Positions 1-64,000 of a DNA stretch of 64,000 nt are shown in pieces (position 1 is the stretch's first letter; the number at the start of each line of letters is the position of its first letter). The notes under the pieces were generated by a model. The model had not been told where the DNA came from. It ran no database searches and saw only the letters and a program-made list of their open reading frames with translations. The stretch is from Lachnospiraceae bacterium (lineage in GTDB: Bacteria; Bacillota; Clostridia; Lachnospirales; Lachnospiraceae): contig JAFYGB010000066.1 in assembly GCA_017543445.1 (NCBI GenBank), forward strand, positions 1 to 64,000, in the 5' to 3' direction. A program made the translations under genes and the position numbers.

Positions 1-1
1 A

Positions 2-106
2 TTTAATGAGAGAGTACGTGGGCAGATTTTGTCAAACGAAACACTGAAGCGGTTTCTTGAGATTTCGAATAAAAGGCACAGTGATAATGGCAAGAAAAAG
101 AAATGA
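2..106 (+). CDS. possible 3' end of an upstream gene
   Basis: A frame open from the window edge ends at TGA 104-106 and encodes about 34 residues with a lysine-rich tail (DNGKKKK). It is too short to assign to a family. It could be the C-terminus of a gene starting outside the window, or chance. No terminator separates it from the AraC-type gene that follows. Confidence 0.3.
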   Translation, partial: FNERVRGQILSNETLKRFLEISNKRHSDNGKKKK

Positions 107-177
107 TTGAGGTAAGTTCGGATTTGTCGGGATGAACGTTGGAACATAAAACAGGAATATTAAAGACTGAGACGAAG

Positions 178-780
178 ATGAGTGAAGTAACAGACAGAAA
201 ACAGAACGATGAGATCGAGTGTGTCAGATATGAAAAAACTCGAAAAGCATATCCTCCGCACACGCACTCCAATCATTTGACGATAGGGTATATTGAAGAG
301 GGGCGGGTCTGCATCACGATCGATGGGGAAAGCGGCATCTATGCACAGGGAGATGAATTCCGGATATTGCCCAATGTCTTGCATGGGATCGAACCTGCGG
401 ACAATGCCCCGTATTCCATGGTCGTCATGTGCATCAGGACGGAAGCGGTCGTGGCCGATGAGGATCTGAAGGAACTCCAGGACATCATTTTGGAAAAACC
501 GGAGAATATTTACCTCATAGAGGAGATGGCGGAGGACACGCAGGTCAGCCCCTATCATATGATACGGAAATTCAAGAAGGCATTCGGCCTGACACCGCAT
601 CAATTTCAAATACAGTGCAGGGTCAGGAAAGCGCAGAAACTGCTGGAAACGACGAAAAGCATCCCCGAAGTGGCTTATGAAGCAGGATTTTGCGATCAAA
701 GCCACCTGGACAGATGCTTTCAGAAGATAGTGGGCATGACGCCCCGCCAATATCAGGATGCTGTGATAAACAGCGATTAA
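178..780 (+). CDS. AraC-family regulator with N-terminal cupin
   Basis: A 200-residue regulator. The first half is a cupin-like sensor (PHTHSNHLTIGYIEEG, then a GDEFRILPNVLHGI strand pair). The second half, from about residue 115, is an AraC two-helix-turn-helix DNA-binding domain (SPYHMIRKFKKAFGLTPHQF, then IPEVAYEAGFCDQSHLDRCF). I chose the ATG at 178; a TTG at 139 would add 13 residues but neither start has a strong ribosome site. The gene converges on and overlaps by 4 bases the cupin gene at 777-1166. Such AraC/cupin pairs are common, and the regulator may control that partner, but this is inference. The ligand is unknown. Confidence 0.85.
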   Translation: MSEVTDRKQNDEIECVRYEKTRKAYPPHTHSNHLTIGYIEEGRVCITIDGESGIYAQGDEFRILPNVLHGIEPADNAPYSMVVMCIRTEAVVADEDLKELQDIILEKPENIYLIEEMAEDTQVSPYHMIRKFKKAFGLTPHQFQIQCRVRKAQKLLETTKSIPEVAYEAGFCDQSHLDRCFQKIVGMTPRQYQDAVINSD

Positions 781-1166
781 CAAAGCGCCGGGAAAAACTT
801 GGCGAACAGATATAAGCCGTCCTGCCCGGCATGGACTTCATGATGAACGGCCTTCGGGATGATAGAGATGACGCCGGGGGCATAAGCAAGCTCCTGACCA
901 TCATTGATACAGGTGCCCTCGCCGGCGAGCACTTCGTGGGTCTCTAACTGTGTTTCATGAATGTGATCCAGGATACTCTTGTTCGGTGCGATTCGGACCA
1001 GATGATAGCTGTACTCGCCGTTGGTATCCTTAGCGGTAAGGATGTGTTTCAATTCCAGACCCTCAAAGACCGGATGCTTCGACCAAGGGATCTCGGCGAA
1101 TGAAATGGTTTTGCCCGGCAGACGCAGCTGTCCGTTGTTAAAAGCTTCGAATACTTCAAGATTCAT
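777..1166 (-). CDS. cupin-domain protein
   Basis: A 129-residue single-domain cupin. The metal-binding motif is visible as HIHETQLETHEVLAGEGT followed by a second-motif His pair (AVHHEVHAG). The start is supported by an AAAGGAGAA ribosome site on the minus strand. Its 3' end overlaps the convergent AraC regulator by 4 bases, so the pair is tightly packed. Proteins of this type bind a metal and a small ligand or act as isomerases or dioxygenases; the substrate cannot be told from sequence. Confidence 0.8.
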   Translation of the reverse strand: MNLEVFEAFNNGQLRLPGKTISFAEIPWSKHPVFEGLELKHILTAKDTNGEYSYHLVRIAPNKSILDHIHETQLETHEVLAGEGTCINDGQELAYAPGVISIIPKAVHHEVHAGQDGLYLFAKFFPALC

Positions 1167-1325
1167 GTGGGTATTCTCCTTTCGGTTGATGATGTGATGA
1201 TATCATAAAGGAGAACTTGAAGGATTGGATGAAATTGCGGTTTCCGCCAGTTTGCGCGTAGGAGCGACCAGTCTGGGCTTGTGTTATACGGATAACAGTG
1301 TCAAAAAAAGGAAAGTGAGGAAAAA

Positions 1326-1880
1326 ATGCAAGTTAAACTCGTACCGCTTACGGCGGATGACCGCGAGCAATTTATATTGGATAATCAGGAAGCCTTCAAT
1401 TATGGGGCGCTGGAAGAGTTCGGCCGCAGAGATGATCATTTTGAAGAAGGTGAGCAGATCATTTCACGGGAAACGATAGAGCAGTCGATCGATCAGGGAG
1501 AGGCTTATCGCATCATGCTGGATGACCGCCCGGTAGGTGGCGTGATCATTCGCGTTGAGGGTGAACGTGGTGATCTCGAGATCCTGTTTACTTCTCCTCG
1601 GGAACACAGCAAGGGCGTGGGTTACGCGGCATGGTGTGAGGTCGAAAAACTGCACCCCGAGGTTAAAGTCTGGGAGACGGTCACGCCGTACTTTGAACAG
1701 CGCAACATCCATTTCTATGTGAACCGGTGCGGGTTCCACATCGTGGAGTTCTACAATCGGTTTCATCCGGATCCGAATGATCCGGAGGGAGAACAAATGG
1801 ATCTGGATGATCAGTTTCCGGATGGAATGTTCCGGTTTGAGAAGAGAATGCAATCAAAGAAAAGGCGGAAAAGCCTGTAA
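1326..1880 (+). CDS. GNAT-family N-acetyltransferase
   Basis: A 184-residue protein with the GNAT layout. A beta-strand pair (GGVIIRVEGERGDLEILFTS) leads into the acetyl-CoA loop region (SPREHSKGVGYAAWCEVEKL, about residues 90-110), followed by VWETVTPYFEQRNIHFYVNRCGFHIVEFYN, the usual C-terminal NxxxxxFYxxxGF-like signature. The C-terminal tail is basic (KKRRKSL). The substrate is unknown. It is a monocistronic gene preceded by a GTGAGG ribosome site. Confidence 0.85.
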   Translation: MQVKLVPLTADDREQFILDNQEAFNYGALEEFGRRDDHFEEGEQIISRETIEQSIDQGEAYRIMLDDRPVGGVIIRVEGERGDLEILFTSPREHSKGVGYAAWCEVEKLHPEVKVWETVTPYFEQRNIHFYVNRCGFHIVEFYNRFHPDPNDPEGEQMDLDDQFPDGMFRFEKRMQSKKRRKSL

Positions 1881-1888
1881 AATCAAGG

Positions 1889-1955
1889 ATGCTACGCATC
1901 GTAGCATGCATGCTACACTTCATTTCTTGCGGATGCAAATCGCTTGGTGTATGTT
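1889..1955 (+). promoter_or_regulatory. palindromic operator candidate and promoter of XRE gene
   Basis: Two overlapping palindromes precede a promoter: ATGCTACG-N3-CGTAGCAT, and the perfect 16-mer GTAGCATGCATGCTAC at 1901-1916. They lie just upstream of a -35/-10 pair TTGCGG (1927-1932) and TATGTT (1950-1955) with 17-base spacing. The regulator downstream at 2020 may bind here, which would be autoregulation (inference). Confidence 0.45.
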
Positions 1956-2019
1956 TGGGTCACAGGCGAGATGCCGAGTAAAAATGTGTCCCTGAAGAGA
2001 TGGAACGATGGAGGTCAAT

Positions 2020-2616
2020 ATGACATTAGCAGAGAAATTAAAAGAAGCAAGAAAGAACGCGGGACTTACACAAACCGAATTGGCGGAGAAGTTGTGCGTA
2101 TCCAGACAGGCGATCACAAAGTGGGAGGCCGGCAACGGAATACCGGATGTAGAAAACCTGAAGGCATTATCCCAGGTGTTGAATGTCAGCATTGATTTCC
2201 TTTTAGATGAAGGAGAGGCGCTTGAAAAAACGGTGATCAAAGAGCCGATCGATCTGAAGGATTACGCAAAAGAGGGCAAATTAAAGAGCAAAAAGGATGC
2301 TGCAGTGTATTCGAAATATCCGGACGCGGATATAACACTGCTTACGGTAAAGAAAAAGAGCACGAAAGGCCAGAAGATCTTCGGAGAGCTTTTGGGCTGG
2401 CTGACAGATGCTCCCTTCGGAACGGATGAGATGCTTAATCAGATCGCAGATGCTCATAATACTTATTATCTCGTGCAGCAGGATGGCAAGCAGATACTGG
2501 TGACGGTTACCGAGGATTACATAGAGTCAAAAGTACTGGCGAAGGAAATCGTCGGAAATAAGTTTGAGATCGGTGAGTATAAGTACCGGAAAACTGCTTA
2601 CAAGGTTAAGAAATAA
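2020..2616 (+). CDS. XRE-family regulator, 198 aa
   Basis: An N-terminal HTH_XRE domain (LKEARKNAGLTQTELAEKL, VSRQAITKWEAGNGIPDVEN) covers about residues 5-65. It is followed by a roughly 130-residue basic-rich C-terminal domain that I do not recognise. An ATG at 2008 is in frame, but it contributes to the ribosome site GGAGG (2010-2014) that serves the ATG at 2020, so 2020 is the start. It resembles a second XRE gene at 5511 in its N-terminus only. It is flanked by its own promoter and a terminator. DNA-binding function is well supported; targets are unknown. Confidence 0.85.
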   Translation: MTLAEKLKEARKNAGLTQTELAEKLCVSRQAITKWEAGNGIPDVENLKALSQVLNVSIDFLLDEGEALEKTVIKEPIDLKDYAKEGKLKSKKDAAVYSKYPDADITLLTVKKKSTKGQKIFGELLGWLTDAPFGTDEMLNQIADAHNTYYLVQQDGKQILVTVTEDYIESKVLAKEIVGNKFEIGEYKYRKTAYKVKK

Positions 2617-2677
2617 AAACGAGGACAGAAACGTAATAGCATGTCCCTAAAAATATACATTATTGGGGACAACGCAG

Positions 2678-2719
2678 AACGCCCGGGGCGGTCGGACTTG
2701 ACGCCCGGGGCGTTTTTTT
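2678..2719 (+). terminator. intrinsic terminator after XRE gene
   Basis: A GC-rich inverted repeat (AACGCCC ... GGGCGTT) is followed by a run of seven T. A second short hairpin (TGTCCC ... GGGGACA, 2642-2671) lies just before it. Confidence 0.8.
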
Positions 2720-2727
2720 ATTATAAT
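2698..2727 (+). promoter_or_regulatory. promoter of lipoprotein gene
   Basis: TTGACG (2698-2703) and TATAAT (2722-2727) are separated by 18 bases. The promoter is embedded in the right arm and T-run of the preceding terminator, a very compact arrangement. Confidence 0.65.
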
Positions 2728-2792
2728 ATCAACGTGGCAGATCCGCTTTGTTGGGAATTGGATTGCCGAAAAAGAAGATTAGAGGTAGAACG

Positions 2793-4480
2793 ATGATAAA
2801 GAACTATAAAATTGCTGCTATGATGCTGAGCGCGGCGCTTCTTTGCGGTTGCGACGGTGGTAAGGATACTCCGTCAACAAATGCTTCGGAGAGTACGACT
2901 ACGGTCGCAGATGTGAGCACAACTGCCGCACAGCCTGTTGAAACGAAAGCCACACAGCCCGAGGAAACAAAAGCTACGGAGTCCGTTGAAACGGAGGCTA
3001 CACAGCCCGTTGAGACACCGACGGAGGACGCCGCTAAACTTGGCTCCAATAACTATTCGACCTATGGGCGGATCGCGTATAAAGACGGTGTCACTTATTT
3101 CGTCCAGGGTTCGAGAGATCTGACTGGCGTTGAGACCGGCTATCCGGATTCCGAGAATATTTATATGCTCCGGGATGGCGAGAAGAAGCCTGAGCTTTTA
3201 GCAACGGTCCCGGCGCCGATAGTTTATGGGGTCGCGCAGGTGGGGGTATATTACCTGTTTCCTGCGGACGATGCCGTATACTTTCTGTATGATGATCGGG
3301 ATAATACTACACTGAAGGGCGTCGATATCAAGACCAAAGAGGTCTTTGATGCGGTTCCTGAAGGTGAAGAGTACAGATTTCGCGTCGGTTCGGTCGTAAG
3401 TGACGGGCGGCTTTTCCTTAGATACAATAGAGCCGATGCCTTCGGCCTGCTGGAGTTTGATCCGAAAACCAAAACACTGAAAGATTTCGATCTGTCATTC
3501 ATTGACAATGAAGAACCGAAATACTTCGTGGACATCCGTGACGGTTACACCTATTATGTGAAACTTACATCGGACCTGGAGCCTTACGGGCTGTTCAGGG
3601 CCGATGCTACCGGAAAAGAGCAGGATGTGTGCGCGCTTCCGCAGGATGACGATGCAGTTCCGTTTATTTTGGGCGATTATGCGGTTTATCGGTGCAAGGC
3701 AGAAGAGTTCGGCGGTGAGCACGGCGTGGTCTTCGTAGATATCGAAACGGGGAAGAAGTACTATACGCTTATGGAAGACGAGCTTCGGTATGAAGAATGC
3801 ATAAATGTCTTCGGCGATTATGTTTACTACATTGACAAAGGACGCGGAATCAGCCGCAAAAAAATCACCGACGGAACCGAAGCAGAGCAGCTCATGGAAG
3901 GTAGAAAAGATTTTGATACCATAGCTTTGGCGATCATCAATGACGATCTGTTGCTCATAAACGAGGATGACATGGGCGTGTATCGTACAGCATTGACCGG
4001 AAGAGTCATTCCGGCGGCGCCGATCATAAAGAGCCGCGCTGGCTCCTATGAGGATAAGCAGGAGGGTGACTGGGTCTATGTAGAGTACGCGAACTGTGTA
4101 AATGTGATGAGGTACCTGGGAAGCGAGACCGACGTGACCATCCCGGACAGATCGGCGGAAAACCGGTAACCTTCGTGTCTTTGTGGCAGCCGTCTATGTA
4201 TGACGAACACATCCAAAAACTCACCATACCCGATACGGTCGTCAGCATCCATAATGTAGAGGACCGCAGTATAAGCACGCTCTTCATTCCTAAGAGCGTG
4301 AAGCATTTAACATACAGAGGTTTTGAGCACTCCATCAACATAGCAGAGGGTGCAACGATCATCTACGAGGGCAGCGAGGCGGAGTGGAAGGCGCTCGTAG
4401 CGGACTGTGCCGAACGCTTCTCAGGTGTATCGGTGGACACAAGCGGAACGAAGGATCCCGTATTCATATTTGGGGAATGA
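2793..4480 (+). pseudogene. lipoprotein with propeller-like region and LRR tail, frameshifted
   Basis: The first frame (2793-4169) starts with a lipoprotein signal (lipobox LLCGC). A Thr/Glu/Pro-rich linker with repeated VETKATQPEE-like units follows, then a long beta-rich region resembling DUF5050-type propellers. It ends at VTIPDRSAENR-stop. In the next frame from 4148 the sequence reads QIGGKPVTF and continues to 4480 through a BspA-like LRR_5 segment (IQKLTIPDTV, STLFIPKSVKHL, EGSEAEWKAL). VTIPD-QIGGKPVT is the usual junction of that module, so the two frames are one gene split by a missing C at 4148. It is probably a surface protein. The lesion is either a real mutation or an assembly error. 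Confidence 0.8.
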
Positions 4481-4490
4481 TAACAGGAAA

Positions 4491-5393
4491 ATGGAAAAGA
4501 AGAATAAAGCCCTGATCGGCTCCCTGCTGATCATCCTGGCGGGATGTTTTTGGGGAAGCATGGGCATATTTGTCAGAAGACTGGGTACGTATGAGTTTAG
4601 CTCCATACAGATCGTTTCGATACGAGTGACCCTGGCGGCACTACTATTTGCCGCAGTATTGTTTATAAAGGACCGCGCAGGCTTTAAGATCTCGCTTCGG
4701 GATCTGCCGCTGTTTTTGGGCCTGGGCCTGGGAAGCATCCTGTTTTTTACGGTTTGTTATTTCACCGCGATCACGATGATGTCGCTTTCGACGGCCGCGA
4801 TCCTGCTTTATACATCGCCGGTGTGGATCATGCTCATGGCGGTGGTGTTCTTTCATGAGAAGCTGACCAAAAGGAAAATGCTAGCTCTCGGGCTTGCCTT
4901 TGCAGGATGTGTACTGGTTTCCGGGATCTCCGGCGGTGGAGTGACGCTAGTCGGGCTTCTGGTGGGACTCGGATCTGGCATCGGCTATGGATTGTACAGT
5001 ATTTTAGGCACCATAGCCTTGCGCAAATACTCTTCGTACACAGTTACAACATATACTTTCGTGATCGCAGCCATTGGCTCATGGTTCATTAGCCGTCCGG
5101 TCGACATGTTCCAAAAGTTTTCGGTCGCAACCGATCTGGGATTCCTGATCGCTTTTTGTTTCCTGACTGCATTGATCACGGCCGTGATCCCGTTCCTGGC
5201 CTATACGCTGGGTCTCGAAAGGGTGGAAGCCAGCAAAGCGGGCATTATCGCAACGATCGAACCTATGGTGGCAACATTGATCGGAATCATAGTCTTCTCC
5301 GAACCGTTAACGTTCCTGTCGGGCGCGGGGATCCTTTTGATTCTGGCGGCGGTAGTGATCCTGAACCTGAAGCAGAGAAGCGAAAACCGGTAG
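4491..5393 (+). CDS. EamA/DMT-family transporter
   Basis: A 300-residue integral membrane protein with about ten hydrophobic helices arranged as two EamA repeats (first repeat from GSLLIILAGCFWGSMGIFVR; second from GVTLVGLLVGLGSGIGYGLY). This matches the drug/metabolite transporter superfamily in length and pattern. I chose the ATG at 4491 because the protein then begins just before helix 1; the ribosome site (AGGAAA) is weak. It starts 10 bases after the LRR frame ends, so it may be cotranscribed with the lipoprotein gene. The substrate is unknown. Confidence 0.88.
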   Translation: MEKKNKALIGSLLIILAGCFWGSMGIFVRRLGTYEFSSIQIVSIRVTLAALLFAAVLFIKDRAGFKISLRDLPLFLGLGLGSILFFTVCYFTAITMMSLSTAAILLYTSPVWIMLMAVVFFHEKLTKRKMLALGLAFAGCVLVSGISGGGVTLVGLLVGLGSGIGYGLYSILGTIALRKYSSYTVTTYTFVIAAIGSWFISRPVDMFQKFSVATDLGFLIAFCFLTALITAVIPFLAYTLGLERVEASKAGIIATIEPMVATLIGIIVFSEPLTFLSGAGILLILAAVVILNLKQRSENR

Positions 5394-5422
5394 AAATCGC
5401 CCAAAAACACGAAATGCAACGC

Positions 5423-5480
5423 CAGGTTGCGCAATTGCAAATGCAGGTTGGTAGCATTGCCCGACCGGATCTGGTATAAA
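5423..5480 (+). promoter_or_regulatory. direct-repeat operator candidate and promoter
   Basis: CAGGTTG occurs at 5423-5429 and 5444-5450, exactly 21 bp (two helical turns) apart, with a GCAATTGC palindrome between. A weak promoter follows: TAGCAT (5452-5457), 17 bases, TATAAA (5475-5480). It fits a site bound by the XRE protein encoded directly downstream. Confidence 0.4.
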
Positions 5481-5510
5481 TGAGGCATCAAACACAAGGA
5501 GGCTACTAAA

Positions 5511-6056
5511 ATGAGTTTTGGAAATAATCTGAGAATGCTCCGCAAGGAGAAGGGAATCACACAGGAGGAGCTGGCAGAAATGCTGGATGTTTCGAGACAG
5601 GCTGTGTCGAAATGGGAGTCGGATAATGGATATCCTGAGACGGATAAGCTGGTCGCTTTGGCGAAGAACCTCGGGGTGTCGCTCGACTACTTGATGGATA
5701 ACCGCCCGGAAGAAACGGAAGAAGAGCAGAAAGATACGGTCGCGGCACCGGCCAGTGATCATAAGATCCGGATCGCTACCTTTGACGGCAGCCAGTTGGT
5801 GACCTGCCTTACGGTCAAGTACGCAAAGATCGCATTTCCCTCTAAGAATGAACCTGCATACATTCTGCAGGCCGTGGACCGGATCGGTTTCTTTGGCGCA
5901 CACACCGTGATCCTCGGATGGTATGAGGATGAAGAGACGGTTAAGAAGGAAATGGACGCCATCTCCGCGGCTATGGATAAAGGTGAAGAAAAATACAAAT
6001 TGCAGTATTATACCGACATAAAGATATCCGCGTTTGGTACGGCATCCAGAAAGTAA
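5511..6056 (+). CDS. XRE-family regulator, 181 aa
   Basis: An N-terminal HTH_XRE domain (LRMLRKEKGITQEELAEML, VSRQAVSKWESDNGYPETDK, residues about 7-62) is followed by an acidic linker (EETEEEQKD). A C-terminal domain of about 105 residues (IRIATFDGSQLVTCLTVKYA) resembles no family I can name. The start has a near-perfect AGGAGG ribosome site. The gene is monocistronic between its own promoter and a strong terminator. The fused C-terminal domain may be a sensor; this is inference. Confidence 0.85.
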   Translation: MSFGNNLRMLRKEKGITQEELAEMLDVSRQAVSKWESDNGYPETDKLVALAKNLGVSLDYLMDNRPEETEEEQKDTVAAPASDHKIRIATFDGSQLVTCLTVKYAKIAFPSKNEPAYILQAVDRIGFFGAHTVILGWYEDEETVKKEMDAISAAMDKGEEKYKLQYYTDIKISAFGTASRK

Positions 6057-6081
6057 AGGGTAGAATAGAATAAAAGATACG

Positions 6082-6123
6082 GACAGCGTGCGAGGAAAAA
6101 CGATCCATCGCACGCTGTCTTTT
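6082..6123 (+). terminator. intrinsic terminator
   Basis: A perfect 12-bp stem GACAGCGTGCGA ... TCGCACGCTGTC is followed by TTTT. Confidence 0.85.
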
Positions 6124-6124
6124 A

Positions 6125-6444
6125 TCACTCTTCTGAATGGTATTTTATCAAAAAACTAAGAGGATATGGGTGCTTCTCCACATTTCCCAAATCCGAAAAT
6201 GTGTTGATTTTAGGGAATGAAATAGATATAATAAGGACGTGGAAGAGTCCTTGAGAATGTAATTGCAATAGAGTTTCTTCGTTGCGATATACTTTAGAAA
6301 ACTGGCAAGCAGCCCATTTTTTTAAAATAGAGGGCGCATTTTCTTCAATGTGTATTATTATCGCAGTTCGCTCCGCCATGCGGATCAAGATCGAGCCGTA
6401 AAGCTTCCCGGAGTTGGGACATTTCCCCCTAGGAGTACATTATC
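6125..6444 (+). promoter_or_regulatory. AT-rich gap with promoter and long leader
   Basis: There is no convincing gene here; weak short frames exist on both strands. A good promoter is present: TTGATT (6204-6209), 17 bases, TATAAT (6227-6232), directed at the gene at 6445. This gives a 5' leader of about 205 bases. Composition is clearly more AT-rich than the flanking genes. The segment could be remnant DNA or a regulatory leader. Confidence 0.5.
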
Positions 6445-7113
6445 ATGAAGTTAATAAAACGTATCGGTGCCTTCTTTTATGCAGCTTTCATGGTCACTCT
6501 GATAATTCTGCAATTATTGGGGCCGAAGACGAAGAAGAGCCGTAAGAGAGTCATAAGAAAGATCCGCAGGACGTATCCGGATTACGAGATCGCGGAAGTG
6601 ATCATGCAGTATTCGGACTGGTCGTCGACGATTCGGACGGCAGATGATGAGCATAAGGCGACCAGTGCGGAGGTGGTCATCAAAAACGGCGACCGGCAGC
6701 GGACGCTTCATCTGGAGAGACGATTTTACTGGATGTGGAGGATCGAGAGTGATGCGCCCGATCATGGGCCGGACGTACCGGAGGACGCATATTTCGTAGA
6801 AAAGGAAGTGGCAAGCATTGGCCGAAAGATCGACATTGAAGCTTGCGTGCGTTCGGCGTGGGTCATACCGGACGAAGACGGCAAACTCTATCATGTTTCG
6901 GGCAATGATGATCACTGGTGCTATGTATATACGTGCATCCGGAACCTGTATAAAACGCAGGGCGGTCAGGTGTACGTGCTAAACAAAGAAACGTTTGAAT
7001 GGGAGCTGACGGAACTGCTGTATTCCGAACTGGATTATTACGGGAATTACGACCCGATCTCGAAGGAAGAAGCAGAGCAGATCATTCGGGAGCATCAAAA
7101 GGAAGATAGATGA
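6445..7113 (+). CDS. hypothetical protein with N-terminal membrane segment
   Basis: A 222-residue protein I do not recognise. An N-terminal hydrophobic segment (IGAFFYAAFMVTLIILQLLG, residues 6-25) is followed by a basic stretch (KTKKSRKRVIRKIRR) and a largely hydrophilic domain containing several tryptophans. The positive-inside pattern suggests the soluble part lies in the cytoplasm. It starts with AGGAG ahead of the ATG and overlaps the next gene by ATGA, so the two are cotranscribed and translationally coupled. Confidence 0.7.
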   Translation: MKLIKRIGAFFYAAFMVTLIILQLLGPKTKKSRKRVIRKIRRTYPDYEIAEVIMQYSDWSSTIRTADDEHKATSAEVVIKNGDRQRTLHLERRFYWMWRIESDAPDHGPDVPEDAYFVEKEVASIGRKIDIEACVRSAWVIPDEDGKLYHVSGNDDHWCYVYTCIRNLYKTQGGQVYVLNKETFEWELTELLYSELDYYGNYDPISKEEAEQIIREHQKEDR

Positions 7114-7745
7114 TGAAGACCAAGTACGTTCGACTCTCCCATATGCAAGTGGAGGCTCTACGTGAAGCCAAAGCGAAGCCCAGAGTTGTGAAGAAATACA
7201 AGATCGCCGAGGAATACCTGGATTATTCGGAGTGGTGGTATATCGTGCCGATCCTGTGCGGACTCGGGATCGCGATGCTGTTTATCCCCAAACTGGTTTG
7301 GCTGGGTGTGATCCTGCTAATAACAGGCCTGCTGTTTGGCTTTTTCCTGGTAAAAGGATTGATGATCCGGGCGAGTTATCGCAGCCAATGCAGCAAGAGT
7401 GAGAAGCACGGGAAGCAGTACCGGGGGAGGATCCGCGCCTATGAGGTCCATGCAAAGGAGGAATACGGGCGCCGCCGCTTTTCACCGGCGATCCAGCGAC
7501 CGCTCCGACCGAAACTGAAGTATGTTCTGGAAGTCGAGATCGAAGAAAAGAAAAAGATCGTTCGCACCCCGAAGATGAAGTACGATCCGACGGCTGTTCT
7601 TAGGAACGACAGCTGCGTGGTCTACCAGTACGAGGACGAATTCTACGTCTCCGATTACGACCTGAGGATATCAAAAACGGATGATACGGCGGAGATCCCG
7701 CTGAGTAAGATCGTGATCGACCCGGCACCGCTCGCGAACGCGTAG
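7110..7745 (+). CDS. hypothetical membrane protein, 211 aa
   Basis: It has two adjacent transmembrane helices (WWYIVPILCGLGIAMLFI and LVWLGVILLITGLLFGFFLV, about residues 42-82). These lie between a short N-terminal cytoplasmic part and a basic C-terminal domain of about 125 residues. No family is recognised. It overlaps the preceding gene by 4 bases (ATGA), suggesting the two products act together, possibly as a membrane pair. Confidence 0.7.
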   Translation: MMKTKYVRLSHMQVEALREAKAKPRVVKKYKIAEEYLDYSEWWYIVPILCGLGIAMLFIPKLVWLGVILLITGLLFGFFLVKGLMIRASYRSQCSKSEKHGKQYRGRIRAYEVHAKEEYGRRRFSPAIQRPLRPKLKYVLEVEIEEKKKIVRTPKMKYDPTAVLRNDSCVVYQYEDEFYVSDYDLRISKTDDTAEIPLSKIVIDPAPLANA

Positions 7746-7789
7746 GGCGAGCGCGCGAGTTTATCGACAAGAATAAAGGGAATACTTGA

Positions 7790-7945
7790 ATGAAAATAAA
7801 AGTATATAAGTACCTCCACGACGATGCGATCCTTCATTCGCAGTGTGTTGCGACCGGCTTTTATCGGAAGAACGGATATCAGGAGTTTGGAGACGTGGAC
7901 GATGACGAAGGATGTCCGCATATCTGGATGAAGAAAGACCTATAG
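7790..7945 (+). pseudogene. GNAT acetyltransferase C-terminal remnant
   Basis: A 51-codon frame encodes a segment (ILHSQCVATGFYRKNGYQEF, then a DDDEGCPHIWMKKDL-like end) that matches the C-terminal third of ElaA-like acetyltransferases. There the same LHAQxHAxGFYEKxGF ... GIPHIxMxK pattern closes the fold. The acetyl-CoA binding part is absent upstream, where only a stop-rich stretch follows the previous gene. There is no ribosome site. It is best read as the decayed end of a lost gene. Confidence 0.7.
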
Positions 7946-7973
7946 AAATTATATCCCTTTTAAAGAATAATTG

Positions 7974-8002
7974 TGGACATTGGTTGGGCTTTCTGATATA
8001 CT
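7974..8002 (+). promoter_or_regulatory. promoter of PaaK-ACT operon
   Basis: TGGACA (7974-7979), 17 bases, TATACT (7997-8002). Confidence 0.55.
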
Positions 8003-8078
8003 TACCTTTGTGAGACGTTGAAGGACGGCTCATAAGTGTCAAAGAGTATCAAGAATATACCATATAGGGGGTTCCGAG

Positions 8079-9380
8079 ATGATTTGGAATGAAACAAAAG
8101 AATGTATGTCCAGAGACGAGCTGGAAGCTCTGCAGAGCGCCCGTCTCGTTAAGGTCGTAAACCGCGTTTATCATAACGTGGAGTATTATCGCAAGAAGAT
8201 GCAGGCTGCAGGCCTGGAGCCCGGCGATATCAAGGGCATTGAGGATCTGGATAAGCTTCCTTACACCACTTATCAGGATCTGAGAGATACCTATCCGTTC
8301 GGACTGGCGGCTGTTCCGAAGTCGGAGCTGGTTCGCGTGCATGCTTCTTCCGGTACGACCGGTAAGCCGAAGATCGCAGCCTACACGAGACGTGATATCG
8401 AGATCTGGGCTGAGTGCGTTGCCAGATGCTTGGCGATGGCAGGGATCACCAGAGACGACGTTATCCAGGTTGGATATGGTTACGGTCTCTTCACGGGTGG
8501 CCTGGGCGCTCACTATGGCGCAGAATATCTCGGCGCTTTGGTTCTGCCTATGTCTACCGGTAATACACAGAAGCTCATCGACATGATGATCGACTGTGGC
8601 GCGACATCGATCGCCTGCACACCTTCCTACCTGCTGCACGTAGCAGAGGATCTGGAGAAGGCAGGACTTGTAGATAAGATCAAACTGAAGAGCGCGATCT
8701 GCGGCGCGGAGCCGTGGACGGACGAGATGCGCGATCAGATGGAGTCCCGTCTTCATATCAAAGCATTCGATATTTATGGCCTCACCGAGATGATGGGTCC
8801 GGGCGTTGCCTGCGACTGTGAATATCATCGTGGCCTGCATATTTGGGAAGACCACTTCCTGCCGGAGATCATTGACCCCGCGACCCAGAAGCAGCTGCCG
8901 AAGGGTTCCGACGGCGAGCTCGTGATCACCAACCTGACGAAGGAAGGTATGCCGCTCATTCGTTACAGAACGAAGGACCTTACGTCCATTCAGTACGATA
9001 AGTGTGAGTGCGGCCGTACGATGGCGCGTATCCAGCGCTTCCGCGGCAGATCCGATGACATGCTCATTATCCGCGGCGTAAACGTATTCCCGTCCCAGGT
9101 CGAGGCGGCTCTCCTTACCGTTGAGGGCACCACGCCGCACTACATGCTGGTCGTTGACCGCGTGGATAATACCGACACGCTGGAAGTTCAGGTCGAGGTA
9201 GCGGAAAATGTATTCACCGATGAAGTTAAGAGTCTCGAGAAGCTGTCGAAGGCAGTTCATGATAAACTTAAGATGGCGATCGGTCTGAATGCAAAGGTTA
9301 AACTCGTGGAGCCGAACGGTCTGGAGCATTTCGACGGTAAGAGTAAGCACGTTACAGATAAGCGTAAACTTTATAAATAA
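8079..9380 (+). CDS. paaK: phenylacetate-CoA ligase family (PaaK-like)
   Basis: A 433-residue AMP-forming aryl-CoA ligase. The P-loop motif SSGTTGKP is at about residues 90-97. The adenylation motifs DIYGLTEMMGPG (about 230) and YRTKDLT (about 302) follow, then FRGRSDDMLIIRGVNVFPSQ, which opens the C-terminal AMP-binding subdomain. Length and order match PaaK. In anaerobes such ligases sit with an ACT protein and often with indolepyruvate ferredoxin oxidoreductase, and act on aryl acids from aromatic amino acids; the oxidoreductase is not in this window. The ACT gene starts 18 bases downstream, so they form an operon. Confidence 0.93.
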   Translation: MIWNETKECMSRDELEALQSARLVKVVNRVYHNVEYYRKKMQAAGLEPGDIKGIEDLDKLPYTTYQDLRDTYPFGLAAVPKSELVRVHASSGTTGKPKIAAYTRRDIEIWAECVARCLAMAGITRDDVIQVGYGYGLFTGGLGAHYGAEYLGALVLPMSTGNTQKLIDMMIDCGATSIACTPSYLLHVAEDLEKAGLVDKIKLKSAICGAEPWTDEMRDQMESRLHIKAFDIYGLTEMMGPGVACDCEYHRGLHIWEDHFLPEIIDPATQKQLPKGSDGELVITNLTKEGMPLIRYRTKDLTSIQYDKCECGRTMARIQRFRGRSDDMLIIRGVNVFPSQVEAALLTVEGTTPHYMLVVDRVDNTDTLEVQVEVAENVFTDEVKSLEKLSKAVHDKLKMAIGLNAKVKLVEPNGLEHFDGKSKHVTDKRKLYK

Positions 9381-9398
9381 TTCAAAGGAGGTACCACT

Positions 9399-9821
9399 AT
9401 GTTCGTAAAGCAGTTATCGGTTTTCTTAGAGAATACAGAGGGAAGACTGGATGAGGTATTAAAGATCCTGGCGCAGGGCGGTGTCAACCTCCTCTCGGCC
9501 AGCCTGGCGGATACCATGGAGTACGGAGTTCTTCGTATGCTTTCCAATGAACCGGAGAGAGCGAAGCAGATCCTGAAGGATGCCGGTTTTGCGGCTCGTA
9601 TCGACGAGGTCATCGCAGTGGTAGTACCGGATGCAGTCGGAAGCCTCGCAAAGGTGATCGGCATGATACATGCAGCGGATATCAACATCAGCTACATCTA
9701 TGGTCTCTCCATCGATGGTGAGGGCGCGCCGATCGCGATCAAGACAAACGACAACGCAAAGGCTGAGAAGCTTCTAAATGCAGCGGGCGTAAAGACGCTG
9801 GGCATGGAAGATCTGGTTTGA
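9399..9821 (+). CDS. ACT-domain protein
   Basis: A 140-residue protein made of two ACT modules (VKQLSVFLENTEGRLDEVLK, residues 3-22, and VIAVVVPDAVGSLAKVIGMI, about 70-89). Such tandem ACT proteins bind amino acids, and are found next to PaaK-like ligases in anaerobes. It has an AAAGGAGG ribosome site and ends the operon. It may sense an aromatic amino acid and modulate the ligase; this is inference from the pairing. Confidence 0.88.
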   Translation: MFVKQLSVFLENTEGRLDEVLKILAQGGVNLLSASLADTMEYGVLRMLSNEPERAKQILKDAGFAARIDEVIAVVVPDAVGSLAKVIGMIHAADINISYIYGLSIDGEGAPIAIKTNDNAKAEKLLNAAGVKTLGMEDLV

Positions 9822-9843
9822 TGCGATAGAAATTTGAGTAAAA

Positions 9844-9877
9844 AGGCTTGTGAAACACGTTTTCACAGGCTTTTTTA
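9844..9877 (+). terminator. intrinsic terminator of PaaK-ACT operon
   Basis: The stem GGCTTGTGAAA ... TTTTCACAGGCT is followed by a TTTTTT run. Confidence 0.8.
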
Positions 9878-9886
9878 TTTTTCCTC

Positions 9887-9933
9887 TTGACAAGCCTAGA
9901 CTACTGCCATAGAATAGACTATAAGAGTAGTCT
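9887..9933 (+). promoter_or_regulatory. strong promoter overlapped by inverted-repeat operator
   Basis: TTGACA (9887-9892), 17 bases, TAGAAT (9910-9915) is close to consensus. A perfect inverted repeat AGACTACT (9898-9905) / AGTAGTCT (9926-9933) straddles the -10 box, as expected for a repressor site. BlaI/MecI-type regulators use dyads of similar character, but no such regulator is encoded in the window. Confidence 0.6.
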
Positions 9934-9960
9934 GCATAGCGATCCAAAGGAGGAGAAATC

Positions 9961-10977
9961 ATGAAAGAGAGAAAGATCACAAGATACTGGCTGCTATCGT
10001 TATTTGGTGTTCTGATCGCGTCGTATTACCCGCTTTACATGGGAATCAGTGTGATCGGAGATATGATCCGGGACGGTACAGTCATGAAGGAAAACTATCC
10101 GAAATACATCATTCCTTACACCCCGATCGCGTTTGCCGTGATTCTGGGAGTGCTGTTGCTGCCGCTGATCGTGAAGTTCATTAAATGGCTCCCGACGGTC
10201 GTTGCTTCGGCCCTTTCGCTGGGGACGTTCTTTGGCGTTGAACTGTTGTTTGAGGATAAAGTCGTAGTCACATCCACGGAGACAGTCACAGAAACGGTGT
10301 CTCGACTCGCCGACTGGCAAATGTATATGTGTCGATATATTCCGCCGGAGGAGTATGCCGGGGTTGACATTATCACCAGTACATCGGTTCGGACAGAAAC
10401 GCCGGTGGACCTGCTGATGGGCAATTATAACCCTGCGTTTAAAATGCATTTCTACATGATCTCGATCGTGCTGATCATCGCGATCCTGAACAGCGTGTAC
10501 GGTTTTGCTCACATGATAAAGACCGGCGATAAGAGCCGAAAGAAAGCCTTGATCCTGCAATCGTTCTGCGCCGTAGCCTTCCTGGGAATGTGCATCCTCG
10601 CCTGCTTTACGGCGTTCTGGCGCGATGGAAACATCAACGTTTCACCTCTGTCCGCGACATTGATGTCCGTCTTTTTCATACTGCTCGGTGTGACGGCCGG
10701 CATTTTCCTCGGATCCTTGTTGTTAAAGTCTAGCCGTGGCGTTGCGCTCTGGATCCCCACCATTTTGGCGACCATAACCACGCTTTTGATGTACATCGGG
10801 GAAATGATCCTGTTGCATGCGCATCTGTACCGCTTCGGTACCGGTTTCTTCTTCGATGGCCTTCCGGGGATCGTTCTGGCCCCCGTCGACATCGTCGTGA
10901 TCCTCGCTACAGGTCTCGTGACCTATATTCTGATGCGGTTCATCGGAGTACGAGAGCCGGAGGAAAAAGAAGCCTAA
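9961..10977 (+). CDS. hypothetical polytopic membrane protein
   Basis: A 338-residue protein with about eight hydrophobic helices. An extracytoplasmic-looking Thr/Glu-rich loop (VVVTSTETVTETVSR) and the stretch VDIITSTSVRTETPVDLL lie between helices 3 and 4. No family is recognised. The start has a GGAGGAG ribosome site. The gene stands alone between a strong, apparently repressible promoter and a strong terminator, which suggests conditional expression of a membrane function. Confidence 0.8.
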   Translation: MKERKITRYWLLSLFGVLIASYYPLYMGISVIGDMIRDGTVMKENYPKYIIPYTPIAFAVILGVLLLPLIVKFIKWLPTVVASALSLGTFFGVELLFEDKVVVTSTETVTETVSRLADWQMYMCRYIPPEEYAGVDIITSTSVRTETPVDLLMGNYNPAFKMHFYMISIVLIIAILNSVYGFAHMIKTGDKSRKKALILQSFCAVAFLGMCILACFTAFWRDGNINVSPLSATLMSVFFILLGVTAGIFLGSLLLKSSRGVALWIPTILATITTLLMYIGEMILLHAHLYRFGTGFFFDGLPGIVLAPVDIVVILATGLVTYILMRFIGVREPEEKEA

Positions 10978-11005
10978 AAAACGATGGGAAATCTATATCG
11001 AATTC

Positions 11006-11055
11006 GATCAGCCTTCCGTCAGGATGCCTATAGTATCCTGGCTGAAGGCTGATTT
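11006..11055 (+). terminator. intrinsic terminator
   Basis: A long stem ATCAGCCTTC ... GAAGGCTGAT encloses an inner stem AGGAT ... ATCCT and is followed by TTTT. Confidence 0.85.
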
Positions 11056-11070
11056 TGTACAAAGTTGTGT

Positions 11071-11177
11071 CGTTGGTTATCGTTGGCTAATTTGTTTGTT
11101 GTATTATTTGCCAATGTAGGTTATAATAGGGGCGATGACGTTTCGTCGCCGAAATATAAATGTTTCGGCGGCACAGG
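11071..11177 (+). promoter_or_regulatory. promoter and leader of hydrogenase operon
   Basis: TTGTAT (11099-11104), 17 bases, TATAAT (11122-11127). Tandem direct repeats CGTTGGTTAT / CGTTGGCTAA (11071-11090) lie just upstream and could be an activator or repressor site. The leader holds two small hairpins (GGCGATGA ... TCGTCGCC and GCCGAAA ... TTTCGGC). Confidence 0.55.
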
Positions 11178-11186
11178 AGATAGAGT

Positions 11187-12674
11187 ATGATCACGAATGA
11201 TACCGGAATCGTAGGATTAAAACACGGAATAATCGAGAGGGTCTGCCGCCTCGCGTGGGCAGATCAGTTGGATTCGGAGCATCTGGAAAAACTGGTTTAC
11301 GAGCTTCTGCCCGGCCCGAAGCCGACCTACCGTTGCTGTGTTTACAAAGAGCGTGAGATCGTGCGTCAGAGGATCCGTCTGGCGTGTGGTTTAAATCCGG
11401 TCGACAATCCGGACTCGAAGAATGTGGTGCAGGTCATCGACGCCGCGTGCGACGATTGCCCGATCTCAGCATATTCAGTCACGGATAACTGTCGTTTCTG
11501 TCTGGGTAAGGCGTGCCTGAATTCCTGCCGCTTCGGGGCCATCCGTCCCGGCGACACGCGGATGCACATCGACCCGGCGAAATGCAAGGAGTGCGGAATG
11601 TGCGCGCGGGAGTGCCCCTACCAGGCCATCGTGCATCTGGAACGCCCGTGTAAAAAGGCGTGCCCGGTCGGCGCGATCTCTTACGATGAGGATGGTTTCT
11701 GTAAGATCGACGAAGATAAATGCGTGCAGTGTGGACACTGTATCCACAACTGTCCGTTTGGAGCGATCGGTTCGAAGACTTTCCTCGTGGATATCATTCG
11801 ACATATCAAGGCAGGACGCGAGGTGATCGCCATGTGCGCGCCTGCGACTGAGGGTCAGTTTGGTGAGAAGATCTCGATGGCGGCCATCCGTGCGGCGCTT
11901 TTGAAGCTCGGATTTTCCGACATGATCGAGGTGGGACTCGGCGCTGACATGACATCGGCATACGAGTCGCTCGAGTGGAGCCAGGCCCTGAAGGAAGGAC
12001 GTAAGATGACGACGTCCTGCTGTCCGGCCTTCATCAACATGCTTCGCAAGTTCTTCCCGGATATCTACGAGAAGAACATGTCTACGACGGTTTCGCCGAT
12101 GTGTGCGGTGTCCCGCTATCTGAAAGCGACCCATCCGGGCTGTGTGACCGTATTTGTGGGTCCCTGCATCGCGAAGAAGGCAGAGACTTTGGACGAGACC
12201 GTTCCGGATAATGCGGACTATGCGGTAACCTACGGAGAGATCCGCGCATTGATGCGTTCGAAGGATGTGGAACTGGAGCCGGTCGAAGAGACATACCAGC
12301 AAGCATCCTCCTTCGGAAAACGTTTCGCGTCGAGCGGCGGCGTTGCAGCCGGCGTGATCGAGTGCATGAAGGAACGCGGAGAGGATACGTCAGGCATTCG
12401 CCTGCTGAAGTGCGCGGGCGGTGCAGAATGTAAGAAGGCGTTGCTCCTGCTTAAGAGCGGACGCTTAGAAGAAGATTTTATTGAGGGCATGGTGTGCCCC
12501 GGCGGCTGCGTGGGCGGCCCGTCGAAACACCAGACGGAGCTCGAGATCACGAAGGCCAGGGAGGCGCTCCTATCGAAGGCGGATACGCGCGGCGTTCTGG
12601 AGAACCTGAAAGCATATCCGATGGATAGCTTTTCCATGCATCGTGACGGGCACATGGAGGAGAAAAAACAATGA
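11187..12674 (+). CDS. [FeFe] hydrogenase, group B-like
   Basis: A 495-residue iron-sulfur enzyme. The N-terminal half is packed with cysteine motifs: CDDCP at 88-92; CRFCLGKAC at 102-110; two ferredoxin-type sets around 133-159; CVQCGHCIHNCP at 179-190. The C-terminal half has the three H-cluster motifs in group B form: TSCCP (Cys278/279), GPCIAKKAE (Cys327) and EGMVCPGGCVGG (Cys437, Cys441). All four cluster ligands and the presumed proton-relay cysteine are present. The P2 and P3 motifs differ from group A (MPCxxK, MACxxGC). It probably makes or senses H2 in the cytoplasm. It overlaps the next gene by ATGA. No maturases (HydEFG) are in the window. Confidence 0.9.
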   Translation: MITNDTGIVGLKHGIIERVCRLAWADQLDSEHLEKLVYELLPGPKPTYRCCVYKEREIVRQRIRLACGLNPVDNPDSKNVVQVIDAACDDCPISAYSVTDNCRFCLGKACLNSCRFGAIRPGDTRMHIDPAKCKECGMCARECPYQAIVHLERPCKKACPVGAISYDEDGFCKIDEDKCVQCGHCIHNCPFGAIGSKTFLVDIIRHIKAGREVIAMCAPATEGQFGEKISMAAIRAALLKLGFSDMIEVGLGADMTSAYESLEWSQALKEGRKMTTSCCPAFINMLRKFFPDIYEKNMSTTVSPMCAVSRYLKATHPGCVTVFVGPCIAKKAETLDETVPDNADYAVTYGEIRALMRSKDVELEPVEETYQQASSFGKRFASSGGVAAGVIECMKERGEDTSGIRLLKCAGGAECKKALLLLKSGRLEEDFIEGMVCPGGCVGGPSKHQTELEITKAREALLSKADTRGVLENLKAYPMDSFSMHRDGHMEEKKQ

Positions 12675-13255
12675 GCCAAAAACCTAAAATCAGTGAAGCA
12701 TTGAAGATAACGATCACAGCCATGCTGCTTGCAGTCTGCATGGTAAGCCAGGTATTTAAGAACCTGAGCGTTTACATCACCGGTCCGGTCGTGAACCTCT
12801 GCCTGGTGCTGTGCATGATGACGGCGGGCCTGAAATACGCGCTTTTGCTGTCGATCGTCACTCCGGTGACAGCGTATTTTATCGCAGCTTCCCCTGTGAT
12901 GAACGCGGTTCCGGGGATCATTCCCCTGATCATGGCGGGTAATGCAGTCCTCGTTGTGGTCGCATTTTTCTTCGTAAAACCTACGCTGAAGAAAAATACA
13001 GTGAAGAATAACGTGATGTATGTGATCACTTCCGGGATCGCAGCGGCCGCGAAGGGCGCGTTTATGGGTCTCACGATCTCGCTTTGGCTGCTGCCGACGT
13101 TCATTCCGGAGGCTAGCCCATTGCGGAAGAAGCTGTCCATTTTCCAGGAGATGTTTTCATTGACCCAGTTTTTCACCGCGTTGATCGGATTTGCCTACCT
13201 GTACATCGTATGGCAGGCCGTGAAGAAGTTTTTTGCATCTGAGATGGGAGAATAA
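12671..13255 (+). CDS. ECF transporter S component-like membrane protein
   Basis: A 194-residue protein with five to six transmembrane helices (KITITAMLLAVCMVSQVFKN near the start). Size and pattern are those of ECF-type S components, the substrate-binding subunits that share a common EcfAAT energy module. It overlaps the hydrogenase stop codon by 4 bases, so translation is coupled. No ECF module is in the window. The substrate might be a cofactor or metal linked to the hydrogenase (inference). Confidence 0.78.
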   Translation: MSQKPKISEALKITITAMLLAVCMVSQVFKNLSVYITGPVVNLCLVLCMMTAGLKYALLLSIVTPVTAYFIAASPVMNAVPGIIPLIMAGNAVLVVVAFFFVKPTLKKNTVKNNVMYVITSGIAAAAKGAFMGLTISLWLLPTFIPEASPLRKKLSIFQEMFSLTQFFTALIGFAYLYIVWQAVKKFFASEMGE

Positions 13256-13257
13256 AC

Positions 13258-13809
13258 ATGTTAACGATCGAAACGAGTTTACAAACTCGGAAATCGCAGG
13301 CGGAGGAGATCACGAATATCTTCCTGCAGTACCGTAATCTGCTGAAGAAACCGGAGTGCAAACTTCGGAATTTCTTTCTGTTCTGTCCGATCGCCATGGT
13401 TTTTAGCCTGGTGATCATAGCCGTGCTGGGGACCCTGATGGCGACCGGTCACACTACGAATCAAGCGATGGACTGGGTCTGCCTGTTTGCGATGCTCTTT
13501 TTGTTCTTCTTTTCCGTTCTCATGTTTCGCACGGTGCGGAAATTCCGGGAAACGCTTATGAAGCACAACGGCACGGTTACGATCGTGTTCGACGAAGAGG
13601 GCATTGATTACGATGACCACAACGGAAAGAAGCTGAAGGCGGGCTGGAACACCATGCTGTTCCTTCGGGAGTTTAAGGAGTGCATCGCATTTCTGCCGAA
13701 AGAGTCTACGGGGAACGGTATCTTCCTGGAACGAAGCGAATTTAATAAAATCGTAGAGTACATGGACGCGATCGGGGTCGACGTGCCCGTGATCCGTCGT
13801 GAAGACTGA
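13258..13809 (+). CDS. YcxB-like membrane protein
   Basis: A 183-residue protein with two helices (FLFCPIAMVFSLVIIAVLGT and WVCLFAMLFLFFFSVLMF, residues about 38-85). A YcxB-like C-terminal domain follows, in which a TIVFDEEGIDYDDHNGKK strand pair leads to FLPKESTGNGIFLERSEF. It follows the ECF S gene by 2 bases and is probably the last gene of the hydrogenase operon. The function of the family is unknown. Confidence 0.75.
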   Translation: MLTIETSLQTRKSQAEEITNIFLQYRNLLKKPECKLRNFFLFCPIAMVFSLVIIAVLGTLMATGHTTNQAMDWVCLFAMLFLFFFSVLMFRTVRKFRETLMKHNGTVTIVFDEEGIDYDDHNGKKLKAGWNTMLFLREFKECIAFLPKESTGNGIFLERSEFNKIVEYMDAIGVDVPVIRRED

Positions 13810-13862
13810 GGTTTTGTAACGTTTAGATCAAGCACCAAAAGTGCATAGGAGGGGAATAAGAA

Positions 13863-15233
13863 ATGATTAGAGAAATTAAGGAAACAGAGATCAAAGACTG
13901 TGTGGCGGTCATTCGCGAGAGTTTTAAAACGGTGGCGGATGACCTGGGTTTCACACCGGAAAATGCGCCGCGTTTCACGGCGTTTGCGGTCGATGAAGAG
14001 CGGCTTAATAAGCAGTTTCACGAAGAGCATCGACCCATGTTCGGATATTTCGAAGGGGAGAAACTCATCGGGTATTATTCGCTGGCGACCGGAAAGACGA
14101 GCGAGCTGAATAATCTCGCGGTCCTGCCGGCGTATCGCCATCAGGGCATCGGCGGGCAGCTTTTGGAGCATTCGTTTGAGAAGGCGGTCGAGTTCGGTGG
14201 CACAGTGATGCGCATCGGCATCGTCGAGGAAAACCAGGTGCTTCGCAAATGGTACGAGGCGCATGGCTTCGAGCACGTCGGCGCACATAAATGGCCCTTT
14301 CTGCCGTTTACGGTCGGAATGCTGATGAAGCGGCTGGTGGAGCCGAAGCCCTGGAATCCGTCCGAGTCCGGCCTGTACCGATATGAGACGCACCTGCACA
14401 CGGTGGAGGGCAGCGCCTGCGGCGTGACGTCGGGCCGTGAGTACCCCGCCATCTTTAAGGAGCGCGGTTACGACGGCATTTTTATCACGGACCATTTCTT
14501 CCACGGAAATACGCGGCCTTCCAGAGAACTGCCCTGGCCGGAGTATGTGGACGCGTACATGCGCGGCTACGAGGAGGCGAAGGCAGCTGGCGACGCGATC
14601 GGGTTTAAGGTTTTCTTCGGCATCGAGGAGAACTTCGAGGGTGACGAGTACCTGCTCTACGGCGTGGACCGTGAGTTCTTGCTTGCGCACCCGGAGATCC
14701 CGCATTGGACGCGGGAAGAGATGATAATAGCGGTCCACGAGGCTGGCGGCGCCGTTATGCAGGCGCACCCGTTCCGTGATCGTGACTATATTAAGAAGAT
14801 CCACCTGTACCCCGAAGATATCGAGGGTATCGAGGGCATCAATACCGCGAATACGGCAAATGATAATCTGGCCGCGCTTTGCTATGCGTTGCATTTCGGC
14901 CTGATGATCCAGGCGGGATCGGACACGCACTTTAAGTACGCCATCGACCATATGAACGCCGGCATTCTCTACGAGACGCCCATAACGTCCGAGCAGGATT
15001 ACGCACAGCGATTGTTGCGCCGCGAGAAGCCGAAGATCTTCTTGCCGGACGAACTGTTTGCCGGAATGGAGGGCATCAAGATCAAGCTGCCTGTGGAGAT
15101 CCGCAAGAACGGTGCATGGGAAGATCTGAGCATCGATGAGATCGAAGCGTGGGTGCAGGCCGCAGGCGCGAACTTTGGGGACGCGAAGGAGCAGCCGGAA
15201 GGCATCGTACGTAAGATCGTTGATCAACTGTAA
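13863..15233 (+). CDS. GNAT acetyltransferase - PHP phosphoesterase fusion
   Basis: A 456-residue two-domain protein. Residues 1-155 are a GNAT domain (acetyl-CoA loop LPAYRHQGIGGQLLEHS at 88-104; WYEAHGFEHVG at 130-140). From about residue 172 a PHP metallohydrolase domain begins, with THLHT (176-180), FITDHFFHGN (about 208-217), MQAHPFRDRD and AGSDTHF metal-binding segments. The reading frame is continuous. The fusion implies coupled acetyl transfer and phosphoester hydrolysis on related substrates, which is inference. A GGAGG ribosome site sits 5' of the ATG. It ends at a terminator shared with the convergent acyltransferase gene. Confidence 0.85.
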   Translation: MIREIKETEIKDCVAVIRESFKTVADDLGFTPENAPRFTAFAVDEERLNKQFHEEHRPMFGYFEGEKLIGYYSLATGKTSELNNLAVLPAYRHQGIGGQLLEHSFEKAVEFGGTVMRIGIVEENQVLRKWYEAHGFEHVGAHKWPFLPFTVGMLMKRLVEPKPWNPSESGLYRYETHLHTVEGSACGVTSGREYPAIFKERGYDGIFITDHFFHGNTRPSRELPWPEYVDAYMRGYEEAKAAGDAIGFKVFFGIEENFEGDEYLLYGVDREFLLAHPEIPHWTREEMIIAVHEAGGAVMQAHPFRDRDYIKKIHLYPEDIEGIEGINTANTANDNLAALCYALHFGLMIQAGSDTHFKYAIDHMNAGILYETPITSEQDYAQRLLRREKPKIFLPDELFAGMEGIKIKLPVEIRKNGAWEDLSIDEIEAWVQAAGANFGDAKEQPEGIVRKIVDQL

Positions 15234-15240
15234 TAAAAGA

Positions 15241-15267
15241 GGCAGGGGAGTTTCCCCTGCCTTTGTT
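15241..15267. terminator. bidirectional terminator
   Basis: GGCAGGGGA ... TCCCCTGCC lies between two convergent genes, with A-rich bases on the left and TTTGTTTT on the right, so it can serve both strands. Confidence 0.8.
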
Positions 15268-16584
15268 TTATGCGAGTCCCGGCTTACAGGGACGTCCCTC
15301 CTGCCGGCGATAGTGATAATACAGTTCTTCGGTGGCGAGCGCCATCTTTGTTACGGCCCAGTTGGTTCCGTGCGGATAAGTGTACCACGTATCGGTGAGG
15401 GTGTTCAGATCGACGCAGTCGCCGTATTTTCCGAGGTACTCATACTCGATGTGGACGGAGTATTGCGTCCTCGCCGGGATCTCCATGGAAAACGGGTGGC
15501 CCTCGTCGTCGGTCCCCTGCACGTGGAAACCGGTCATGTCGTGGCGCATGGTGCCATTGCCCAAACGGATGAACTTTTTGGCGTTTGGGAGGGTGTCCAC
15601 ATGGACCTCCAGGTCGCCGGTGGAGTAGGTGCCCGCCTCAACTTCCGCACGGACATTGGCCCGTTCCCATTCATACCAGTCGGGAATGTGGGTGAAGCCT
15701 TTGGGGATGACAGTCTGCACTTTTGGTGTTCCGTCCATGTGCGTAGAGCCTTCGTCAAATGCAAGTTCCCCGAGGGGACTCATGGTCCAACTGCTGTGGC
15801 AAGCTTCGCAGAAGAGCTGCACACCCTTGCTGTTCATGCGATACTCGGTACCGCACACGGGACACTGGTACAAGACCTTATGGAGGCCTTCGGCATTGCC
15901 CTTATATTTCGTCTTGCGTCCGCGTTCCTTCTGCCAGTCGAAATCATCGTACTGGAACATCTCGACGATCTTTTGGTTGACCTCGTCCACGGAAGATTTA
16001 GCGAGCTCCTCGGGCGTGAAGATGCAGGTCATTTCAGCCTCGGTCGGCTTGATCTTGCGGTCGTGCAGGTTCCAGAACGGGGAATTCACGTGGTGACCGT
16101 GACAGATCATGGTCACGACGGGCACGTTCAGCAGTTTGCAGAGTTTGCCGAGTGCCTCGGGGAGAACCGCCGTGGTGCCGCACAGCGAATAGCGCGCCTC
16201 AGGGTAGATGACGGCGATGTCGCCGTTTTTGATGACCTGGTGGAGCTGGCGGACCAGGATGAAATCATTCGTGAACTTCCGTTTGCAGATGCAGCCGACG
16301 TTACGCAGGAGCTTCTCGCGGCCGATGAAGCCGTCGATGGCCACGACGTAGTTGGCGCGTTTCGGAAAGATGGCCTTCGTGGCCACCTTGAAGTCCATGA
16401 ACGCATTGTGATTACACAAAAGCACAAAGGGAGGTTTGAGACCTTCCGTCCGTACTTTTGTGATCTTCGTCCGGTGTTTGATCACGTCCGGCAGGCTGAG
16501 CAGGATCGTCAGCGGCCGCAGATACCATTTGGTGCGGACCGGCGGCTTCGCCATGTCGAAACGTTCGAAATTTTTATGATCCAT
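15268..16584 (-). CDS. PlsC-like acyltransferase with zinc-ribbon extension
   Basis: A 438-residue protein. The N-terminal half is a 1-acylglycerol-3-phosphate acyltransferase-type domain: NHNAFMD (NHxxxxD catalytic motif, about residues 58-64) and YPEARYSLCG (about 126-135). The C-terminal part has a zinc-ribbon motif CPVCGTEYR ... CEACH (about residues 240-262) and a beta-rich tail ending near YYHYRRQEGRP. It is roughly twice the length of ordinary PlsC. There is no strong transmembrane helix. It probably acylates a glycerolipid or another acceptor; the ribbon domain may bind a partner. It is monocistronic. Confidence 0.85.
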   Translation of the reverse strand: MDHKNFERFDMAKPPVRTKWYLRPLTILLSLPDVIKHRTKITKVRTEGLKPPFVLLCNHNAFMDFKVATKAIFPKRANYVVAIDGFIGREKLLRNVGCICKRKFTNDFILVRQLHQVIKNGDIAVIYPEARYSLCGTTAVLPEALGKLCKLLNVPVVTMICHGHHVNSPFWNLHDRKIKPTEAEMTCIFTPEELAKSSVDEVNQKIVEMFQYDDFDWQKERGRKTKYKGNAEGLHKVLYQCPVCGTEYRMNSKGVQLFCEACHSSWTMSPLGELAFDEGSTHMDGTPKVQTVIPKGFTHIPDWYEWERANVRAEVEAGTYSTGDLEVHVDTLPNAKKFIRLGNGTMRHDMTGFHVQGTDDEGHPFSMEIPARTQYSVHIEYEYLGKYGDCVDLNTLTDTWYTYPHGTNWAVTKMALATEELYYHYRRQEGRPCKPGLA

Positions 16585-16679
16585 GGGGGAGTGTTCCTTT
16601 GCAAATTACTGCTTTTATCATACCATATCCGCCATGGGGTGACAATCAAAAAGTTCCGGGCAAAGTGTGGAAAATGCTG

Positions 16680-16857
16680 TTGCATTGTCCGAAGGTATCT
16701 GCTATAATACCCATGCCGTAAGTTCATTTGTACCTTCCTTACGTTAAAAAAAACCGGGACTACTTACAGAATATCAGAGAGGTTCGCGACGCGGACCTTG
16801 CTATACTATGTTTAAGTGGCTTTGCGGTTTTGCAGAGCTTATTTTTTTGGAGTTTTT
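16680..16857 (+). promoter_or_regulatory. queC promoter and structured leader with terminator
   Basis: The promoter is TTGCAT (16680-16685), 17 bases, TATAAT (16703-16708). The RNA would begin near 16715. Its first bases form a hairpin CGTAAG (16717-16722) / CTTACG (16738-16743) followed by an A-rich tail (TTAAAAAAAACC), the layout of a small preQ1-I-like aptamer, although conserved loop bases do not match well. A second hairpin (GGTTCGCG / CGCGGACC) follows. A terminator stem GGCTTTGC / GCAGAGCT with T7 (16818-16848) then ends 9 bases before the queC start. Transcription attenuation is well supported; preQ1 as ligand is a guess. Confidence 0.5.
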
Positions 16858-17547
16858 ATGAAAGCATTGGTTTTATTCAGCGGCGGTCTGGACAGTTCGA
16901 CCTGCCTGGGGCTCGCGGTGCGCGAGTACGGGGCCGAGGAGGTCCTGGCGCTGTCGATCGTTTACGGACAGAAGCATAAGAAGGAGCTGGAAGCCTCCGA
17001 GGCGGTCGCCGCGCATTATGGCGTGCAGCGGCTGACGCTCGACCTGGGCGCGATCTTCGCGGGCAGCAACTGCACGCTGTTGGAGGGCTCAGACGATGCG
17101 ATCCCGCACGAGGATTACGCGCAGCAGCTGCAGAAGACCGGCGGCGCACCGGTGAGCACCTACGTGCCCTTCCGAAACGGCCTCTTCCTGTCATCTGCGG
17201 CGGCGGTCGCCTTAAGCCACGGTTGCGAAGTCATCTACTATGGCGCACATTCCGACGACGCCGCGGGCAATGCTTATCCGGACACGAGTGAGGCGTTCAA
17301 CGCCGCGATCGCGGATGCCATCCACATCGGAAGCGGAAACGCGCTGAAAGTAGTGGCGCCGTTTATCGATAAGACGAAGGCCGACGTGGTCGCCATCGGA
17401 ACGAAGATCGGCGTTCCGTTTGAACTGACTTGGAGCTGCTACGAGGGCCATGAGAAGGCCTGCGGCGTCTGCGGAACCTGCCGCGACCGCCGGAAAGCAT
17501 TTGCCGAAAACGGCCTGACTGACCCGATCGAATACGAGACCATTTAA
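16858..17547 (+). CDS. queC: 7-cyano-7-deazaguanine synthase QueC
   Basis: QueC converts 7-carboxy-7-deazaguanine to preQ0 with ATP and ammonia in queuosine synthesis. The 229-residue product has the PP-loop SGGLDSSTCLG at residues 7-17. It ends with a zinc site CYEGHEKACGVCGTC, which supplies the CxxC-type ligands. Length is normal. I chose the ATG at 16858 because GGAG lies 5 bases upstream. It is the first gene of a queuosine operon and lies behind an attenuator-like leader. Confidence 0.95.
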   Translation: MKALVLFSGGLDSSTCLGLAVREYGAEEVLALSIVYGQKHKKELEASEAVAAHYGVQRLTLDLGAIFAGSNCTLLEGSDDAIPHEDYAQQLQKTGGAPVSTYVPFRNGLFLSSAAAVALSHGCEVIYYGAHSDDAAGNAYPDTSEAFNAAIADAIHIGSGNALKVVAPFIDKTKADVVAIGTKIGVPFELTWSCYEGHEKACGVCGTCRDRRKAFAENGLTDPIEYETI

Positions 17548-17558
17548 GGAGTTACCTC

Positions 17559-18296
17559 ATGCCGAATGAATTGATTTTTATATTGACTGTGTTGATCTAC
17601 CTGGGGAGCGTGCTCGGTCTGTACCTGCTGTTCGGAAAGAACGGTCTGTATGCATTTGCGGTCTTCAGCACCCTGCTCGGGAACATTGCGGTCTGCAAGA
17701 ACATTGACCTGTTTGGTTTTTCGACGACCGCGGGCAATGTCCTCTATGCGGCGACCTTCCTTGTTACGGACATCCTGTCCGAGAAGTACGGAAAGAAGCA
17801 CGCGACGCGGGCGGTGGCCTACAGTTTTTCGATCATGCTGCTGTGGCTTTTAGGGACGCAGCTCATCCTGTGGTTCACGCCGAATGAGAACGATTACATC
17901 AACGAACATCTGAAGGTGGTGTTCGGCCTCGTGCCGCGCATCACGATCGCGAGCCTGATCGGCTACATCTGCAGCCAGAACCTGGACGTTTTCCTGTACC
18001 ACTTCATCTGGAAGAAAACGGGGAACAGTAAGAAGAAACTGTGGCTGCGCAACAACGGAAGCACACTCACCAGCCAGCTGATCGACACCGTGATCTTCAC
18101 GACATTGGCCTTCTGGGGCGAATACCCGACCGAGGTCTTCGTAAGCATCCTGGTCACCACCTATGTATTCAAGGCGGTCGTAGCGCTCGTCGATACGCCG
18201 TTCATGTACCTGGCGCGGAAGATCTCGCCGCTCAGCGAGCGAGAGGATAAGGCACCGCAAGAGAGAGTTGAAAGTAAAGGGGAGATAGCACAATGA
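17559..18296 (+). CDS. yhhQ: queuosine precursor transporter, VUT/YhhQ family
   Basis: A 245-residue membrane protein with about six helices. It carries the family hallmarks [16 protein letters not shown]-like (here [20 protein letters not shown]) and [19 protein letters not shown]/YhhQ proteins import preQ0/preQ1-type queuosine precursors, which fits its place between queC and queF. It overlaps queF by 4 bases. The C-terminal tail is charged ([16 protein letters not shown]). Confidence 0.9.
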
Positions 18297-18712
18297 GAGA
18301 AAAAGAGAATTTGACGAAACTGGGCAGCGAAGAGACGGTCTACCTGACCGACTATGATCCGACCGTGCTCGAGTCGTTCACGAACAAGCATCCGGGGATG
18401 GACTACTTTGTGAAGTTTAATTGTCCGGAGTTTACCAGCCTGTGTCCGATCACCGGCCAGCCGGACTTTGCGAATATCATCATTTCCTACGTACCGGACC
18501 AGAAACTGGTGGAGAGCAAGTCGCTCAAACTGTACATGTTCTCCTTCCGCAACCACGGCGATTTCCACGAGGACGTGGTCAATACCATCATGAAGGATCT
18601 GATCGCGCTTCTGGACCCGAAGTACATCGAAGTCTGGGGACGGTTCCTGCCCCGCGGCGGCCTGTCTATTGACCCCTATTGCAACTATGGCAAGCCCGGC
18701 ACCCGCTGGTAG
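18293..18712 (+). CDS. queF: NADPH-dependent preQ0 reductase QueF, cut by an in-frame TAG
   Basis: QueF reduces preQ0 to preQ1. The 139 residues before the stop include the core motifs: [16 protein letters not shown] with the catalytic Cys, the substrate segment [20 protein letters not shown], and [18 protein letters not shown]. The frame stops at TAG 18710-18712, yet continues without shift to TAA 18773-18775 as QAAWDRMRNHDMNPEAIDNR. That is the usual QueF C-terminus, so GAG or a similar sense codon has probably become TAG. Activity of the truncated form is uncertain. The palindromic repeat begins directly at the final TAA. Confidence 0.85.
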
Positions 18713-18773
18713 CAGGCGGCGTGGGACCGCATGCGCAACCACGACATGAACCCCGAAGCCATCGACAACCGGT

Positions 18774-19144
18774 AAAATGTGTCAGTGGGGACGGTTCTTT
18801 TTGACACATTTTAGGCTGTGAGACCACGGCCTTGTCTTTTTCTTGCTTACAATGCATTACTCGTGGGACAGTTCATTACGCTGTGAAAAACAATACCGCA
18901 CGGCTCTAAGACGGATTTGAGGGGGCCCGCTTCGACTTCGGCCGTTTTCTGATGAAAACAGCCTCAGCGAGTGCGAAAAGCGATCTCGGAAATCGCTTTT
19001 CTCCCCTCATCCGTCTTTTCGCGTGCGGTGTTTTTCATCAGCTCATTCACATGCCCGCTCGTAATTGCATTGTAAGCAAGAGCCGAGGCCGTGGTCGCCG
19101 ATTGAGAAGAATGTGTCAAATGGAACCGTCCCCGTTGACACACG
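18774..19144. repeat. palindromic repeat element A, copy 1
   Basis: A 371-bp element bounded by short palindromes: left TGTGTCAGTGGGGACGG ... TGACACA (18778-18809), right TGTGTCAAATGGAACCG ... TTGACACA (19112-19142), in inverted orientation. Inside, the left half (ACCACGGCCTTG, CTTGCTTACAATGCATTA) pairs with the right half (TAATTGCATTGTAAGCAAG, GAGGCCGTGGT). This forms one long imperfect hairpin with a nested AAAAGCGAT / ATCGCTTTT stem. It is nearly identical to the copy at 58173. It contains no credible gene. It looks like a MITE or REP-type mobile element, and the transposase is not in the window. Confidence 0.85.
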
Positions 19145-19162
19145 GTGAGGGGCTGGGAGGGG

Positions 19163-19248
19163 ATATCACAGCGAAAAGGGCCTGTCAAGGCCGAGCCGCC
19201 TGCGGCGGTGCTAACGCAGCCTTGACAGGGCCTTTTTTGCTGTGATAT
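19163..19248. repeat. hairpin repeat B, copy 1
   Basis: An 86-bp near-perfect palindrome runs from ATATCACAGC to GCTGTGATAT, with an inner stem CTGTCAAGGC / GCCTTGACAG and apex GCCGCCTGCGGCGGTG. It is followed by module C (GATGTAAGGCGGCTTGCGCC, 19264 onward), which itself is palindromic. Related copies are at 58569 and, inverted, at 59123. Confidence 0.85.
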
Positions 19249-19310
19249 GGGGTAGTCAAGTTCGATGTAAGGCGGCTTGCGCCGTTTCCATCGGCCAAGG
19301 GGGGATGAAA

Positions 19311-19528
19311 AACCTCCTATAGCAGGCCTACGTCGTATAGGAGGTTCGAGCGAGAAGGGGCCGAAGAAAAAAACCTCCTAAAGAGTGCCTACGTCGTATA
19401 GGAGGTTCGGGCGAGATGGGGCCGAAGAAAAGAACCTCCTATAGCAGGCCGACATCGTATAGGAGGTTCGAGCGAGACGTGGCCAAAGAAAAGAACCTCC
19501 TATAGCAGGTCGACGTCGTATAGGAGGT
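19311..19528. repeat. tandem hairpin array D1, 4 units of 61 bp
   Basis: CCTCC boxes begin at 19313, 19374, 19435 and 19496, an exact 61-bp period. Each unit pairs AACCTCCTATA with TATAGGAGGTT across a loop of about 14 bases that varies slightly, then has a conserved linker (GAGCGAGAAGGGGCCGAAG-like plus an A-run). Both stem and linker are conserved, so this is not a CRISPR. The second unit has a mutated left arm (CCTCCTAAAGAG). The stem arms resemble Shine-Dalgarno and anti-Shine-Dalgarno sequences. Confidence 0.9.
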
Positions 19529-19715
19529 AAAAGAGAAGTGATCCCCCCAAGCGCTAATGCAGCATAACCCATACCCGTACGGAATCCTTAATTCTTCTTT
19601 AAGGAATTTGTTAAGATTTTCAACGCTTCGGATGATATACTCTATTCATGAGGTCGTGAGCAGGTAGGAGTGCTCATGGACTTCTGGGGGATTGCATTTT
19701 ACGGAGGAGAATGAC

Positions 19716-19910
19716 ATGGCAAAGAAGGAAAAGAGATTCGAAGTCGTTTATAAGGAGGGTAGCCAGCTGGGGTTGGAGGGCGTTCGAATGATCCTGGTGG
19801 ATCTGTTGACGGGCGTGAATTATCTGGCGGTGGCAAATGGTTGTGGTGGCTATGCGATCACTCCGTTGCTGGATGCGAATGGTAGAATAACAATTACAAC
19901 GCTCGGATGA
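19716..19910 (+). CDS. DUF6440 family protein, 64 aa
   Basis: A small soluble protein (begins MAKKEKRFEVVYKEG; GVNYLAVANGCGGYAITPLLD near the end) of the DUF6440 type. Such proteins are common in Clostridia and of unknown function. The ATG at 19716 is preferred because GGAGGAG lies 6 bases upstream; another in-frame codon at 19692 lacks one. A terminator follows, so the gene is monocistronic, directly downstream of the first repeat locus. Confidence 0.8.
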   Translation: MAKKEKRFEVVYKEGSQLGLEGVRMILVDLLTGVNYLAVANGCGGYAITPLLDANGRITITTLG

Positions 19911-19945
19911 ACGTATATGGTCAGCTGAAATGACGACAGAGAGAA

Positions 19946-19980
19946 AGTCCGCGTGTGGGACATCCCCGCGCGGGCTTTTT
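19946..19980 (+). terminator. intrinsic terminator
   Basis: AGTCCGCGTGTGGG ... CCCCGCGCGGGCT with TTTTT. Confidence 0.8.
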
Positions 19981-19993
19981 CTGTGCTTAAAAC

Positions 19994-20022
19994 TTGTTGA
20001 AATCGTATGGATGTGATAGAAT
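19994..20022 (+). promoter_or_regulatory. promoter of lipoprotein gene
   Basis: TTGTTG (19994-19999), 17 bases, TAGAAT (20017-20022). Confidence 0.55.
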
Positions 20023-20084
20023 AAAGGCAACGATTTTTCCATAGGATGAGGTGGGGAATGACCTTAGAAAACGGAGGCTTCGTT

Positions 20085-21758
20085 ATGAAGAGAAGATTAT
20101 TTGCAGTTTTGATCGGTGCGGCGCTTATGCTTTCTGCGTGTGAGGTGGAGCCAGAAGATGCGGAGGAGACTGCTGCGCAGTCGATGGAGGCGGTCACGAC
20201 GCCGGCAGGTGTGACAAATGCGGCAGATCAGAATGCCGGTTCTACGAAGAGTGATAAGGAGCCGGGAGGTGCGACAAAGGAGTCCGCTGTCTTAGATAGC
20301 TCGGAGAATGTGAAAACGACCGAAGAAGTGAAGACCACGGAGGTTCCGAAAACGACTGGAGAACCGGAGACTACCGAGGTCGTGACGACTACCAAAGCGC
20401 CGAAAACTACGGAGCCCGAAACGACGCCTGAGGCTGTGAAGCCGGTCGAGACGGGAGAAGTTCGTCCGGTAACGGTCACGATGAGTAAGAACGTGAAACT
20501 GGACCTGACGGGGCATATGGGCCAGGTAGTTCGTGCGCTCGTGGAAAATAATGGATATGTGCAGCATATATCGGCCAACGAATTTGTGACGGCCGATGAA
20601 GATGGAAATGTTTATTTTTTGGATGCGGATGCATCCGAGATACTGGGGAAGAATAAACCGGTGATCGGAATACTGCCTGGTAAGTATAATACTCAGTTGG
20701 GGGTGGATTGCCGAGGATATATTCAGTATTCATTTAACAGCGAATACTACTCCGGCATAAAAGAATTGTCCCTGCTGGAGGGATGGAACGGTGATTTTTC
20801 CAAGTTGGATAATTATTTGACGGATGAAAACAGTATTCATTCCGGACAGTACAGATTTGCCGTGTTCAAAGGTGGTAAGGTCGTATCACTTTCAGAATTA
20901 CGAGAGAGATACGGGGCGGAGGCCGCCGAGTTAGGAGATTTTCGAAAGCTTCGGCAGTACTTGATGCACATATATGGTCAGGCTTCACAAAAGATCAACA
21001 GGCTTACCAGCGGAATCGTCGGGGACACGCGAAAGATCATAGAGCCATGGACGAGCGGTAGAAGCGAGTTGACGGACGACGACCAGACTAATATCTGCTG
21101 TATGTTTTTGGCTATGATCGACTGGGGATCTTCCGCGGGTGACGTCGCGTATGGAAGCATGATGTGGCTGTGCGATGCAGAACTTCAGTGGTTAGATATC
21201 GCGGTTCCCTGCTCTGATTATGAGTACAGTCTGCTACGCCCTCTGAGAAAAGAAGAGGAAAAGGGGGATCTCGCAAAGTTTGAGTCGATGACGGTCGGCT
21301 GGAAGTTTGTAGGTTATGACATTCCAGAGGACGCCGATCCGGAAGATACGGCGGAAGTGGAGAGCCTGATGCAGGCATTTGCGGAAGCTGGGACCTACAT
21401 GGGAATGACCACGCAAAAAGGAGTGGCCACCGCTGTATTTGGAACACCATCGTTGGCATATTATGATGACGAGAAGTTCTATTTCAGTGAGAGATCGAAT
21501 GATTACGGGACGTATAAGATCGATGGTGATATTATGACCATTGTGGATCCGGACGATGAATACCATCTTATCTTCCAGAGAATGACGGAAAGTGAACGGG
21601 AGAAGTTTACTGCCTTGACAGAGGAAGAGATCCAGACGATATTGAAGCGTGCGGACGAACGGATGCATGAGTGGTCTCTTTCCGAGGAGCGTGAAACGAG
21701 AAAATCAGACAGTTCCAATTCTGGGAGGGATTCGAATAAAGAGGATCCCGCTCGGTAA
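20085..21758 (+). CDS. large lipoprotein with Thr/Glu-rich stalk
   Basis: A 557-residue protein. The lipoprotein signal has lipobox LSAC at residues about 15-18. A stalk of about 110 residues follows, with repeated T-T-E-V/P units (KTTEVPKTTGEPETTE). The rest is a folded domain of about 430 residues that I do not recognise, and a serine/lysine-rich tail. The ATG at 20085 follows a GGAGG ribosome site; an upstream ATG would spoil the signal peptide. It is anchored outside the membrane. The next gene begins 43 bases downstream and may be cotranscribed. Confidence 0.8.
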   Translation: MKRRLFAVLIGAALMLSACEVEPEDAEETAAQSMEAVTTPAGVTNAADQNAGSTKSDKEPGGATKESAVLDSSENVKTTEEVKTTEVPKTTGEPETTEVVTTTKAPKTTEPETTPEAVKPVETGEVRPVTVTMSKNVKLDLTGHMGQVVRALVENNGYVQHISANEFVTADEDGNVYFLDADASEILGKNKPVIGILPGKYNTQLGVDCRGYIQYSFNSEYYSGIKELSLLEGWNGDFSKLDNYLTDENSIHSGQYRFAVFKGGKVVSLSELRERYGAEAAELGDFRKLRQYLMHIYGQASQKINRLTSGIVGDTRKIIEPWTSGRSELTDDDQTNICCMFLAMIDWGSSAGDVAYGSMMWLCDAELQWLDIAVPCSDYEYSLLRPLRKEEEKGDLAKFESMTVGWKFVGYDIPEDADPEDTAEVESLMQAFAEAGTYMGMTTQKGVATAVFGTPSLAYYDDEKFYFSERSNDYGTYKIDGDIMTIVDPDDEYHLIFQRMTESEREKFTALTEEEIQTILKRADERMHEWSLSEERETRKSDSSNSGRDSNKEDPAR

Positions 21759-21800
21759 GAACAAATGGTTTTGTAAACATTTTTGAGAGGAAGGGATTTT

Positions 21801-22505
21801 ATGTCAGTAAAACGGGTTACCAGGATTTTTTACATCGTGTTCGGCCTGTGCTTTGTGCTCATGGTCGGGATCATGGTGAAGGGTTTTCTGGATCAGAAGG
21901 CGGATGAGAAGAAGCAGGTGGAACGCTACGAGAGCATGCTCATCGAGGGCGGCAAGGCAACGCTGACGAATGAGATCCTCGAGCAGGATCATGATAAGTT
22001 TTTGAAGGATGCGGCGGAAGGAAAAGAGACGTTTATTAAGCTGCTGGTTTGCTTCGGTGCCGTTGTGGTCATGTTTGTGATCATGGCCATCTTTTCCTCG
22101 GTCATGCGGGCTCTGCAGGCACGGCGCGAGGAGCATGTCGTCGCCGCCTTGATCACGGTGATCGCGGTGATGTTCATCTTCGTTTCGGTGCTCGTCGTGA
22201 CGATCACGTACATTGTCCCGAAGTTGGCACAGTCCGATCCGTCGCAGGACGCGTACGCATTTGCCAGCTTAAACATCGAGAAGGTGGAGGAGAAGCGGGA
22301 GCAGGTAACGACCGGATCGGGGGATAATCGTACCACCGAGACGCGGGTCACCTACTATCTGATCGAGGACAATGGACGAAAGCACTCCGTGACGAAGGTG
22401 ATGTTCGATCGCTTCGTCGGTGCGGGCATCTACTACGCCGGCATGACCGATAAGGGTAATATATTCTCGGTATATCCGGGGGTATATTTTGAACTGGAAC
22501 AGTAA
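21801..22505 (+). CDS. hypothetical membrane protein, 234 aa
   Basis: Three hydrophobic segments (IFYIVFGLCFVLMVGIMVKG; LLVCFGAVVVMFVIMAIFSS; VVAALITVIAVMFIFVSVLV) precede a C-terminal soluble domain of about 90 residues with charged repeats (VEEKREQVTTGSGD). No family is recognised. The start ATG follows GAGAGGAAGG. It is probably in one unit with the lipoprotein gene upstream. Confidence 0.75.
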   Translation: MSVKRVTRIFYIVFGLCFVLMVGIMVKGFLDQKADEKKQVERYESMLIEGGKATLTNEILEQDHDKFLKDAAEGKETFIKLLVCFGAVVVMFVIMAIFSSVMRALQARREEHVVAALITVIAVMFIFVSVLVVTITYIVPKLAQSDPSQDAYAFASLNIEKVEEKREQVTTGSGDNRTTETRVTYYLIEDNGRKHSVTKVMFDRFVGAGIYYAGMTDKGNIFSVYPGVYFELEQ

Positions 22506-22570
22506 GAAGGCAAAAAAAGTCGAGAGATTAATGTTGATTTCGTTTAAGATGCTCACAAGGAGGTGAGCCA

Positions 22571-22650
22571 ATGGAAGAGCAAAGAAGAGCGGTCCGCCGG
22601 ATGCAGGACCCGTTCCGGAAGGCTTCGAGGTGATCGACCTGTGCCTGTGA
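22571..22650 (+). pseudogene. AraC/GyrI-type regulator remnant
   Basis: With a perfect AGGAGG ribosome site the frame starts MEEQRRAVRRMQD, the typical first residues of AraC regulators with a GyrI-like effector domain. It stops after 20 codons. In the next frame, from 22612, VPEGFEVIDL follows, a typical motif from the middle of the GyrI-like domain of the same proteins, then a stop. Most of the gene has been deleted and the ends joined. Confidence 0.65.
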
Positions 22651-22694
22651 AGGCAGTTGAAGCGAAGTAAGAATAATTACCCAAAGATAAGTGC

Positions 22695-22735
22695 ATCGGA
22701 TGTTTCCGACCTCAGGTCGGAAACATCCGATTTTA
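22695..22735 (+). terminator. intrinsic terminator
   Basis: A perfect long stem ATCGGATGTTTCCGACC ... GGTCGGAAACATCCGAT followed by TTTA. Confidence 0.75.
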
Positions 22736-22784
22736 CTTAGCGGGATTCGGGAGTATGTTATCAGCATTCCTTTTGGGCTTGACC

Positions 22785-22813
22785 TTGTAAATCGGGTCAG
22801 GTTCGGGTATAAT
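22785..22813 (+). promoter_or_regulatory. promoter of arsC-like/HAD operon
   Basis: TTGTAA (22785-22790), 17 bases, TATAAT (22808-22813). Confidence 0.6.
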
Positions 22814-22851
22814 GGTTTCATCGAAATCTACATGAAAAGGCGGTGGAAACC

Positions 22852-23205
22852 ATGATCCGAGTTTACTGTTATCCCAAATGTACAACTTGCAAGAAAGCCT
22901 TGAAATGGCTGGATGATCAGAAGGTCGAGTATCAGATGATCGACATTAAGGAGAACCATCCGGACGAGAAGACGCTGCGTGCGCTGCATAAGAAGAGCGG
23001 ACTGGCGCTGCGGAAGTTCTTCAACACGAGCGGTATGCTCTACCGAGAACTGGATCTGGCGAAGAAACTGCCGGATATGAGCGAGGATGAAATGTTCAAA
23101 CTTCTGGCGTCGGACGGCATGCTGGTGAAGCGGCCGCTGTTGATCGCGGGCGACACCGTATTGACCGGATTTAAAGAAGCAGAATGGGCTAAGGTGGTAG
23201 GATGA
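22852..23205 (+). CDS. ArsC/Spx-family protein
   Basis: A 117-residue thioredoxin-fold protein. The N-terminal CTTC redox motif lies at residues 10-13 (CYPKCTTCKKALKWLDD). The mid segment SGLALRKFFNTSGMLYREL and the C-terminal KRPLLIAGDTVLTGFKEAEW are the standard ArsC-like pattern. It may be an arsenate-reductase relative or a Spx/MgsR-like redox factor; YffB-type is also possible. No arsenic genes are nearby. It overlaps the HAD gene by ATGA. Confidence 0.85.
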   Translation: MIRVYCYPKCTTCKKALKWLDDQKVEYQMIDIKENHPDEKTLRALHKKSGLALRKFFNTSGMLYRELDLAKKLPDMSEDEMFKLLASDGMLVKRPLLIAGDTVLTGFKEAEWAKVVG

Positions 23206-23909
23206 TCCGCGCGGTGGTATTTGACATCGGGCAGACATTGACCTATTATCCGATCCCGCTGAACTGGTCGGGCATGTACCGGCAGGCGTTTGGAAGTGTG
23301 GCCGAAACCCTCGGTTTCACCATCTCCGAGGAGGAGTATGCCCACATCGGGGAGACGCTGGCGAAGTACAACGCCAGGATCCATCCGCGTGAAGTCGAGG
23401 TCCCGGCCGACGTGATCTTTTCGGAGATCCTGCAGGGGACGCGTATCGATAAAAACTTATTACAGGATGTGAAACGGGAGTTTTTCTCGTTCTTTCGGTC
23501 GGATGTTTGCGTTTATCCAGAGGCGGAGCGGACGCTGGCCGAGCTTAAGGAACGGGGACTCCCGATCGCTACTTTATCCGATGTGCCTTATGGCATGGAC
23601 AATGTGTATGCCCTGGAGGATATCAGGCCGCTCCTGAAATATGTGGATCTGCCCTATACGTCGAACGATATCGGTTTTCGTAAGCCGTCCGGGAAGGGCC
23701 TGCTGCGGATTGCGCAGGAGCTTGAGCTGCGGCCGGAGGAACTGGCATTCGTCGGGGATGAAGCGAAAGATATGGAGTGCGCGCGAAACGCAGGAGCCCT
23801 CGGGATCCTGGTGAACCGCACCGATGAGAAAAAAGAATTCGGACAGGATCTGGAGATACGGGATCTGGCTGAACTGCTTCACTGTGTCAGTGGGGACGGT
23901 TCTGTTTGA
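23202..23909 (+). CDS. HAD-superfamily hydrolase
   Basis: A 235-residue HAD protein. Motif I is VVFDIGQTLT (here the second Asp is replaced by Gln-Thr, FDIGQT). The Ser/Thr motif is in LPIATLSDVP, the Lys motif in GFRKPSGKG, and motif IV in FVGDEAKDMECARNAG. The missing second aspartate in DxDxT could impair phosphatase activity. The last eight codons (CVSGDGSV and stop) come from a TGTGTCA-type palindromic repeat, so the native C-terminus was replaced by repeat insertion. It is coupled to the ArsC-like gene by overlap. Confidence 0.85.
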   Translation: MIRAVVFDIGQTLTYYPIPLNWSGMYRQAFGSVAETLGFTISEEEYAHIGETLAKYNARIHPREVEVPADVIFSEILQGTRIDKNLLQDVKREFFSFFRSDVCVYPEAERTLAELKERGLPIATLSDVPYGMDNVYALEDIRPLLKYVDLPYTSNDIGFRKPSGKGLLRIAQELELRPEELAFVGDEAKDMECARNAGALGILVNRTDEKKEFGQDLEIRDLAELLHCVSGDGSV

Positions 23910-23914
23910 CACAT
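23883..23914. repeat. TGTGTCA short palindrome S inside HAD 3' end
   Basis: TGTGTCAGTGGGGACGG ... TTTGACACA is a solitary copy of the short palindrome that also bounds element A. It provides the end of the HAD reading frame and may form a hairpin at the mRNA 3' end. Confidence 0.9.
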
Positions 23915-23951
23915 TTTCATGATACATTGGCCGAAAGAAGGAGAAGATAAA

Positions 23952-25364
23952 ATGGAACTTTGGGATCTTTATGATAAGAATGGTGTAAAGACAGGAGAAA
24001 CGTGGGAACGCCAGTGGGAGAGCACGAATAAGGAGATACCGGAGGGTCGGTATCATATCGTCTGCGAGGTTCTGGTGCGGCATAAGGATGGCACCTTCCT
24101 GCTCGTGAAGCGTGACCCGAATAAAGAAGCCTACCCGGGATACTGGGAGGCGAGCGCCGGAGGTTCGGCATTGGCCGGCGAGGATCCGCTGACCTGTGTT
24201 AAGAGGGAACTGCTGGAGGAGACCGGGATCGTGGCGGATAGCCTGGTTCAGATCGGCTTCATGAACGAGCGCAGACCCTGCCTCTTTTACTCCTATCTGG
24301 CCTACACAAATTGTGATAAAGACTCTGTGAAACTTCAGGAAGGTGAGACCGTCGAATACAGATGGGTCGATCGTGCGGGGATGCTGGAGTATCTCGATTC
24401 GGATCTGGCGATCAAGACGCACAACTACCGCAGCCGTCGTTTCTTCGAGAAGATCTTGAAGGTCGATGCACTCGCGGACCGTCCCATCGCAAAGTGGCTC
24501 AAAGATGTGCCGGATGACGATTTCATTTCCCCGTACCCGACTTACGAGATCGGTAAGCTTTTCGACCGTTTCCACAAGGTGATCTATACGTATAAGGACG
24601 GCCGGAGCATGAAGTATTATTACTTCGATCCGAGAGAGTACGGTTACCCCGCGGGGCGCAAATATCCCCTGCTGGTGTCGTTCCATGGGGCGAGTAACTC
24701 CCTCGTAGGCGATACCTGCATCAATTATACCGGCGCTGAGTTTTATGCTTCCGACGAGTATCAGAAGACCATGGGCGGGGCGTACATTCTGGTTCCCGTG
24801 GCAAATGAATACAAAGGCGAGAGTGGAAAGCTCGAAGGCGGGTGGGCCCCCGTGTACGATGATATGGTCCGGGCGCTCATGTTCGATTTCATCGAGGAGA
24901 AGACGGAAGGCGTAACGAAGAAAGCTTACTTTGGAAACTCTGCCGGGGCTAGATATGTCTTCCACATGATGGACTGCTACATGGATGATTTTGACATCGC
25001 CATTCCGATCGGCGGCAGCGACCTGCCGAAGGCGGAAAAACTGCAGGAGTTCGACGCAAAGGGTAAATATCTGTTCTTCGCCCTCGGCAAGAGGGACGAG
25101 TTCCACGACTATGAAAAAGAAGTCGTTCCGAGACTGGCTGACATGCAGGCCATGAAGCATTGCTTCATCTTCACGCCGGAGTGGGTGCGCAACGGAGACG
25201 GCGGCATCGCGTCGATCTTCGGCGGCGTTGAGATGGGGCAGCATTGCCTGGTGAACAGTATGCACATCAACCTGATGTTTGATGATGGTACGCCGATGGA
25301 AGAAAGGCTTCCGAACGGCGTGACCGGCTGGCTGGCCGACATATTTAAGGATGGTACGGTTTGA
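23952..25364 (+). CDS. Nudix hydrolase - esterase fusion
   Basis: A 470-residue two-domain protein. Residues 1-165 are an IDI-like Nudix domain (MELWDLYDKNG start; Nudix box GGSALAGEDPLTCVKRELLE plus ETGI). From about residue 190 a second domain resembles alpha/beta-hydrolase esterases of the PHB-depolymerase type: KYPLLVSFHGAS as oxyanion region, a YFGNSAGARY nucleophile elbow, and a late His in VEMGQHCLVNS. The ATG at 23952 follows AAGGAG. The Nudix half is a paralog of the gene at 62502. The joint substrate is unknown. Confidence 0.82.
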   Translation: MELWDLYDKNGVKTGETWERQWESTNKEIPEGRYHIVCEVLVRHKDGTFLLVKRDPNKEAYPGYWEASAGGSALAGEDPLTCVKRELLEETGIVADSLVQIGFMNERRPCLFYSYLAYTNCDKDSVKLQEGETVEYRWVDRAGMLEYLDSDLAIKTHNYRSRRFFEKILKVDALADRPIAKWLKDVPDDDFISPYPTYEIGKLFDRFHKVIYTYKDGRSMKYYYFDPREYGYPAGRKYPLLVSFHGASNSLVGDTCINYTGAEFYASDEYQKTMGGAYILVPVANEYKGESGKLEGGWAPVYDDMVRALMFDFIEEKTEGVTKKAYFGNSAGARYVFHMMDCYMDDFDIAIPIGGSDLPKAEKLQEFDAKGKYLFFALGKRDEFHDYEKEVVPRLADMQAMKHCFIFTPEWVRNGDGGIASIFGGVEMGQHCLVNSMHINLMFDDGTPMEERLPNGVTGWLADIFKDGTV

Positions 25365-25382
25365 TGCCTCAAAGGAGTTGCG

Positions 25383-26369
25383 ATGAAGAGTAGAAATAAG
25401 ATCTTGGATAAGATACGTGATATACTCGGCATGGGACCGAGCGATCCGAAGGACCCGTTTGCGTATGAGGGACCGGAGGGCGAAGGCGAGAAGGCGGTGG
25501 AAAATAACAGCAATATCGCCGAGTTTGAATATCGCTATATCGGCAGCATCGGCGCGAACAGCCACAGCTATCATGTTAAGTTCGATGAGCCTGCGGTGTT
25601 CACGCTTGAGGGTATGCAGTATCCGTTCGGCGAGGTTTCGATGGAGATCGACGAGAATACGGCGGCGCAGATCGCGGCGCTGTATAAGAAGCATAATCTG
25701 CGCAGATGGAACGGGTATGACCGAACCGCGAGGCACGTGCTGGATGGCGACGGCTTCACATTGAAAATCAAATTCCGGGATGGGAAGGACCTGCGCGCGC
25801 ATGGTTCGAATGCATTTCCCAGAGGATATCGGGAATTTCGCGATGAGATGCGGGAGATCTTTAACCCCCTCGTTGCACAGATCGTTGAAAGAGAGAATAA
25901 AAAGATCATCGAGCGTGGCGTGACCGGAAATATGACGAGCATGCTGGTGAATTTCATCCAGAAGGGAAACAGCGGACGTGATGAGTATAAGATCTTCGTT
26001 TTGAGCCCGGACCTACGGGAGAAGAACTGCGATGTCAATATCGTTTCGGACAGCGGCACATTTTTCGAAAAAGGAAAACTCAGTCTGTACGTTACGCTAT
26101 CCGATACGCCGGCGTTTTTTGCGAAGGTAGACGGCCTCATCAAAAAGTACGATATCATGCAGTGGTACGGCTGGGAGAAGGCGGCCGAGGATTACAACAA
26201 CGAGGAATGGTTCCAGGTGAATTTCTCCTATGAGGGCGGTGATATCAACGCGCATGGAACCCTGCACCCTGCGAACTATGACGTCTTTCGTGAGGAGCTG
26301 ATCCGCTTGATAAAGGATGAACTGTCAGAGAGAGGTTTATTGTCGGAAAACGAAGACGCAAACGAGTGA
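25383..26369 (+). CDS. hypothetical protein with duplicated domain
   Basis: A 328-residue soluble protein with no recognised family. It contains two similar halves. Near residues 100-160 it has KKHNLRRWNGYD, then FTLKIKFRDGK, AHGSN and an FP..YREFRDEM pattern. Near residues 258-320 it has KKYDIMQWYGWE, then FQVNFSYEGGD, AHGTL and YDVFREEL. It was therefore made by internal duplication. It starts 18 bases after the Nudix-esterase gene with a GGAG ribosome site and is probably cotranscribed. Confidence 0.7.
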   Translation: MKSRNKILDKIRDILGMGPSDPKDPFAYEGPEGEGEKAVENNSNIAEFEYRYIGSIGANSHSYHVKFDEPAVFTLEGMQYPFGEVSMEIDENTAAQIAALYKKHNLRRWNGYDRTARHVLDGDGFTLKIKFRDGKDLRAHGSNAFPRGYREFRDEMREIFNPLVAQIVERENKKIIERGVTGNMTSMLVNFIQKGNSGRDEYKIFVLSPDLREKNCDVNIVSDSGTFFEKGKLSLYVTLSDTPAFFAKVDGLIKKYDIMQWYGWEKAAEDYNNEEWFQVNFSYEGGDINAHGTLHPANYDVFREELIRLIKDELSERGLLSENEDANE

Positions 26370-26387
26370 TCGAACACAAATCGTTTC

Positions 26388-26416
26388 TTTACATTTGCCG
26401 TAGAAACGTGTATAAT
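26388..26416 (+). promoter_or_regulatory. promoter
   Basis: TTTACA (26388-26393), 17 bases, TATAAT (26411-26416). Confidence 0.65.
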
Positions 26417-26449
26417 GATAGGCAGTTGAGAAAACAGGAGGAATTTATC

Positions 26450-27037
26450 ATGTCTATTGCAGCGATTGGCTTTTTTATTATCGCATTTTGCGTTCGTCTT
26501 ACCATTGGCGAGACGACGGTCCTTCCGCTTCTGCCTGCGTGCATCGGTTATTTCTTTGTACAGAAGGGTATGAAGGCGGTCCGTTTTGAAAATGATTTAT
26601 TGAAACTGGCTTATAAGATCGCAAAGATCGCAATGTTCGCGACGGTACCGATCCTGGTGTTGGATCTGGTAGGTGTTGAGAGTTGGGCGTATGCTCTCTA
26701 TCAGGTACTGAAGTTTGCTGAGATCCTGACCTCGATCGCGATCGGTTATATCGTTATCGAAGGCATTCACCAGATGGAAGATAAGTATGGTTACGTCATG
26801 GGAAGCTATGAACTTCGCACCATGTGGAACATCATCGTCGGCATCTATGCTGTAACGGAGGCGGCTGCATTTATCACACAGTTCCCGGTATGGTTGACCG
26901 CGATCCTTCTGGTCGTAAAGCTCATGTTCCTGATCATGTTCATGCAGAAGTATATCGAAGCTTCGCAGCTCTATGATCGCCGTGATGCACAGGGTAAGAT
27001 GAGTAAAGAAGAGGACGGACCGAGGTTCCGCCTGTAA
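26450..27037 (+). CDS. hypothetical membrane protein, 195 aa
   Basis: A protein of five to six transmembrane helices (SIAAIGFFIIAFCVRLTIG at the N-terminus) ending in a short charged tail (MSKEEDGPRFRL). No family is recognised. The start ATG at 26450 follows a strong AGGAGG; a longer frame upstream is not translated from a ribosome site. It is monocistronic, from a consensus-like promoter. Confidence 0.75.
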   Translation: MSIAAIGFFIIAFCVRLTIGETTVLPLLPACIGYFFVQKGMKAVRFENDLLKLAYKIAKIAMFATVPILVLDLVGVESWAYALYQVLKFAEILTSIAIGYIVIEGIHQMEDKYGYVMGSYELRTMWNIIVGIYAVTEAAAFITQFPVWLTAILLVVKLMFLIMFMQKYIEASQLYDRRDAQGKMSKEEDGPRFRL

Positions 27038-27140
27038 TACAATTCGTATGGATGATAACCGCCGGAGGCAGGAACTGCCCCGGCGGTTGTGATTCAAAGA
27101 TATCTTTTGCAGCTACATCTTGAGGTCAAAAAACTTGACC

Positions 27141-27932
27141 TCAAGAAAGTCTATGTTTTCTTCGGTATTCCGCGGGGCTTTTGCCGTAGTGTTTGGTGAA
27201 GAGGGCACTCAGATAGCTGCGGCCGGAGAAACCGCAGGCGCGGGCAATGTCTTCCAGGCTGTCGTTCGTGTCGGCCAGTAGGATGGCCGCCCGATGCAGG
27301 CGGTAGCGTTTCAGGTATTCGACCGGGCGGATGTCGAAGGCGTCGGTAAATGATCGCGAAAGGTTCTCCCCGCCACCGATATCGACGGCCTGCTCGATAT
27401 CGGCGGCGCCGAGCGGCTCTGCGAAATGCCGCGCAATGAACGCCGCGGCATTTCGCACGGCGGGCTCGCGACAGGATGTTCGCGTCGTCAATGTAAGCAG
27501 GAACGAATAGAGCAGGCTGGCGGCAGTGATGTCGCCCGAGACCGGGTCATTTTTCAGGGCATCATTGACCGTCTCGGTAAGATTCGAGAGAGAAGCCGCA
27601 GGTGAGGTACTGCACGGCGGGAGATGCGGAGCGAAGGCGGAAAACGTGGGAACATCCTCAAATTCGTAGATGCACAGGCTACTGACGGCGGCACTTCCTG
27701 ATGAGATCGTATAAGAGGCTGAGGTTGCAGAGAACAACACGGTGCCGGCGGGGTGGTCGGCCGGAGCCGGGTCCCGCAGGTGCGCGATGCCCGCGAGCAC
27801 GAAGAACAGGTGCGGGCCGAAAAACTTCAGTTTGATGGATTGCTTTCGGATCGTCAGTTCGACGACGCGCGAGGGGACAGGACTGACCGGATAGGGGCGC
27901 GGCGGATAAAAAGGATGAAAATCAAAAATCAT
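27141..27932 (-). CDS. AraC-family regulator
   Basis: A 263-residue protein with an N-terminal AraC-type ligand-binding half and a C-terminal pair of helix-turn-helix motifs (AADIEQAVDIGGGENLSRSF; DSLEDIARACGFSGRSYLSA, then LFTKHYGKSPAEYRRKH). I prefer the ATG at 27932 because GGGAGAA lies just upstream on the minus strand; a TTG at 27971 would add 13 residues. It is divergent from prmA. Targets are unknown. Confidence 0.85.
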   Translation of the reverse strand: MIFDFHPFYPPRPYPVSPVPSRVVELTIRKQSIKLKFFGPHLFFVLAGIAHLRDPAPADHPAGTVLFSATSASYTISSGSAAVSSLCIYEFEDVPTFSAFAPHLPPCSTSPAASLSNLTETVNDALKNDPVSGDITAASLLYSFLLTLTTRTSCREPAVRNAAAFIARHFAEPLGAADIEQAVDIGGGENLSRSFTDAFDIRPVEYLKRYRLHRAAILLADTNDSLEDIARACGFSGRSYLSALFTKHYGKSPAEYRRKHRLS

Positions 27933-27963
27933 GGCATTCTCCCGAAACGTGTAAGGATTTGTC

Positions 27964-27992
27964 TTGCACAAAATGAAAAGCTTTGGTAAGAT
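27964..27992 (+). promoter_or_regulatory. promoter of prmA operon
   Basis: TTGCAC (27964-27969), 17 bases, TAAGAT (27987-27992), in the gap between the divergent AraC gene and prmA. Confidence 0.45.
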
Positions 27993-28076
27993 GTAGAATG
28001 GCGGGTTGGGCTTATGGCCCGAGAACGGACCCCGCGAAATGCTTGTGAAAACACAGACATTTCAGATAGGATTTTT

Positions 28077-29033
28077 ATGAAGTGGAATAAGTTTACTTTG
28101 CATACAACTACGGCGGCGATCGATTTCGTTGGCGAATTATTTGATGAGATCGGCATCGTCGGAATGGAGATCGAGGACAATGTCCCCCTTACCGAGGCGG
28201 AAACGAAGGGCATGTTCATCGACATTCTGCCCGAACTGGGCCCGGACGACGGCACCGCGCGCATCAGTTTTTATCTGGACAATACGTACGATATCCCGGC
28301 GACTTTGAAGGCCGTTCGCGAGGGCATGGAAGAGATCGGACAGTTCGTGCCGGTCGGAAGTCTCGAGATCGACGCTTCCGAGACGGAAGATAAGGACTGG
28401 ATGAACAACTGGAAGGAGTACTTCAAGCCGTTCACCGTAGATGATATCCTGATCAAACCGACCTGGGAGACGGTGCCCGAGGAGCATAAGGATAAGCTTC
28501 TGGTGCAGATCGACCCGGGTACGGCGTTCGGTACCGGCATGCATGAGACGACACAGTTGTGCATCCGCGCGCTCCGCAAGTATCTGAAGGCCGGCGATCA
28601 TGTGCTGGATGTGGGCTGCGGCAGCGGCATCCTCTCCATTACGTCGATCCTGCTGGGCGCGGCAGACGCGGTCGGAACGGATCTGGACGAGGCGGCGATC
28701 GTGGCGACGAACGAGAACCGCGAGGCGAACGACATTGCACCCGAGAAACTGCGTGTACTTACGGGCAATATCATCAGCGACCAGGCCATTAAAGACGCGG
28801 TCGGCTACGACTGCTACGACGTTGTAGTTGCGAACATCCTGGCGGAAGTTATCGTGCCCCTGCAGGGCGTGATCGCGCCGCATTTGAAGCAGGGTGGTAT
28901 CTTCATCACGTCGGGTATCATTGACCTGAAAGAGGAGACGGTGCGCGAGGCGCTGACTGCAAATCCTGCGTTTGAGATCCTCGAGGTGAACCACCAGAAG
29001 GACTGGGTGAGCTTCGTTTGCCGTAAGGTGTGA
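28077..29033 (+). CDS. prmA: ribosomal protein L11 methyltransferase PrmA
   Basis: PrmA trimethylates L11 on the ribosome. The 318-residue protein has the N-terminal substrate domain and a C-terminal SAM domain. Key motifs are DPGTAFGTGMHETTQLCIRA, then DVGCGSGILSITSILLGA (SAM motif I) and VVANILAEVI (the NxLA/NPP-like motif IV). Length is normal. The ATG at 28077 is chosen because MKWNKFTL is the usual start. It is first in an operon with rsmE, a cysteine desulfurase and thiI. Confidence 0.95.
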   Translation: MKWNKFTLHTTTAAIDFVGELFDEIGIVGMEIEDNVPLTEAETKGMFIDILPELGPDDGTARISFYLDNTYDIPATLKAVREGMEEIGQFVPVGSLEIDASETEDKDWMNNWKEYFKPFTVDDILIKPTWETVPEEHKDKLLVQIDPGTAFGTGMHETTQLCIRALRKYLKAGDHVLDVGCGSGILSITSILLGAADAVGTDLDEAAIVATNENREANDIAPEKLRVLTGNIISDQAIKDAVGYDCYDVVVANILAEVIVPLQGVIAPHLKQGGIFITSGIIDLKEETVREALTANPAFEILEVNHQKDWVSFVCRKV

Positions 29034-29047
29034 GATAGGAAGAGTTT

Positions 29048-29815
29048 ATGCAACGTTTTTTTGTGAAGCCGGAGCAGATCGCGGACGGGTATGTCCGGAT
29101 CGACGGCGGAGATTATGTGCATATAAAGAATGTGCTGCGGATGCGGCCGGGCGAGGCGTTCATGGTGAGCGCTCTGACCGACGCGTCGGATGCGCCGGAG
29201 GGTGAGTATTACTGCCTCCTGGAGGCGTTCGACGAGGAAGCGAAGGCAGCCGTTGCGAAGATCGCGTATTTTCAGGAGAGCCGGCAGGAATTGCCCTGTC
29301 CGATCACGCTGTACCAGGGATTGCCGAAGTCGGAGAAGATGGAGCTGATCCTGCAGAAGGCGGTAGAACTCGGGGCGGTGCGGATCGTGCCAGTGGCTAT
29401 GAAGCGCTGCGTGGTGAAGCTGGAAGCGGGCCGCGGCGATAAGAAGACGGCGCGCTGGCAGGCCATCGCGGAGAGCGCGGCGAAGCAGTGTGGACGGGCA
29501 CGGATCCCGGAGGTTTCCGGCGTGCTTACGTACGCCGAGGCGGTGCGCGAAGCATCGGCCGCGGACGTATTTCTGGTGCCCTATGAAAACGAGAAGGGCA
29601 TGGCAGAGACGCGGCGCATCGTGTCGCAGATCGCTCCCGGGCAGACGATCAGTATCATGATCGGACCGGAGGGAGGCTTTGACGAGGATGAGATCCGCCT
29701 GGCGAAAGAAGCCGGCGGGCATACGATCTCCCTCGGAAAGCGGATCCTGCGCACGGAGACGGCGGGCATGTGTCTGTTGTCGATCTTGATGTTTTATCTG
29801 GAAGGCGAAGATTAA
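29048..29815 (+). CDS. rsmE: 16S rRNA m3U1498 methyltransferase RsmE
   Basis: A 255-residue SPOUT methyltransferase modifying U1498 of 16S rRNA. The N-terminal PUA-like part is MQRFFVKPEQI. The knot motifs are IMIGPEGGFDEDEIRLAKEA and SLGKRILRTETAGMCLLSIL. It starts 14 bases after prmA and ends one base before the next start, so it is in the same operon. prmA-rsmE is a conserved pair in Bacillota. Confidence 0.95.
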   Translation: MQRFFVKPEQIADGYVRIDGGDYVHIKNVLRMRPGEAFMVSALTDASDAPEGEYYCLLEAFDEEAKAAVAKIAYFQESRQELPCPITLYQGLPKSEKMELILQKAVELGAVRIVPVAMKRCVVKLEAGRGDKKTARWQAIAESAAKQCGRARIPEVSGVLTYAEAVREASAADVFLVPYENEKGMAETRRIVSQIAPGQTISIMIGPEGGFDEDEIRLAKEAGGHTISLGKRILRTETAGMCLLSILMFYLEGED

Positions 29816-29816
29816 G

Positions 29817-31019
29817 ATGAGAGAAATATACTTGGATAATTCTGCGACGACGCGCCCGCTCGACGAGGTGCGGCAGATCGTTTCGCGGATGATGGAGTCC
29901 GACTATGGAAATCCTTCCTCCATGCACCAGAAGGGCGTGGACGCGGAGGGCGCCGTGCGCGCGGCAAAAGAGCAGGTCGCGCGGGCGTTGGGCTTCGAAC
30001 TTCGAATGAAACCGTATGACCGCGAGATCCTGTTTACCTCTTGCGGTACGGAGTCGGACAACCTGGCCATCATCGGCACGGCGATGGCGTATAAGCGCAG
30101 TGGAATGCACCTGATCACGACGCAGGTGGAGCATCCCGCGGTCCTTCAGGCCATGGAATACCTGAAGGAACAGGGCTTTCGTGTGACGTATCTGCCGGTG
30201 GACGCCTATGGCCGTGTATCGGTCTCAGATGTCCGCGAGGCACTGTGCGAGGACACGATCCTGGTGTCCACCATGGCGGTCAATAACGAAGTCGGCGCTA
30301 AGATGCCGATCGCGGAGATCGGCGCCATGCTGAAGAAAGAACGGCCGGACATCATTTTCCACGTGGACGCGGTCCAGGGATTTACGAAGATGGACCTGCT
30401 CCCGAAGAAGATGGGTATCGACCTGATGTCGATCAGCGGGCACAAGATCCACGGACCGAAGGGCATCGCGGTCCTGTACGTTGATGATCGTGTGAAGCTG
30501 CGCCCGATCCTGTTCGGCGGCGGCCAGCAACAGGGCTTACGTTCCGGTACGGAAAATGTACCCGGCATCGCAGGCATCGGCCTGGCGGCGCAGATGCTTT
30601 CCGAGACGAAACGGGAAGACATCGACCGTTTGTATGAACTGAAAGAATACTTTGTAAACGAACTGCGGCAGATCCCGGGCATCAAGGTGCACGGCATCCC
30701 GACGGATAACGATAACGAACCGGACATCCGGGCGACGGCACCGCACATCGTGAGTGTCGGCTTCTCGGGTCTGTCGAAGGCGGAAGTTCTGCTGCATGCG
30801 CTGGAAGAGCGGGGCATCTACGTGTCCTCCGGTTCCGCGTGCGCGTCGAATAAACCCGCCGTGTCCGCGACCTTAAAGGCCATGGGCATACAGAAGGAAT
30901 ATCTGGAAGCTACGCTTCGTTTCAGTTTTTCGGTGCAGACGACGAAGGAGGATATCGATGAGACTCTGGATGCGCTGCGCACGTTGTATCCGGCGCTGAG
31001 CCGCTTTTCAAGGAGATAG
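29817..31019 (+). CDS. cysteine desulfurase (NifS/NifZ type)
   Basis: A 400-residue PLP enzyme that mobilises sulfur from cysteine. The PLP lysine lies in SISGHKIHGPKG (about residue 207). The catalytic loop cysteine lies in SSGSACAS (about 341). The N-terminal start IYLDNSATTRP is typical. It sits immediately upstream of thiI, as does the dedicated desulfurase NifZ in Bacillus subtilis, so it probably supplies persulfide for 4-thiouridine in tRNA. General Fe-S cluster use is not excluded. Confidence 0.92.
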   Translation: MREIYLDNSATTRPLDEVRQIVSRMMESDYGNPSSMHQKGVDAEGAVRAAKEQVARALGFELRMKPYDREILFTSCGTESDNLAIIGTAMAYKRSGMHLITTQVEHPAVLQAMEYLKEQGFRVTYLPVDAYGRVSVSDVREALCEDTILVSTMAVNNEVGAKMPIAEIGAMLKKERPDIIFHVDAVQGFTKMDLLPKKMGIDLMSISGHKIHGPKGIAVLYVDDRVKLRPILFGGGQQQGLRSGTENVPGIAGIGLAAQMLSETKREDIDRLYELKEYFVNELRQIPGIKVHGIPTDNDNEPDIRATAPHIVSVGFSGLSKAEVLLHALEERGIYVSSGSACASNKPAVSATLKAMGIQKEYLEATLRFSFSVQTTKEDIDETLDALRTLYPALSRFSRR

Positions 31020-31022
31020 AAG

Positions 31023-32218
31023 ATGAGCAAACATAGTATGTTTTTGATCAAATATGCGGAGATCGCGATCAAAGGAAAGAACCGTCATCTGTTCGAGGAC
31101 GCGCTCTGCAAGCAAATCCGCCATGCCATTAAGAACAGCGGCATCACGGGCAATGTCGTGAAGCAGCCGGGGCGCATCTACCTCGAGACTCCGGACGCTG
31201 AGACCTACGATGATGATACGGTCTGCGAAGCACTGCAGCACGTATTTGGTATCACGGCGTTCTGCCCGGTAAAGCAGACCCCCGTCACGGACTTTGAGAC
31301 ATTGACCGCAGAAGTACTTCAGTATGTGGAGGAGACCTACGGGAAGGATTGCGACCTTACGTTTAAGGTGTTCGCGCGCCGCATCAAGCGTACGTTCCCG
31401 GTCGATTCCCAGACCATGAACGCGACGCTGGGCGAGAAGATCCTCGATGCGTTTCCCGGCATGAGCGTGGATGTGCACGATCCGCAGATTCCGCTGCACG
31501 TGGAAGTGCGTGAGAAGGTCGTTAACATTTATTCGCTGGAGATCCCGGGCCCGGGCGGCATGCCGGTCGGCTCCAACGGCAAATCCATGCTGCTTTTATC
31601 GGGCGGTATCGACAGTCCGGTAGCCGGCTACATGATCGCAAAGCGCGGCGTAAAGATCGATCGGTGTACTTCCATGCGCCGCCTTACACTAGCGAGCGTG
31701 CGAAGCAGAAGGTCGTGGATCTGGCGTGCCAGGTCGCAAAATATGCAGGCCCGATTCCGCTGTACGTGGTGAATTTCACGGATATCCAGATGTACATTTA
31801 CGAGCAGTGTCCGCATGAGGAACTGACCATCATCATGCGCCGCTATATGATGCGCATTGCCCAGCAGATCGCGGAGAATTCCGGCTGCTTAGGTCTGATC
31901 ACGGGTGAAAGTATCGGCCAGGTCGCATCCCAGACCATCGCCTCCCTTTCGGTGACGAACGAAGTCTGCACGATGCCGGTATTCCGGCCGCTGATCGGTT
32001 TTGATAAACAGGAGATCATTGAGATCGCAAATAAGATCGGAACATTTGAGACGTCGATCCTTCCGTACGAAGACTGCTGCACGATCTTCGTGGCGAAGCA
32101 TCCCGTGACGAAGCCCAGCGCAAAAGTCATTCGGGCGTCCGAGCGCCATCTGGAAGAAAAGATCGATGCGATGGTAAAGACCGCGATCGAAAGCGCGGAG
32201 ATGATTTGGTGTAAGTAA
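31023..32218 (+). pseudogene. thiI: tRNA 4-thiouridine synthase ThiI, frameshifted
   Basis: ThiI adenylates U8 of tRNA and transfers sulfur. The first frame (31023-31772) carries the N-terminal ferredoxin-like/THUMP region and the PP-loop LLLSGGIDSPVAGYMIAKRG. The end of that frame is meaningless Arg/Ser-rich sequence. The expected continuation VYFHAPPYTSERAKQKVVDL is in the next frame from 31664 and runs to 32218. One base is missing at 31661/31662 (GAT-CGGTG where GAT-GCGGTG fits). No rhodanese domain is present, as is usual in Clostridia. It is last in the prmA operon. Confidence 0.9.
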
Positions 32219-32240
32219 CACACCTTGTGAAAACATAAAT

Positions 32241-32270
32241 AAAGCGGGTGGCACGACCGCCACCCGCTTT
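32241..32270. terminator. bidirectional terminator
   Basis: AAAGCGGGTGGC ... GCCACCCGCTTT between thiI and the convergent HPr-like gene. Confidence 0.75.
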
Positions 32271-32305
32271 CACACCGTCACTTATGACAAGTATCCAATT
32301 CTCTC

Positions 32306-32539
32306 TTATTCGATGATATAAGGCTTAAGAACTTCCAAAATAGTATCGATGTTTTCTTCTGCATGAATATTCAAGTCGATCGGCTTAGAAAGATCCAGGC
32401 TGAAGATACCCATAATGGATTTAGCGTCAATAACGTATCTGCCGGATACCAGATCGAAATCGGTATCGAACTTAGCCAGGTCATTAACGAAGGATTTAAC
32501 CTTGTCAATAGAGTTTAAAGAAATCTGAACGGTTTTCAT
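32306..32539 (-). CDS. HPr-like protein lacking the active-site histidine
   Basis: A 77-residue HPr-fold protein. The regulatory segment DAKSIMGIFSLD (Ser41, equivalent to HPr Ser46) is kept. The catalytic GLHARPA segment is replaced by SIDKVKSF, with Lys at position 15. It therefore cannot take part in normal phosphotransfer and may be purely regulatory, as Crh is in Bacillus. The start has an AAGGAGGTG ribosome site. A TTGACT / TATTAT promoter with 19-base spacing is possible on the minus strand upstream. Confidence 0.85.
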   Translation of the reverse strand: MKTVQISLNSIDKVKSFVNDLAKFDTDFDLVSGRYVIDAKSIMGIFSLDLSKPIDLNIHAEENIDTILEVLKPYIIE

Positions 32540-32641
32540 GTGAAAAACACCTCCTTGCTTTTAGTGCGTCACAGACGCCTAACATAATAGTAGCATCTTT
32601 TTCGAAAAAGTCAAGAAGTTTTCGTTCAGAACGGAGCAATA

Positions 32642-34030
32642 ATGGAAAATAACAGAAAGTGTATCGCTTTTCACAATTTGGGCTGTAAGGTCAATGCTTA
32701 CGAGACGTCAGCGATGATTTTGGCGTTCGAAAAGGCGGGTTACCGGGTCGTTCCGTTCGAGGAAACAGCCGACATATATGTGATCAACACCTGTTCGGTC
32801 ACGAACATTGCCGACCGCAAATCACGGCAAATGCTGCATCGGGCGGCGAAGCAAAACCCCGATGCGATCATCGTGGCGGTGGGCTGCTATGTGCAGGCCG
32901 CCTATGAGGAACTGAAGAAAGATCCGCTGGTCCACGTCATCGTGGGCAATAACCGCAAGGCGGACATCGTCTCCATCGTGGAGAACTATATTCGCGAGCT
33001 TCCCGAGAAGGAAGCGAGCGAGAAACCGACCCTGGTCGATGTGCTCGATATTGCGCATGAAAGCTGCTATGAAAACATGAAGGTCGACGCATCGTCTTCG
33101 CGAAATCGCGCGTATATCAAGATCCAGGACGGCTGCAATATGTTCTGCACCTACTGCATCATCCCGCTGACCCGCGGGCGCATCCGTAGCCGTGAGGTTT
33201 CGGATATCCTCGCCGAGGCGGAGCATCTGGCGGCGCAGGGGATCGGAGAGATCGTCCTGACGGGGATCCACGTGAGCTCCTATGGTCGCGACTGGAAGCA
33301 AAAGGGAGAGGCCGGCGCGGCCGATGTTTCCCCGCTGCTTTCGCTTTTGAAGCGTCTTCATGATATCCCGCAGATCCACCGCATTCGCTTGAGTTCGCTG
33401 GAGCCGCGCATCGTAACGCCGGAATTCGCGACGGAACTAAAGAGACTGTGGAAGGTCTGCCCGCATTTCCATCTGTCGCTGCAGAGTGGCTGCGACGCAA
33501 CATTAAAGCGTATGAACCGCCGGTACACGGCGGCAGAATATGCGGACTGCTGCAAGCTCTTGCGCAGCGTATATGACCGTCCGGCGCTGACAACCGACGT
33601 GATCGTGGGCTTTCCCGGCGAGACGGAGGAGGAATTTGCCGAGACCGTGCGCTATCTGGAGGAGATCGACCTGTACGAGATGCACGTGTTTAAGTTCTCC
33701 CCGCGTAAGGATACGCCGGCCGCGAAAATGGCGGGCCAGTTAACGGAAGCGGTAAAGGCTTCCCGAAGCGACGTCCTGATCGAGATGAGCGAGCGTCACA
33801 GCAAGGCCTATCGCGAAGCATTTGCCGGCGAGACTATGGAGATCCTGGTGGAGGAGATCCTTACGATCGACGGACGCGACTACTATGTAGGCTTCACAAA
33901 GAACTACATCCGCGTGGCTGTGCCGGCGGACGAAAACACACTCATGGTCAATGCATTGGCCGAAGTTACACTGACCAAAAGCCCGATCGGGACCGACTGC
34001 GTTTTGGGACAAACGCGGGTTATGGCTTGA
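32642..34030 (+). CDS. mtaB: tRNA ms2t6A37 methylthiotransferase MtaB
   Basis: A 462-residue radical-SAM enzyme that adds methylthio to t6A37 of tRNA. The N-terminal UPF0004 domain holds cysteines in NLGCKVNAYE, NTCSVT and VGCYVQ. The radical-SAM motif CNMFCTYCIIP lies at about residues 168-178. A C-terminal TRAM-like part (EILVEEI ... YYVGFTKNYIRV) closes the protein. Domain order and length are standard. In Bacillus mtaB follows prmA-rsmE; here the desulfurase, thiI and HPr-like genes are interposed. Confidence 0.94.
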   Translation: MENNRKCIAFHNLGCKVNAYETSAMILAFEKAGYRVVPFEETADIYVINTCSVTNIADRKSRQMLHRAAKQNPDAIIVAVGCYVQAAYEELKKDPLVHVIVGNNRKADIVSIVENYIRELPEKEASEKPTLVDVLDIAHESCYENMKVDASSSRNRAYIKIQDGCNMFCTYCIIPLTRGRIRSREVSDILAEAEHLAAQGIGEIVLTGIHVSSYGRDWKQKGEAGAADVSPLLSLLKRLHDIPQIHRIRLSSLEPRIVTPEFATELKRLWKVCPHFHLSLQSGCDATLKRMNRRYTAAEYADCCKLLRSVYDRPALTTDVIVGFPGETEEEFAETVRYLEEIDLYEMHVFKFSPRKDTPAAKMAGQLTEAVKASRSDVLIEMSERHSKAYREAFAGETMEILVEEILTIDGRDYYVGFTKNYIRVAVPADENTLMVNALAEVTLTKSPIGTDCVLGQTRVMA

Positions 34031-34055
34031 ACTTGCTACTCTTTTGTATTACAAT
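34027..34055 (+). promoter_or_regulatory. promoter of AI-2E family gene
   Basis: TTGAAC (34027-34032) overlaps the mtaB stop; 17 bases later is TACAAT (34050-34055). Confidence 0.5.
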
Positions 34056-34119
34056 ATACCTGATGGTACCGGGACGGATAAGGGCATCATAAAGAAGTGT
34101 TTACCAGGAGATGAGCAAT

Positions 34120-35538
34120 ATGGACGATCTGAAAGATAATATCAATACGGATCCTGTTGAGATTCCTGAGGAAGAAAACGGCGAGACAAACGACAGGAGT
34201 AATGTAAGGAACGTTTGGCACCGCCTGGGCATAACTAAATATTCATCCATCGCGGTTACGGCGTTTCTGGTCATTGCTGCGTCCATTCTGTTTGGATATT
34301 GCGTAATGAACATAGGCAGGATCGTCGACCTGGGACGGAGAGTGATCTCGGCGGCCTCGCCCATTATCTTCGGCCTTGTGATCGCGTACGTTTTAAAGCC
34401 GATCTACAATCAGATGGAGCATTGGCTGGAAAGCAAACTGCAGAAGAAAAAGAGATATCAGTCCAATCCGGATAAGGCGGAAAATATCGCGAAGGCGGTC
34501 AGCAGCATCACGGTCGTTCTGGTCCTGGTGTTGGCGATCGGTGCGATCGTATTTATCGTGATCCCGGAACTGTACCGATCTGTGGTCGGCCTGACGACGA
34601 ATCTCCCGAACTATATCGCTAATGCAAAAGACTGGCTCCATGGCATCTTCAAGAATAATCCCAAGATGGATGAATCCATCATGAAATATTTTGACAAACT
34701 GACGTCATCCACCACGGACTATGTGAATGGATGGGTACCGCAAATCACGGATATTTTTGATGCAGTGACGAACGGCCTCGGAAGTATGATGGGTGTTCTA
34801 TACAACGTCGGCATCGGGCTTGTGTTCGCGATCTACATCTTAAATGAGAAGGACGAACTGGCTGCGCAGATGCGTAAGATCGGATATTCCGTCATTCGGG
34901 AGAAGAAGATCGGCCGCTTCCGTGAAGAACTGATCTTTGCGGATAAGGTTTTCTCCGGCTTCGTTTTTGCAAGATTTATGGACTCGGTCCTGCTGGCATC
35001 GCTCTATACGATCATCGGTTCTCTCCTCAACCTGCCTTACGTCGGGATGACGAGCATTATCATCGGAGTCACGAACATGATCCCGTTCTTCGGAATGTAC
35101 ATCGGTATGGTTCCGTGCTTTATCATCCTCTTCCTCGTTTCGCCGCAGGATGCGATCATCTTCTTTGTAGTCGATATGGTCCTTATGCAGGTGGACGCGA
35201 ACTTCATCAGCCCGAAGATCATCGGAAGCAGTACCGGACTCTCCGGTTTCTGGGTGCTGTTCGCCCTGATCCTGTTCGGCGGCCTTTGGGGCTTCTTCGG
35301 AATGCTGATCGGCGTGCCGCTCTTTGCGATCATTTACCACCAGATCCGAAGTGTCGTTGACACACGTCTGAAGAAGAAGAACATGGCCACGGAGCTGGAA
35401 GAATATATCCGAGACCCCGTGATAAAAAAGCGGACGAAGGACAGAAAACTGCGCGAAAAGCAGAGAAGATTTAAGAAAAACAAGACTCCGGAAAAAGAGA
35501 AAAAGGAAGAGGGAGAAACCGGATCCGGTGACACCTGA
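34120..35538 (+). CDS. AI-2E family transporter
   Basis: A 472-residue membrane protein of the AI-2E/YdiK/PerM type. About eight helices include the characteristic late block LASLYTIIGSLLNLPYVGMT ... GVTNMIPFFGMYIG ... GLWGFFGMLIGVPLFAIIYH. The C-terminal tail is long and strongly basic (KKRTKDRKLREKQRRFKKNK). ATG 34120 is preferred over 34111 because AGGAG would touch the latter directly. The family exports small molecules or ions; the substrate here is unknown. Confidence 0.88.
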   Translation: MDDLKDNINTDPVEIPEEENGETNDRSNVRNVWHRLGITKYSSIAVTAFLVIAASILFGYCVMNIGRIVDLGRRVISAASPIIFGLVIAYVLKPIYNQMEHWLESKLQKKKRYQSNPDKAENIAKAVSSITVVLVLVLAIGAIVFIVIPELYRSVVGLTTNLPNYIANAKDWLHGIFKNNPKMDESIMKYFDKLTSSTTDYVNGWVPQITDIFDAVTNGLGSMMGVLYNVGIGLVFAIYILNEKDELAAQMRKIGYSVIREKKIGRFREELIFADKVFSGFVFARFMDSVLLASLYTIIGSLLNLPYVGMTSIIIGVTNMIPFFGMYIGMVPCFIILFLVSPQDAIIFFVVDMVLMQVDANFISPKIIGSSTGLSGFWVLFALILFGGLWGFFGMLIGVPLFAIIYHQIRSVVDTRLKKKNMATELEEYIRDPVIKKRTKDRKLREKQRRFKKNKTPEKEKKEEGETGSGDT

Positions 35539-35616
35539 CCTGCTTCACTTCCGGTCCATTGTACAACATGCATAAAAAGATTCCGTTAGAGGAATTCTCA
35601 TAAGTACTTTTCACGA

Positions 35617-35671
35617 TTTGAGAGGCAAGTTCAAAAAAATACTTGAACTTGCCTCAAATATGTATTAAAAT
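35617..35671 (+). promoter_or_regulatory. inverted repeat and promoter of ireB operon
   Basis: TTTGAGAGGCAAGTTCAA (35617-35634) is inverted as TTGAACTTGCCTCAAA (35643-35658). The right arm contains the -35 TTGAAC (35643-35648); after 17 bases comes TAAAAT (35666-35671). The dyad may be an operator, or a terminator without a T-run. Confidence 0.55.
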
Positions 35672-35746
35672 ACTAGTGATGGTACTTGAGCGGACGTGGC
35701 ATCGGAATATACAGTTTTTACAAAGCATGAAAGAGAGGTTTGTTTT

Positions 35747-36031
35747 TTGAGTGAAATAACGAATTTTACACAGCATAATTCCGTATCGATGGATCTGAAG
35801 ACCGCCGAGCAGCAGAACGGTGTGGAAGATATCATGGAGGCGGTTTATTGCGCGATGGTCGAGAAGGGGTATAATCCGGTGAACCAGATCGTGGGATATA
35901 TTCTGTCCGGAGATCCGACCTACGTGACCGGCCATAAGGGGGCACGCTCCCTGATCCAGAAGGTGGAACGCGATGAGATTCTGGAGGTTCTTTTGAACTA
36001 TTATATCCACAACAAAATCGAGAGATCATGA
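35747..36031 (+). CDS. ireB: IreB family regulatory phosphoprotein
   Basis: A 94-residue member of the IreB (UPF0297) family, which in Enterococcus is phosphorylated on threonines by the Ser/Thr kinase IreK. The core [19 protein letters not shown] ... [20 protein letters not shown] is clearly the family signature. I place the start at TTG 35747 because GAGAGG lies 9 bases upstream and no well-placed ATG exists. It overlaps ruvX by ATGA, as in the conserved yrzL-yrrK-yrzB cluster. Confidence 0.9.
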
Positions 36032-36507
36032 GAAAGATGGGATTGGATTACGGCTCAAAGACGGTCGGCGTTGCGATGACGGATGCTTTGGGCGTTACTG
36101 TGATGCCGTTTGAGACCATCACACGAAAAGAAGAAAACAAATTGCGTAAAACGCTTGCGCGGATCGCCGAACTGGTCGTACAGAATGAGGTCGACGAGAT
36201 CGTGCTGGGTCGTCCGGTTTTGATGGACGGGTCCGACGGAGAGCGTGTGGAGCAGACCGTGATCTTTAAGGGACTTCTGGAAAAACGGGTCGAAGTTCCG
36301 ATCGTTTTTATGGACGAACGCCTGACGACGGTCGAGGCGGACGAAGCGCTTAGAGAGATGGATATTCCGAAGTCCGAGCGCAAAAAATACATTGATCAGA
36401 TCGCAGCTGTACTGGTGCTGCGCAGTTACCTGAATCAGAAAGAATACGACAAAGAGAGAGAGAACCTGCGCTCTCAGACGCAGGATGGAGACCATGGAGA
36501 AGATTAA
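36028..36507 (+). CDS. ruvX: Holliday junction resolvase-like protein RuvX (YqgF)
   Basis: A 159-residue RNase H-fold nuclease. [16 protein letters not shown] carries the first catalytic Asp (residue 6), and [15 protein letters not shown] and [17 protein letters not shown] the later motifs. The family processes the 5' end of pre-16S rRNA and may resolve junctions. It overlaps ireB at the start and the DUF1292 gene at the end. The arrangement is conserved in Bacillota. Confidence 0.94.
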
Positions 36508-36757
36508 ACTTACAGCAGACGGAGAAGAGATCGAACTGACCGTTCTGGAGCAGACGCGTGTGGCGGGTAAGGATTACCTGCTCTGCACCGAGGACGGAGA
36601 GGATGACGGCGAGGGAGATGTGCCTTGCTACATTTTGCGTGCCGTTAAGAACGAAGGCGAAGACATTATCTATGAATTTGTTGACGAAGACGATGAATTG
36701 GAATATATCTCTAAGATTTTTGAGGAATTGCTCGAAGACACCGAGATCCGCTCGTAA
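36485..36757 (+). CDS. DUF1292 (YrzB-like) protein
   Basis: A 90-residue very acidic protein of the DUF1292 family ([56 protein letters not shown]). Its function is unknown but it almost always follows ruvX. It overlaps ruvX by 23 bases if started at 36485, or 14 if at 36494; neither start has a decisive ribosome site. Confidence 0.88.
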   Translation: METMEKIKLTADGEEIELTVLEQTRVAGKDYLLCTEDGEDDGEGDVPCYILRAVKNEGEDIIYEFVDEDDELEYISKIFEELLEDTEIRS

Positions 36758-36777
36758 GTGATTTGGAGGATATAAGA

Positions 36778-38442
36778 ATGATAGAATTTGGTCAAGGAAT
36801 GAAGATCATTCCTTTAGGCGGACTGGAATCCATCGGTATGAATATTACCGCCTTTGAATATAAGAACAGCATCATCGTGGTGGACTGCGGACTCTCGTTC
36901 CCGACGGATGACATGCCGGGCATCGACATGGTCATCCCGGACGTGGACTACTTAGAGCGTAACTTAGACCGCGTGGAAGCGTTCGTTATCACCCATGGAC
37001 ATGAAGACCACATTGGTGCATTGCCCTATGTTTTGCGTCGGGTGAATGTTCCGGTCTACGCGACACGCCTGACCATGGCGCTGATCGAGAAGAAACTCGA
37101 AGAGCATGAGCTGATGGATGTTGTGCAGCGGCACATCGTCGCGTACGGGGATATCCTGAAGCTCGGTGAGTTTAAGGTGGAGATCATCCGTACGAACCAC
37201 AGTATCGCTGACTCGGCGGCACTGGCCATTACGACGAAGGTCGGGACCATCGTCCACAGCGGCGACTTTAAGATCGACTACACGCCGGTTTTCGGCGACA
37301 TCGCAGACTTGCAGCGTTTTGGTGAACTTGGTAAGAAGGGCGTTCTCGCCTTGCTTTGTGACTCGACGAATGCGATCCGTCCCGGCTTCACCATGTCGGA
37401 GAAGACGGTCGGCCGTACCTTTGACACGATCTTCGCGGAGAATGTCAACCGCCGTATCATCGTTGCGACATTTGCCTCGAACGTAGACCGTGTACAGCAG
37501 ATCATCAACACTGCTTACCGTTATGGACGTAAAGTCGTGATCGACGGACGCAGTATGGTAAATGTCATCGGCACCGCATCGGAACTGGGTTATATCAACA
37601 TTCCGGAGGGTACGCTGATCGACCTGGAAGAGATGAAGAACTATCCGGAGGAGAAGATGGTCCTCATCACGACGGGTAGCCAGGGTGAGTCCATGGCCGC
37701 ATTGTCCCGTATGGCATCTTCCATCCACCGTAAGGTTTCGATCATGCCAGGCGACCTGATCATCTTCAGTTCGCACCCCATTCCGGGTAATGAGCGCGCG
37801 GTATCGAAGGTCGTAAACGAGCTTTCGATGAAGGGCGCGAAGATCATCATGCAGGATACCCACGTTTCCGGACATGCCTGCCAGGAGGAGATCAAACTTC
37901 TCTACGCATTGCTTCGTCCGAAGTATGCGATCCCGGTGCACGGTGAGTATCGCCACCTGTTAGCGCAGGCGGAGATCGCCGAAAGCCTCGGCATTCCGAA
38001 GGAGAATATTTTCATTTTGTCCTCTGGTGATGTGCTGGAGATCACGGATGATGATGCGGCTGTCGTAGGACAGGTTCCTTGCGGCACTGTTCTGGTCGAT
38101 GGTCTCGGCGTCGGTGATGTCGGAAACATCGTACTTCGCGACCGTCAGAACCTGGCACAGGATGGTATCATCATCGTAGTCATGACGTTGGAGAAATACA
38201 CGAACCAGTTGCTGGCCGGTCCGGATATCGTATCCCGCGGTTTCGTATATGTCCGCGAGTCCGAGAACCTGATCGAAGAAGCACGCAGCGTGGTCGAGAG
38301 CGTTGTTTTGGACTGCCTGGATAACGGTATCACCGACTGGCTGAAGATCAAAAACAGCGTGAAGGACGAGTTGAGCGACTTCCTCTGGAAGCGCATCAAG
38401 CGTAGCCCGATGGTTCTTCCCATCATTATGGAAGTAGAATAA
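36778..38442 (+). CDS. rnj: ribonuclease J
   Basis: A 554-residue metallo-beta-lactamase/beta-CASP nuclease for mRNA turnover and rRNA maturation. The zinc motif HGHEDH is at residues 73-78. TNHSIADSAALAI and VHSGDFKIDYTP follow. beta-CASP motifs include TTGSQGESMAAL and HVSGHACQEE, then PVHGEYRHL. Length is normal. ATG 36778 is chosen because TTGGAGG lies 9 bases before it. It follows DUF1292 by 20 bases and may belong to the ireB operon. Confidence 0.95.
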   Translation: MIEFGQGMKIIPLGGLESIGMNITAFEYKNSIIVVDCGLSFPTDDMPGIDMVIPDVDYLERNLDRVEAFVITHGHEDHIGALPYVLRRVNVPVYATRLTMALIEKKLEEHELMDVVQRHIVAYGDILKLGEFKVEIIRTNHSIADSAALAITTKVGTIVHSGDFKIDYTPVFGDIADLQRFGELGKKGVLALLCDSTNAIRPGFTMSEKTVGRTFDTIFAENVNRRIIVATFASNVDRVQQIINTAYRYGRKVVIDGRSMVNVIGTASELGYINIPEGTLIDLEEMKNYPEEKMVLITTGSQGESMAALSRMASSIHRKVSIMPGDLIIFSSHPIPGNERAVSKVVNELSMKGAKIIMQDTHVSGHACQEEIKLLYALLRPKYAIPVHGEYRHLLAQAEIAESLGIPKENIFILSSGDVLEITDDDAAVVGQVPCGTVLVDGLGVGDVGNIVLRDRQNLAQDGIIIVVMTLEKYTNQLLAGPDIVSRGFVYVRESENLIEEARSVVESVVLDCLDNGITDWLKIKNSVKDELSDFLWKRIKRSPMVLPIIMEVE

Positions 38443-38490
38443 TTACGATAACAGGCAGGTTCGGCGCATGCCGGCCTGCCGGGAGTTTTT

Positions 38491-38925
38491 ATGGGAAATA
38501 AAAAACGCCGGACGGTGCAGAAGCCCGGAGACAACAAAAAAGTGCTTTCTTCCGTGAGACTGACCGGCATGACGTTTGCGATCATTGAGACAGCGGTAAA
38601 GGTCTTGTTTTACGCGATGCTGATCTACCTGGTGGCAACCGGCATGCGTTCGGCCTACAAGTTCGGCTACCGCGTGTTTGAGAAGGACACCGGCTCGATG
38701 ACGGGAACTGCGGTTCAGGTATCGGTCACGGAGAAGGCAAAACCTCTCGCGTTGGGTAAGAAACTGGAGGAGCAGGGCGTGATCGAGGATGCATACGTGT
38801 TCTACGCCCAGTACATTTTCTTCTCGTATAAGTTCCAGCCGGGAACGTATACTATTTATTCGAACATGGATAGCCGCGCGATCCTGGATGTATTGTCCGG
38901 AGAGACGCGGACCGAGGGGCCTTAA
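38491..38925 (+). CDS. short MltG/YceG-like protein
   Basis: A 144-residue protein. A basic N-terminus and one transmembrane helix (TAVKVLFYAMLIYLVATGMR) are followed by a LysM-like YceG substrate domain (KPLALGKKLEEQGVIEDAYV; PGTYTIYSNMDSRAILDVLSG). The catalytic glutamate domain of the endolytic transglycosylase MltG is absent. Short forms of this kind occupy the yrrL position upstream of the methyltransferase in Clostridia. It may be a wall-binding or regulatory version. Confidence 0.8.
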   Translation: MGNKKRRTVQKPGDNKKVLSSVRLTGMTFAIIETAVKVLFYAMLIYLVATGMRSAYKFGYRVFEKDTGSMTGTAVQVSVTEKAKPLALGKKLEEQGVIEDAYVFYAQYIFFSYKFQPGTYTIYSNMDSRAILDVLSGETRTEGP

Positions 38926-38926
38926 G

Positions 38927-39601
38927 ATGAGTGAGAATTTAGACGGAATCCGCTTAGAAGGATTCATAGAGTCCCTGCAACAAGATAGGGGACCGATATT
39001 GGAAGCGATCCGCGCCCGCGCGATCGAAGACGGGGTGCCGATCATCCGGAGCGAGACAGAAAACTTGCTCCGGTTTCTTGTAATGACACGAAAACCGAAG
39101 AAGATCTTAGAAGTCGGCTGTGCGATCGGATACTCTGCGCTGGTGATGCACACCGTCGCCCAAAACTATGGCGGCTGTCATATCACAACGATGGAGAGCT
39201 ACGAGCCGCGCATCGAGCAGGCACGGGCGAACTTCGCTGCCGCAGGGGCGGAAGCCGGCATCGAACTTCTGACCGGAGATGCGACGCCGTATCTTACTGC
39301 GATGCAGCCGGATGCACAGTTCGACCTGATCTTTTTGGATGCTGCGAAGGCGCAGTATGTGGTCTGGCTGCCGAATCTTTTAAGGTTGCTTAAGTCGGAC
39401 GGACTTCTGGTCACGGACAATATATTGACCGGCGGGGACATTTTGGAATCGCGTTTTGCGGTCACTCGTCGCAATCGTACGATACACACGCGCATGCGGG
39501 AATTCCTCGAAAAAGTGACGCACGATCCCGCATTGACCAGTGCGGTGCTGTCCTCCGGTGACGGCGTATGTTTGACTTCGAAAATTCAGGTTCCTGATTG
39601 A
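38927..39601 (+). CDS. trmR: O-methyltransferase, TrmR-like
   Basis: A 224-residue class I SAM methyltransferase. Motif I is ILEVGCAIGYSALVM (about residues 60-74), followed by TMESYEPRIEQARANF and DLIFLDAAKAQYVVWLP. The YrrM/TrmR group methylates 5-hydroxyuridine at the wobble position of tRNA. The position downstream of ruvX, DUF1292 and mltG matches yrrM in Bacillus, which supports that role. It starts 1 base after the previous stop. Confidence 0.82.
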   Translation: MSENLDGIRLEGFIESLQQDRGPILEAIRARAIEDGVPIIRSETENLLRFLVMTRKPKKILEVGCAIGYSALVMHTVAQNYGGCHITTMESYEPRIEQARANFAAAGAEAGIELLTGDATPYLTAMQPDAQFDLIFLDAAKAQYVVWLPNLLRLLKSDGLLVTDNILTGGDILESRFAVTRRNRTIHTRMREFLEKVTHDPALTSAVLSSGDGVCLTSKIQVPD

Positions 39602-39626
39602 CTTTCGGCGGGATTTTTGGTATAAT
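39598..39626 (+). promoter_or_regulatory. promoter
   Basis: TTGACT (39598-39603), 17 bases, TATAAT (39621-39626), overlapping the end of the methyltransferase gene. Confidence 0.7.
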
Positions 39627-39688
39627 AACGGCAACAAGAATGGTGCGTTTTTACAGTAGAATGTTGGACTGTGAAAGGAGGCGTTTCT

Positions 39689-40300
39689 ATGAAGAGAATC
39701 ATCACGATCAGCCGTGAATTCGGCAGCGGCGGAAGGACCATTGGTAAGATGGTTGCGGATGCGCTTGGGTACAAGTATTACGATAAGGAACTGGTGAAGC
39801 AGGTCTCGGAGGAGAGCGGTTTCGACCCGAAGTATATCGAGGAGCACGGAGAGCTCGCGCGCGGCTACACAGGGCTGTCCTATGGCCTTTCGGCCCAGGG
39901 CGTTCCCGGAGTTATGCGCGGCATGTCGCCGGATGACTTTTTGTATGTCATCCAGCGTGAGGTCATCCTGCGGGTTGCGGATGAGTCTCCCTGCGTTATC
40001 GTTGGTCGGTGCGCGGACTATATATTGAAGGACCGTAAGGACACACTGAATGTCTACATCCATGCGAGCATGGACTTCCGCGCGGACCGCATCGTCCGCT
40101 TATACGGCGAGAGTGATAAGTCGCCGGAGAAACGCTTAGTCGAGAAGGATAAGAAGCGCCGTCTCAACTATAAGCATTACACAGAGCAGGAATGGGGAAA
40201 ATCCCAAAACTACGACATTTCGCTCTGCTCATCCACGCTCGGCATTGACCGCTGCGTGCAGATCATCGTAGATTTAGCAAAGGAACTAGACGGTGAATAA
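39689..40300 (+). CDS. cytidylate kinase-like family protein
   Basis: A 203-residue P-loop kinase of the AAK6/cytidylate kinase-like family. ITISREFGSGGRTIGKMVAD at the N-terminus forms the nucleotide loop. CVIVGRCADYILKD and RADRIVRLYGES follow. These proteins are distinct from Cmk and their substrate is unproven. It has a strong AAAGGAGG ribosome site. It overlaps the DUF4317 gene by 8 bases. Confidence 0.88.
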   Translation: MKRIITISREFGSGGRTIGKMVADALGYKYYDKELVKQVSEESGFDPKYIEEHGELARGYTGLSYGLSAQGVPGVMRGMSPDDFLYVIQREVILRVADESPCVIVGRCADYILKDRKDTLNVYIHASMDFRADRIVRLYGESDKSPEKRLVEKDKKRRLNYKHYTEQEWGKSQNYDISLCSSTLGIDRCVQIIVDLAKELDGE

Positions 40301-41441
40301 AAAAGAAGTACATGAGCTTCGGAGAAGGTTTCGCAAGGAGAAGAGCACGATCCGCAAAATGAGCGGCTGTTACGTAAACGGCGACGGCGAGCGGATCACT
40401 TCCTTTCGCGAAACCTTCGCGATGCTGTCCGAAGAAGAACAAGACAAATATTTTGAGATCTTTAAGAAGGGTATGTCCGGCACGTTCGGACATAATCTTT
40501 TCTGTACCCAGTTTGGCGAGACGGAGGATGCTGAGGGGAACCCCGGCGAGAATCTGCAGGAACTGTTTTTGAAACTGCGGGACTCCGAACTGGAGGATGA
40601 TGCGATCCTGGACGAGTTCTATGAGCGTGTGATATCGGCCTATGGCTACCGGGATAACTACCTGATCCTGCTGGCGCACGATGCTTACGATGTGCCTTCC
40701 CGCACTCGGGACGGGATCGAGATGGAAGACGCGAGCGAGGATGTATACTCTTACGTGCTCTGTCTGCTGTGTCCGGTGAATCTGACAGATTACGACATTT
40801 GCTACGATGCGCAGAGTCATGCTTTTCGTAATACGAATCGTCGGTGGAAGCTGGAGATGCCTATGCACGCCATGCTCTTCCCGATGTTTACGGATCGTAT
40901 GAGTGACATCACGGGCACGCTGTTTTACTCACGGGATGCGAAGGATATCCGCACGGACATGCTGGCGGCGCTGATCGGCGGCTTGACGCCCATCTCTGCA
41001 CAGGGGCAGCGTGACATCTTCGGTGCCATCGTGGAGGAAACCCTCGGCGGCAAATGTGAATACGACGATGTGCGCAGCATCCAGGATATATTGTCCGACC
41101 GAATCGAAGAGAGTAAGGATGCACCCGAACCGCTCGTATTGTCGAAGGCAGATATTTCCGACCTTCTGGCAGACAGCGGCGTGTCCGAAGAAAACCTGCA
41201 GCGTTTCGACACGGTGTACGACGCGGTACTGCCTAAAGAGCAGCCGCTTCAGGCGACGAACATCATCAATACAAAGAAGATGGAAGTCAAACTGGAGGGC
41301 ATCACGGTCTCCGCAAAACCGGAGCGTGCGCGCCTGATCAAAACGCAGAATATCGACGGCCGAAACTGCCTGGTCATCCCGATCGACGACGAAGAAGTTT
41401 TCGTTAACGGAATCGCGATCACGGGCGGAGAAAAGGCTTGA
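40293..41441 (+). CDS. DUF4317 family protein
   Basis: A 382-residue protein of the DUF4317 family, found mainly in Clostridia and without known function (start MNKKEVHELRRRFRKEKSTI; CYVNGDGERITSFRETF; CLLCPVNLTDYDI). It starts with GTG inside the end of the kinase gene, so translation is coupled. It is soluble, with no signal or membrane segment. Confidence 0.88.
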   Translation: MNKKEVHELRRRFRKEKSTIRKMSGCYVNGDGERITSFRETFAMLSEEEQDKYFEIFKKGMSGTFGHNLFCTQFGETEDAEGNPGENLQELFLKLRDSELEDDAILDEFYERVISAYGYRDNYLILLAHDAYDVPSRTRDGIEMEDASEDVYSYVLCLLCPVNLTDYDICYDAQSHAFRNTNRRWKLEMPMHAMLFPMFTDRMSDITGTLFYSRDAKDIRTDMLAALIGGLTPISAQGQRDIFGAIVEETLGGKCEYDDVRSIQDILSDRIEESKDAPEPLVLSKADISDLLADSGVSEENLQRFDTVYDAVLPKEQPLQATNIINTKKMEVKLEGITVSAKPERARLIKTQNIDGRNCLVIPIDDEEVFVNGIAITGGEKA

Positions 41442-41507
41442 CCTTATACAAATAAAGAACTATAATACTTTCAAGGTGCCCCTACGGACACCTTGAAATT
41501 GTTTATC
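41438..41507 (+). promoter_or_regulatory. gltX promoter and 5' hairpin
   Basis: TTGACC (41438-41443), 17 bases, TATAAT (41461-41466). The transcript would begin with a hairpin TTTCAAGGTG ... CACCTTGAAA followed by TTGTTT, which may end upstream transcription, stabilise the 5' end, or attenuate gltX. Confidence 0.6.
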
Positions 41508-41554
41508 GCAAAAGGGCGTTTCGCCCAAAACTACCGAAAAGAAGGAAAAAGACC

Positions 41555-43012
41555 ATGGCTGACAAAATACGTTCCCGCTATGCTCCGAGCCCGACCGGGC
41601 GGATGCATGTAGGTAATTTACGAACCGCACTCTACGAGTATTTGATCGCAAAGCACGAGGGCGGTGATTTCATTTTAAGAATAGAAGATACCGATCAGGG
41701 ACGCTTTGTCGAAGGAGCGACGGATATCATTTTCCGTACGCTTGAAAGCGTAGGCCTCAAGCATGACGAGGGCCCGGATAAGGACGGCGGTTGTGGTCCG
41801 TACGTACAGAGTGAGCGCGTGAAGAGCGGCCTGTACATGGAGTACGCGAAGCAGCTGGTCGAGAAGGGCGAGGCTTACTATTGCTTCTGCACGAAGGAGC
41901 GACTCGAGAGCCTGAAGACCGAAGTGGACGGTAAGGAATTTGCCGTGTATGATAAGCACTGCCTGCACCTCTCGAAAGAGGAGGTCGAGGCGAACCTGGC
42001 GGCGGGCATGCCCTTCGTTATCCGTCAGAATAACCCGCAGACCGGTACGACCACCTTCCATGACGAGCTCTACGGAGATATCACCGTGGACAATGCGGAG
42101 CTAGACGACATGATCCTGATCAAATCCGACGGCTTCCCGACCTATAATTTCGCAAACGTAGTAGATGACCACCTGATGGGCATCACGCACGTCGTTCGTG
42201 GTAACGAGTACCTGTCTTCTTCACCGAAGTACAACCGTCTGTATGACGCGTTCGGCTGGAAGGTGCCGGTCTATGTACATTGCCCGATGATCACGGATGA
42301 GACGCATAAGAAGCTGTCGAAGCGTTGCGGTCATTCCTCGTTCGAGGATCTGCTGGAGCTGGGCTTTTTGAAGGATTGTATCCTGAATTTCGTAGCGCTG
42401 CTCGGCTGGAGCCCGGAGGATAACCAGGAGATATTCTCTCTGCAGGAGTTGATCGAGAAGTTCGACTACCACAATATTTCGAAGTCCCCTGCAGTGTTCG
42501 ATTACCAGAAACTGCGCTGGATGAACGGCGAGTACATCAAGAAGATGGACGATGCGGAGTACTACGAGATGGTGCTTCCGTACCTGAAGAAGGTCGTAAG
42601 CCGCGATGTGAATTTCGAGAAACTCGCACAGATGGTGAAGACGCGTATCGAGGTATTCCCCGATGTGTATGAGATGGTGGATTTCATCCAGGAGGTTCCG
42701 GAGTACGACGTCGAGATGTATGCGCATAAGAAGATGAAGACCGACGCGGCTTCTTCTTTGGAAGTTTTGAAGGAACTGCTCCCGATCTTCGAGGCGCAGG
42801 AGGATTACACCAACGATGCGCTTTACGCAACGCTTTCCGATTATGTTGCGAAAAAGGAGTGTAAGAACGGATATGCGATGTGGCCGCTGCGTGTAGCAGT
42901 GTCCGGTAAGCAGTCCACGCCGGGCGGTGCGACCGAGATCATGGAAGTGATCGGTAAGGAGGAGTCCTTAAACCGCATCCGCAAGGCGATCGAGAAACTC
43001 AGCGCGAACTAA
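41555..43012 (+). CDS. gltX: glutamate-tRNA ligase
   Basis: A class I aminoacyl-tRNA synthetase of 485 residues. The HIGH-like motif HVGN is at residues 18-21 ([20 protein letters not shown]). The KMSKS-like motif KKLSKRCG is near residue 252. It has a strong GAAGGAAAAA ribosome site. It heads a run of three synthetase genes, gltX-serS-asnS. It may charge both tRNA-Glu and tRNA-Gln if the organism uses GatCAB. Confidence 0.96.
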
Positions 43013-43049
43013 GATATTGGCGGAATACTGCTGCCGGGAAGGATAAACG

Positions 43050-44333
43050 ATGTTAGATATCAAATTTGTAAGAGAGAACCCCGATGTCGTTCGGGAGAAT
43101 ATCAAAAAGAAGTTCCAGGACCAGAAGCTGGTCCTGGTCGATGAAGTCCTCGAGCTCGATAAGCGCAACCGTGAGATCAAGCAGGAAGTCGAGGCGCTTC
43201 GTGCGGATCGTAACCGCATGTCGAAGCAGATCGGCGCTCTGATGGCGCAGGGAAAGCGTGAAGAGGCAGAGCAGGTGAAGGCTGAGGTCGCTTCTTTTGG
43301 CGCGAAGATCGATGCCTTAAGCGCTGAGGAGAAGGAAGTCGAGGAGTCGCTGCGTCAGAAGATGCTCGTGATCCCGAATATCATCGATCCGAGCGTTCCA
43401 ATCGGTAAGGATGATTCGATGAACGTGGAAGTGGAGCGCTTCGGCGAGCCCGTCGTTCCGGATTTCCCGATTCCGTATCATTCGGAGATCATGGAGTCCT
43501 TCAGTGGTCTGGACTTAGACAGCGCACGTCGCGTAGCGGGCAATGGTTTCTATTACCTGATGGGTGATATCGCCCGCCTGCATTCGGCGGTTATTTCGTA
43601 TGCACGTGATTTCATGATCGATAAGGGCTTCACCTATGTAGTTCCTCCGTTCATGATCCGTTCGGACGTCGTTACCGGTGTTATGAGCTTCGCCGAGATG
43701 GACGCCATGATGTATAAGATCGAGGGTGAGGACCTGTACCTGATCGGTACCAGTGAGCACTCGATGATCGGCCGTTTTATCGACCAGATCCTGCCGGAGG
43801 AGAGCCTCCCGCTCACATTGACCAGCTACTCGCCTTGTTTCCGTAAGGAGAAGGGCGCGCACGGCCTGGAGGAGCGCGGCGTATACCGTATCCACCAGTT
43901 CGAGAAGCAGGAAATGATCGTAGTCTGCAAGCCGGAAGACAGCATGATGTGGTACGACAAACTGTGGAAGTACACCGTGGAGCTGTTCCGTTCGCTGGAT
44001 ATCCCGGTACGTACCCTGGAGTGCTGCTCGGGTGACCTGGCAGACCTGAAAGTCAAGAGTGTCGATGTCGAGGCATGGTCGCCGAGACAGCAGAAATATT
44101 TCGAGGTCGGCAGCTGCTCGAATCTGGGCGATGCACAGGCTCGCCGCCTGAAGATCCGCGTAAACGGAGAGGATGGAAAGTACCTCGCACACACCCTGAA
44201 TAATACCGTTGTTGCGCCGCCGCGTATGTTGATCGCCTTTTTGGAGAACAACCTTACGGCAGAAGGCAATATCCGTATTCCGAAGGCACTGCAGCCTTAC
44301 ATGGGCGGTCAGGAAATGCTGATCAAGAAATAA
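43050..44333 (+). CDS. serS: serine-tRNA ligase
   Basis: A class II synthetase of 427 residues. An N-terminal coiled-coil arm (about residues 25-100, KKKFQDQKLVLVDEVLELDK) binds the long variable arm of tRNA-Ser. The catalytic core has motif 2 CFRKEKGAHGLEERGVYRIH and motif 3 PRMLIAFLENN. Length is normal. It starts 37 bases after gltX. Confidence 0.96.
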   Translation: MLDIKFVRENPDVVRENIKKKFQDQKLVLVDEVLELDKRNREIKQEVEALRADRNRMSKQIGALMAQGKREEAEQVKAEVASFGAKIDALSAEEKEVEESLRQKMLVIPNIIDPSVPIGKDDSMNVEVERFGEPVVPDFPIPYHSEIMESFSGLDLDSARRVAGNGFYYLMGDIARLHSAVISYARDFMIDKGFTYVVPPFMIRSDVVTGVMSFAEMDAMMYKIEGEDLYLIGTSEHSMIGRFIDQILPEESLPLTLTSYSPCFRKEKGAHGLEERGVYRIHQFEKQEMIVVCKPEDSMMWYDKLWKYTVELFRSLDIPVRTLECCSGDLADLKVKSVDVEAWSPRQQKYFEVGSCSNLGDAQARRLKIRVNGEDGKYLAHTLNNTVVAPPRMLIAFLENNLTAEGNIRIPKALQPYMGGQEMLIKK

Positions 44334-44360
44334 TAAGACGAAAGACTGAGGTAAACAGTA

Positions 44361-45752
44361 ATGGACAGTATAGATATCAGAGAGTTGTTTCGCAACACGA
44401 AAGAACATGTAGATAAAGAGATCACCGTCGTAGGCTGGATCCGAAACCTGCGTGTTTCTAAGAACTTCGCCTTCATGGTGATCAATGACGGTACGTTTTT
44501 CGAGCCGTTGCAGGTCGTTTTGTCGGACAGCCTGCCGAATTTCGACGAAGTTACGAAGTTGAACGTGGGCAGCGCAGTGATCGTAAAGGGTAAGCTGGTG
44601 GAGACACCGGATGCGAAGCAGCCTTTCGAACTGCAGGCCGGAGAGGTTTTCGTGGAAGGTCCTTCCACACCGGATTATCCGCTGCAGAAGAAGCGCCACA
44701 CCATGGAGTATTTGCGTACGATCACGCATCTGCGTCCCCGTACCAACACCTTCCAGGCGGTATTCCGCGTTCGTTCTCTGATCGCCTATGCGATCCACAA
44801 GTTCTTCCAGGAGCGTGACTTCGTTTATGTTCACACCCCCATCATCACGGGCAGTGACTGCGAAGGCGCTGGTGAGATGTTCCAGGTAACCACCCTGGAT
44901 ATCCAGAACGCACCTCGTAAGGAAGACGGTACCATCGATTATACACAGGATTTCTTCCGTAAGCCTACCAACCTGACCGTAAGCGGCCAGCTCAATGGTG
45001 AGACCTACGCGATGGCTTTCCGTAACATTTATACATTCGGACCGACCTTCCGCGCCGAGAATTCCAACACGACCCGTCATGCGGCGGAGTTCTGGATGAT
45101 CGAGCCGGAGATCGCATTTGCCGATCTGAAAGACGACATGATCCTCGCCGAGAGCATGCTGAAGTACATCATCCGTTATGTACTGGAGAATGCACCCGAG
45201 GAGATGGCGTTCTTCAACCAGTTCGTGGATCAGGGCCTCTTAGAGCGCCTCAATCACGTGCTGAACTCCGATTTCGGCCACGTTACCTACACAGAGGCCG
45301 TAAACATGTTGATGGAGCACAACGATCAGTTTGACTATAAAGTGTTTTGGGGCTGCGATCTGCAGACCGAGCACGAGCGCTACCTGACCGAGCAGATCTT
45401 CAAGCGTCCTGTTTTCGTAACGGACTATCCGAAGGAGATCAAGGCATTCTACATGAAGCTGAACGACGACAAAAAGACCGTTGCGGCTATGGACTGCCTG
45501 GTTCCCGGTATCGGTGAGATCATCGGCGGAAGCCAGCGTGAGGACGACTACGACCTGCTTGTAAAGCGTATGGAGGAATGCCACCTGAAGAAGGAAGACT
45601 ACGAGTTCTATCTCGACCTTCGTAAGTACGGCAGTGCACGCCACGCAGGTTTCGGCCTGGGCTTCGAACGTTGTGTAATGTACCTGACCGGTATGGGTAA
45701 TATCCGGGATGTCATCCCGTTCCCCAGAACCGTCAACAACTGTGATCTTTGA
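44361..45752 (+). CDS. asnS: asparagine-tRNA ligase
   Basis: A class IIb synthetase of 463 residues. An N-terminal OB-fold anticodon domain ([20 protein letters not shown]) is followed by the catalytic domain, with motif 2 [20 protein letters not shown] and motif 3 [15 protein letters not shown]. Asn rather than Asp specificity is inferred from the overall AsnS signature. It is the third of the synthetase cluster. Confidence 0.95.
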
Positions 45753-45782
45753 TCACCGTAAACTATAAGGAGGATAGTATCA

Positions 45783-48728
45783 ATGAAACACATGAAACGT
45801 TTCCTTTCGGTTGCGCTCGTTCTGCTCGTTGCGATGGCAGCATTGACCGCATGTGGTAAGTCGAAGGATCCAAAGTCCATCGACTGTAAGGAATTCATCA
45901 ATGTAACGATTCAGGGTTTCGAAGGCTCCGGAAAACCGAAGTTTGAAATGAATTCGAATTTCGCACAGGACCGTGACTACATGGATAAGATGTTCCCGGA
46001 CCTGATCCGCTCGGAAGCGGAGAAGGAACTGCAGAAGATCTATAAGCAGCTGAAGATCACGGCAGAGCCGAAGGAAGGCTTAAAGAACGGCGACACCGTT
46101 ACGATCACGGTGGATGCGACCGATGCAAAGTTGTTGACCGACCGCGGCCTCACTCTTAAGAATGCTTCGTTTACCACGAAGGTAGAAGGTCTGGGTGAAG
46201 GTACTGCATTCGATCCTTTTGAGGGTCTGGAGGTCGTTTTCTCCGGATATGACGGAATCGGTGATGTTCGCGTGAATTCGAGCAAGACATCCGAGATGGC
46301 TCAAAAGTACGGCGGCTTTGATTACGACTACGACGTACATGGAAAACTGAAGAACGGCGACACTTTTACAGTGACTTATAAGGAGACGTTTGAAGGCAGA
46401 ATGCTGGCGGATAAGGTGGTAGCTTCTCCTACCGAGAAGACTTACACCGTAAGCGGCCTGGAGGCTTATAAGAGCGTTGACCCGTTTGATTACTATACTC
46501 TGGAAATCAAGGGCTATGACGGCAAGGGTACAGCCCGCCTGTCCTCGAATTATGATGGAGACTTGCCGAGTAGCTTCTGGCTTTGCGATGCGACCGTTAC
46601 GCCGAATGAAAACCTGAAGAATGGCGATAAGGTAACTTTGAAGTTTGAAGTAGGCTCTATCGATCTGAGCCGTTATGGTATTACATTGACCGAGACAACA
46701 AAGGAAGTTACCGTATCTGGTCTGGAAGACTTGGCTGAGATCGATCCGTTCACCGATGATATCATCGTATTCTCGGGTAAGTCCCCGATGGTAAAGGTGC
46801 AGATCAACAAGGATAAGCTCCCGGAAGGAACGAAGAGCTATTTCACATATTATGTAAACGGTGAGAATCGCTCCGATAAGATGATGTTTGAAGATGGTGA
46901 AGAAGTCACCTTCACAGTCGAGGTCAGCGAGTACCTGGAGAAGAAGGGTTACACCGTTAAGGAAACCGAGAAGAAGATCAAGGCAAAGGGCGAAGGTGCA
47001 TATATCACCGAACTCGATGATGTCAAGGAACTTCTGGAAGATCCGAAGGATACTATCGTTCCGACGGTGAAGGCTATGGAAGGTGCTTACCAGAGCCAGT
47101 GGATGGGAACGATGAAAGAGTTCGAGGATATCAAACTCTATAAGGTTCTTTACTTCACGCTGAAGGAAGAGGAGCGTTCGCAGTTCGGTAACTACAATCG
47201 TCCTTGCTTCAATAAGGTCCTGTATGTTTATGAAGTTCAGGGAACCTTCGACCGAAATACTGAGGTGGATCACTTTGTAGGCTTCACATACTCCGACTTC
47301 GAGGTGAACGAAGAGGGCGAGAAGACGTTCAAGAAGGACGATCACATCGAGGTAGCCAGAGATCTGGACCATCTGCTCTCGGTTTATAAGATGAACGCGA
47401 ATTACTATACTTCCGTCGACATGGAAGGTTCGGAACAGATCACACAGAAAACGAAGATCAACGTTCTGACATTTTCCGAAGAGACTAAGAAGATCTTAAC
47501 CAGATACACTGAGTTGCATCCGGAGTTCGCAGAGAAATATGATCTCGATTTTACTGTGATCGAGTCGGATTACACTCGTTATTGTGATACGGTAGATGGC
47601 TTCCTGAAAGCCGATGAGACACCGATCCTTTATGCAGCGGATTCTGCATTTGTTTTGAAATATACTTCCGGCTCTATGTCTTCCTATGCGGCTACGTATG
47701 AAGAACTGGGGATCGATGTAGAGAAGAAGATCAAAGACGCTGAGATCGCGCAGTACAGCGTGGATCTGGGCAGAAGAGACGGCGATGTCGTAGGCCTTGG
47801 CTATCAGTCGAATGGTGGTGCGTTCATTTATTCCCGCTCGGTAGCAAAGGAAGTATTCGGTACCGATGATCCGGATGAGATCGCAGCAGAGGTCGGACCG
47901 AGCTGGGAGAAATTCTTCCTGGCTGCGGAGAAATGTAAGGAAAAAGGTGTTTCGATCGTATCGGGTGAAGGCGATATCTGGCATGCAGTCGAGGGTAGTT
48001 CCGATAAGGGCTGGCTCGTAAACGATAAGCTTTACATTGACCCGAAGAGAGAAAAATTCCTGGACTATGCGAAATCACTGTATGACAACGGTTACTCGAA
48101 CGGTACGCAGGAATGGTCAGCAGACTGGGAGAAGGACATGCGCCAGGAAGGCGAAAAGAAGGTACTGGGCTTCTTCGGACCTGCTTGGATGATCAATTCG
48201 ACCATCAAGACCAAGTGCGGTCGTATCGTTGATGAGAAGACGGGCGAGGAATTGCAGAAGGGTACCTTTGGTGATTGGGCCGTTTGTCAGTCTCCGGTCG
48301 GTTTCTTCTGGGGTGGAACCTGGCTTATGACCAACAAAGCAACCCTGAAAAATGAGAAAGCAAAAGAAGGCATTCGTGAACTGCTTGAGTTCATGACTCT
48401 GGATACATCAGACGACGGACTTCAGTATCTGTGGGCTAACGGAAAATTGCTGGAGGATGATGATACGAAGGATTGCGTAGCTTCCACCGTGGTCATGAAC
48501 CGCTCCAATGGTGAGATGGAGATCCTCGGCGGCCAGGATGCATTCCCGGTATTCGTTGAAGCTTCCAAATATGCAAAGGGCGACAACGTAACGGAATACG
48601 ACGCTCAGATCAATGATCTTTGGCGCAATGCAGTCTCCAACTATGTGGTTGGAAACCTGACGCGTGAGCAGGCGATCGAAACCTTCAAGACCAACGTGAA
48701 AAACGATCTTGGTATTGACGCAAACTAA
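45783..48728 (+). CDS. giant lipoprotein: four beta repeats plus solute-binding domain
   Basis: A 981-residue protein. The signal peptide ends in lipobox LTAC (residues about 21-24). Residues about 38-440 hold four related repeats. They begin FINVTIQGFEGSGKPKF, LEVVFSGYDGIGDVRVN, YYTLEIKGYDGKGTARLS and IIVFSGKSPMVKVQIN, each followed by an LKNGDTVTITV-like strand. From about residue 560 (INVLTFSEETKKILTRYTEL) it resembles ABC extracellular solute-binding proteins, including LGYQSNGGAFIYSRSVAKEV. No ABC permease genes are nearby. It is anchored outside the membrane and may bind a carbohydrate or peptide. AAGGAGG precedes the start. Confidence 0.85.
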   Translation: MKHMKRFLSVALVLLVAMAALTACGKSKDPKSIDCKEFINVTIQGFEGSGKPKFEMNSNFAQDRDYMDKMFPDLIRSEAEKELQKIYKQLKITAEPKEGLKNGDTVTITVDATDAKLLTDRGLTLKNASFTTKVEGLGEGTAFDPFEGLEVVFSGYDGIGDVRVNSSKTSEMAQKYGGFDYDYDVHGKLKNGDTFTVTYKETFEGRMLADKVVASPTEKTYTVSGLEAYKSVDPFDYYTLEIKGYDGKGTARLSSNYDGDLPSSFWLCDATVTPNENLKNGDKVTLKFEVGSIDLSRYGITLTETTKEVTVSGLEDLAEIDPFTDDIIVFSGKSPMVKVQINKDKLPEGTKSYFTYYVNGENRSDKMMFEDGEEVTFTVEVSEYLEKKGYTVKETEKKIKAKGEGAYITELDDVKELLEDPKDTIVPTVKAMEGAYQSQWMGTMKEFEDIKLYKVLYFTLKEEERSQFGNYNRPCFNKVLYVYEVQGTFDRNTEVDHFVGFTYSDFEVNEEGEKTFKKDDHIEVARDLDHLLSVYKMNANYYTSVDMEGSEQITQKTKINVLTFSEETKKILTRYTELHPEFAEKYDLDFTVIESDYTRYCDTVDGFLKADETPILYAADSAFVLKYTSGSMSSYAATYEELGIDVEKKIKDAEIAQYSVDLGRRDGDVVGLGYQSNGGAFIYSRSVAKEVFGTDDPDEIAAEVGPSWEKFFLAAEKCKEKGVSIVSGEGDIWHAVEGSSDKGWLVNDKLYIDPKREKFLDYAKSLYDNGYSNGTQEWSADWEKDMRQEGEKKVLGFFGPAWMINSTIKTKCGRIVDEKTGEELQKGTFGDWAVCQSPVGFFWGGTWLMTNKATLKNEKAKEGIRELLEFMTLDTSDDGLQYLWANGKLLEDDDTKDCVASTVVMNRSNGEMEILGGQDAFPVFVEASKYAKGDNVTEYDAQINDLWRNAVSNYVVGNLTREQAIETFKTNVKNDLGIDAN

Positions 48729-48746
48729 TACATTAATACGAAACAA

Positions 48747-48790
48747 AAACGGAGTGTGTCACAGTTGTGTGACATACTCCGTTTGTTTTA
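48747..48790. terminator. terminator between convergent genes
   Basis: AAACGGAGTGTGTCAC ... GTGTGACATACTCCGTTT with a T-rich 3' side; A-rich on the other side, so it can act both ways. Confidence 0.8.
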
Positions 48791-48804
48791 TTCGGATCGT
48801 TAGA

Positions 48805-49710
48805 TTAAAGTTCCTCTAAGGGAGTGAACTTGGTCAATGTACCCTCAACGACGAAATCACGGTAGCGGTGTTCGTTTCGGCCGCAGGTGATGATGTAGCA
48901 GAGGCTTTTATCGATGTTGAAGTTATCTACGTAGTTCTTCGTTACACGGGTACGGTTCTCTGAGAAGAGGTTCGTAATGGTGTACTCGTAGACGCCGTCC
49001 TCGTTGGTGAGTGTGAATGTGTCACCGAGCTTGCAGTTGGGCTGCAGGTTGTTAAAGGACAGGTCCTGCTTCGTGGAGTTGTGTCCGTAGATACAATAGT
49101 GGGTCTGTCCGAGAACATATTCATCGCGGGCGGCTACGACCATCCACAGGTCCAGATCGTGCTCGATGGCACCGGTGTAAACGCCGCGGCGGATCTTCGC
49201 GACCGGAACCTCCAGCACACATTCGATAACGCCTTCGGCATATTCCGGTGAGAACCGGTAGAGGTTATCTTCATAGTTGGTATCGACGGTCGGGGGCACG
49301 GGAGCCGGCTGGGTCGGAGCCGGAGGCGCTGCAGTCGCGGGAGCCTGTGTGGCTTCGGGAACGGCCGGGGCCGATGCATCCGGGTCGACTTGCGTCTGCA
49401 CATTTGCGGTCTCGGCCTGCGAGATGCCGGTCGGGTCGTCCGCGCTTGAAGGAGGCACAGCGGCCGTTGATGCGGGGACAGCTTCCTGTGTGCTCGCGGT
49501 CGTGCTCTTCGCAGCTTTCATCGCCTTTAGCATCGCGATGTAATCATCTGCCAGAGATTCTTCCTCCGCGAGGTGTTCGTAGCCCTCTTCGATATCTTTA
49601 TTGTAGTTCAGTATTAAGAAGGCGCCGCCGCCGATCGCTCCGAGTCCGATGACCATGAGGACTATGAGAATGATCTTGCGTTTGCGCCGGATAAACGAAC
49701 CTACGCTCAT
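48805..49710 (-). CDS. sortase-like protein
   Basis: A 301-residue protein. A basic N-terminus and one transmembrane anchor (KIILIVLMVIGLGAIGGGAF) precede an Ala/Pro/Thr-rich linker of about 90 residues. A sortase-type catalytic barrel follows, with catalytic His in CIYGHNS, Cys in YIITCGRNE and Arg in HRYRDFVVEG. Class D or E is plausible; the class is not certain. The ATG at 49710 follows AAAGGAAG on the minus strand. No clear LPxTG substrate gene is in the window. It is probably anchored facing outward. Confidence 0.82.
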   Translation of the reverse strand: MSVGSFIRRKRKIILIVLMVIGLGAIGGGAFLILNYNKDIEEGYEHLAEEESLADDYIAMLKAMKAAKSTTASTQEAVPASTAAVPPSSADDPTGISQAETANVQTQVDPDASAPAVPEATQAPATAAPPAPTQPAPVPPTVDTNYEDNLYRFSPEYAEGVIECVLEVPVAKIRRGVYTGAIEHDLDLWMVVAARDEYVLGQTHYCIYGHNSTKQDLSFNNLQPNCKLGDTFTLTNEDGVYEYTITNLFSENRTRVTKNYVDNFNIDKSLCYIITCGRNEHRYRDFVVEGTLTKFTPLEEL

Positions 49711-49749
49711 AGATCTTCCTTTCAACACAGGGCTTGTGTCGCGCCGCAC

Positions 49750-50024
49750 ACACGATGTGGCGGCTTTTTAAGCATACTGCCCTATGTTACACGTATCATA
49801 GCATAAACGGCAAAAAAAGCAAGAGGTCTCTTGTAAAGGGGGATATATTCGGATGAGGGAAGACGAAGCGTAACGCCGGGATAAGTTGAACTTAGAACCT
49901 GTTATCGGAAAGTCCACTGACATTTCACGGAGATTCCCCTTGCTTTTTCAGGGCATGTATGGTATTTTATTTTCATTCCAAGCGCTGGGATGTTATATCT
50001 TTCGTATGGATGGAGGAAACGATC
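49750..50024 (+). promoter_or_regulatory. gap with promoter for ECF S gene
   Basis: A possible promoter TTGCTT (49940-49945), 17 bases, TATTTT (49963-49968) precedes the gene at 50025. The rest holds short GC-rich inverted repeats, but I could not match a known riboswitch class. Confidence 0.4.
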
Positions 50025-50612
50025 ATGAGTGAAAGTATTGTTGAGAAAAAGAACACCCTACTACCTGTTTATGCAGGACTATTTGCGGCGCTGATCTATG
50101 TGGCCAGTGCGTTTATAAATATTCGGATGCCGAATGGCGGCTGTATCAATCTGGGAGATGGTTTCGTGCTGCTGGCCGGTCTGTTTTTGGGGCCGATCTA
50201 CGGCACCGCCGCTGCGGCCGTCGGAAGTTTGCTTTGCGACCTTTTAGCCGGATATACAGCGTATGCGCCCGGAACGGCCGTGATCAAAGGTTCGATGGTT
50301 TTGCTGTTGGTTTTGTTCCTGAAACTGCAGAAACCGCTCTTCCGCAAATACCGTGCTGCGGCCGTCGCGATCGCGGCGACGATCTGTGAGATCTTCATGA
50401 TCCTCGGCTACCTGTTTTATGAACTGGTCGTACTTCGACTGGGCGCCGGAGCATTCGCAGGGGCTTTGGGAAATATCGCCCAGGGCGTAGGCGGCGTCGT
50501 GACCGTGCTTGCATTTTCCACAACGCTCATCCCGGCAGTTTCGAAGAGCGGGCTGTTCGCTCCCTATGTGGAGCGTCGGATCGCACATACGCCCGGTAAG
50601 GAGAAGCACTGA
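50025..50612 (+). CDS. ECF transporter S component
   Basis: A 195-residue membrane protein with about six helices and the S-component look (PVYAGLFAALIYVASAFINI; INLGDGFVLLAGLFLGPIYG; GSLLCDLLAGYTAYAPGTAV). It would bind a vitamin-like substrate and use shared EcfA/T subunits encoded elsewhere. Its substrate is unknown. ATG 50025 follows GGAGG. It is monocistronic. Confidence 0.88.
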   Translation: MSESIVEKKNTLLPVYAGLFAALIYVASAFINIRMPNGGCINLGDGFVLLAGLFLGPIYGTAAAAVGSLLCDLLAGYTAYAPGTAVIKGSMVLLLVLFLKLQKPLFRKYRAAAVAIAATICEIFMILGYLFYELVVLRLGAGAFAGALGNIAQGVGGVVTVLAFSTTLIPAVSKSGLFAPYVERRIAHTPGKEKH

Positions 50613-50634
50613 GCAGTATAGAAACGTATGATAA

Positions 50635-50677
50635 ACGGGGCACCATCCGATCGTAAGGATGGGTGCTCCGTGTTTTT
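50635..50677 (+). terminator. intrinsic terminator
   Basis: ACGGGGCACCATCC ... GGATGGGTGCTCCGT with GTTTTTT. Confidence 0.85.
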
Positions 50678-50716
50678 TGTGTGATCGGGGAAACCGACGG
50701 ATTTGGTGTTTTGCTC

Positions 50717-50745
50717 TTTACATGCCGCGGAAAATGAAGTATACT
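50717..50745 (+). promoter_or_regulatory. thrC promoter
   Basis: TTTACA (50717-50722), 17 bases, TATACT (50740-50745). Confidence 0.6.
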
Positions 50746-50796
50746 ATATACTTGATCAGCCAAATGATCAGCAAACCCCACTATGAGGAGGTACTT

Positions 50797-52293
50797 ATGG
50801 ATCTTTTATATAGAAGTACACGTGGTGTGAATGAGCCGGTGACCGCGTCCCGCGCGATCCTGCAGGGCCTGGCGAAAGATGGCGGCCTTTTTGTGCCCGA
50901 CCGTATCCCGCAGCTTAAATTCGGACCGGAACTGATGACCGGTTATACCTACCAGGAGATCGCTTACCAGGTAATGAAACTCTTTTTGACCGACTACACG
51001 GAGGAGGAGCTTCGTTCCTGCATCGATAAAGCATATGATGAGAAGTTCGATACTGTACAGATCGCACCGTTGGTGAAGGTCGGCGATGCTTACCATCTGG
51101 AACTGTTCCACGGCGCGACCATCGCGTTTAAGGATATGGCGCTTTCGATCCTGCCGCACCTGATGGTGACCGCGCAGAAGAAGAACCACCTGGATCGTGA
51201 GATCGTGATCTTGACGGCTACCTCCGGTGATACCGGTAAGGCGGCACTTGCAGGATTTGCCGATGTTGCAGGTACACGTATCATCGTGTTCTATCCGAAG
51301 GACGGCGTCAGCAAGATCCAGAAGTTGCAGATGGTGACCCAGAAGGGCGCAAACACGGCCGTTGTCGGCATTCACGGTAATTTCGATGATGCACAGACTG
51401 GCGTGAAGAAACTCTTCGGCGACCGTGATCTGGCTGCAGAGATGGAAGTGGCTGGTTTCTGCTTCTCCAGCGCGAACTCGATCAATATCGGCCGTCTGGT
51501 ACCGCAGGTCGTTTACTATGTGTACGCATACACACGCCTTCTGGCGCAGGGCGTACTCAAGAACGGCGAGCCGATGAACGTTGTCGTTCCCACCGGTAAT
51601 TTCGGTAACATTCTGGCCGCATTTTACGCAAAGCAGATGGGCATCCCCATCGCGAAGCTGATCTGCGCGTCGAATGAAAACAAAGTCCTGTTTGATTTCT
51701 TCTCGACGGGCACCTACGATCGCAACCGTAAGTTCATCCTTACGTCGTCGCCTTCCATGGACATCCTGATCTCCAGCAACTTGGAGCGTCTGATCTACCA
51801 GATCGCGGGCAATGATCCCGATATCTGCGCAGCATTGATGCAGGCATTGTCCGAGGACGGAAAGTATTCGATCACACCGGCCATGAAGACGAAGCTCGAC
51901 TCCTTCTACGGAAACTATGCGACCGAAGAGGAGACGGCACAGCGCATCGCCGAAGTCTACCGCGAGGAAGGCTATGTGATGGATACGCACACGGCCGTAG
52001 CGTCTGCCGTATATCAGAAGTATCGCAAGGAGACACAGGACGAGACTGTGACGGTGGTTGCTTCGACCGCCAGCCCGTATAAGTTCCTGACCAGCGTTCT
52101 GGATGCTGTCGGTGCATTGACCCCGGATATCGCAGATGACGAATTCGCAAAGGTCGACCGCCTGTATGAGGTTTCCGGCGTGGCCGTTCCGCCTGCGGTG
52201 GAAGAGTTGCGCAACGCAGAGATCCTGCACAAACGTGAGTGTGATCCCGAGGATATGAAGAAGACCGTTCTGGAGATCCTGGGACTGAAATAA
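50797..52293 (+). CDS. thrC: threonine synthase
   Basis: A PLP enzyme of 498 residues converting O-phosphohomoserine to threonine. The start MDLLYRSTRGVNEPVTASRA is typical of the longer bacterial ThrC. The PLP lysine lies in ATIAFKDMAL (about residue 111), and TATSGDTGKAALAGF is the phosphate-binding loop. A C-terminal domain (YVMDTHTAVASAVYQKY) completes it. GAGGAGG precedes the start at 50797. It is monocistronic. Confidence 0.95.
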   Translation: MDLLYRSTRGVNEPVTASRAILQGLAKDGGLFVPDRIPQLKFGPELMTGYTYQEIAYQVMKLFLTDYTEEELRSCIDKAYDEKFDTVQIAPLVKVGDAYHLELFHGATIAFKDMALSILPHLMVTAQKKNHLDREIVILTATSGDTGKAALAGFADVAGTRIIVFYPKDGVSKIQKLQMVTQKGANTAVVGIHGNFDDAQTGVKKLFGDRDLAAEMEVAGFCFSSANSINIGRLVPQVVYYVYAYTRLLAQGVLKNGEPMNVVVPTGNFGNILAAFYAKQMGIPIAKLICASNENKVLFDFFSTGTYDRNRKFILTSSPSMDILISSNLERLIYQIAGNDPDICAALMQALSEDGKYSITPAMKTKLDSFYGNYATEEETAQRIAEVYREEGYVMDTHTAVASAVYQKYRKETQDETVTVVASTASPYKFLTSVLDAVGALTPDIADDEFAKVDRLYEVSGVAVPPAVEELRNAEILHKRECDPEDMKKTVLEILGLK

Positions 52294-52312
52294 AAAATCA
52301 ATCATTCGAAGA

Positions 52313-52337
52313 TGACCTCGCAACAGCGAGGTCATTC
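52313..52337 (+). terminator. terminator-like hairpin
   Basis: TGACCTCG ... CGAGGTCA followed by TTCTAA; the T-run is weak. Confidence 0.5.
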
Positions 52338-52448
52338 TAAGGTGGATGTCTGAATTACGAAATTCTTTTCGAATTTTTCACGATTTCAACACATTTTCCG
52401 TGTAAGATACACGTGAAAGAAAAAAACATCACGGATAAGGAGGTCGCC

Positions 52449-53207
52449 ATGGCGGGAGATACATTTCGAAGATATGAATTGAAGTATAAAGTTCCGAATA
52501 CGATATTTCCCGCGTTTTTGGACGACCTTCTGGAGTATATGGAGATCGATGAATACAGTAAGGCGACCGGGTACTATCTGATCACGAACATCTACTATGA
52601 TACGCCGGATGATACGCTGATCCGGACGTCGCTCGCGAAACCGACGTATAAAGAGAAGCTGCGGCTGCGCAGTTACGGCGTTCCGAACCGGAAGACGAAG
52701 TGCTTCATCGAGATCAAAAAGAAATATAAGGGCCTCGTGAGTAAGCGCCGCATTATGGCACCGCTGGATCGCGCGGACGCGTATCTGGCAGGGCAGGATG
52801 ACCTGGAAAATGTGCAGTCCATGAACCACCAGATGCTTCACGAGATGGATTACTTCCGGTCGGTCTATTCGGTCGTTCCGAAACTGTACCTGTCATATGA
52901 GAGAAAGGCTTTGTTCGGAAAGGAAGATCCGGAGTTCCGCGTGACGTTTGATAAAAACATCACCGTTCGCCGGTATGACCTGGAACTGGATAAGGGTGTG
53001 TATGGCCGCGTCCTGTTGGATGACTGTCATTTGATGGAGGTAAAGGTCCTGGGCGCCGTTCCCCTTTGGTTCGCCCGCCTTTTGTCGAAGTATTCCATCT
53101 TCCCGACGTCATTCTCCAAATACGGGACGGAGTACATGCAATATGTGCGTGAGCACGACGAAGGAAGTTCGCGCTTTACGCCCGCGGCGGTGGGAGAGTC
53201 GGATTGA
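52449..53207 (+). CDS. VTC-domain polyphosphate polymerase
   Basis: A 252-residue tunnel-fold protein with the VTC signature: FRRYELKYKVPN at the N-terminus, KEKLRLRSYG, CFIEIKKKYKG, LYLSYERKALFG, RVTFDKNITVRRYDL and LMEVKVLGAVPLWFARLL. These basic strands line a polyphosphate-synthesising tunnel. AAGGAGG precedes the ATG at 52449. It is paired with DUF4956 41 bases downstream, a common bacterial arrangement. It is probably membrane-associated through that partner. Confidence 0.88.
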   Translation: MAGDTFRRYELKYKVPNTIFPAFLDDLLEYMEIDEYSKATGYYLITNIYYDTPDDTLIRTSLAKPTYKEKLRLRSYGVPNRKTKCFIEIKKKYKGLVSKRRIMAPLDRADAYLAGQDDLENVQSMNHQMLHEMDYFRSVYSVVPKLYLSYERKALFGKEDPEFRVTFDKNITVRRYDLELDKGVYGRVLLDDCHLMEVKVLGAVPLWFARLLSKYSIFPTSFSKYGTEYMQYVREHDEGSSRFTPAAVGESD

Positions 53208-53248
53208 CCTCGGCCGCTTTATGAAACTAATAGAATGTAGGAGTTATT

Positions 53249-53965
53249 ATGAACAGTTTATTGGCAGCAATCTCATTGACAAGTGATACGGCAGAGGTAC
53301 TGGATTTTACCATTCAGGACGTGTTGCTTAAGATCGGAATCGGCGTTGGCCTGGGTATCCTGGTGAGCCTTTCCTATCTGCTCAGCGCGAGAAGCAAGGC
53401 TTCGAAGAACTTTGCGGTGATGCTCATCGTTTTGCCGGCCCTGGTTTCCGTCGTGATCTGCATGGTCGGAAGCAACGTGGCTCGTGCATTTTCCATCGCA
53501 GGTATCTTCGCGTTGGTACGTTTCCGTAGTATCCCCGGCGATTCAAAGGACATCATCACCGTATTCTTCGGTATGGCGACCGGTCTGGCGGTCGGCCTCG
53601 GGTTCTACGCAGAGGCCAGCGTTTTCGTTCTGCTGATCGGTGTTGTTATGATCGCAGCTTCCTTTATCCCGGTCAATGTTAAGAAAATCGATTTTTCCAG
53701 ACGTCAGATTCGCATTACCATGCCGGAGAGCCTGAATTTCGAGAAGGCCTTTGACGATCTGTTCGAGAAATATACAACGAATGTTTCCCTTCAGCAGGTA
53801 AAGACCAGCAACATGGGAACCCTGTTTGAACTCACCTACGAGGCGAAATTCAAAGAGGGCGCGAGCATCAAGGAGTTCATGGATGAAGTCCGCATGCGCA
53901 ACGGCAACCTGAACGTGACCATCAGTATGATCGCTGAGGAGAGCGTCAATACAACAGTTTTGTAA
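53249..53965 (+). CDS. DUF4956 membrane protein
   Basis: A 238-residue protein with three to five helices in the first 140 residues (LLKIGIGVGLGILVSLSYLL; NVARAFSIAGIFALVRFRSI). The latter contains the family-typical RAFSIAGxxALVRFR. A cytoplasmic ferredoxin-like C-terminal domain follows. DUF4956 proteins accompany VTC polymerases and probably serve as the membrane partner in polyphosphate synthesis. Confidence 0.88.
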   Translation: MNSLLAAISLTSDTAEVLDFTIQDVLLKIGIGVGLGILVSLSYLLSARSKASKNFAVMLIVLPALVSVVICMVGSNVARAFSIAGIFALVRFRSIPGDSKDIITVFFGMATGLAVGLGFYAEASVFVLLIGVVMIAASFIPVNVKKIDFSRRQIRITMPESLNFEKAFDDLFEKYTTNVSLQQVKTSNMGTLFELTYEAKFKEGASIKEFMDEVRMRNGNLNVTISMIAEESVNTTVL

Positions 53966-53972
53966 TTGCCTC

Positions 53973-54300
53973 TTGACATTTACAAACCATATCGTTTAAT
54001 ATAGTGGTGTATCCGGATCTCGGATACACCATTGCTATGAACGGGGAGAGTATCCTTTGGATCGCTTTGGCAGAGAGGACTGGTCAGCGGCTGAAAGCCG
54101 GTCTCAAAGCAAAAGAGGTGAAGTGCACCCGGGAGCAGACACGCGGAACTGATAGTATGCGTGTCCGGTGGCAGCGTTATATGCTTTCAAAAGGGAACGG
54201 CAGTTTGGCGCCGTTAAGAAGAGTGGGACCGCGGTAGCGTTTGATATCGTCTCTTCGTACGTTGTACGCAGAGAGAGAAGCGCGCACGCGGCTTTTTTCT
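53973..54300 (+). promoter_or_regulatory. T-box leader, tRNA-Cys specific, with promoter
   Basis: The promoter is TTGACA (53973-53978), 18 bases, TAATAT (53997-54002). The leader has an initial hairpin GGTGTATCC / GGATACACC and a stem I region with the conserved GGGGAGAGTA. The specifier loop holds TGC (54124-54126, Cys) in the context GTGAAG-TGC-ACC. The T-box bulge GAGTGGGACCGCG is at 54221-54233. The terminator CCGCGGTAGCG ... CGCGCACGCGG with T6 ends near 54297. Uncharged tRNA-Cys should favour antitermination and expression of cysE-cysS. Confidence 0.92.
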
Positions 54301-54363
54301 TTGCATCGATTTCGTATGAACGCCCCGTACAGGGACGTTTCCCTTTGAACCAGGAGGAAAGTT

Positions 54364-55014
54364 ATGTTTGAGTTTTTCAAGGAAGAAGCTAAGGTCATTC
54401 AGGACCGGGACCCTGCGATCAAATCGCCGATGGAGGTCATCCTCTATCCGAGTTATCGCGCGATCGTGTACTATCGACTGTCGCACCGCCTGTATAAGAA
54501 ACAGCATTATTTTCTGGCACGGGCCGTTTCACAGTTTGCGACGCGTCGTACAGGCATCGAGATCCATCCCGGCGCGACGATCGGTAAGGGCTTGTTTATC
54601 GACCATGGTGCAGGCGTGGTGATCGGCGAGACGACCATCATCGGGGACAATGTCACTCTGTTCCAGGGCGTGACGCTCGGTGGTAATGGTAAAGAAAAAG
54701 GCAAGCGTCACCCGACCATCGAGGACAATGTCATGATCAGTGCAGGCGCGAAGGTGCTGGGCTCATTTACCGTCGGGAAGAATTCCAAGATCGGCGCAGG
54801 CAGCGTGGTCTTGCAGGAAGTACCGCCGTACTCGACCGTCGTCGGCGTACCCGGACACGTGGTGAAGCGGAAAGATACCCGCGTACCGACCGCGGACATG
54901 GACCACATCCACATGCCGGATGTCGTAATGAATGACATCGAAGAGTTAACGAAGAGGATCGAGATGCTGGAGAAGCAGCTCGCGGAGAAAGAGAAAGGAG
55001 AAACGAAAGCATGA
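54364..55014 (+). CDS. cysE: serine O-acetyltransferase
   Basis: A 216-residue left-handed beta-helix acetyltransferase making O-acetylserine for cysteine. An N-terminal helical part (PSYRAIVYYRLSHRLYKKQH) is followed by hexapeptide repeats (GIEIHPGATIGKGLFIDHGA; GDNVTLFQGVTLGGNGKEKG). A C-terminal tail with heptad character (EELTKRIEMLEKQLAEKEK) ends the protein. Downstream of the cysteine T-box. It overlaps cysS by ATGA. Confidence 0.95.
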   Translation: MFEFFKEEAKVIQDRDPAIKSPMEVILYPSYRAIVYYRLSHRLYKKQHYFLARAVSQFATRRTGIEIHPGATIGKGLFIDHGAGVVIGETTIIGDNVTLFQGVTLGGNGKEKGKRHPTIEDNVMISAGAKVLGSFTVGKNSKIGAGSVVLQEVPPYSTVVGVPGHVVKRKDTRVPTADMDHIHMPDVVMNDIEELTKRIEMLEKQLAEKEKGETKA

Positions 55015-56426
55015 TCAAGATCTATAATACATTGACCGGAAGAAAAGAGGACTTTAAGCCGATCGAGCCCGGAAAGGTGAAGATGTATGTCTGCGGCCCG
55101 ACCGTATATAATTTCATCCACATCGGCAACGCACGTCCCATGATCATCTTTGACACGTTCCGCCGTTATCTGGAATACAAAGGCTATGAGGTCAACTACG
55201 TGTCAAACTTCACGGACGTTGATGATAAGATCATCAAGCGCTCCCTCGAGGAGGGCATCTCGGCGCAGGAAGTTGCCGAGAAGTATATCGTAGAGTGCAA
55301 GAAGGACATGGAGGGCATGAACGTGCGCCCGGCGACCACGCACCCGCGTGCGACGCAGGAGATCGGCGGGATGATCGATATGATCTCCACCCTGATCGAG
55401 AAGGGCTACGCGTACGATAAGGACGGAACCGTTTACTTCCGTTCCCGCCAGTTCAAGCCTTACGGAAAACTGTCCCATAAGAACCTGGACGATCTGCAGT
55501 CCGGCATGCGCGATCTTTTAGTGACCGGCGCGGAGGAGAAGGAAGACAACCTGGATTTCGTGCTGTGGAAGCCGAAGAAGGAGGGCGAGCCTGCCTGGCC
55601 TTCACCGTGGAGCGACGGCCGTCCCGGCTGGCACATCGAGTGCTCCGTCATGGCGAAGCGTTATCTCGGCGACTCCATCGACATCCATGCCGGCGGCGAG
55701 GACCTGATCTTCCCGCACCACGAGAACGAGGTCGCACAGTCTGAGGCGGCCAATGGCTGCCAGTTCGCGAAGTACTGGATGCACAATGCATTTTTGAATA
55801 TCGATAACCGGAAGATGTCGAAGTCTCTGGGGAATTTTCTCCTCGTGCGCGACATTGCGAAGCACTATGATCTGCAGGTGCTGCGTTTCTTCATGCTGAA
55901 CGCGCACTACCGCAGTCCGCTGAATTTCAGCCAGGATCTGATGGAAGCAGCGAAGAACGCTCTCACACGCATTTGCACGGCCGTAACGCGACTTTCCGAT
56001 CTGTCGGCGTATGTTGCCGAGCATCCCGGAAAAGGACGTGAGAACGAGGCGGAGACGCTGGCACAGCTTACGAATCTGGTCACGAAGTTCGAAGACTCGA
56101 TGGATGACGACTGCAACACGGCGGACGCCCTCGCAGCGATCTTTGAGATGGTGAAACTGGCCAATGTCGAGATCACCGAGGATAGCACGAAGGAGGTCGT
56201 AGATACCTTCCTGGATACTATCGTGAAACTTTGCGACGTTTGCGGCCTGAACGTGAAGACGCAGAAGGAGACGCTGGACAGTGACATCGAAGACCTGATC
56301 GCGCAGCGTACCCAGGCGAAGAAGGATAAAGATTTTGCAAAAGCGGACGCCATTCGCGCGCAGCTTTTGGATATGGGCATCGTCCTGGAGGATACCCGCC
56401 AGGGAACGACATGGAAGCGAGTTTGA
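55011..56426 (+). CDS. cysS: cysteine-tRNA ligase
   Basis: A class I synthetase of 471 residues. YVCGPTVYNFIHIGNARPM contains the zinc cysteine and the HIGH motif (about residues 27-42). The KMSKS motif is in NRKMSKSLGN (about residue 266). A zinc-site segment HIECSVM lies between. It is cotranscribed with cysE under the T-box, so charging and synthesis of cysteine respond together. The order cysE-cysS-mrnC-rlmB is conserved in Bacillota. Confidence 0.96.
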   Translation: MIKIYNTLTGRKEDFKPIEPGKVKMYVCGPTVYNFIHIGNARPMIIFDTFRRYLEYKGYEVNYVSNFTDVDDKIIKRSLEEGISAQEVAEKYIVECKKDMEGMNVRPATTHPRATQEIGGMIDMISTLIEKGYAYDKDGTVYFRSRQFKPYGKLSHKNLDDLQSGMRDLLVTGAEEKEDNLDFVLWKPKKEGEPAWPSPWSDGRPGWHIECSVMAKRYLGDSIDIHAGGEDLIFPHHENEVAQSEAANGCQFAKYWMHNAFLNIDNRKMSKSLGNFLLVRDIAKHYDLQVLRFFMLNAHYRSPLNFSQDLMEAAKNALTRICTAVTRLSDLSAYVAEHPGKGRENEAETLAQLTNLVTKFEDSMDDDCNTADALAAIFEMVKLANVEITEDSTKEVVDTFLDTIVKLCDVCGLNVKTQKETLDSDIEDLIAQRTQAKKDKDFAKADAIRAQLLDMGIVLEDTRQGTTWKRV

Positions 56427-56427
56427 T

Positions 56428-56841
56428 ATGGACGAAGAGAAACGCAGCAGCATGCCGGCGCGGCTCTACGCGCCGCTGGCATTGGCCTATTTGGGAGACG
56501 CGGTCTACGAACTCATGATCCGCGAGGATCTGGTGACGAAGCGGGACCTGTCTCCCCAGAAGTATCATAAGGCGAGCGTTACACTGGCGCGTGCCACGAT
56601 GCAGGCGCGGGTGGTCACGGAGACCCCGGATTTCTTCACAGAGGAGGAACACGAGATCATCAAGCGTGGTAAGAACGCGAAGCCCGGGACATTGCCCAAA
56701 AGCTGCACACCGCAGGAGTACCATCTGGCGACGGGCTTAGAGTGCCTGTTCGGATATTTGTATTTGGAGAAGCGGACGGAGCGGCTGAAGGAGTTGTTTG
56801 AGTTGTGTCTGGCGACGGCGAAGCCGAAAAAGGAGACGTAA
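56428..56841 (+). CDS. mrnC: Mini-ribonuclease III
   Basis: A 137-residue RNase III-fold enzyme lacking a double-stranded RNA-binding domain; it matures 23S rRNA ends. The catalytic signature is ALAYLGDAVYELMIRE (about residues 16-31). IIKRGKNAKPGTLPK and YHLATGLECLFGYLYL with the late acidic residue follow. It starts 1 base after the cysS stop and ends directly before rlmB. Confidence 0.93.
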   Translation: MDEEKRSSMPARLYAPLALAYLGDAVYELMIREDLVTKRDLSPQKYHKASVTLARATMQARVVTETPDFFTEEEHEIIKRGKNAKPGTLPKSCTPQEYHLATGLECLFGYLYLEKRTERLKELFELCLATAKPKKET

Positions 56842-57588
56842 ATGCGGTACGAAGAAATTACGATCGAGGGGCGCAATGCCGTGACGGAGGCGCTGCGGGC
56901 CGGGACGAAGCCGGAGCGTATCCTGCTGCAGTCGGGCCTGAAGGATCCGGCGCTCGAGCAGGTAAAGCAGCTGGCACTGTCGAAGAAGATCAAGGTCGAC
57001 TATGTGTCGAAAGATGAACTGGACCGAAAGAGTGAGACGAAGCACCACCAGGGAGTGATCGCGGTGGGCGCGAACTACCAGTATGCCGAAGTGGAAGAGA
57101 TGCTGGCCAATGCGCGTGCGCGTGGGGAGGATCCCTTCCTCATTCTGCTGGACGGGATCGAGGATCCGCACAACCTGGGCGCGATCATCCGGACGGCGAA
57201 CCTGGCAGGCGCACATGGCGTGGTGATCTTGAAGAACCGCAGCGCGTCGGTGAATTCGACCGTGGCGCGTACGTCGGCCGGCGCGGTACATTTCACGCCG
57301 GTGGCACGGGTCGCAAACCTGTCCACGCTGATGGAGCAGTTGAAGAAAGAAGGCATGTGGTTCGTCTGTGCGGATATGGACGGAACGACCATGTACGACC
57401 TGAATCTGACGGGTCCCATTGGCCTCGTAATTGGTAATGAAGGCAGTGGTGTCAGCCGTCTGGTGCGCGAACATTGCGACATGATCGCATCCATTCCCAT
57501 GAAGGGTGACATCGATTCTCTGAATGCTTCCGTGGCGGCGGGTGTCCTTTCTTATGAAATCGTACGACAAAAAGTAAAAAAATTATAA
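56842..57588 (+). CDS. rlmB: 23S rRNA Gm2251 methyltransferase RlmB
   Basis: A 248-residue SPOUT (TrmH-type) methyltransferase. The N-terminal substrate domain starts with IEGRNAVTEALRAG. Knot motifs are LILLDGIEDPHNLGAIIRTA, GLVIGNEGSGVSRLVREHCD and IPMKGDIDSLNASVAAGVLS. Length is normal. It is the last gene of the cysteine operon. Confidence 0.94.
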   Translation: MRYEEITIEGRNAVTEALRAGTKPERILLQSGLKDPALEQVKQLALSKKIKVDYVSKDELDRKSETKHHQGVIAVGANYQYAEVEEMLANARARGEDPFLILLDGIEDPHNLGAIIRTANLAGAHGVVILKNRSASVNSTVARTSAGAVHFTPVARVANLSTLMEQLKKEGMWFVCADMDGTTMYDLNLTGPIGLVIGNEGSGVSRLVREHCDMIASIPMKGDIDSLNASVAAGVLSYEIVRQKVKKL

Positions 57589-57593
57589 AGTCC

Positions 57594-57622
57594 TTTACAA
57601 ATTCTTTGGATTTTGATATAAT
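57594..57622 (+). promoter_or_regulatory. promoter
   Basis: TTTACA (57594-57599), 17 bases, TATAAT (57617-57622). Confidence 0.7.
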
Positions 57623-57684
57623 TAAGACAGTTATAGAGCGAAACTCGATTTTTGTGGACTAATGACGGAAAGAGGGGTTACGGT

Positions 57685-58029
57685 ATGGGACTTTTTGGTA
57701 AGAAAAAAGGGACGGAGCTCTTGATCACTGCTTCTCCGATGTCTCATAAGGGCGGAATTCTGGACACGACCCAAAATCTTAGTGCGTTGAAGATGAAAGA
57801 GAAGCCGTTTGATCAAAATCTTACGGTTCGTTTTGAAGTCGATAACTATGAAGGCAAGCAGGCCATTGAGATATATCTGAATGATGAGCTGATCGGAGAG
57901 GTTCCCGGCTTCATGGTCGAGAAGATAACACCGCTTCTGGACAAAAACAAAGAAGTATCCGAGGTGAAGGTATTCGGCGGCGAGGACGATCGTCCTTATG
58001 GATGCACGCTGAGGATCCGGTTCACGTGA
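57685..58029 (+). CDS. hypothetical protein, 114 aa
   Basis: A small soluble protein starting MGLFGKKKGTELLITASPMS and rich in beta structure by appearance (VRFEVDNYEGKQAIEIYLND). No family is recognised. ATG 57685 follows GAGGGG. It is monocistronic between its own promoter and a terminator, directly upstream of the second repeat locus. Confidence 0.7.
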   Translation: MGLFGKKKGTELLITASPMSHKGGILDTTQNLSALKMKEKPFDQNLTVRFEVDNYEGKQAIEIYLNDELIGEVPGFMVEKITPLLDKNKEVSEVKVFGGEDDRPYGCTLRIRFT

Positions 58030-58139
58030 TACGTGTTTGACTAGCAGAATCGATACGTGGGTAGATGGTACCAGAGGAAATGCGCTATTTACCTCGTTTG
58101 TTTAAGTTCGCCTTTCATGGCTGAGAAAAAAGATAAAAG

Positions 58140-58173
58140 TCCCGCATCGGGATCACCGATGCGGGATGTTTTT
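58140..58173 (+). terminator. intrinsic terminator
   Basis: TCCCGCATCGG ... CCGATGCGGGA followed by TGTTTTT; the repeat element begins in its T-run. Confidence 0.85.
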
Positions 58174-58536
58174 GTGTCAGGGGGGACGGTTCTTTTTGAC
58201 ACATTTTAGGCTGTGAGACCACGGCCTTGTCTTTTTCTTGCTTACAATGCATTACTCGCGGGACAGTTCATTGCGCTGTGAAAAACAATACCGCACGGCT
58301 CTAAGACGGATTTGAGGGGGCCCGCTTCGACTTCGGCCGTTTTCCTGATGAAAACAGCCTCAGCGAGCGCGAAAAGCGATCTCGGAAATCGCTTTTCTCC
58401 CCTCATCCGTCATTTCGCGTGCGGTGTTTTTCATAAGCTCATTCACATGCCCGCTCGTAATTGCATTGCAAGCAAGAGCCAAGGTCGTGGTCGCAAGGGG
58501 GAAAATGTGTCAAAAAGAACCGTCCTTGGTGACACA
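58173..58536. repeat. palindromic repeat element A, copy 2
   Basis: A 364-bp near-identical copy of the element at 18774, in the same orientation. The left boundary is TGTGTCAGGGGGGACGG ... TGACACA and the right boundary TGTGTCAAAAAGAACCG ... GTGACACA. Differences from copy 1 are scattered single bases, and several preserve pairing in the long hairpin (for instance CTCGTGGG to CTCGCGGG at the base of a stem). Confidence 0.85.
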
Positions 58537-58568
58537 CCCTCGACACAGCGAGGGGCCGGGCGGAGGAG

Positions 58569-58651
58569 TATCACAGCAAAAAAGACCTTGTCAAGGCCGA
58601 GCCGCCTGCGGCGGTGCTTCGCAGCCTTGACCAGGCCTTTTTGCTGTGATA
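58569..58651. repeat. hairpin repeat B, copy 2
   Basis: TATCACAGCAAAAAAG ... CTTTTTGCTGTGATA with inner stem TGTCAAGGC / GCCTTGAC. Module C (CGATGTAAGGCGGCTTGCGC) follows at 58667-58704. Confidence 0.85.
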
Positions 58652-58780
58652 TGGGGTAGTCAAGATCGATGTAAGGCGGCTTGCGCCGCTTCCATCGGCC
58701 AAGGATGGATGAAATTACGATATGTGGCAGGGTAGAGGGCGTGTAGGGCGTAAAAGAGAGGCATGGCGAGGATGGAATTA

Positions 58781-59058
58781 CCTCCTATGGAGAGTTGACG
58801 TCGCATAGGAGGTAAAAGTGAGAGACGGCTGAAGAAAAAAGCATCCTATAGCGAGTCGGCGTCGTATAGGAGGTAAAAGTGAGAGATGGCTGAAGAAAAA
58901 AGCATCCTATAGCGAGTTGACGTCGTATAGGAGGTAAAAGTGAGAGACGGCTGAAGAAAAAAGCATCCTATAGCGAGTCGATGGCGTATAGGAGGTAAAA
59001 GTGAGAGACGACTGAAGAAAAAAGCATCCTATAGCGGGCCGACGATGTATAGGAGGTA
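58781..59058. repeat. tandem hairpin array D2, 5 units of 61 bp
   Basis: Units begin at 58781, 58842, 58903, 58964 and 59025, an exact 61-bp period as in the first array. Each pairs a (C)ATCCTATA or CCTCCTATG arm with TATAGGAGG or CATAGGAGG, then carries the linker TAAAAGTGAGAGACGGCTG-like plus GAAGAAAAAAG. Left arms in units 2-5 read CATCC rather than CCTCC, giving one mismatch, whereas right arms keep AGGAGG. The loops differ from unit to unit at only a few positions. Confidence 0.9.
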
Positions 59059-59070
59059 AAAAAAGTGATT

Positions 59071-59205
59071 ACCGGCCGATGTAAGCGGCGTAAGCCGACT
59101 TACATTGGTCTTGATTACCTTGTATCACAGCGAAAAGGCCTGGTCAAGGCTGCGTTAGCACCGCCGTAGGCGGCTGGGCCTTTACCAGGCCTTTTCGCTG
59201 TGATA
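59071..59205. repeat. inverted module C and hairpin repeat B, copy 3
   Basis: Module C recurs in inverted sense (GATGTAAGCGGCGTAAGCCG, 59078 onward, with complement ACTTACAT). Hairpin B then runs from TATCACAGCGAAAAGG to CCTTTTCGCTGTGATA (59123-59205) with its apex inverted relative to copies 1 and 2. Together with copy 2 it flanks array D2 symmetrically. Confidence 0.8.
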
Positions 59206-59220
59206 CTCCCCCGCCTCTCG

Positions 59221-59255
59221 ATGTGTCAAAAAGAACCGTCCCCATTGACACATTG
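59221..59255. repeat. TGTGTCA short palindrome S, right boundary of second locus
   Basis: ATGTGTCAAAAAGAACCGTC ... ATTGACACATT, the same palindrome as the ends of element A, closing the composite locus that starts at 58173. Confidence 0.9.
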
Positions 59256-59269
59256 CCACTGAGACACAT

Positions 59270-59304
59270 AAACGGCCGCTCCGTGTGGAGCGGCCGTTTT
59301 GTTT
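59270..59304 (-). terminator. terminator of rho
   Basis: AAACGGCCGCTCC ... GGAGCGGCCGTTT; on the minus strand it lies 18 bases after the rho stop codon. It is symmetric and can act on both strands. Confidence 0.75.
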
Positions 59305-59322
59305 GGCTATATGTGTGAGGAG

Positions 59323-61293
<1,971 letters not shown>

Positions 61294-61490
61294 AGAAACA
61301 GTGACCTCTCAAAATATTCCATTTGTTTGTTTTGGGGGAAATTAAAGGATAGGTTTGCCTTGCAAACCGATGTCAGCCGATCACACATAAACGAAAGCCC
61401 CTATATTTTCAGGGGATGCGGATCTGCCGGATTGGAACAAGCTCATGTATCAATCATCTAGAGTATACTATAAAAGAATGGGGAAATCAA
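61294..61490 (-). promoter_or_regulatory. rho promoter and leader
   Basis: On the minus strand TTGATT (61485-61490), 17 bases, TATACT (61462-61467) give a leader of about 160 bases. It contains CCCCT ... AGGGG and GGTTTGC ... GCAAACC hairpins. A long leader fits autogenous control of rho, known in other bacteria, but no specific site is proven here. Confidence 0.6.
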
Positions 61491-61554
61491 GACTTTTTGA
61501 AGCGGAATTTACCGGGAGAGTGGGTGTAAATCACGTCGTTTGTGGAAAATGAAC

Positions 61555-61700
61555 TTGACGAGATGCCGGCATGTTGATATAATAAAACTCGGCGGGATAT
61601 CCCGTTGAATGAGAGGATCGAGGATAACGGTTCGCGATCACATCGAAGTGCCGGACATAGCAGGCCGACCGAGTTCGAACCGTACGTGAGAGGAACAGTT
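61555..61700 (+). promoter_or_regulatory. promoter and structured leader of DUF4364 gene
   Basis: TTGACG (61555-61560), 17 bases, TATAAT (61578-61583). The leader contains ACGGTTCG (61627-61634) complementary to CGAACCGT (61676-61683), and ACTCGG (61587-61592) complementary to CCGAGT (61669-61674). The two pairings cross in order, so they form a pseudoknot or alternative folds. The first arm lies about at the transcription start, so its presence in the RNA is uncertain. Confidence 0.5.
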
Positions 61701-62219
61701 ATGGTAACAGAGCCTACAACACTCTACAAATTGATGGTATTGTATATGCTCAAGAAGGTGAATTTTCCGTTGGCGAACAGCCAGATGACGGATTTCTTCG
61801 TGGGTAAGGAATACACGACCTACTTTACGTTCCAGGGTGTTGTGAAGGAACTCGAGGAAGCGAATCTCATTCGGTCGAAGACCATACGGAATGTCACAAA
61901 CTACGAGATGACCGGCGAGGGTGAGGACGCACTGTACTACTTCAGCAACAACCTGTCCGCGTCCATTAAGGAGGATATCGACAAGTATCTGGCCGAGCAT
62001 CGCATCCAGTTCCGTTCCGAGGCGAGCACCATTGCCGATTATTACAAATCCTCGGCAAATCAAGAATATACCGTACATTGCGAGATCAAAGAAGGTAAGG
62101 CGACATTGTTTTCGATGAACCTTTCCGTTCCGACACAGGAGCAGGCGGAGCGCGTCTGCGGCCGTTGGCAGGAAGAAAACCAAAGGATCTATGCAATGGT
62201 AATGCAGAGTTTGTTGTAG
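61701..62219 (+). CDS. DUF4364 family protein
   Basis: A 172-residue protein of the clostridial DUF4364 family, which resembles winged-helix regulators: TTLYKLMVLYMLKKVNFPLA and VVKELEEANLIRSKTIRNVT form the helix-turn-helix and wing region. ATG 61701 follows AGAGGA; a longer upstream frame lies in the leader. No ligand or target is known. It has its own promoter, facing away from rho. Confidence 0.88.
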   Translation: MVTEPTTLYKLMVLYMLKKVNFPLANSQMTDFFVGKEYTTYFTFQGVVKELEEANLIRSKTIRNVTNYEMTGEGEDALYYFSNNLSASIKEDIDKYLAEHRIQFRSEASTIADYYKSSANQEYTVHCEIKEGKATLFSMNLSVPTQEQAERVCGRWQEENQRIYAMVMQSLL

Positions 62220-62382
62220 GTCGGCAGGCCGACAAAAAATATGGCTTTGAAGCCGGATGTTACAAGGAAGGTTTGCTCCGCAAACCCTCAGAGGCTCGAA
62301 GTTTTTTTTGCTGATGAAGCAGGGTGCTTCATCAACAAAACCAAACTTCTCACGTAACATGTCGGCAGGCCGACATGTTACG
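62220..62382. repeat. nested palindromes before tRNA-Gly
   Basis: The 14-mer GTCGGCAGGCCGAC-type palindrome occurs at about 62220-62233 and 62361-62374. Between them lie GGTTTGC ... GCAAACC and GAAGTTT ... GATGAAGC / GCTTCATC ... AAACTTC stems. A perfect 13-bp repeat CGTAACATGTCGG (62353-62365) / CCGACATGTTACG (62370-62382) abuts the tRNA. A T8 run (62303-62310) lies in the loop side. Parts may form the DUF4364 terminator; the rest is unexplained. Confidence 0.6.
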
Positions 62383-62383
62383 C

Positions 62384-62454
62384 GCATGTGTAGTTTAATG
62401 GTAGAACATCAGCTTCCCAAGCTGAGGGCGCGGGTTCGATTCCCGTCACGTGCT
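62384..62454 (+). tRNA. tRNA-Gly(CCC)
   Basis: A cloverleaf is visible: acceptor GCATGTG / CACGTGC; D-arm TAGTTTAATGGTAGA; anticodon stem TCAGC / GCTGA with loop TTCCCAA (anticodon CCC); T-arm GCGGGTTCGATTCCCGT. CCA is not encoded. Confidence 0.93.
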
Positions 62455-62501
62455 TTCAAGAAATAGAGTGGATGAACCGACCTGTTACAAGGAGGATCAT
62501 T

Positions 62502-63002
62502 ATGGAATTATGGGATGCATATGATCGAAACGGAGCGCTTGCGGGTGTGGATCTGGTCCGCGGACAGGAGATCCCCGACGGGCTCTTTCATTTGGTCGTA
62601 GAAGTGATCGTGCGGCATACCGACGGCACGTTTCTTTTGATGCTTCGGGATCGTTCGAAGCCGAATTGCCCGGGGCTGTATGAGCCGGGCGCGGGCGGCA
62701 GTGCGATGAAGGGTGAGGAAGCGAAAAACGCGGCGGTACGGGAACTGTTCGAAGAGACAGGTATTTCCATGAAGCCGGAGGATCTGCGGCCGCTGTATCA
62801 CTCGATCCGCGATGCTTCCCATTCGATCTACCTCGGCTATTTGTGCGAGACGGACATGGATAAGGAGGCGATCATTCTCCAGGAGGGTGAGACCATCGGG
62901 TTTAAGTGGGTGAGCCCGGAGGATTTTAAGGCAGCCTTTGACGCGCCCTGGTTCGTACCGTTCATGAAGCCGCGGTGTAAGGCGTATCTGGATACTTTGT
63001 AG
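62502..63002 (+). CDS. Nudix hydrolase
   Basis: A 166-residue IDI-like Nudix protein: MELWDAYDRNG start, Nudix box GGSAMKGEEAKNAAVRELFE plus ETGI (about residues 65-88). It is the same family as the N-terminal half of the fusion at 23952, with shared segments IPxGxxHxVxEVxVRHxDGT and LQEGETxxxxWV. AAGGAGG precedes the ATG at 62502. The substrate is unknown. Confidence 0.9.
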   Translation: MELWDAYDRNGALAGVDLVRGQEIPDGLFHLVVEVIVRHTDGTFLLMLRDRSKPNCPGLYEPGAGGSAMKGEEAKNAAVRELFEETGISMKPEDLRPLYHSIRDASHSIYLGYLCETDMDKEAIILQEGETIGFKWVSPEDFKAAFDAPWFVPFMKPRCKAYLDTL

Positions 63003-63023
63003 TTTTGAAAACGGATATAAAAA

Positions 63024-63052
63024 AACGGATCCGCAGATGCGGATCCGTTTTC
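63024..63052. terminator. terminator between Nudix gene and tRNA-Thr
   Basis: AACGGATCCGC ... GCGGATCCGTT with TTT on the right and an A-run on the left; usable from both sides. Confidence 0.8.
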
Positions 63053-63059
63053 CTATGTG

Positions 63060-63132
63060 AGCTAGCGACGGGAATCGAACCCGTGACCTCAACACTACCA
63101 ATGTTGCGCGCTACCGACTGTGCCACGCCAGC
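63060..63132 (-). tRNA. tRNA-Thr(GGT)
   Basis: On the minus strand: acceptor GCTGGCG / CGCTAGC, anticodon stem CAACA / TGTTG with loop TTGGTAG (anticodon GGT), T-arm ACGGGTTCGATTCCCGT. CCA is not encoded. Confidence 0.93.
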
Positions 63133-63307
63133 TTGTTGAACAAACATGTTGTCGTCAACATTCAACATAATACTACAAACATCCGGGCTTGTCAACTGTT
63201 TTTCATGGGAATTTCATCGAAATTTGATAAATGTTTTTGGTACATTGTCCGCAGGATCGATCGGAACGTGGAAAATGATAATTGCGGCAATTTTCTGAAA
63301 AAACGGG

Positions 63308-63336
63308 TTGACATTTATCGAAGGAGCCCGTATAAT
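63308..63336 (+). promoter_or_regulatory. consensus promoter of ABC-F gene
   Basis: TTGACA (63308-63313), 17 bases, TATAAT (63331-63336): both boxes are perfect. A small hairpin GTCGG / CCGAC follows near the start of the RNA. Confidence 0.85.
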
Positions 63337-63405
63337 TGCCTTGTCGGTTCGCCGACGAACTACGAATACAGCAAATACGCAAGACGCGAGAAAGGAGGTT
63401 CACAA

Positions 63406-63480
63406 ATGATTATTCGTACAAAATCTGTTAGCAAAAATATTATATTTGTGATCAATGCCTCCTGGAGAAGCGCACGATAG
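63406..63480 (+). CDS. leader peptide of ABC-F attenuator, 24 aa
   Basis: The start has a perfect AAAGGAGG ribosome site. The short product runs from MIIRTKSVSKNIIF to VINASWRSAR. It lies between a consensus promoter and an intrinsic terminator in front of an ABC-F gene, the arrangement used for ribosome-stalling attenuation by antibiotics. A longer in-frame extension upstream starts before the promoter and is not real. Confidence 0.7.
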   Translation: MIIRTKSVSKNIIFVINASWRSAR

Positions 63481-63533
63481 ACAGCGGAGATTCTGTGCCC
63501 GGTTTGAGACCGACATGAATCTGCTGACATTGG

Positions 63534-63563
63534 CCCCGATACCGGAAGGTATCGGGGTTTTTT
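63534..63563 (+). terminator. attenuator terminator before ABC-F gene
   Basis: CCCCGATACC GGAA GGTATCGGGG with TTTTTT. It lies 53 bases after the leader peptide stop and about 70 bases before the ABC-F start. Confidence 0.85.
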
Positions 63564-63635
63564 GTGTTCATATACTCCGATCCTTTTGTATCGGCTCCGG
63601 GATGGCGACTGTTTGTATGGGTAGGAGGTGGTCTG

Positions 63636-64000
63636 ATGTTTCAGATCAAAAATGTTACACTGACACATAAAAAGGATCTACGAACGATCCTTCAGGATTT
63701 CTCTCTGGTGCTGAATGCCGGCGACCGTGCCGTGATGATCGGCGAGGAGGGAAACGGGAAATCATCGCTCATGAAATGGATCTATGACCCGGAACTGGTA
63801 GACGATTATCTGGAGTGGAAGGGCGAGAGGATCTTTAGCGGCGAGAAGTTAGGCTATCTGCCGCAGGAACTCCCTGAAACGGAGAAGGAGAAAACGGTCT
63901 GCGAGTATTTCTGCGAGAGCGCGGATTTCCTTGATAAAACGCCGAAAGAACTGGCGAAAATGGCTTTGGATTGCAATGTGGAGCCGGAGTTTTTCTACCG
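63636..64000 (+). CDS. ABC-F type ATPase, N-terminal part (cut by window end)
   Basis: The first 121 residues of an ABC-F protein: FQIKNVTLTHKKDLRTILQD, then Walker A GEEGNGKSS (about residues 36-44) and LGYLPQELPETEKEKTVCEY, the Q-loop segment. The start has a TAGGAGG ribosome site. The attenuator in front suggests an antibiotic-inducible ribosome-protection factor rather than a housekeeping ABC-F. The rest lies outside the window. Confidence 0.85.
   Translation, partial: MFQIKNVTLTHKKDLRTILQDFSLVLNAGDRAVMIGEEGNGKSSLMKWIYDPELVDDYLEWKGERIFSGEKLGYLPQELPETEKEKTVCEYFCESADFLDKTPKELAKMALDCNVEPEFFY

Follow-up and report, generated by a model that had tools for sequence, protein, structure and literature searches.

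The locus at positions 58173-59252 of the window, by which we mean the whole stretch of 64,000 nucleotides analysed here, is probably composed of nested, non-autonomous mobile palindromic elements of the REP/TIRtron kind with a BOX-like build. A cellular function is not needed to explain it. The locus joins three things that are usually found apart, namely REP-type ends, long hairpin inserts and tandem hairpin arrays. An earlier note had spoken of a mobile or structural unit, which is borne out by an ordered frame and by presence or absence at orthologous sites. Its further remark that it could not match the unit to a described class was half right, as the T palindromes at the ends fit the REP/TIRtron kind and the variable inner repeats fit the plan of BOX elements. 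Two features are surprising, namely that hairpin stems turn over inside a frame that stays the same and that one module, hairpin B, ranges more widely.

The module order, established from the sequence and from repeat searches of the window, is T-A-T-B-C-(five 61-bp hairpin units)-C'-B'-T. The left end is a REP-like T palindrome on the minus strand (58173-58203) with arms TGTGTCA/TGACACA and core GGGACGGTTC. It is followed on the plus strand by module A (58204-58505), a long hairpin with imperfect pairing that is bounded by T in inverted orientation, by a second T (58506-58536), by hairpin B (58569-58651), which has a conserved core and an outer stem that covaries among copies, and by module C (58655-58702), a small hairpin adjoining B. 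The array of five 61-bp units with stem CCTATAG/TATAGG (58778-59061, plus strand) has a TRF score of 460, the highest of the four tandem repeats in the window. Modules C' (59074-59119) and B' (59123-59205) return on the minus strand, and a T on the plus strand (59222-59252) closes the locus. The architecture described previously is thus real, with two amendments: the TGTGTCA-type palindromes are three rather than two, the third lying between A and B, and the five units are preceded by a degenerate one with another stem (TTACG...CGTAA; read from the sequence at 58715-58753, plus strand), which had been missed.

On one side the locus is flanked by a frame without a Pfam match and on the other by a convergent rho gene, and a terminator-like hairpin is seen in the sequence after both flanking genes. 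An encoded protein was rejected, as only short frames occur and these lie inside hairpins. There is also no room for genes, as in integron cassettes, between the 61-bp units. A CRISPR array was rejected because the spacers of one array resemble each other, with mean pairwise mismatches of 0.03-0.21 in seven of nine arrays and of 0.40 and 0.51 in the other two. Rfam models at gathering scores matched a T-box and two tRNAs in the window and nothing at this locus. The T-box leader (54028-54257) precedes a block of genes that includes the one for cysteinyl-tRNA synthetase.

A second copy of the element is found near queF, at 18778-19536 of the window. It consists of a left T (18778-18808, minus strand) and, all on the plus strand, A (18809-19111), T (19112-19142), B (19164-19247), C (19251-19298) and an array of four 61-bp units (19312-19536), so that the order is T-A-T-B-C-(four units). 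Neither C' nor B' nor a closing T adjoins this array. The A modules of the two loci are 97% identical over about 290 bp. The A-B-C-array order, the four units and the missing inverted right half had all been described correctly. The queF frame itself (18293-18775) has an in-frame stop at 18710-18712, about 20 codons ahead of the point where the gene formerly ended. Five relatives have no stop at that position, and the stop may reflect either a real lesion or a fault of the assembly; the repeat element starts two bases past the old end.

The genome is a draft of 83 contigs and 2.64 Mb (93% complete), and at least 141 BLAST pieces of the composite were found in it, with 40 of 85 candidate places scored. 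Applying score thresholds to 28 sources from this genome, we counted 22 A, 18 B, 18 C, 49 T and 23 array units of the CCTATAG stem type. The corresponding numbers for 33 sources from relatives, which include ten orthologous stretches (eight of them without a match), are 24 A, 23 B, 25 C, 38 T and 3 units. The fullest plan seen in profile searches of the window and 60 loci is T-A-T-B-C-array-C'-B'-T-A'-T. Neighbouring B and C share their orientation in 38 of 39 pairs, and T is directed outward from A in 61 of 64; as the loci were chosen by their match to the composite, the co-occurrence of modules is biased while their orientation is not. The earlier note had reasoned that its unit would be in doubt if the modules occurred independently or if their order were found nowhere else. 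The order A-B-C-array recurs in other loci of the genus. Independence holds in part, since A commonly stands alone between two T. These T-A-T units have terminal inverted repeats, are free of genes, exist in many copies and occupy sites that are found with and without the element, all of which characterizes MITEs.

The composite looks close to genus-bound. BLASTN at E <= 1e-6, with up to seven candidates scored per genome, matched six of 61 genomes; these are all six members of the genus, while none of the 55 others matched. The exact T pattern occurs in five of the 61 genomes, all within the genus. With a narrower T pattern, four of 397 family genomes were found, one of which (G117) belongs to another genus.

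T is a short palindrome in high copy number, as are REPs. A T model gave 129 matches in the genome at E <= 0.01 with 150 of 1871 candidates scored, and since two places were matched on both strands, there are at least 127 T places. Three classes of arms differ by one base pair, which is T:A in 22, A:T in nine and C:G in one of 37 aligned copies from this genome and not Watson-Crick in the remaining five. T copies of the A:T and C:G classes also bound or adjoin A and B modules in this genome. Identity with CGTC-REPs was considered and dropped, because CGTC sits in the T loop and not at the foot of the stem.

Outside the composites, T is found in several other settings. A solitary T lies in the window at 23883-23913 (minus strand). 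On contig C3, at about 9.3-10.4 kb (L087, 1498-2616), an abortive-infection-like Abi_2 gene is enclosed by two inverted T. Over about 19 kb of contig C15 (L181 3811 to L182 8800), T palindromes of two arm classes, often in pairs 45 bp apart, lie between successive unrelated genes; among ten genes scanned there, PARG, MutS-like, GNAT and ABC proteins and others were recognized. Five T at about 30-bp spacing, four in the same orientation and one reversed, form a cluster on contig C20 (L184, 1990-2111). Some T contain an extra small palindrome (GTTGCAGGTC...GACCTGCAAC; L032 about 1127-1181, L125 about 1151-1205), and its right half precedes several T cores in L182.

A connection to Y1 (HUH) transposases became evident in the related genomes. 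One gene with a Y1_Tnp domain (PF01797) is present in each of G002, G003 and G005, that is in three of the six genomes of the genus, while there is no match in the 93% complete draft of the genome studied here. All three genes lie between inverted palindromes that have the core GGGGACGGTTC, as in T. The arms of these palindromes are of the A:T class in G002 and G003 and of the C:G class in G005, one pair away from T. No T:A-class arms, the class of the 58-kb locus, were found beside a Y1 gene in 20 stretches with such genes. Two candidates for a Y1 gene of that class were rejected: a 329-residue frame between two T on contig C3 is Abi_2, and a 302-residue frame near T in G117 is a transporter subunit. 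The three proteins of the genus exceed the Pfam cut-off for Y1_Tnp. With the NCBIfam model REP_Tyr_transpos, all six proteins scanned score 44-75 bits (44-48 for those of the genus), below the cut-off of 80. TnpAREP enzymes are described as recognizing single-stranded hairpins (PMC8266576). A Y1 enzyme may have moved the copies of this genome, the 58-kb locus included, and the locus provides a testable case of mobilization in trans. For the array and for B, any link to the Y1 enzyme would be hypothetical.

Three kinds of known elements resemble the locus in part. Like BIMEs and REPINs as they have been described, it is a composite of alternating palindromes. REPINs are short, though, while A measures about 300 bp, and we know of no counterpart to the B-C-array frame among either. 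With REP/RAYT systems and TIRtrons it shares high-copy intergenic palindromes and inverted copies in pairs, and in the genus such palindromes also accompany the Y1 genes. In TIRtrons, palindromic TIRs enclose a Y1 transposase gene, and some of these TIRs have the motif GGGGWSAS in common (Di Nocera et al. 2013, PMC3733652). The GGGGACGG of T is close to this motif and differs from it at one position. Further differences are that T carries neither a terminal CGTC tag nor, in its consensus, a GTAG tag, that the T pair frames long hairpins, and that no Y1 gene was found in the same genome. The likeness to BOX elements of Streptococcus pneumoniae is one of plan: BOX elements have end modules and a variable number, from zero to many, of an inner repeat, are predicted to form stem-loops and are considered probably parasitic (PMC3049150). 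In contrast to BOX, the inner units are 61-76 bp long here, their stems vary by copy, the two halves of a full copy repeat each other in inverted form, and palindromes related to the T ends are linked to Y1 genes. Among the open-access papers listed as matches, none was found that describes such an element from Lachnospiraceae of animal guts, nor any on such an element that contains the T core in either orientation or the B-core string.

The sites orthologous to those of the window and of contig C54 show that sister genomes lack the element or carry it in other forms, a check that the earlier note had proposed. At the rho site, modules are present in two of five relatives. G003 has T-A-T-B-T and G001 has T and an inverted A that is cut by the contig end, while no module was found in G002, G004 and G005. 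The G003 form and that of the window differ between 28-bp direct repeats, which represent the right arms of B and B', so that a simple deletion could convert one form into the other. At the queF site, the stretches retrieved from all five relatives are without modules. As the flanks have diverged, gain and loss cannot be separated at these two sites.

The composite at 112 kb of contig C54 is present in one of the five relatives (G002), with 93-96% identity. Its array has three units in G002 and seven in the genome studied here, and G002 carries an extra A' where the other genome has a short hairpin. In the remaining four relatives, module profiles applied to both strands detected nothing across the interval between the flanks. 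At 124 kb of the same contig (C54:124077), none of the five relatives was found to have an A next to the junction, with 1.3-1.4 kb of a longer interval covered in G001 and G002. The sequences of these two genomes diverge at the start of T, the left junction of the A element, and continue without the element, and G005 has a partial T-like palindrome at the junction. No target-site duplication was seen at this one junction inspected, where the left side is clear and the right side has diverged.

The array differs between copies in size and in sequence. We dissected 14 arrays, in nine of which the units measure 61-63 bp and in the other five 74-76 bp. Arrays have three to seven units; other B-C frames are empty or contain degenerate units. 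The stem CCTATAG is shared by the arrays at rho, queF, C54 and C63 and by L125, the ortholog of the C54 array, and L142 has the related stem CGCCTATA. Other arrays use TTACGAC (L132, L124), TTACGC(C/T) (L126), GGCGAACA (L144), GTACCTAA (L048), GTACCC (L043), GCAACCAA (L145) or GCTAACA (L124). In every dissected array the left and right stem arms are complementary or nearly so. Arrays are homogeneous inside a copy and different between copies. The mean pairwise mismatch within nine arrays is 0.039 for stems, 0.244 for loops and 0.188 for spacers; stems are less variable than loops in all nine and than spacers in eight, the rho array being the exception, in a comparison that is biased as units were selected by their stems, nine of the 14 arrays were used and truncated units were dropped. 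The difference of stems between copies is visible only through the other loci and is missing from the earlier note.

We propose the following for the nested mobile elements. The outer T would be ends of the REP type, on which Y1 (HUH) transposases of the RAYT/TIRYT sort act when the DNA is folded as a single strand, and T-A-T would be a MITE- or REPIN-like unit. B-C may be a second palindromic unit adjoining it, which in full copies returns in inverted form (C'-B') and encloses the hairpin array. The array would gain and lose whole units, presumably by slippage or unequal exchange, and would be homogenized within a copy, as a consequence of which the stem sequences would come to differ among copies. 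Pairing would be maintained by selection on the folded single strand, perhaps together with templated correction of quasi-palindromes. The turnover of stems inside a fixed frame might result incidentally from concerted evolution, or it might reflect selection on a folded single strand. Stems that differ from copy to copy and are still complementary represent a natural experiment on whether such repeats persist through single-strand folding or through their sequence.

B shows strong compensatory change in its alignment. Both sides of a pair have changed in 145 cells among 41 copies, compared to 37 +/- 5 in shuffled alignments and at most 44 with slid partners. Two-sided changes affect 14 of the 29 pairs, a little above the shuffles (11.8 +/- 1.1; 15 of 500 shuffles reach it). 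Loop 1 of B, when read on the minus strand, is GNA in 37 of 41 copies. Loop 2 reads GNA in 28 and GTT(A) in five of the 35 copies caught by the pattern, and four of the six missed by it read GAA by eye. The loop of C is GNNA in 35 of 41 copies. Loops of the GNA and GNNA types, to which most minus-strand B and C loops in the genus belong, form unusually stable DNA mini-hairpins of the d(GCGNAGC) type when a G-C pair closes them (PMC4686876). These are known from laboratory biophysics, and a role of such hairpins at the 58-kb locus would be an extrapolation. Outside the genus, loop 1 of B has other forms. A one-strand DNA-loop reading fits most copies of B and C in the genus. In L189-L191, however, loop 1 of B is GTA on the opposite strand, and loop 1 of most genus copies resembles the RNA loop C(UNCG)G on the plus strand, so that the type of loop does not separate DNA from RNA.

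At E <= 1e-5, a covariance model of B has matches in 55 of the 299 family genomes searched, corresponding to 54 of 298 genera, and the genome studied here and G003 are among them; the E-values are rough, at most 15 candidates were scored per genome, and low-scoring matches may reflect nothing more than a long hairpin. Of the matches beyond the genus, the eight with loci that were read (L189-L196) have much of the core sequence in common. B thus appears to have wider kin than the composite. Rfam at E <= 1 yielded a single weak match over these eight loci, away from B.

These data might be taken to define a new class of structured element, a proposal that we make tentatively and regard as doubtful. 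It would be a palindromic B-C...C'-B' frame of Lachnospiraceae with an interchangeable hairpin array inside, in which the stems turn over but their pairing, the character of the loops and the spacing persist; selection would then act on a folded single strand of DNA or RNA and not on sequence; B would be a family-wide hairpin without an Rfam entry.

We consider it unlikely that the B-C frame functions together with its array as a structured RNA, such as a multi-hairpin decoy, a regulator or an mRNA-end element, within a REP environment. Such an RNA would account for the compensatory changes that preserve the pairing of B, for its matches across the family and for array stems that vary less than loops and spacers, bearing in mind the bias of that comparison. 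It would also account for loop 1 of B on the plus strand, which in most copies of the genus resembles the stable RNA loop C(UNCG)G. Loop 2 of B and the loop of C on the same strand match no special RNA loop known to us, though, the Rfam searches gave nothing at the locus or over the related B hairpins, and copies are truncated, nested and variable in place.

The stems might also persist without any selection. Template-switch correction of quasi-palindromes is an established mutational mechanism, and together with concerted evolution it could keep arrays paired, uniform inside each copy and unlike from one copy to the next. Under this mechanism, however, no conservation would be expected of the unpaired G and A that enclose free middle bases in GNA and GNNA loops, as found in loop 1 of B and in C, and we regard this explanation as very improbable. 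It is hardly credible that the array gathers binding sites on DNA for a protein with a chromosome-structuring or partition-like role, the hairpins serving as operator-like palindromes: unit spacing is regular (61-63 or 74-76 bp), but the sites vary among sister genomes, and the palindrome sequence varies by copy, which one sequence-specific protein would not tolerate.

Some of the B-like hairpins from other Lachnospiraceae genera (L189-L196) have a further outer stem. Those at L189, L190 and L191 are located near ParB_N or ArdA genes, and the one at L192 adjoins a broken IS110 gene, one of the two pieces of which is below the Pfam cut-off. That B is a part of IS110 was considered and dropped, as such a neighbour was seen for one of the eight relatives outside the genus. 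A 201-bp relative of B had no BLASTN match among phages and plasmids. The B-core pattern was found in seven stretches of viral (IMG/VR) contigs (L197-L203), which are perhaps proviruses.
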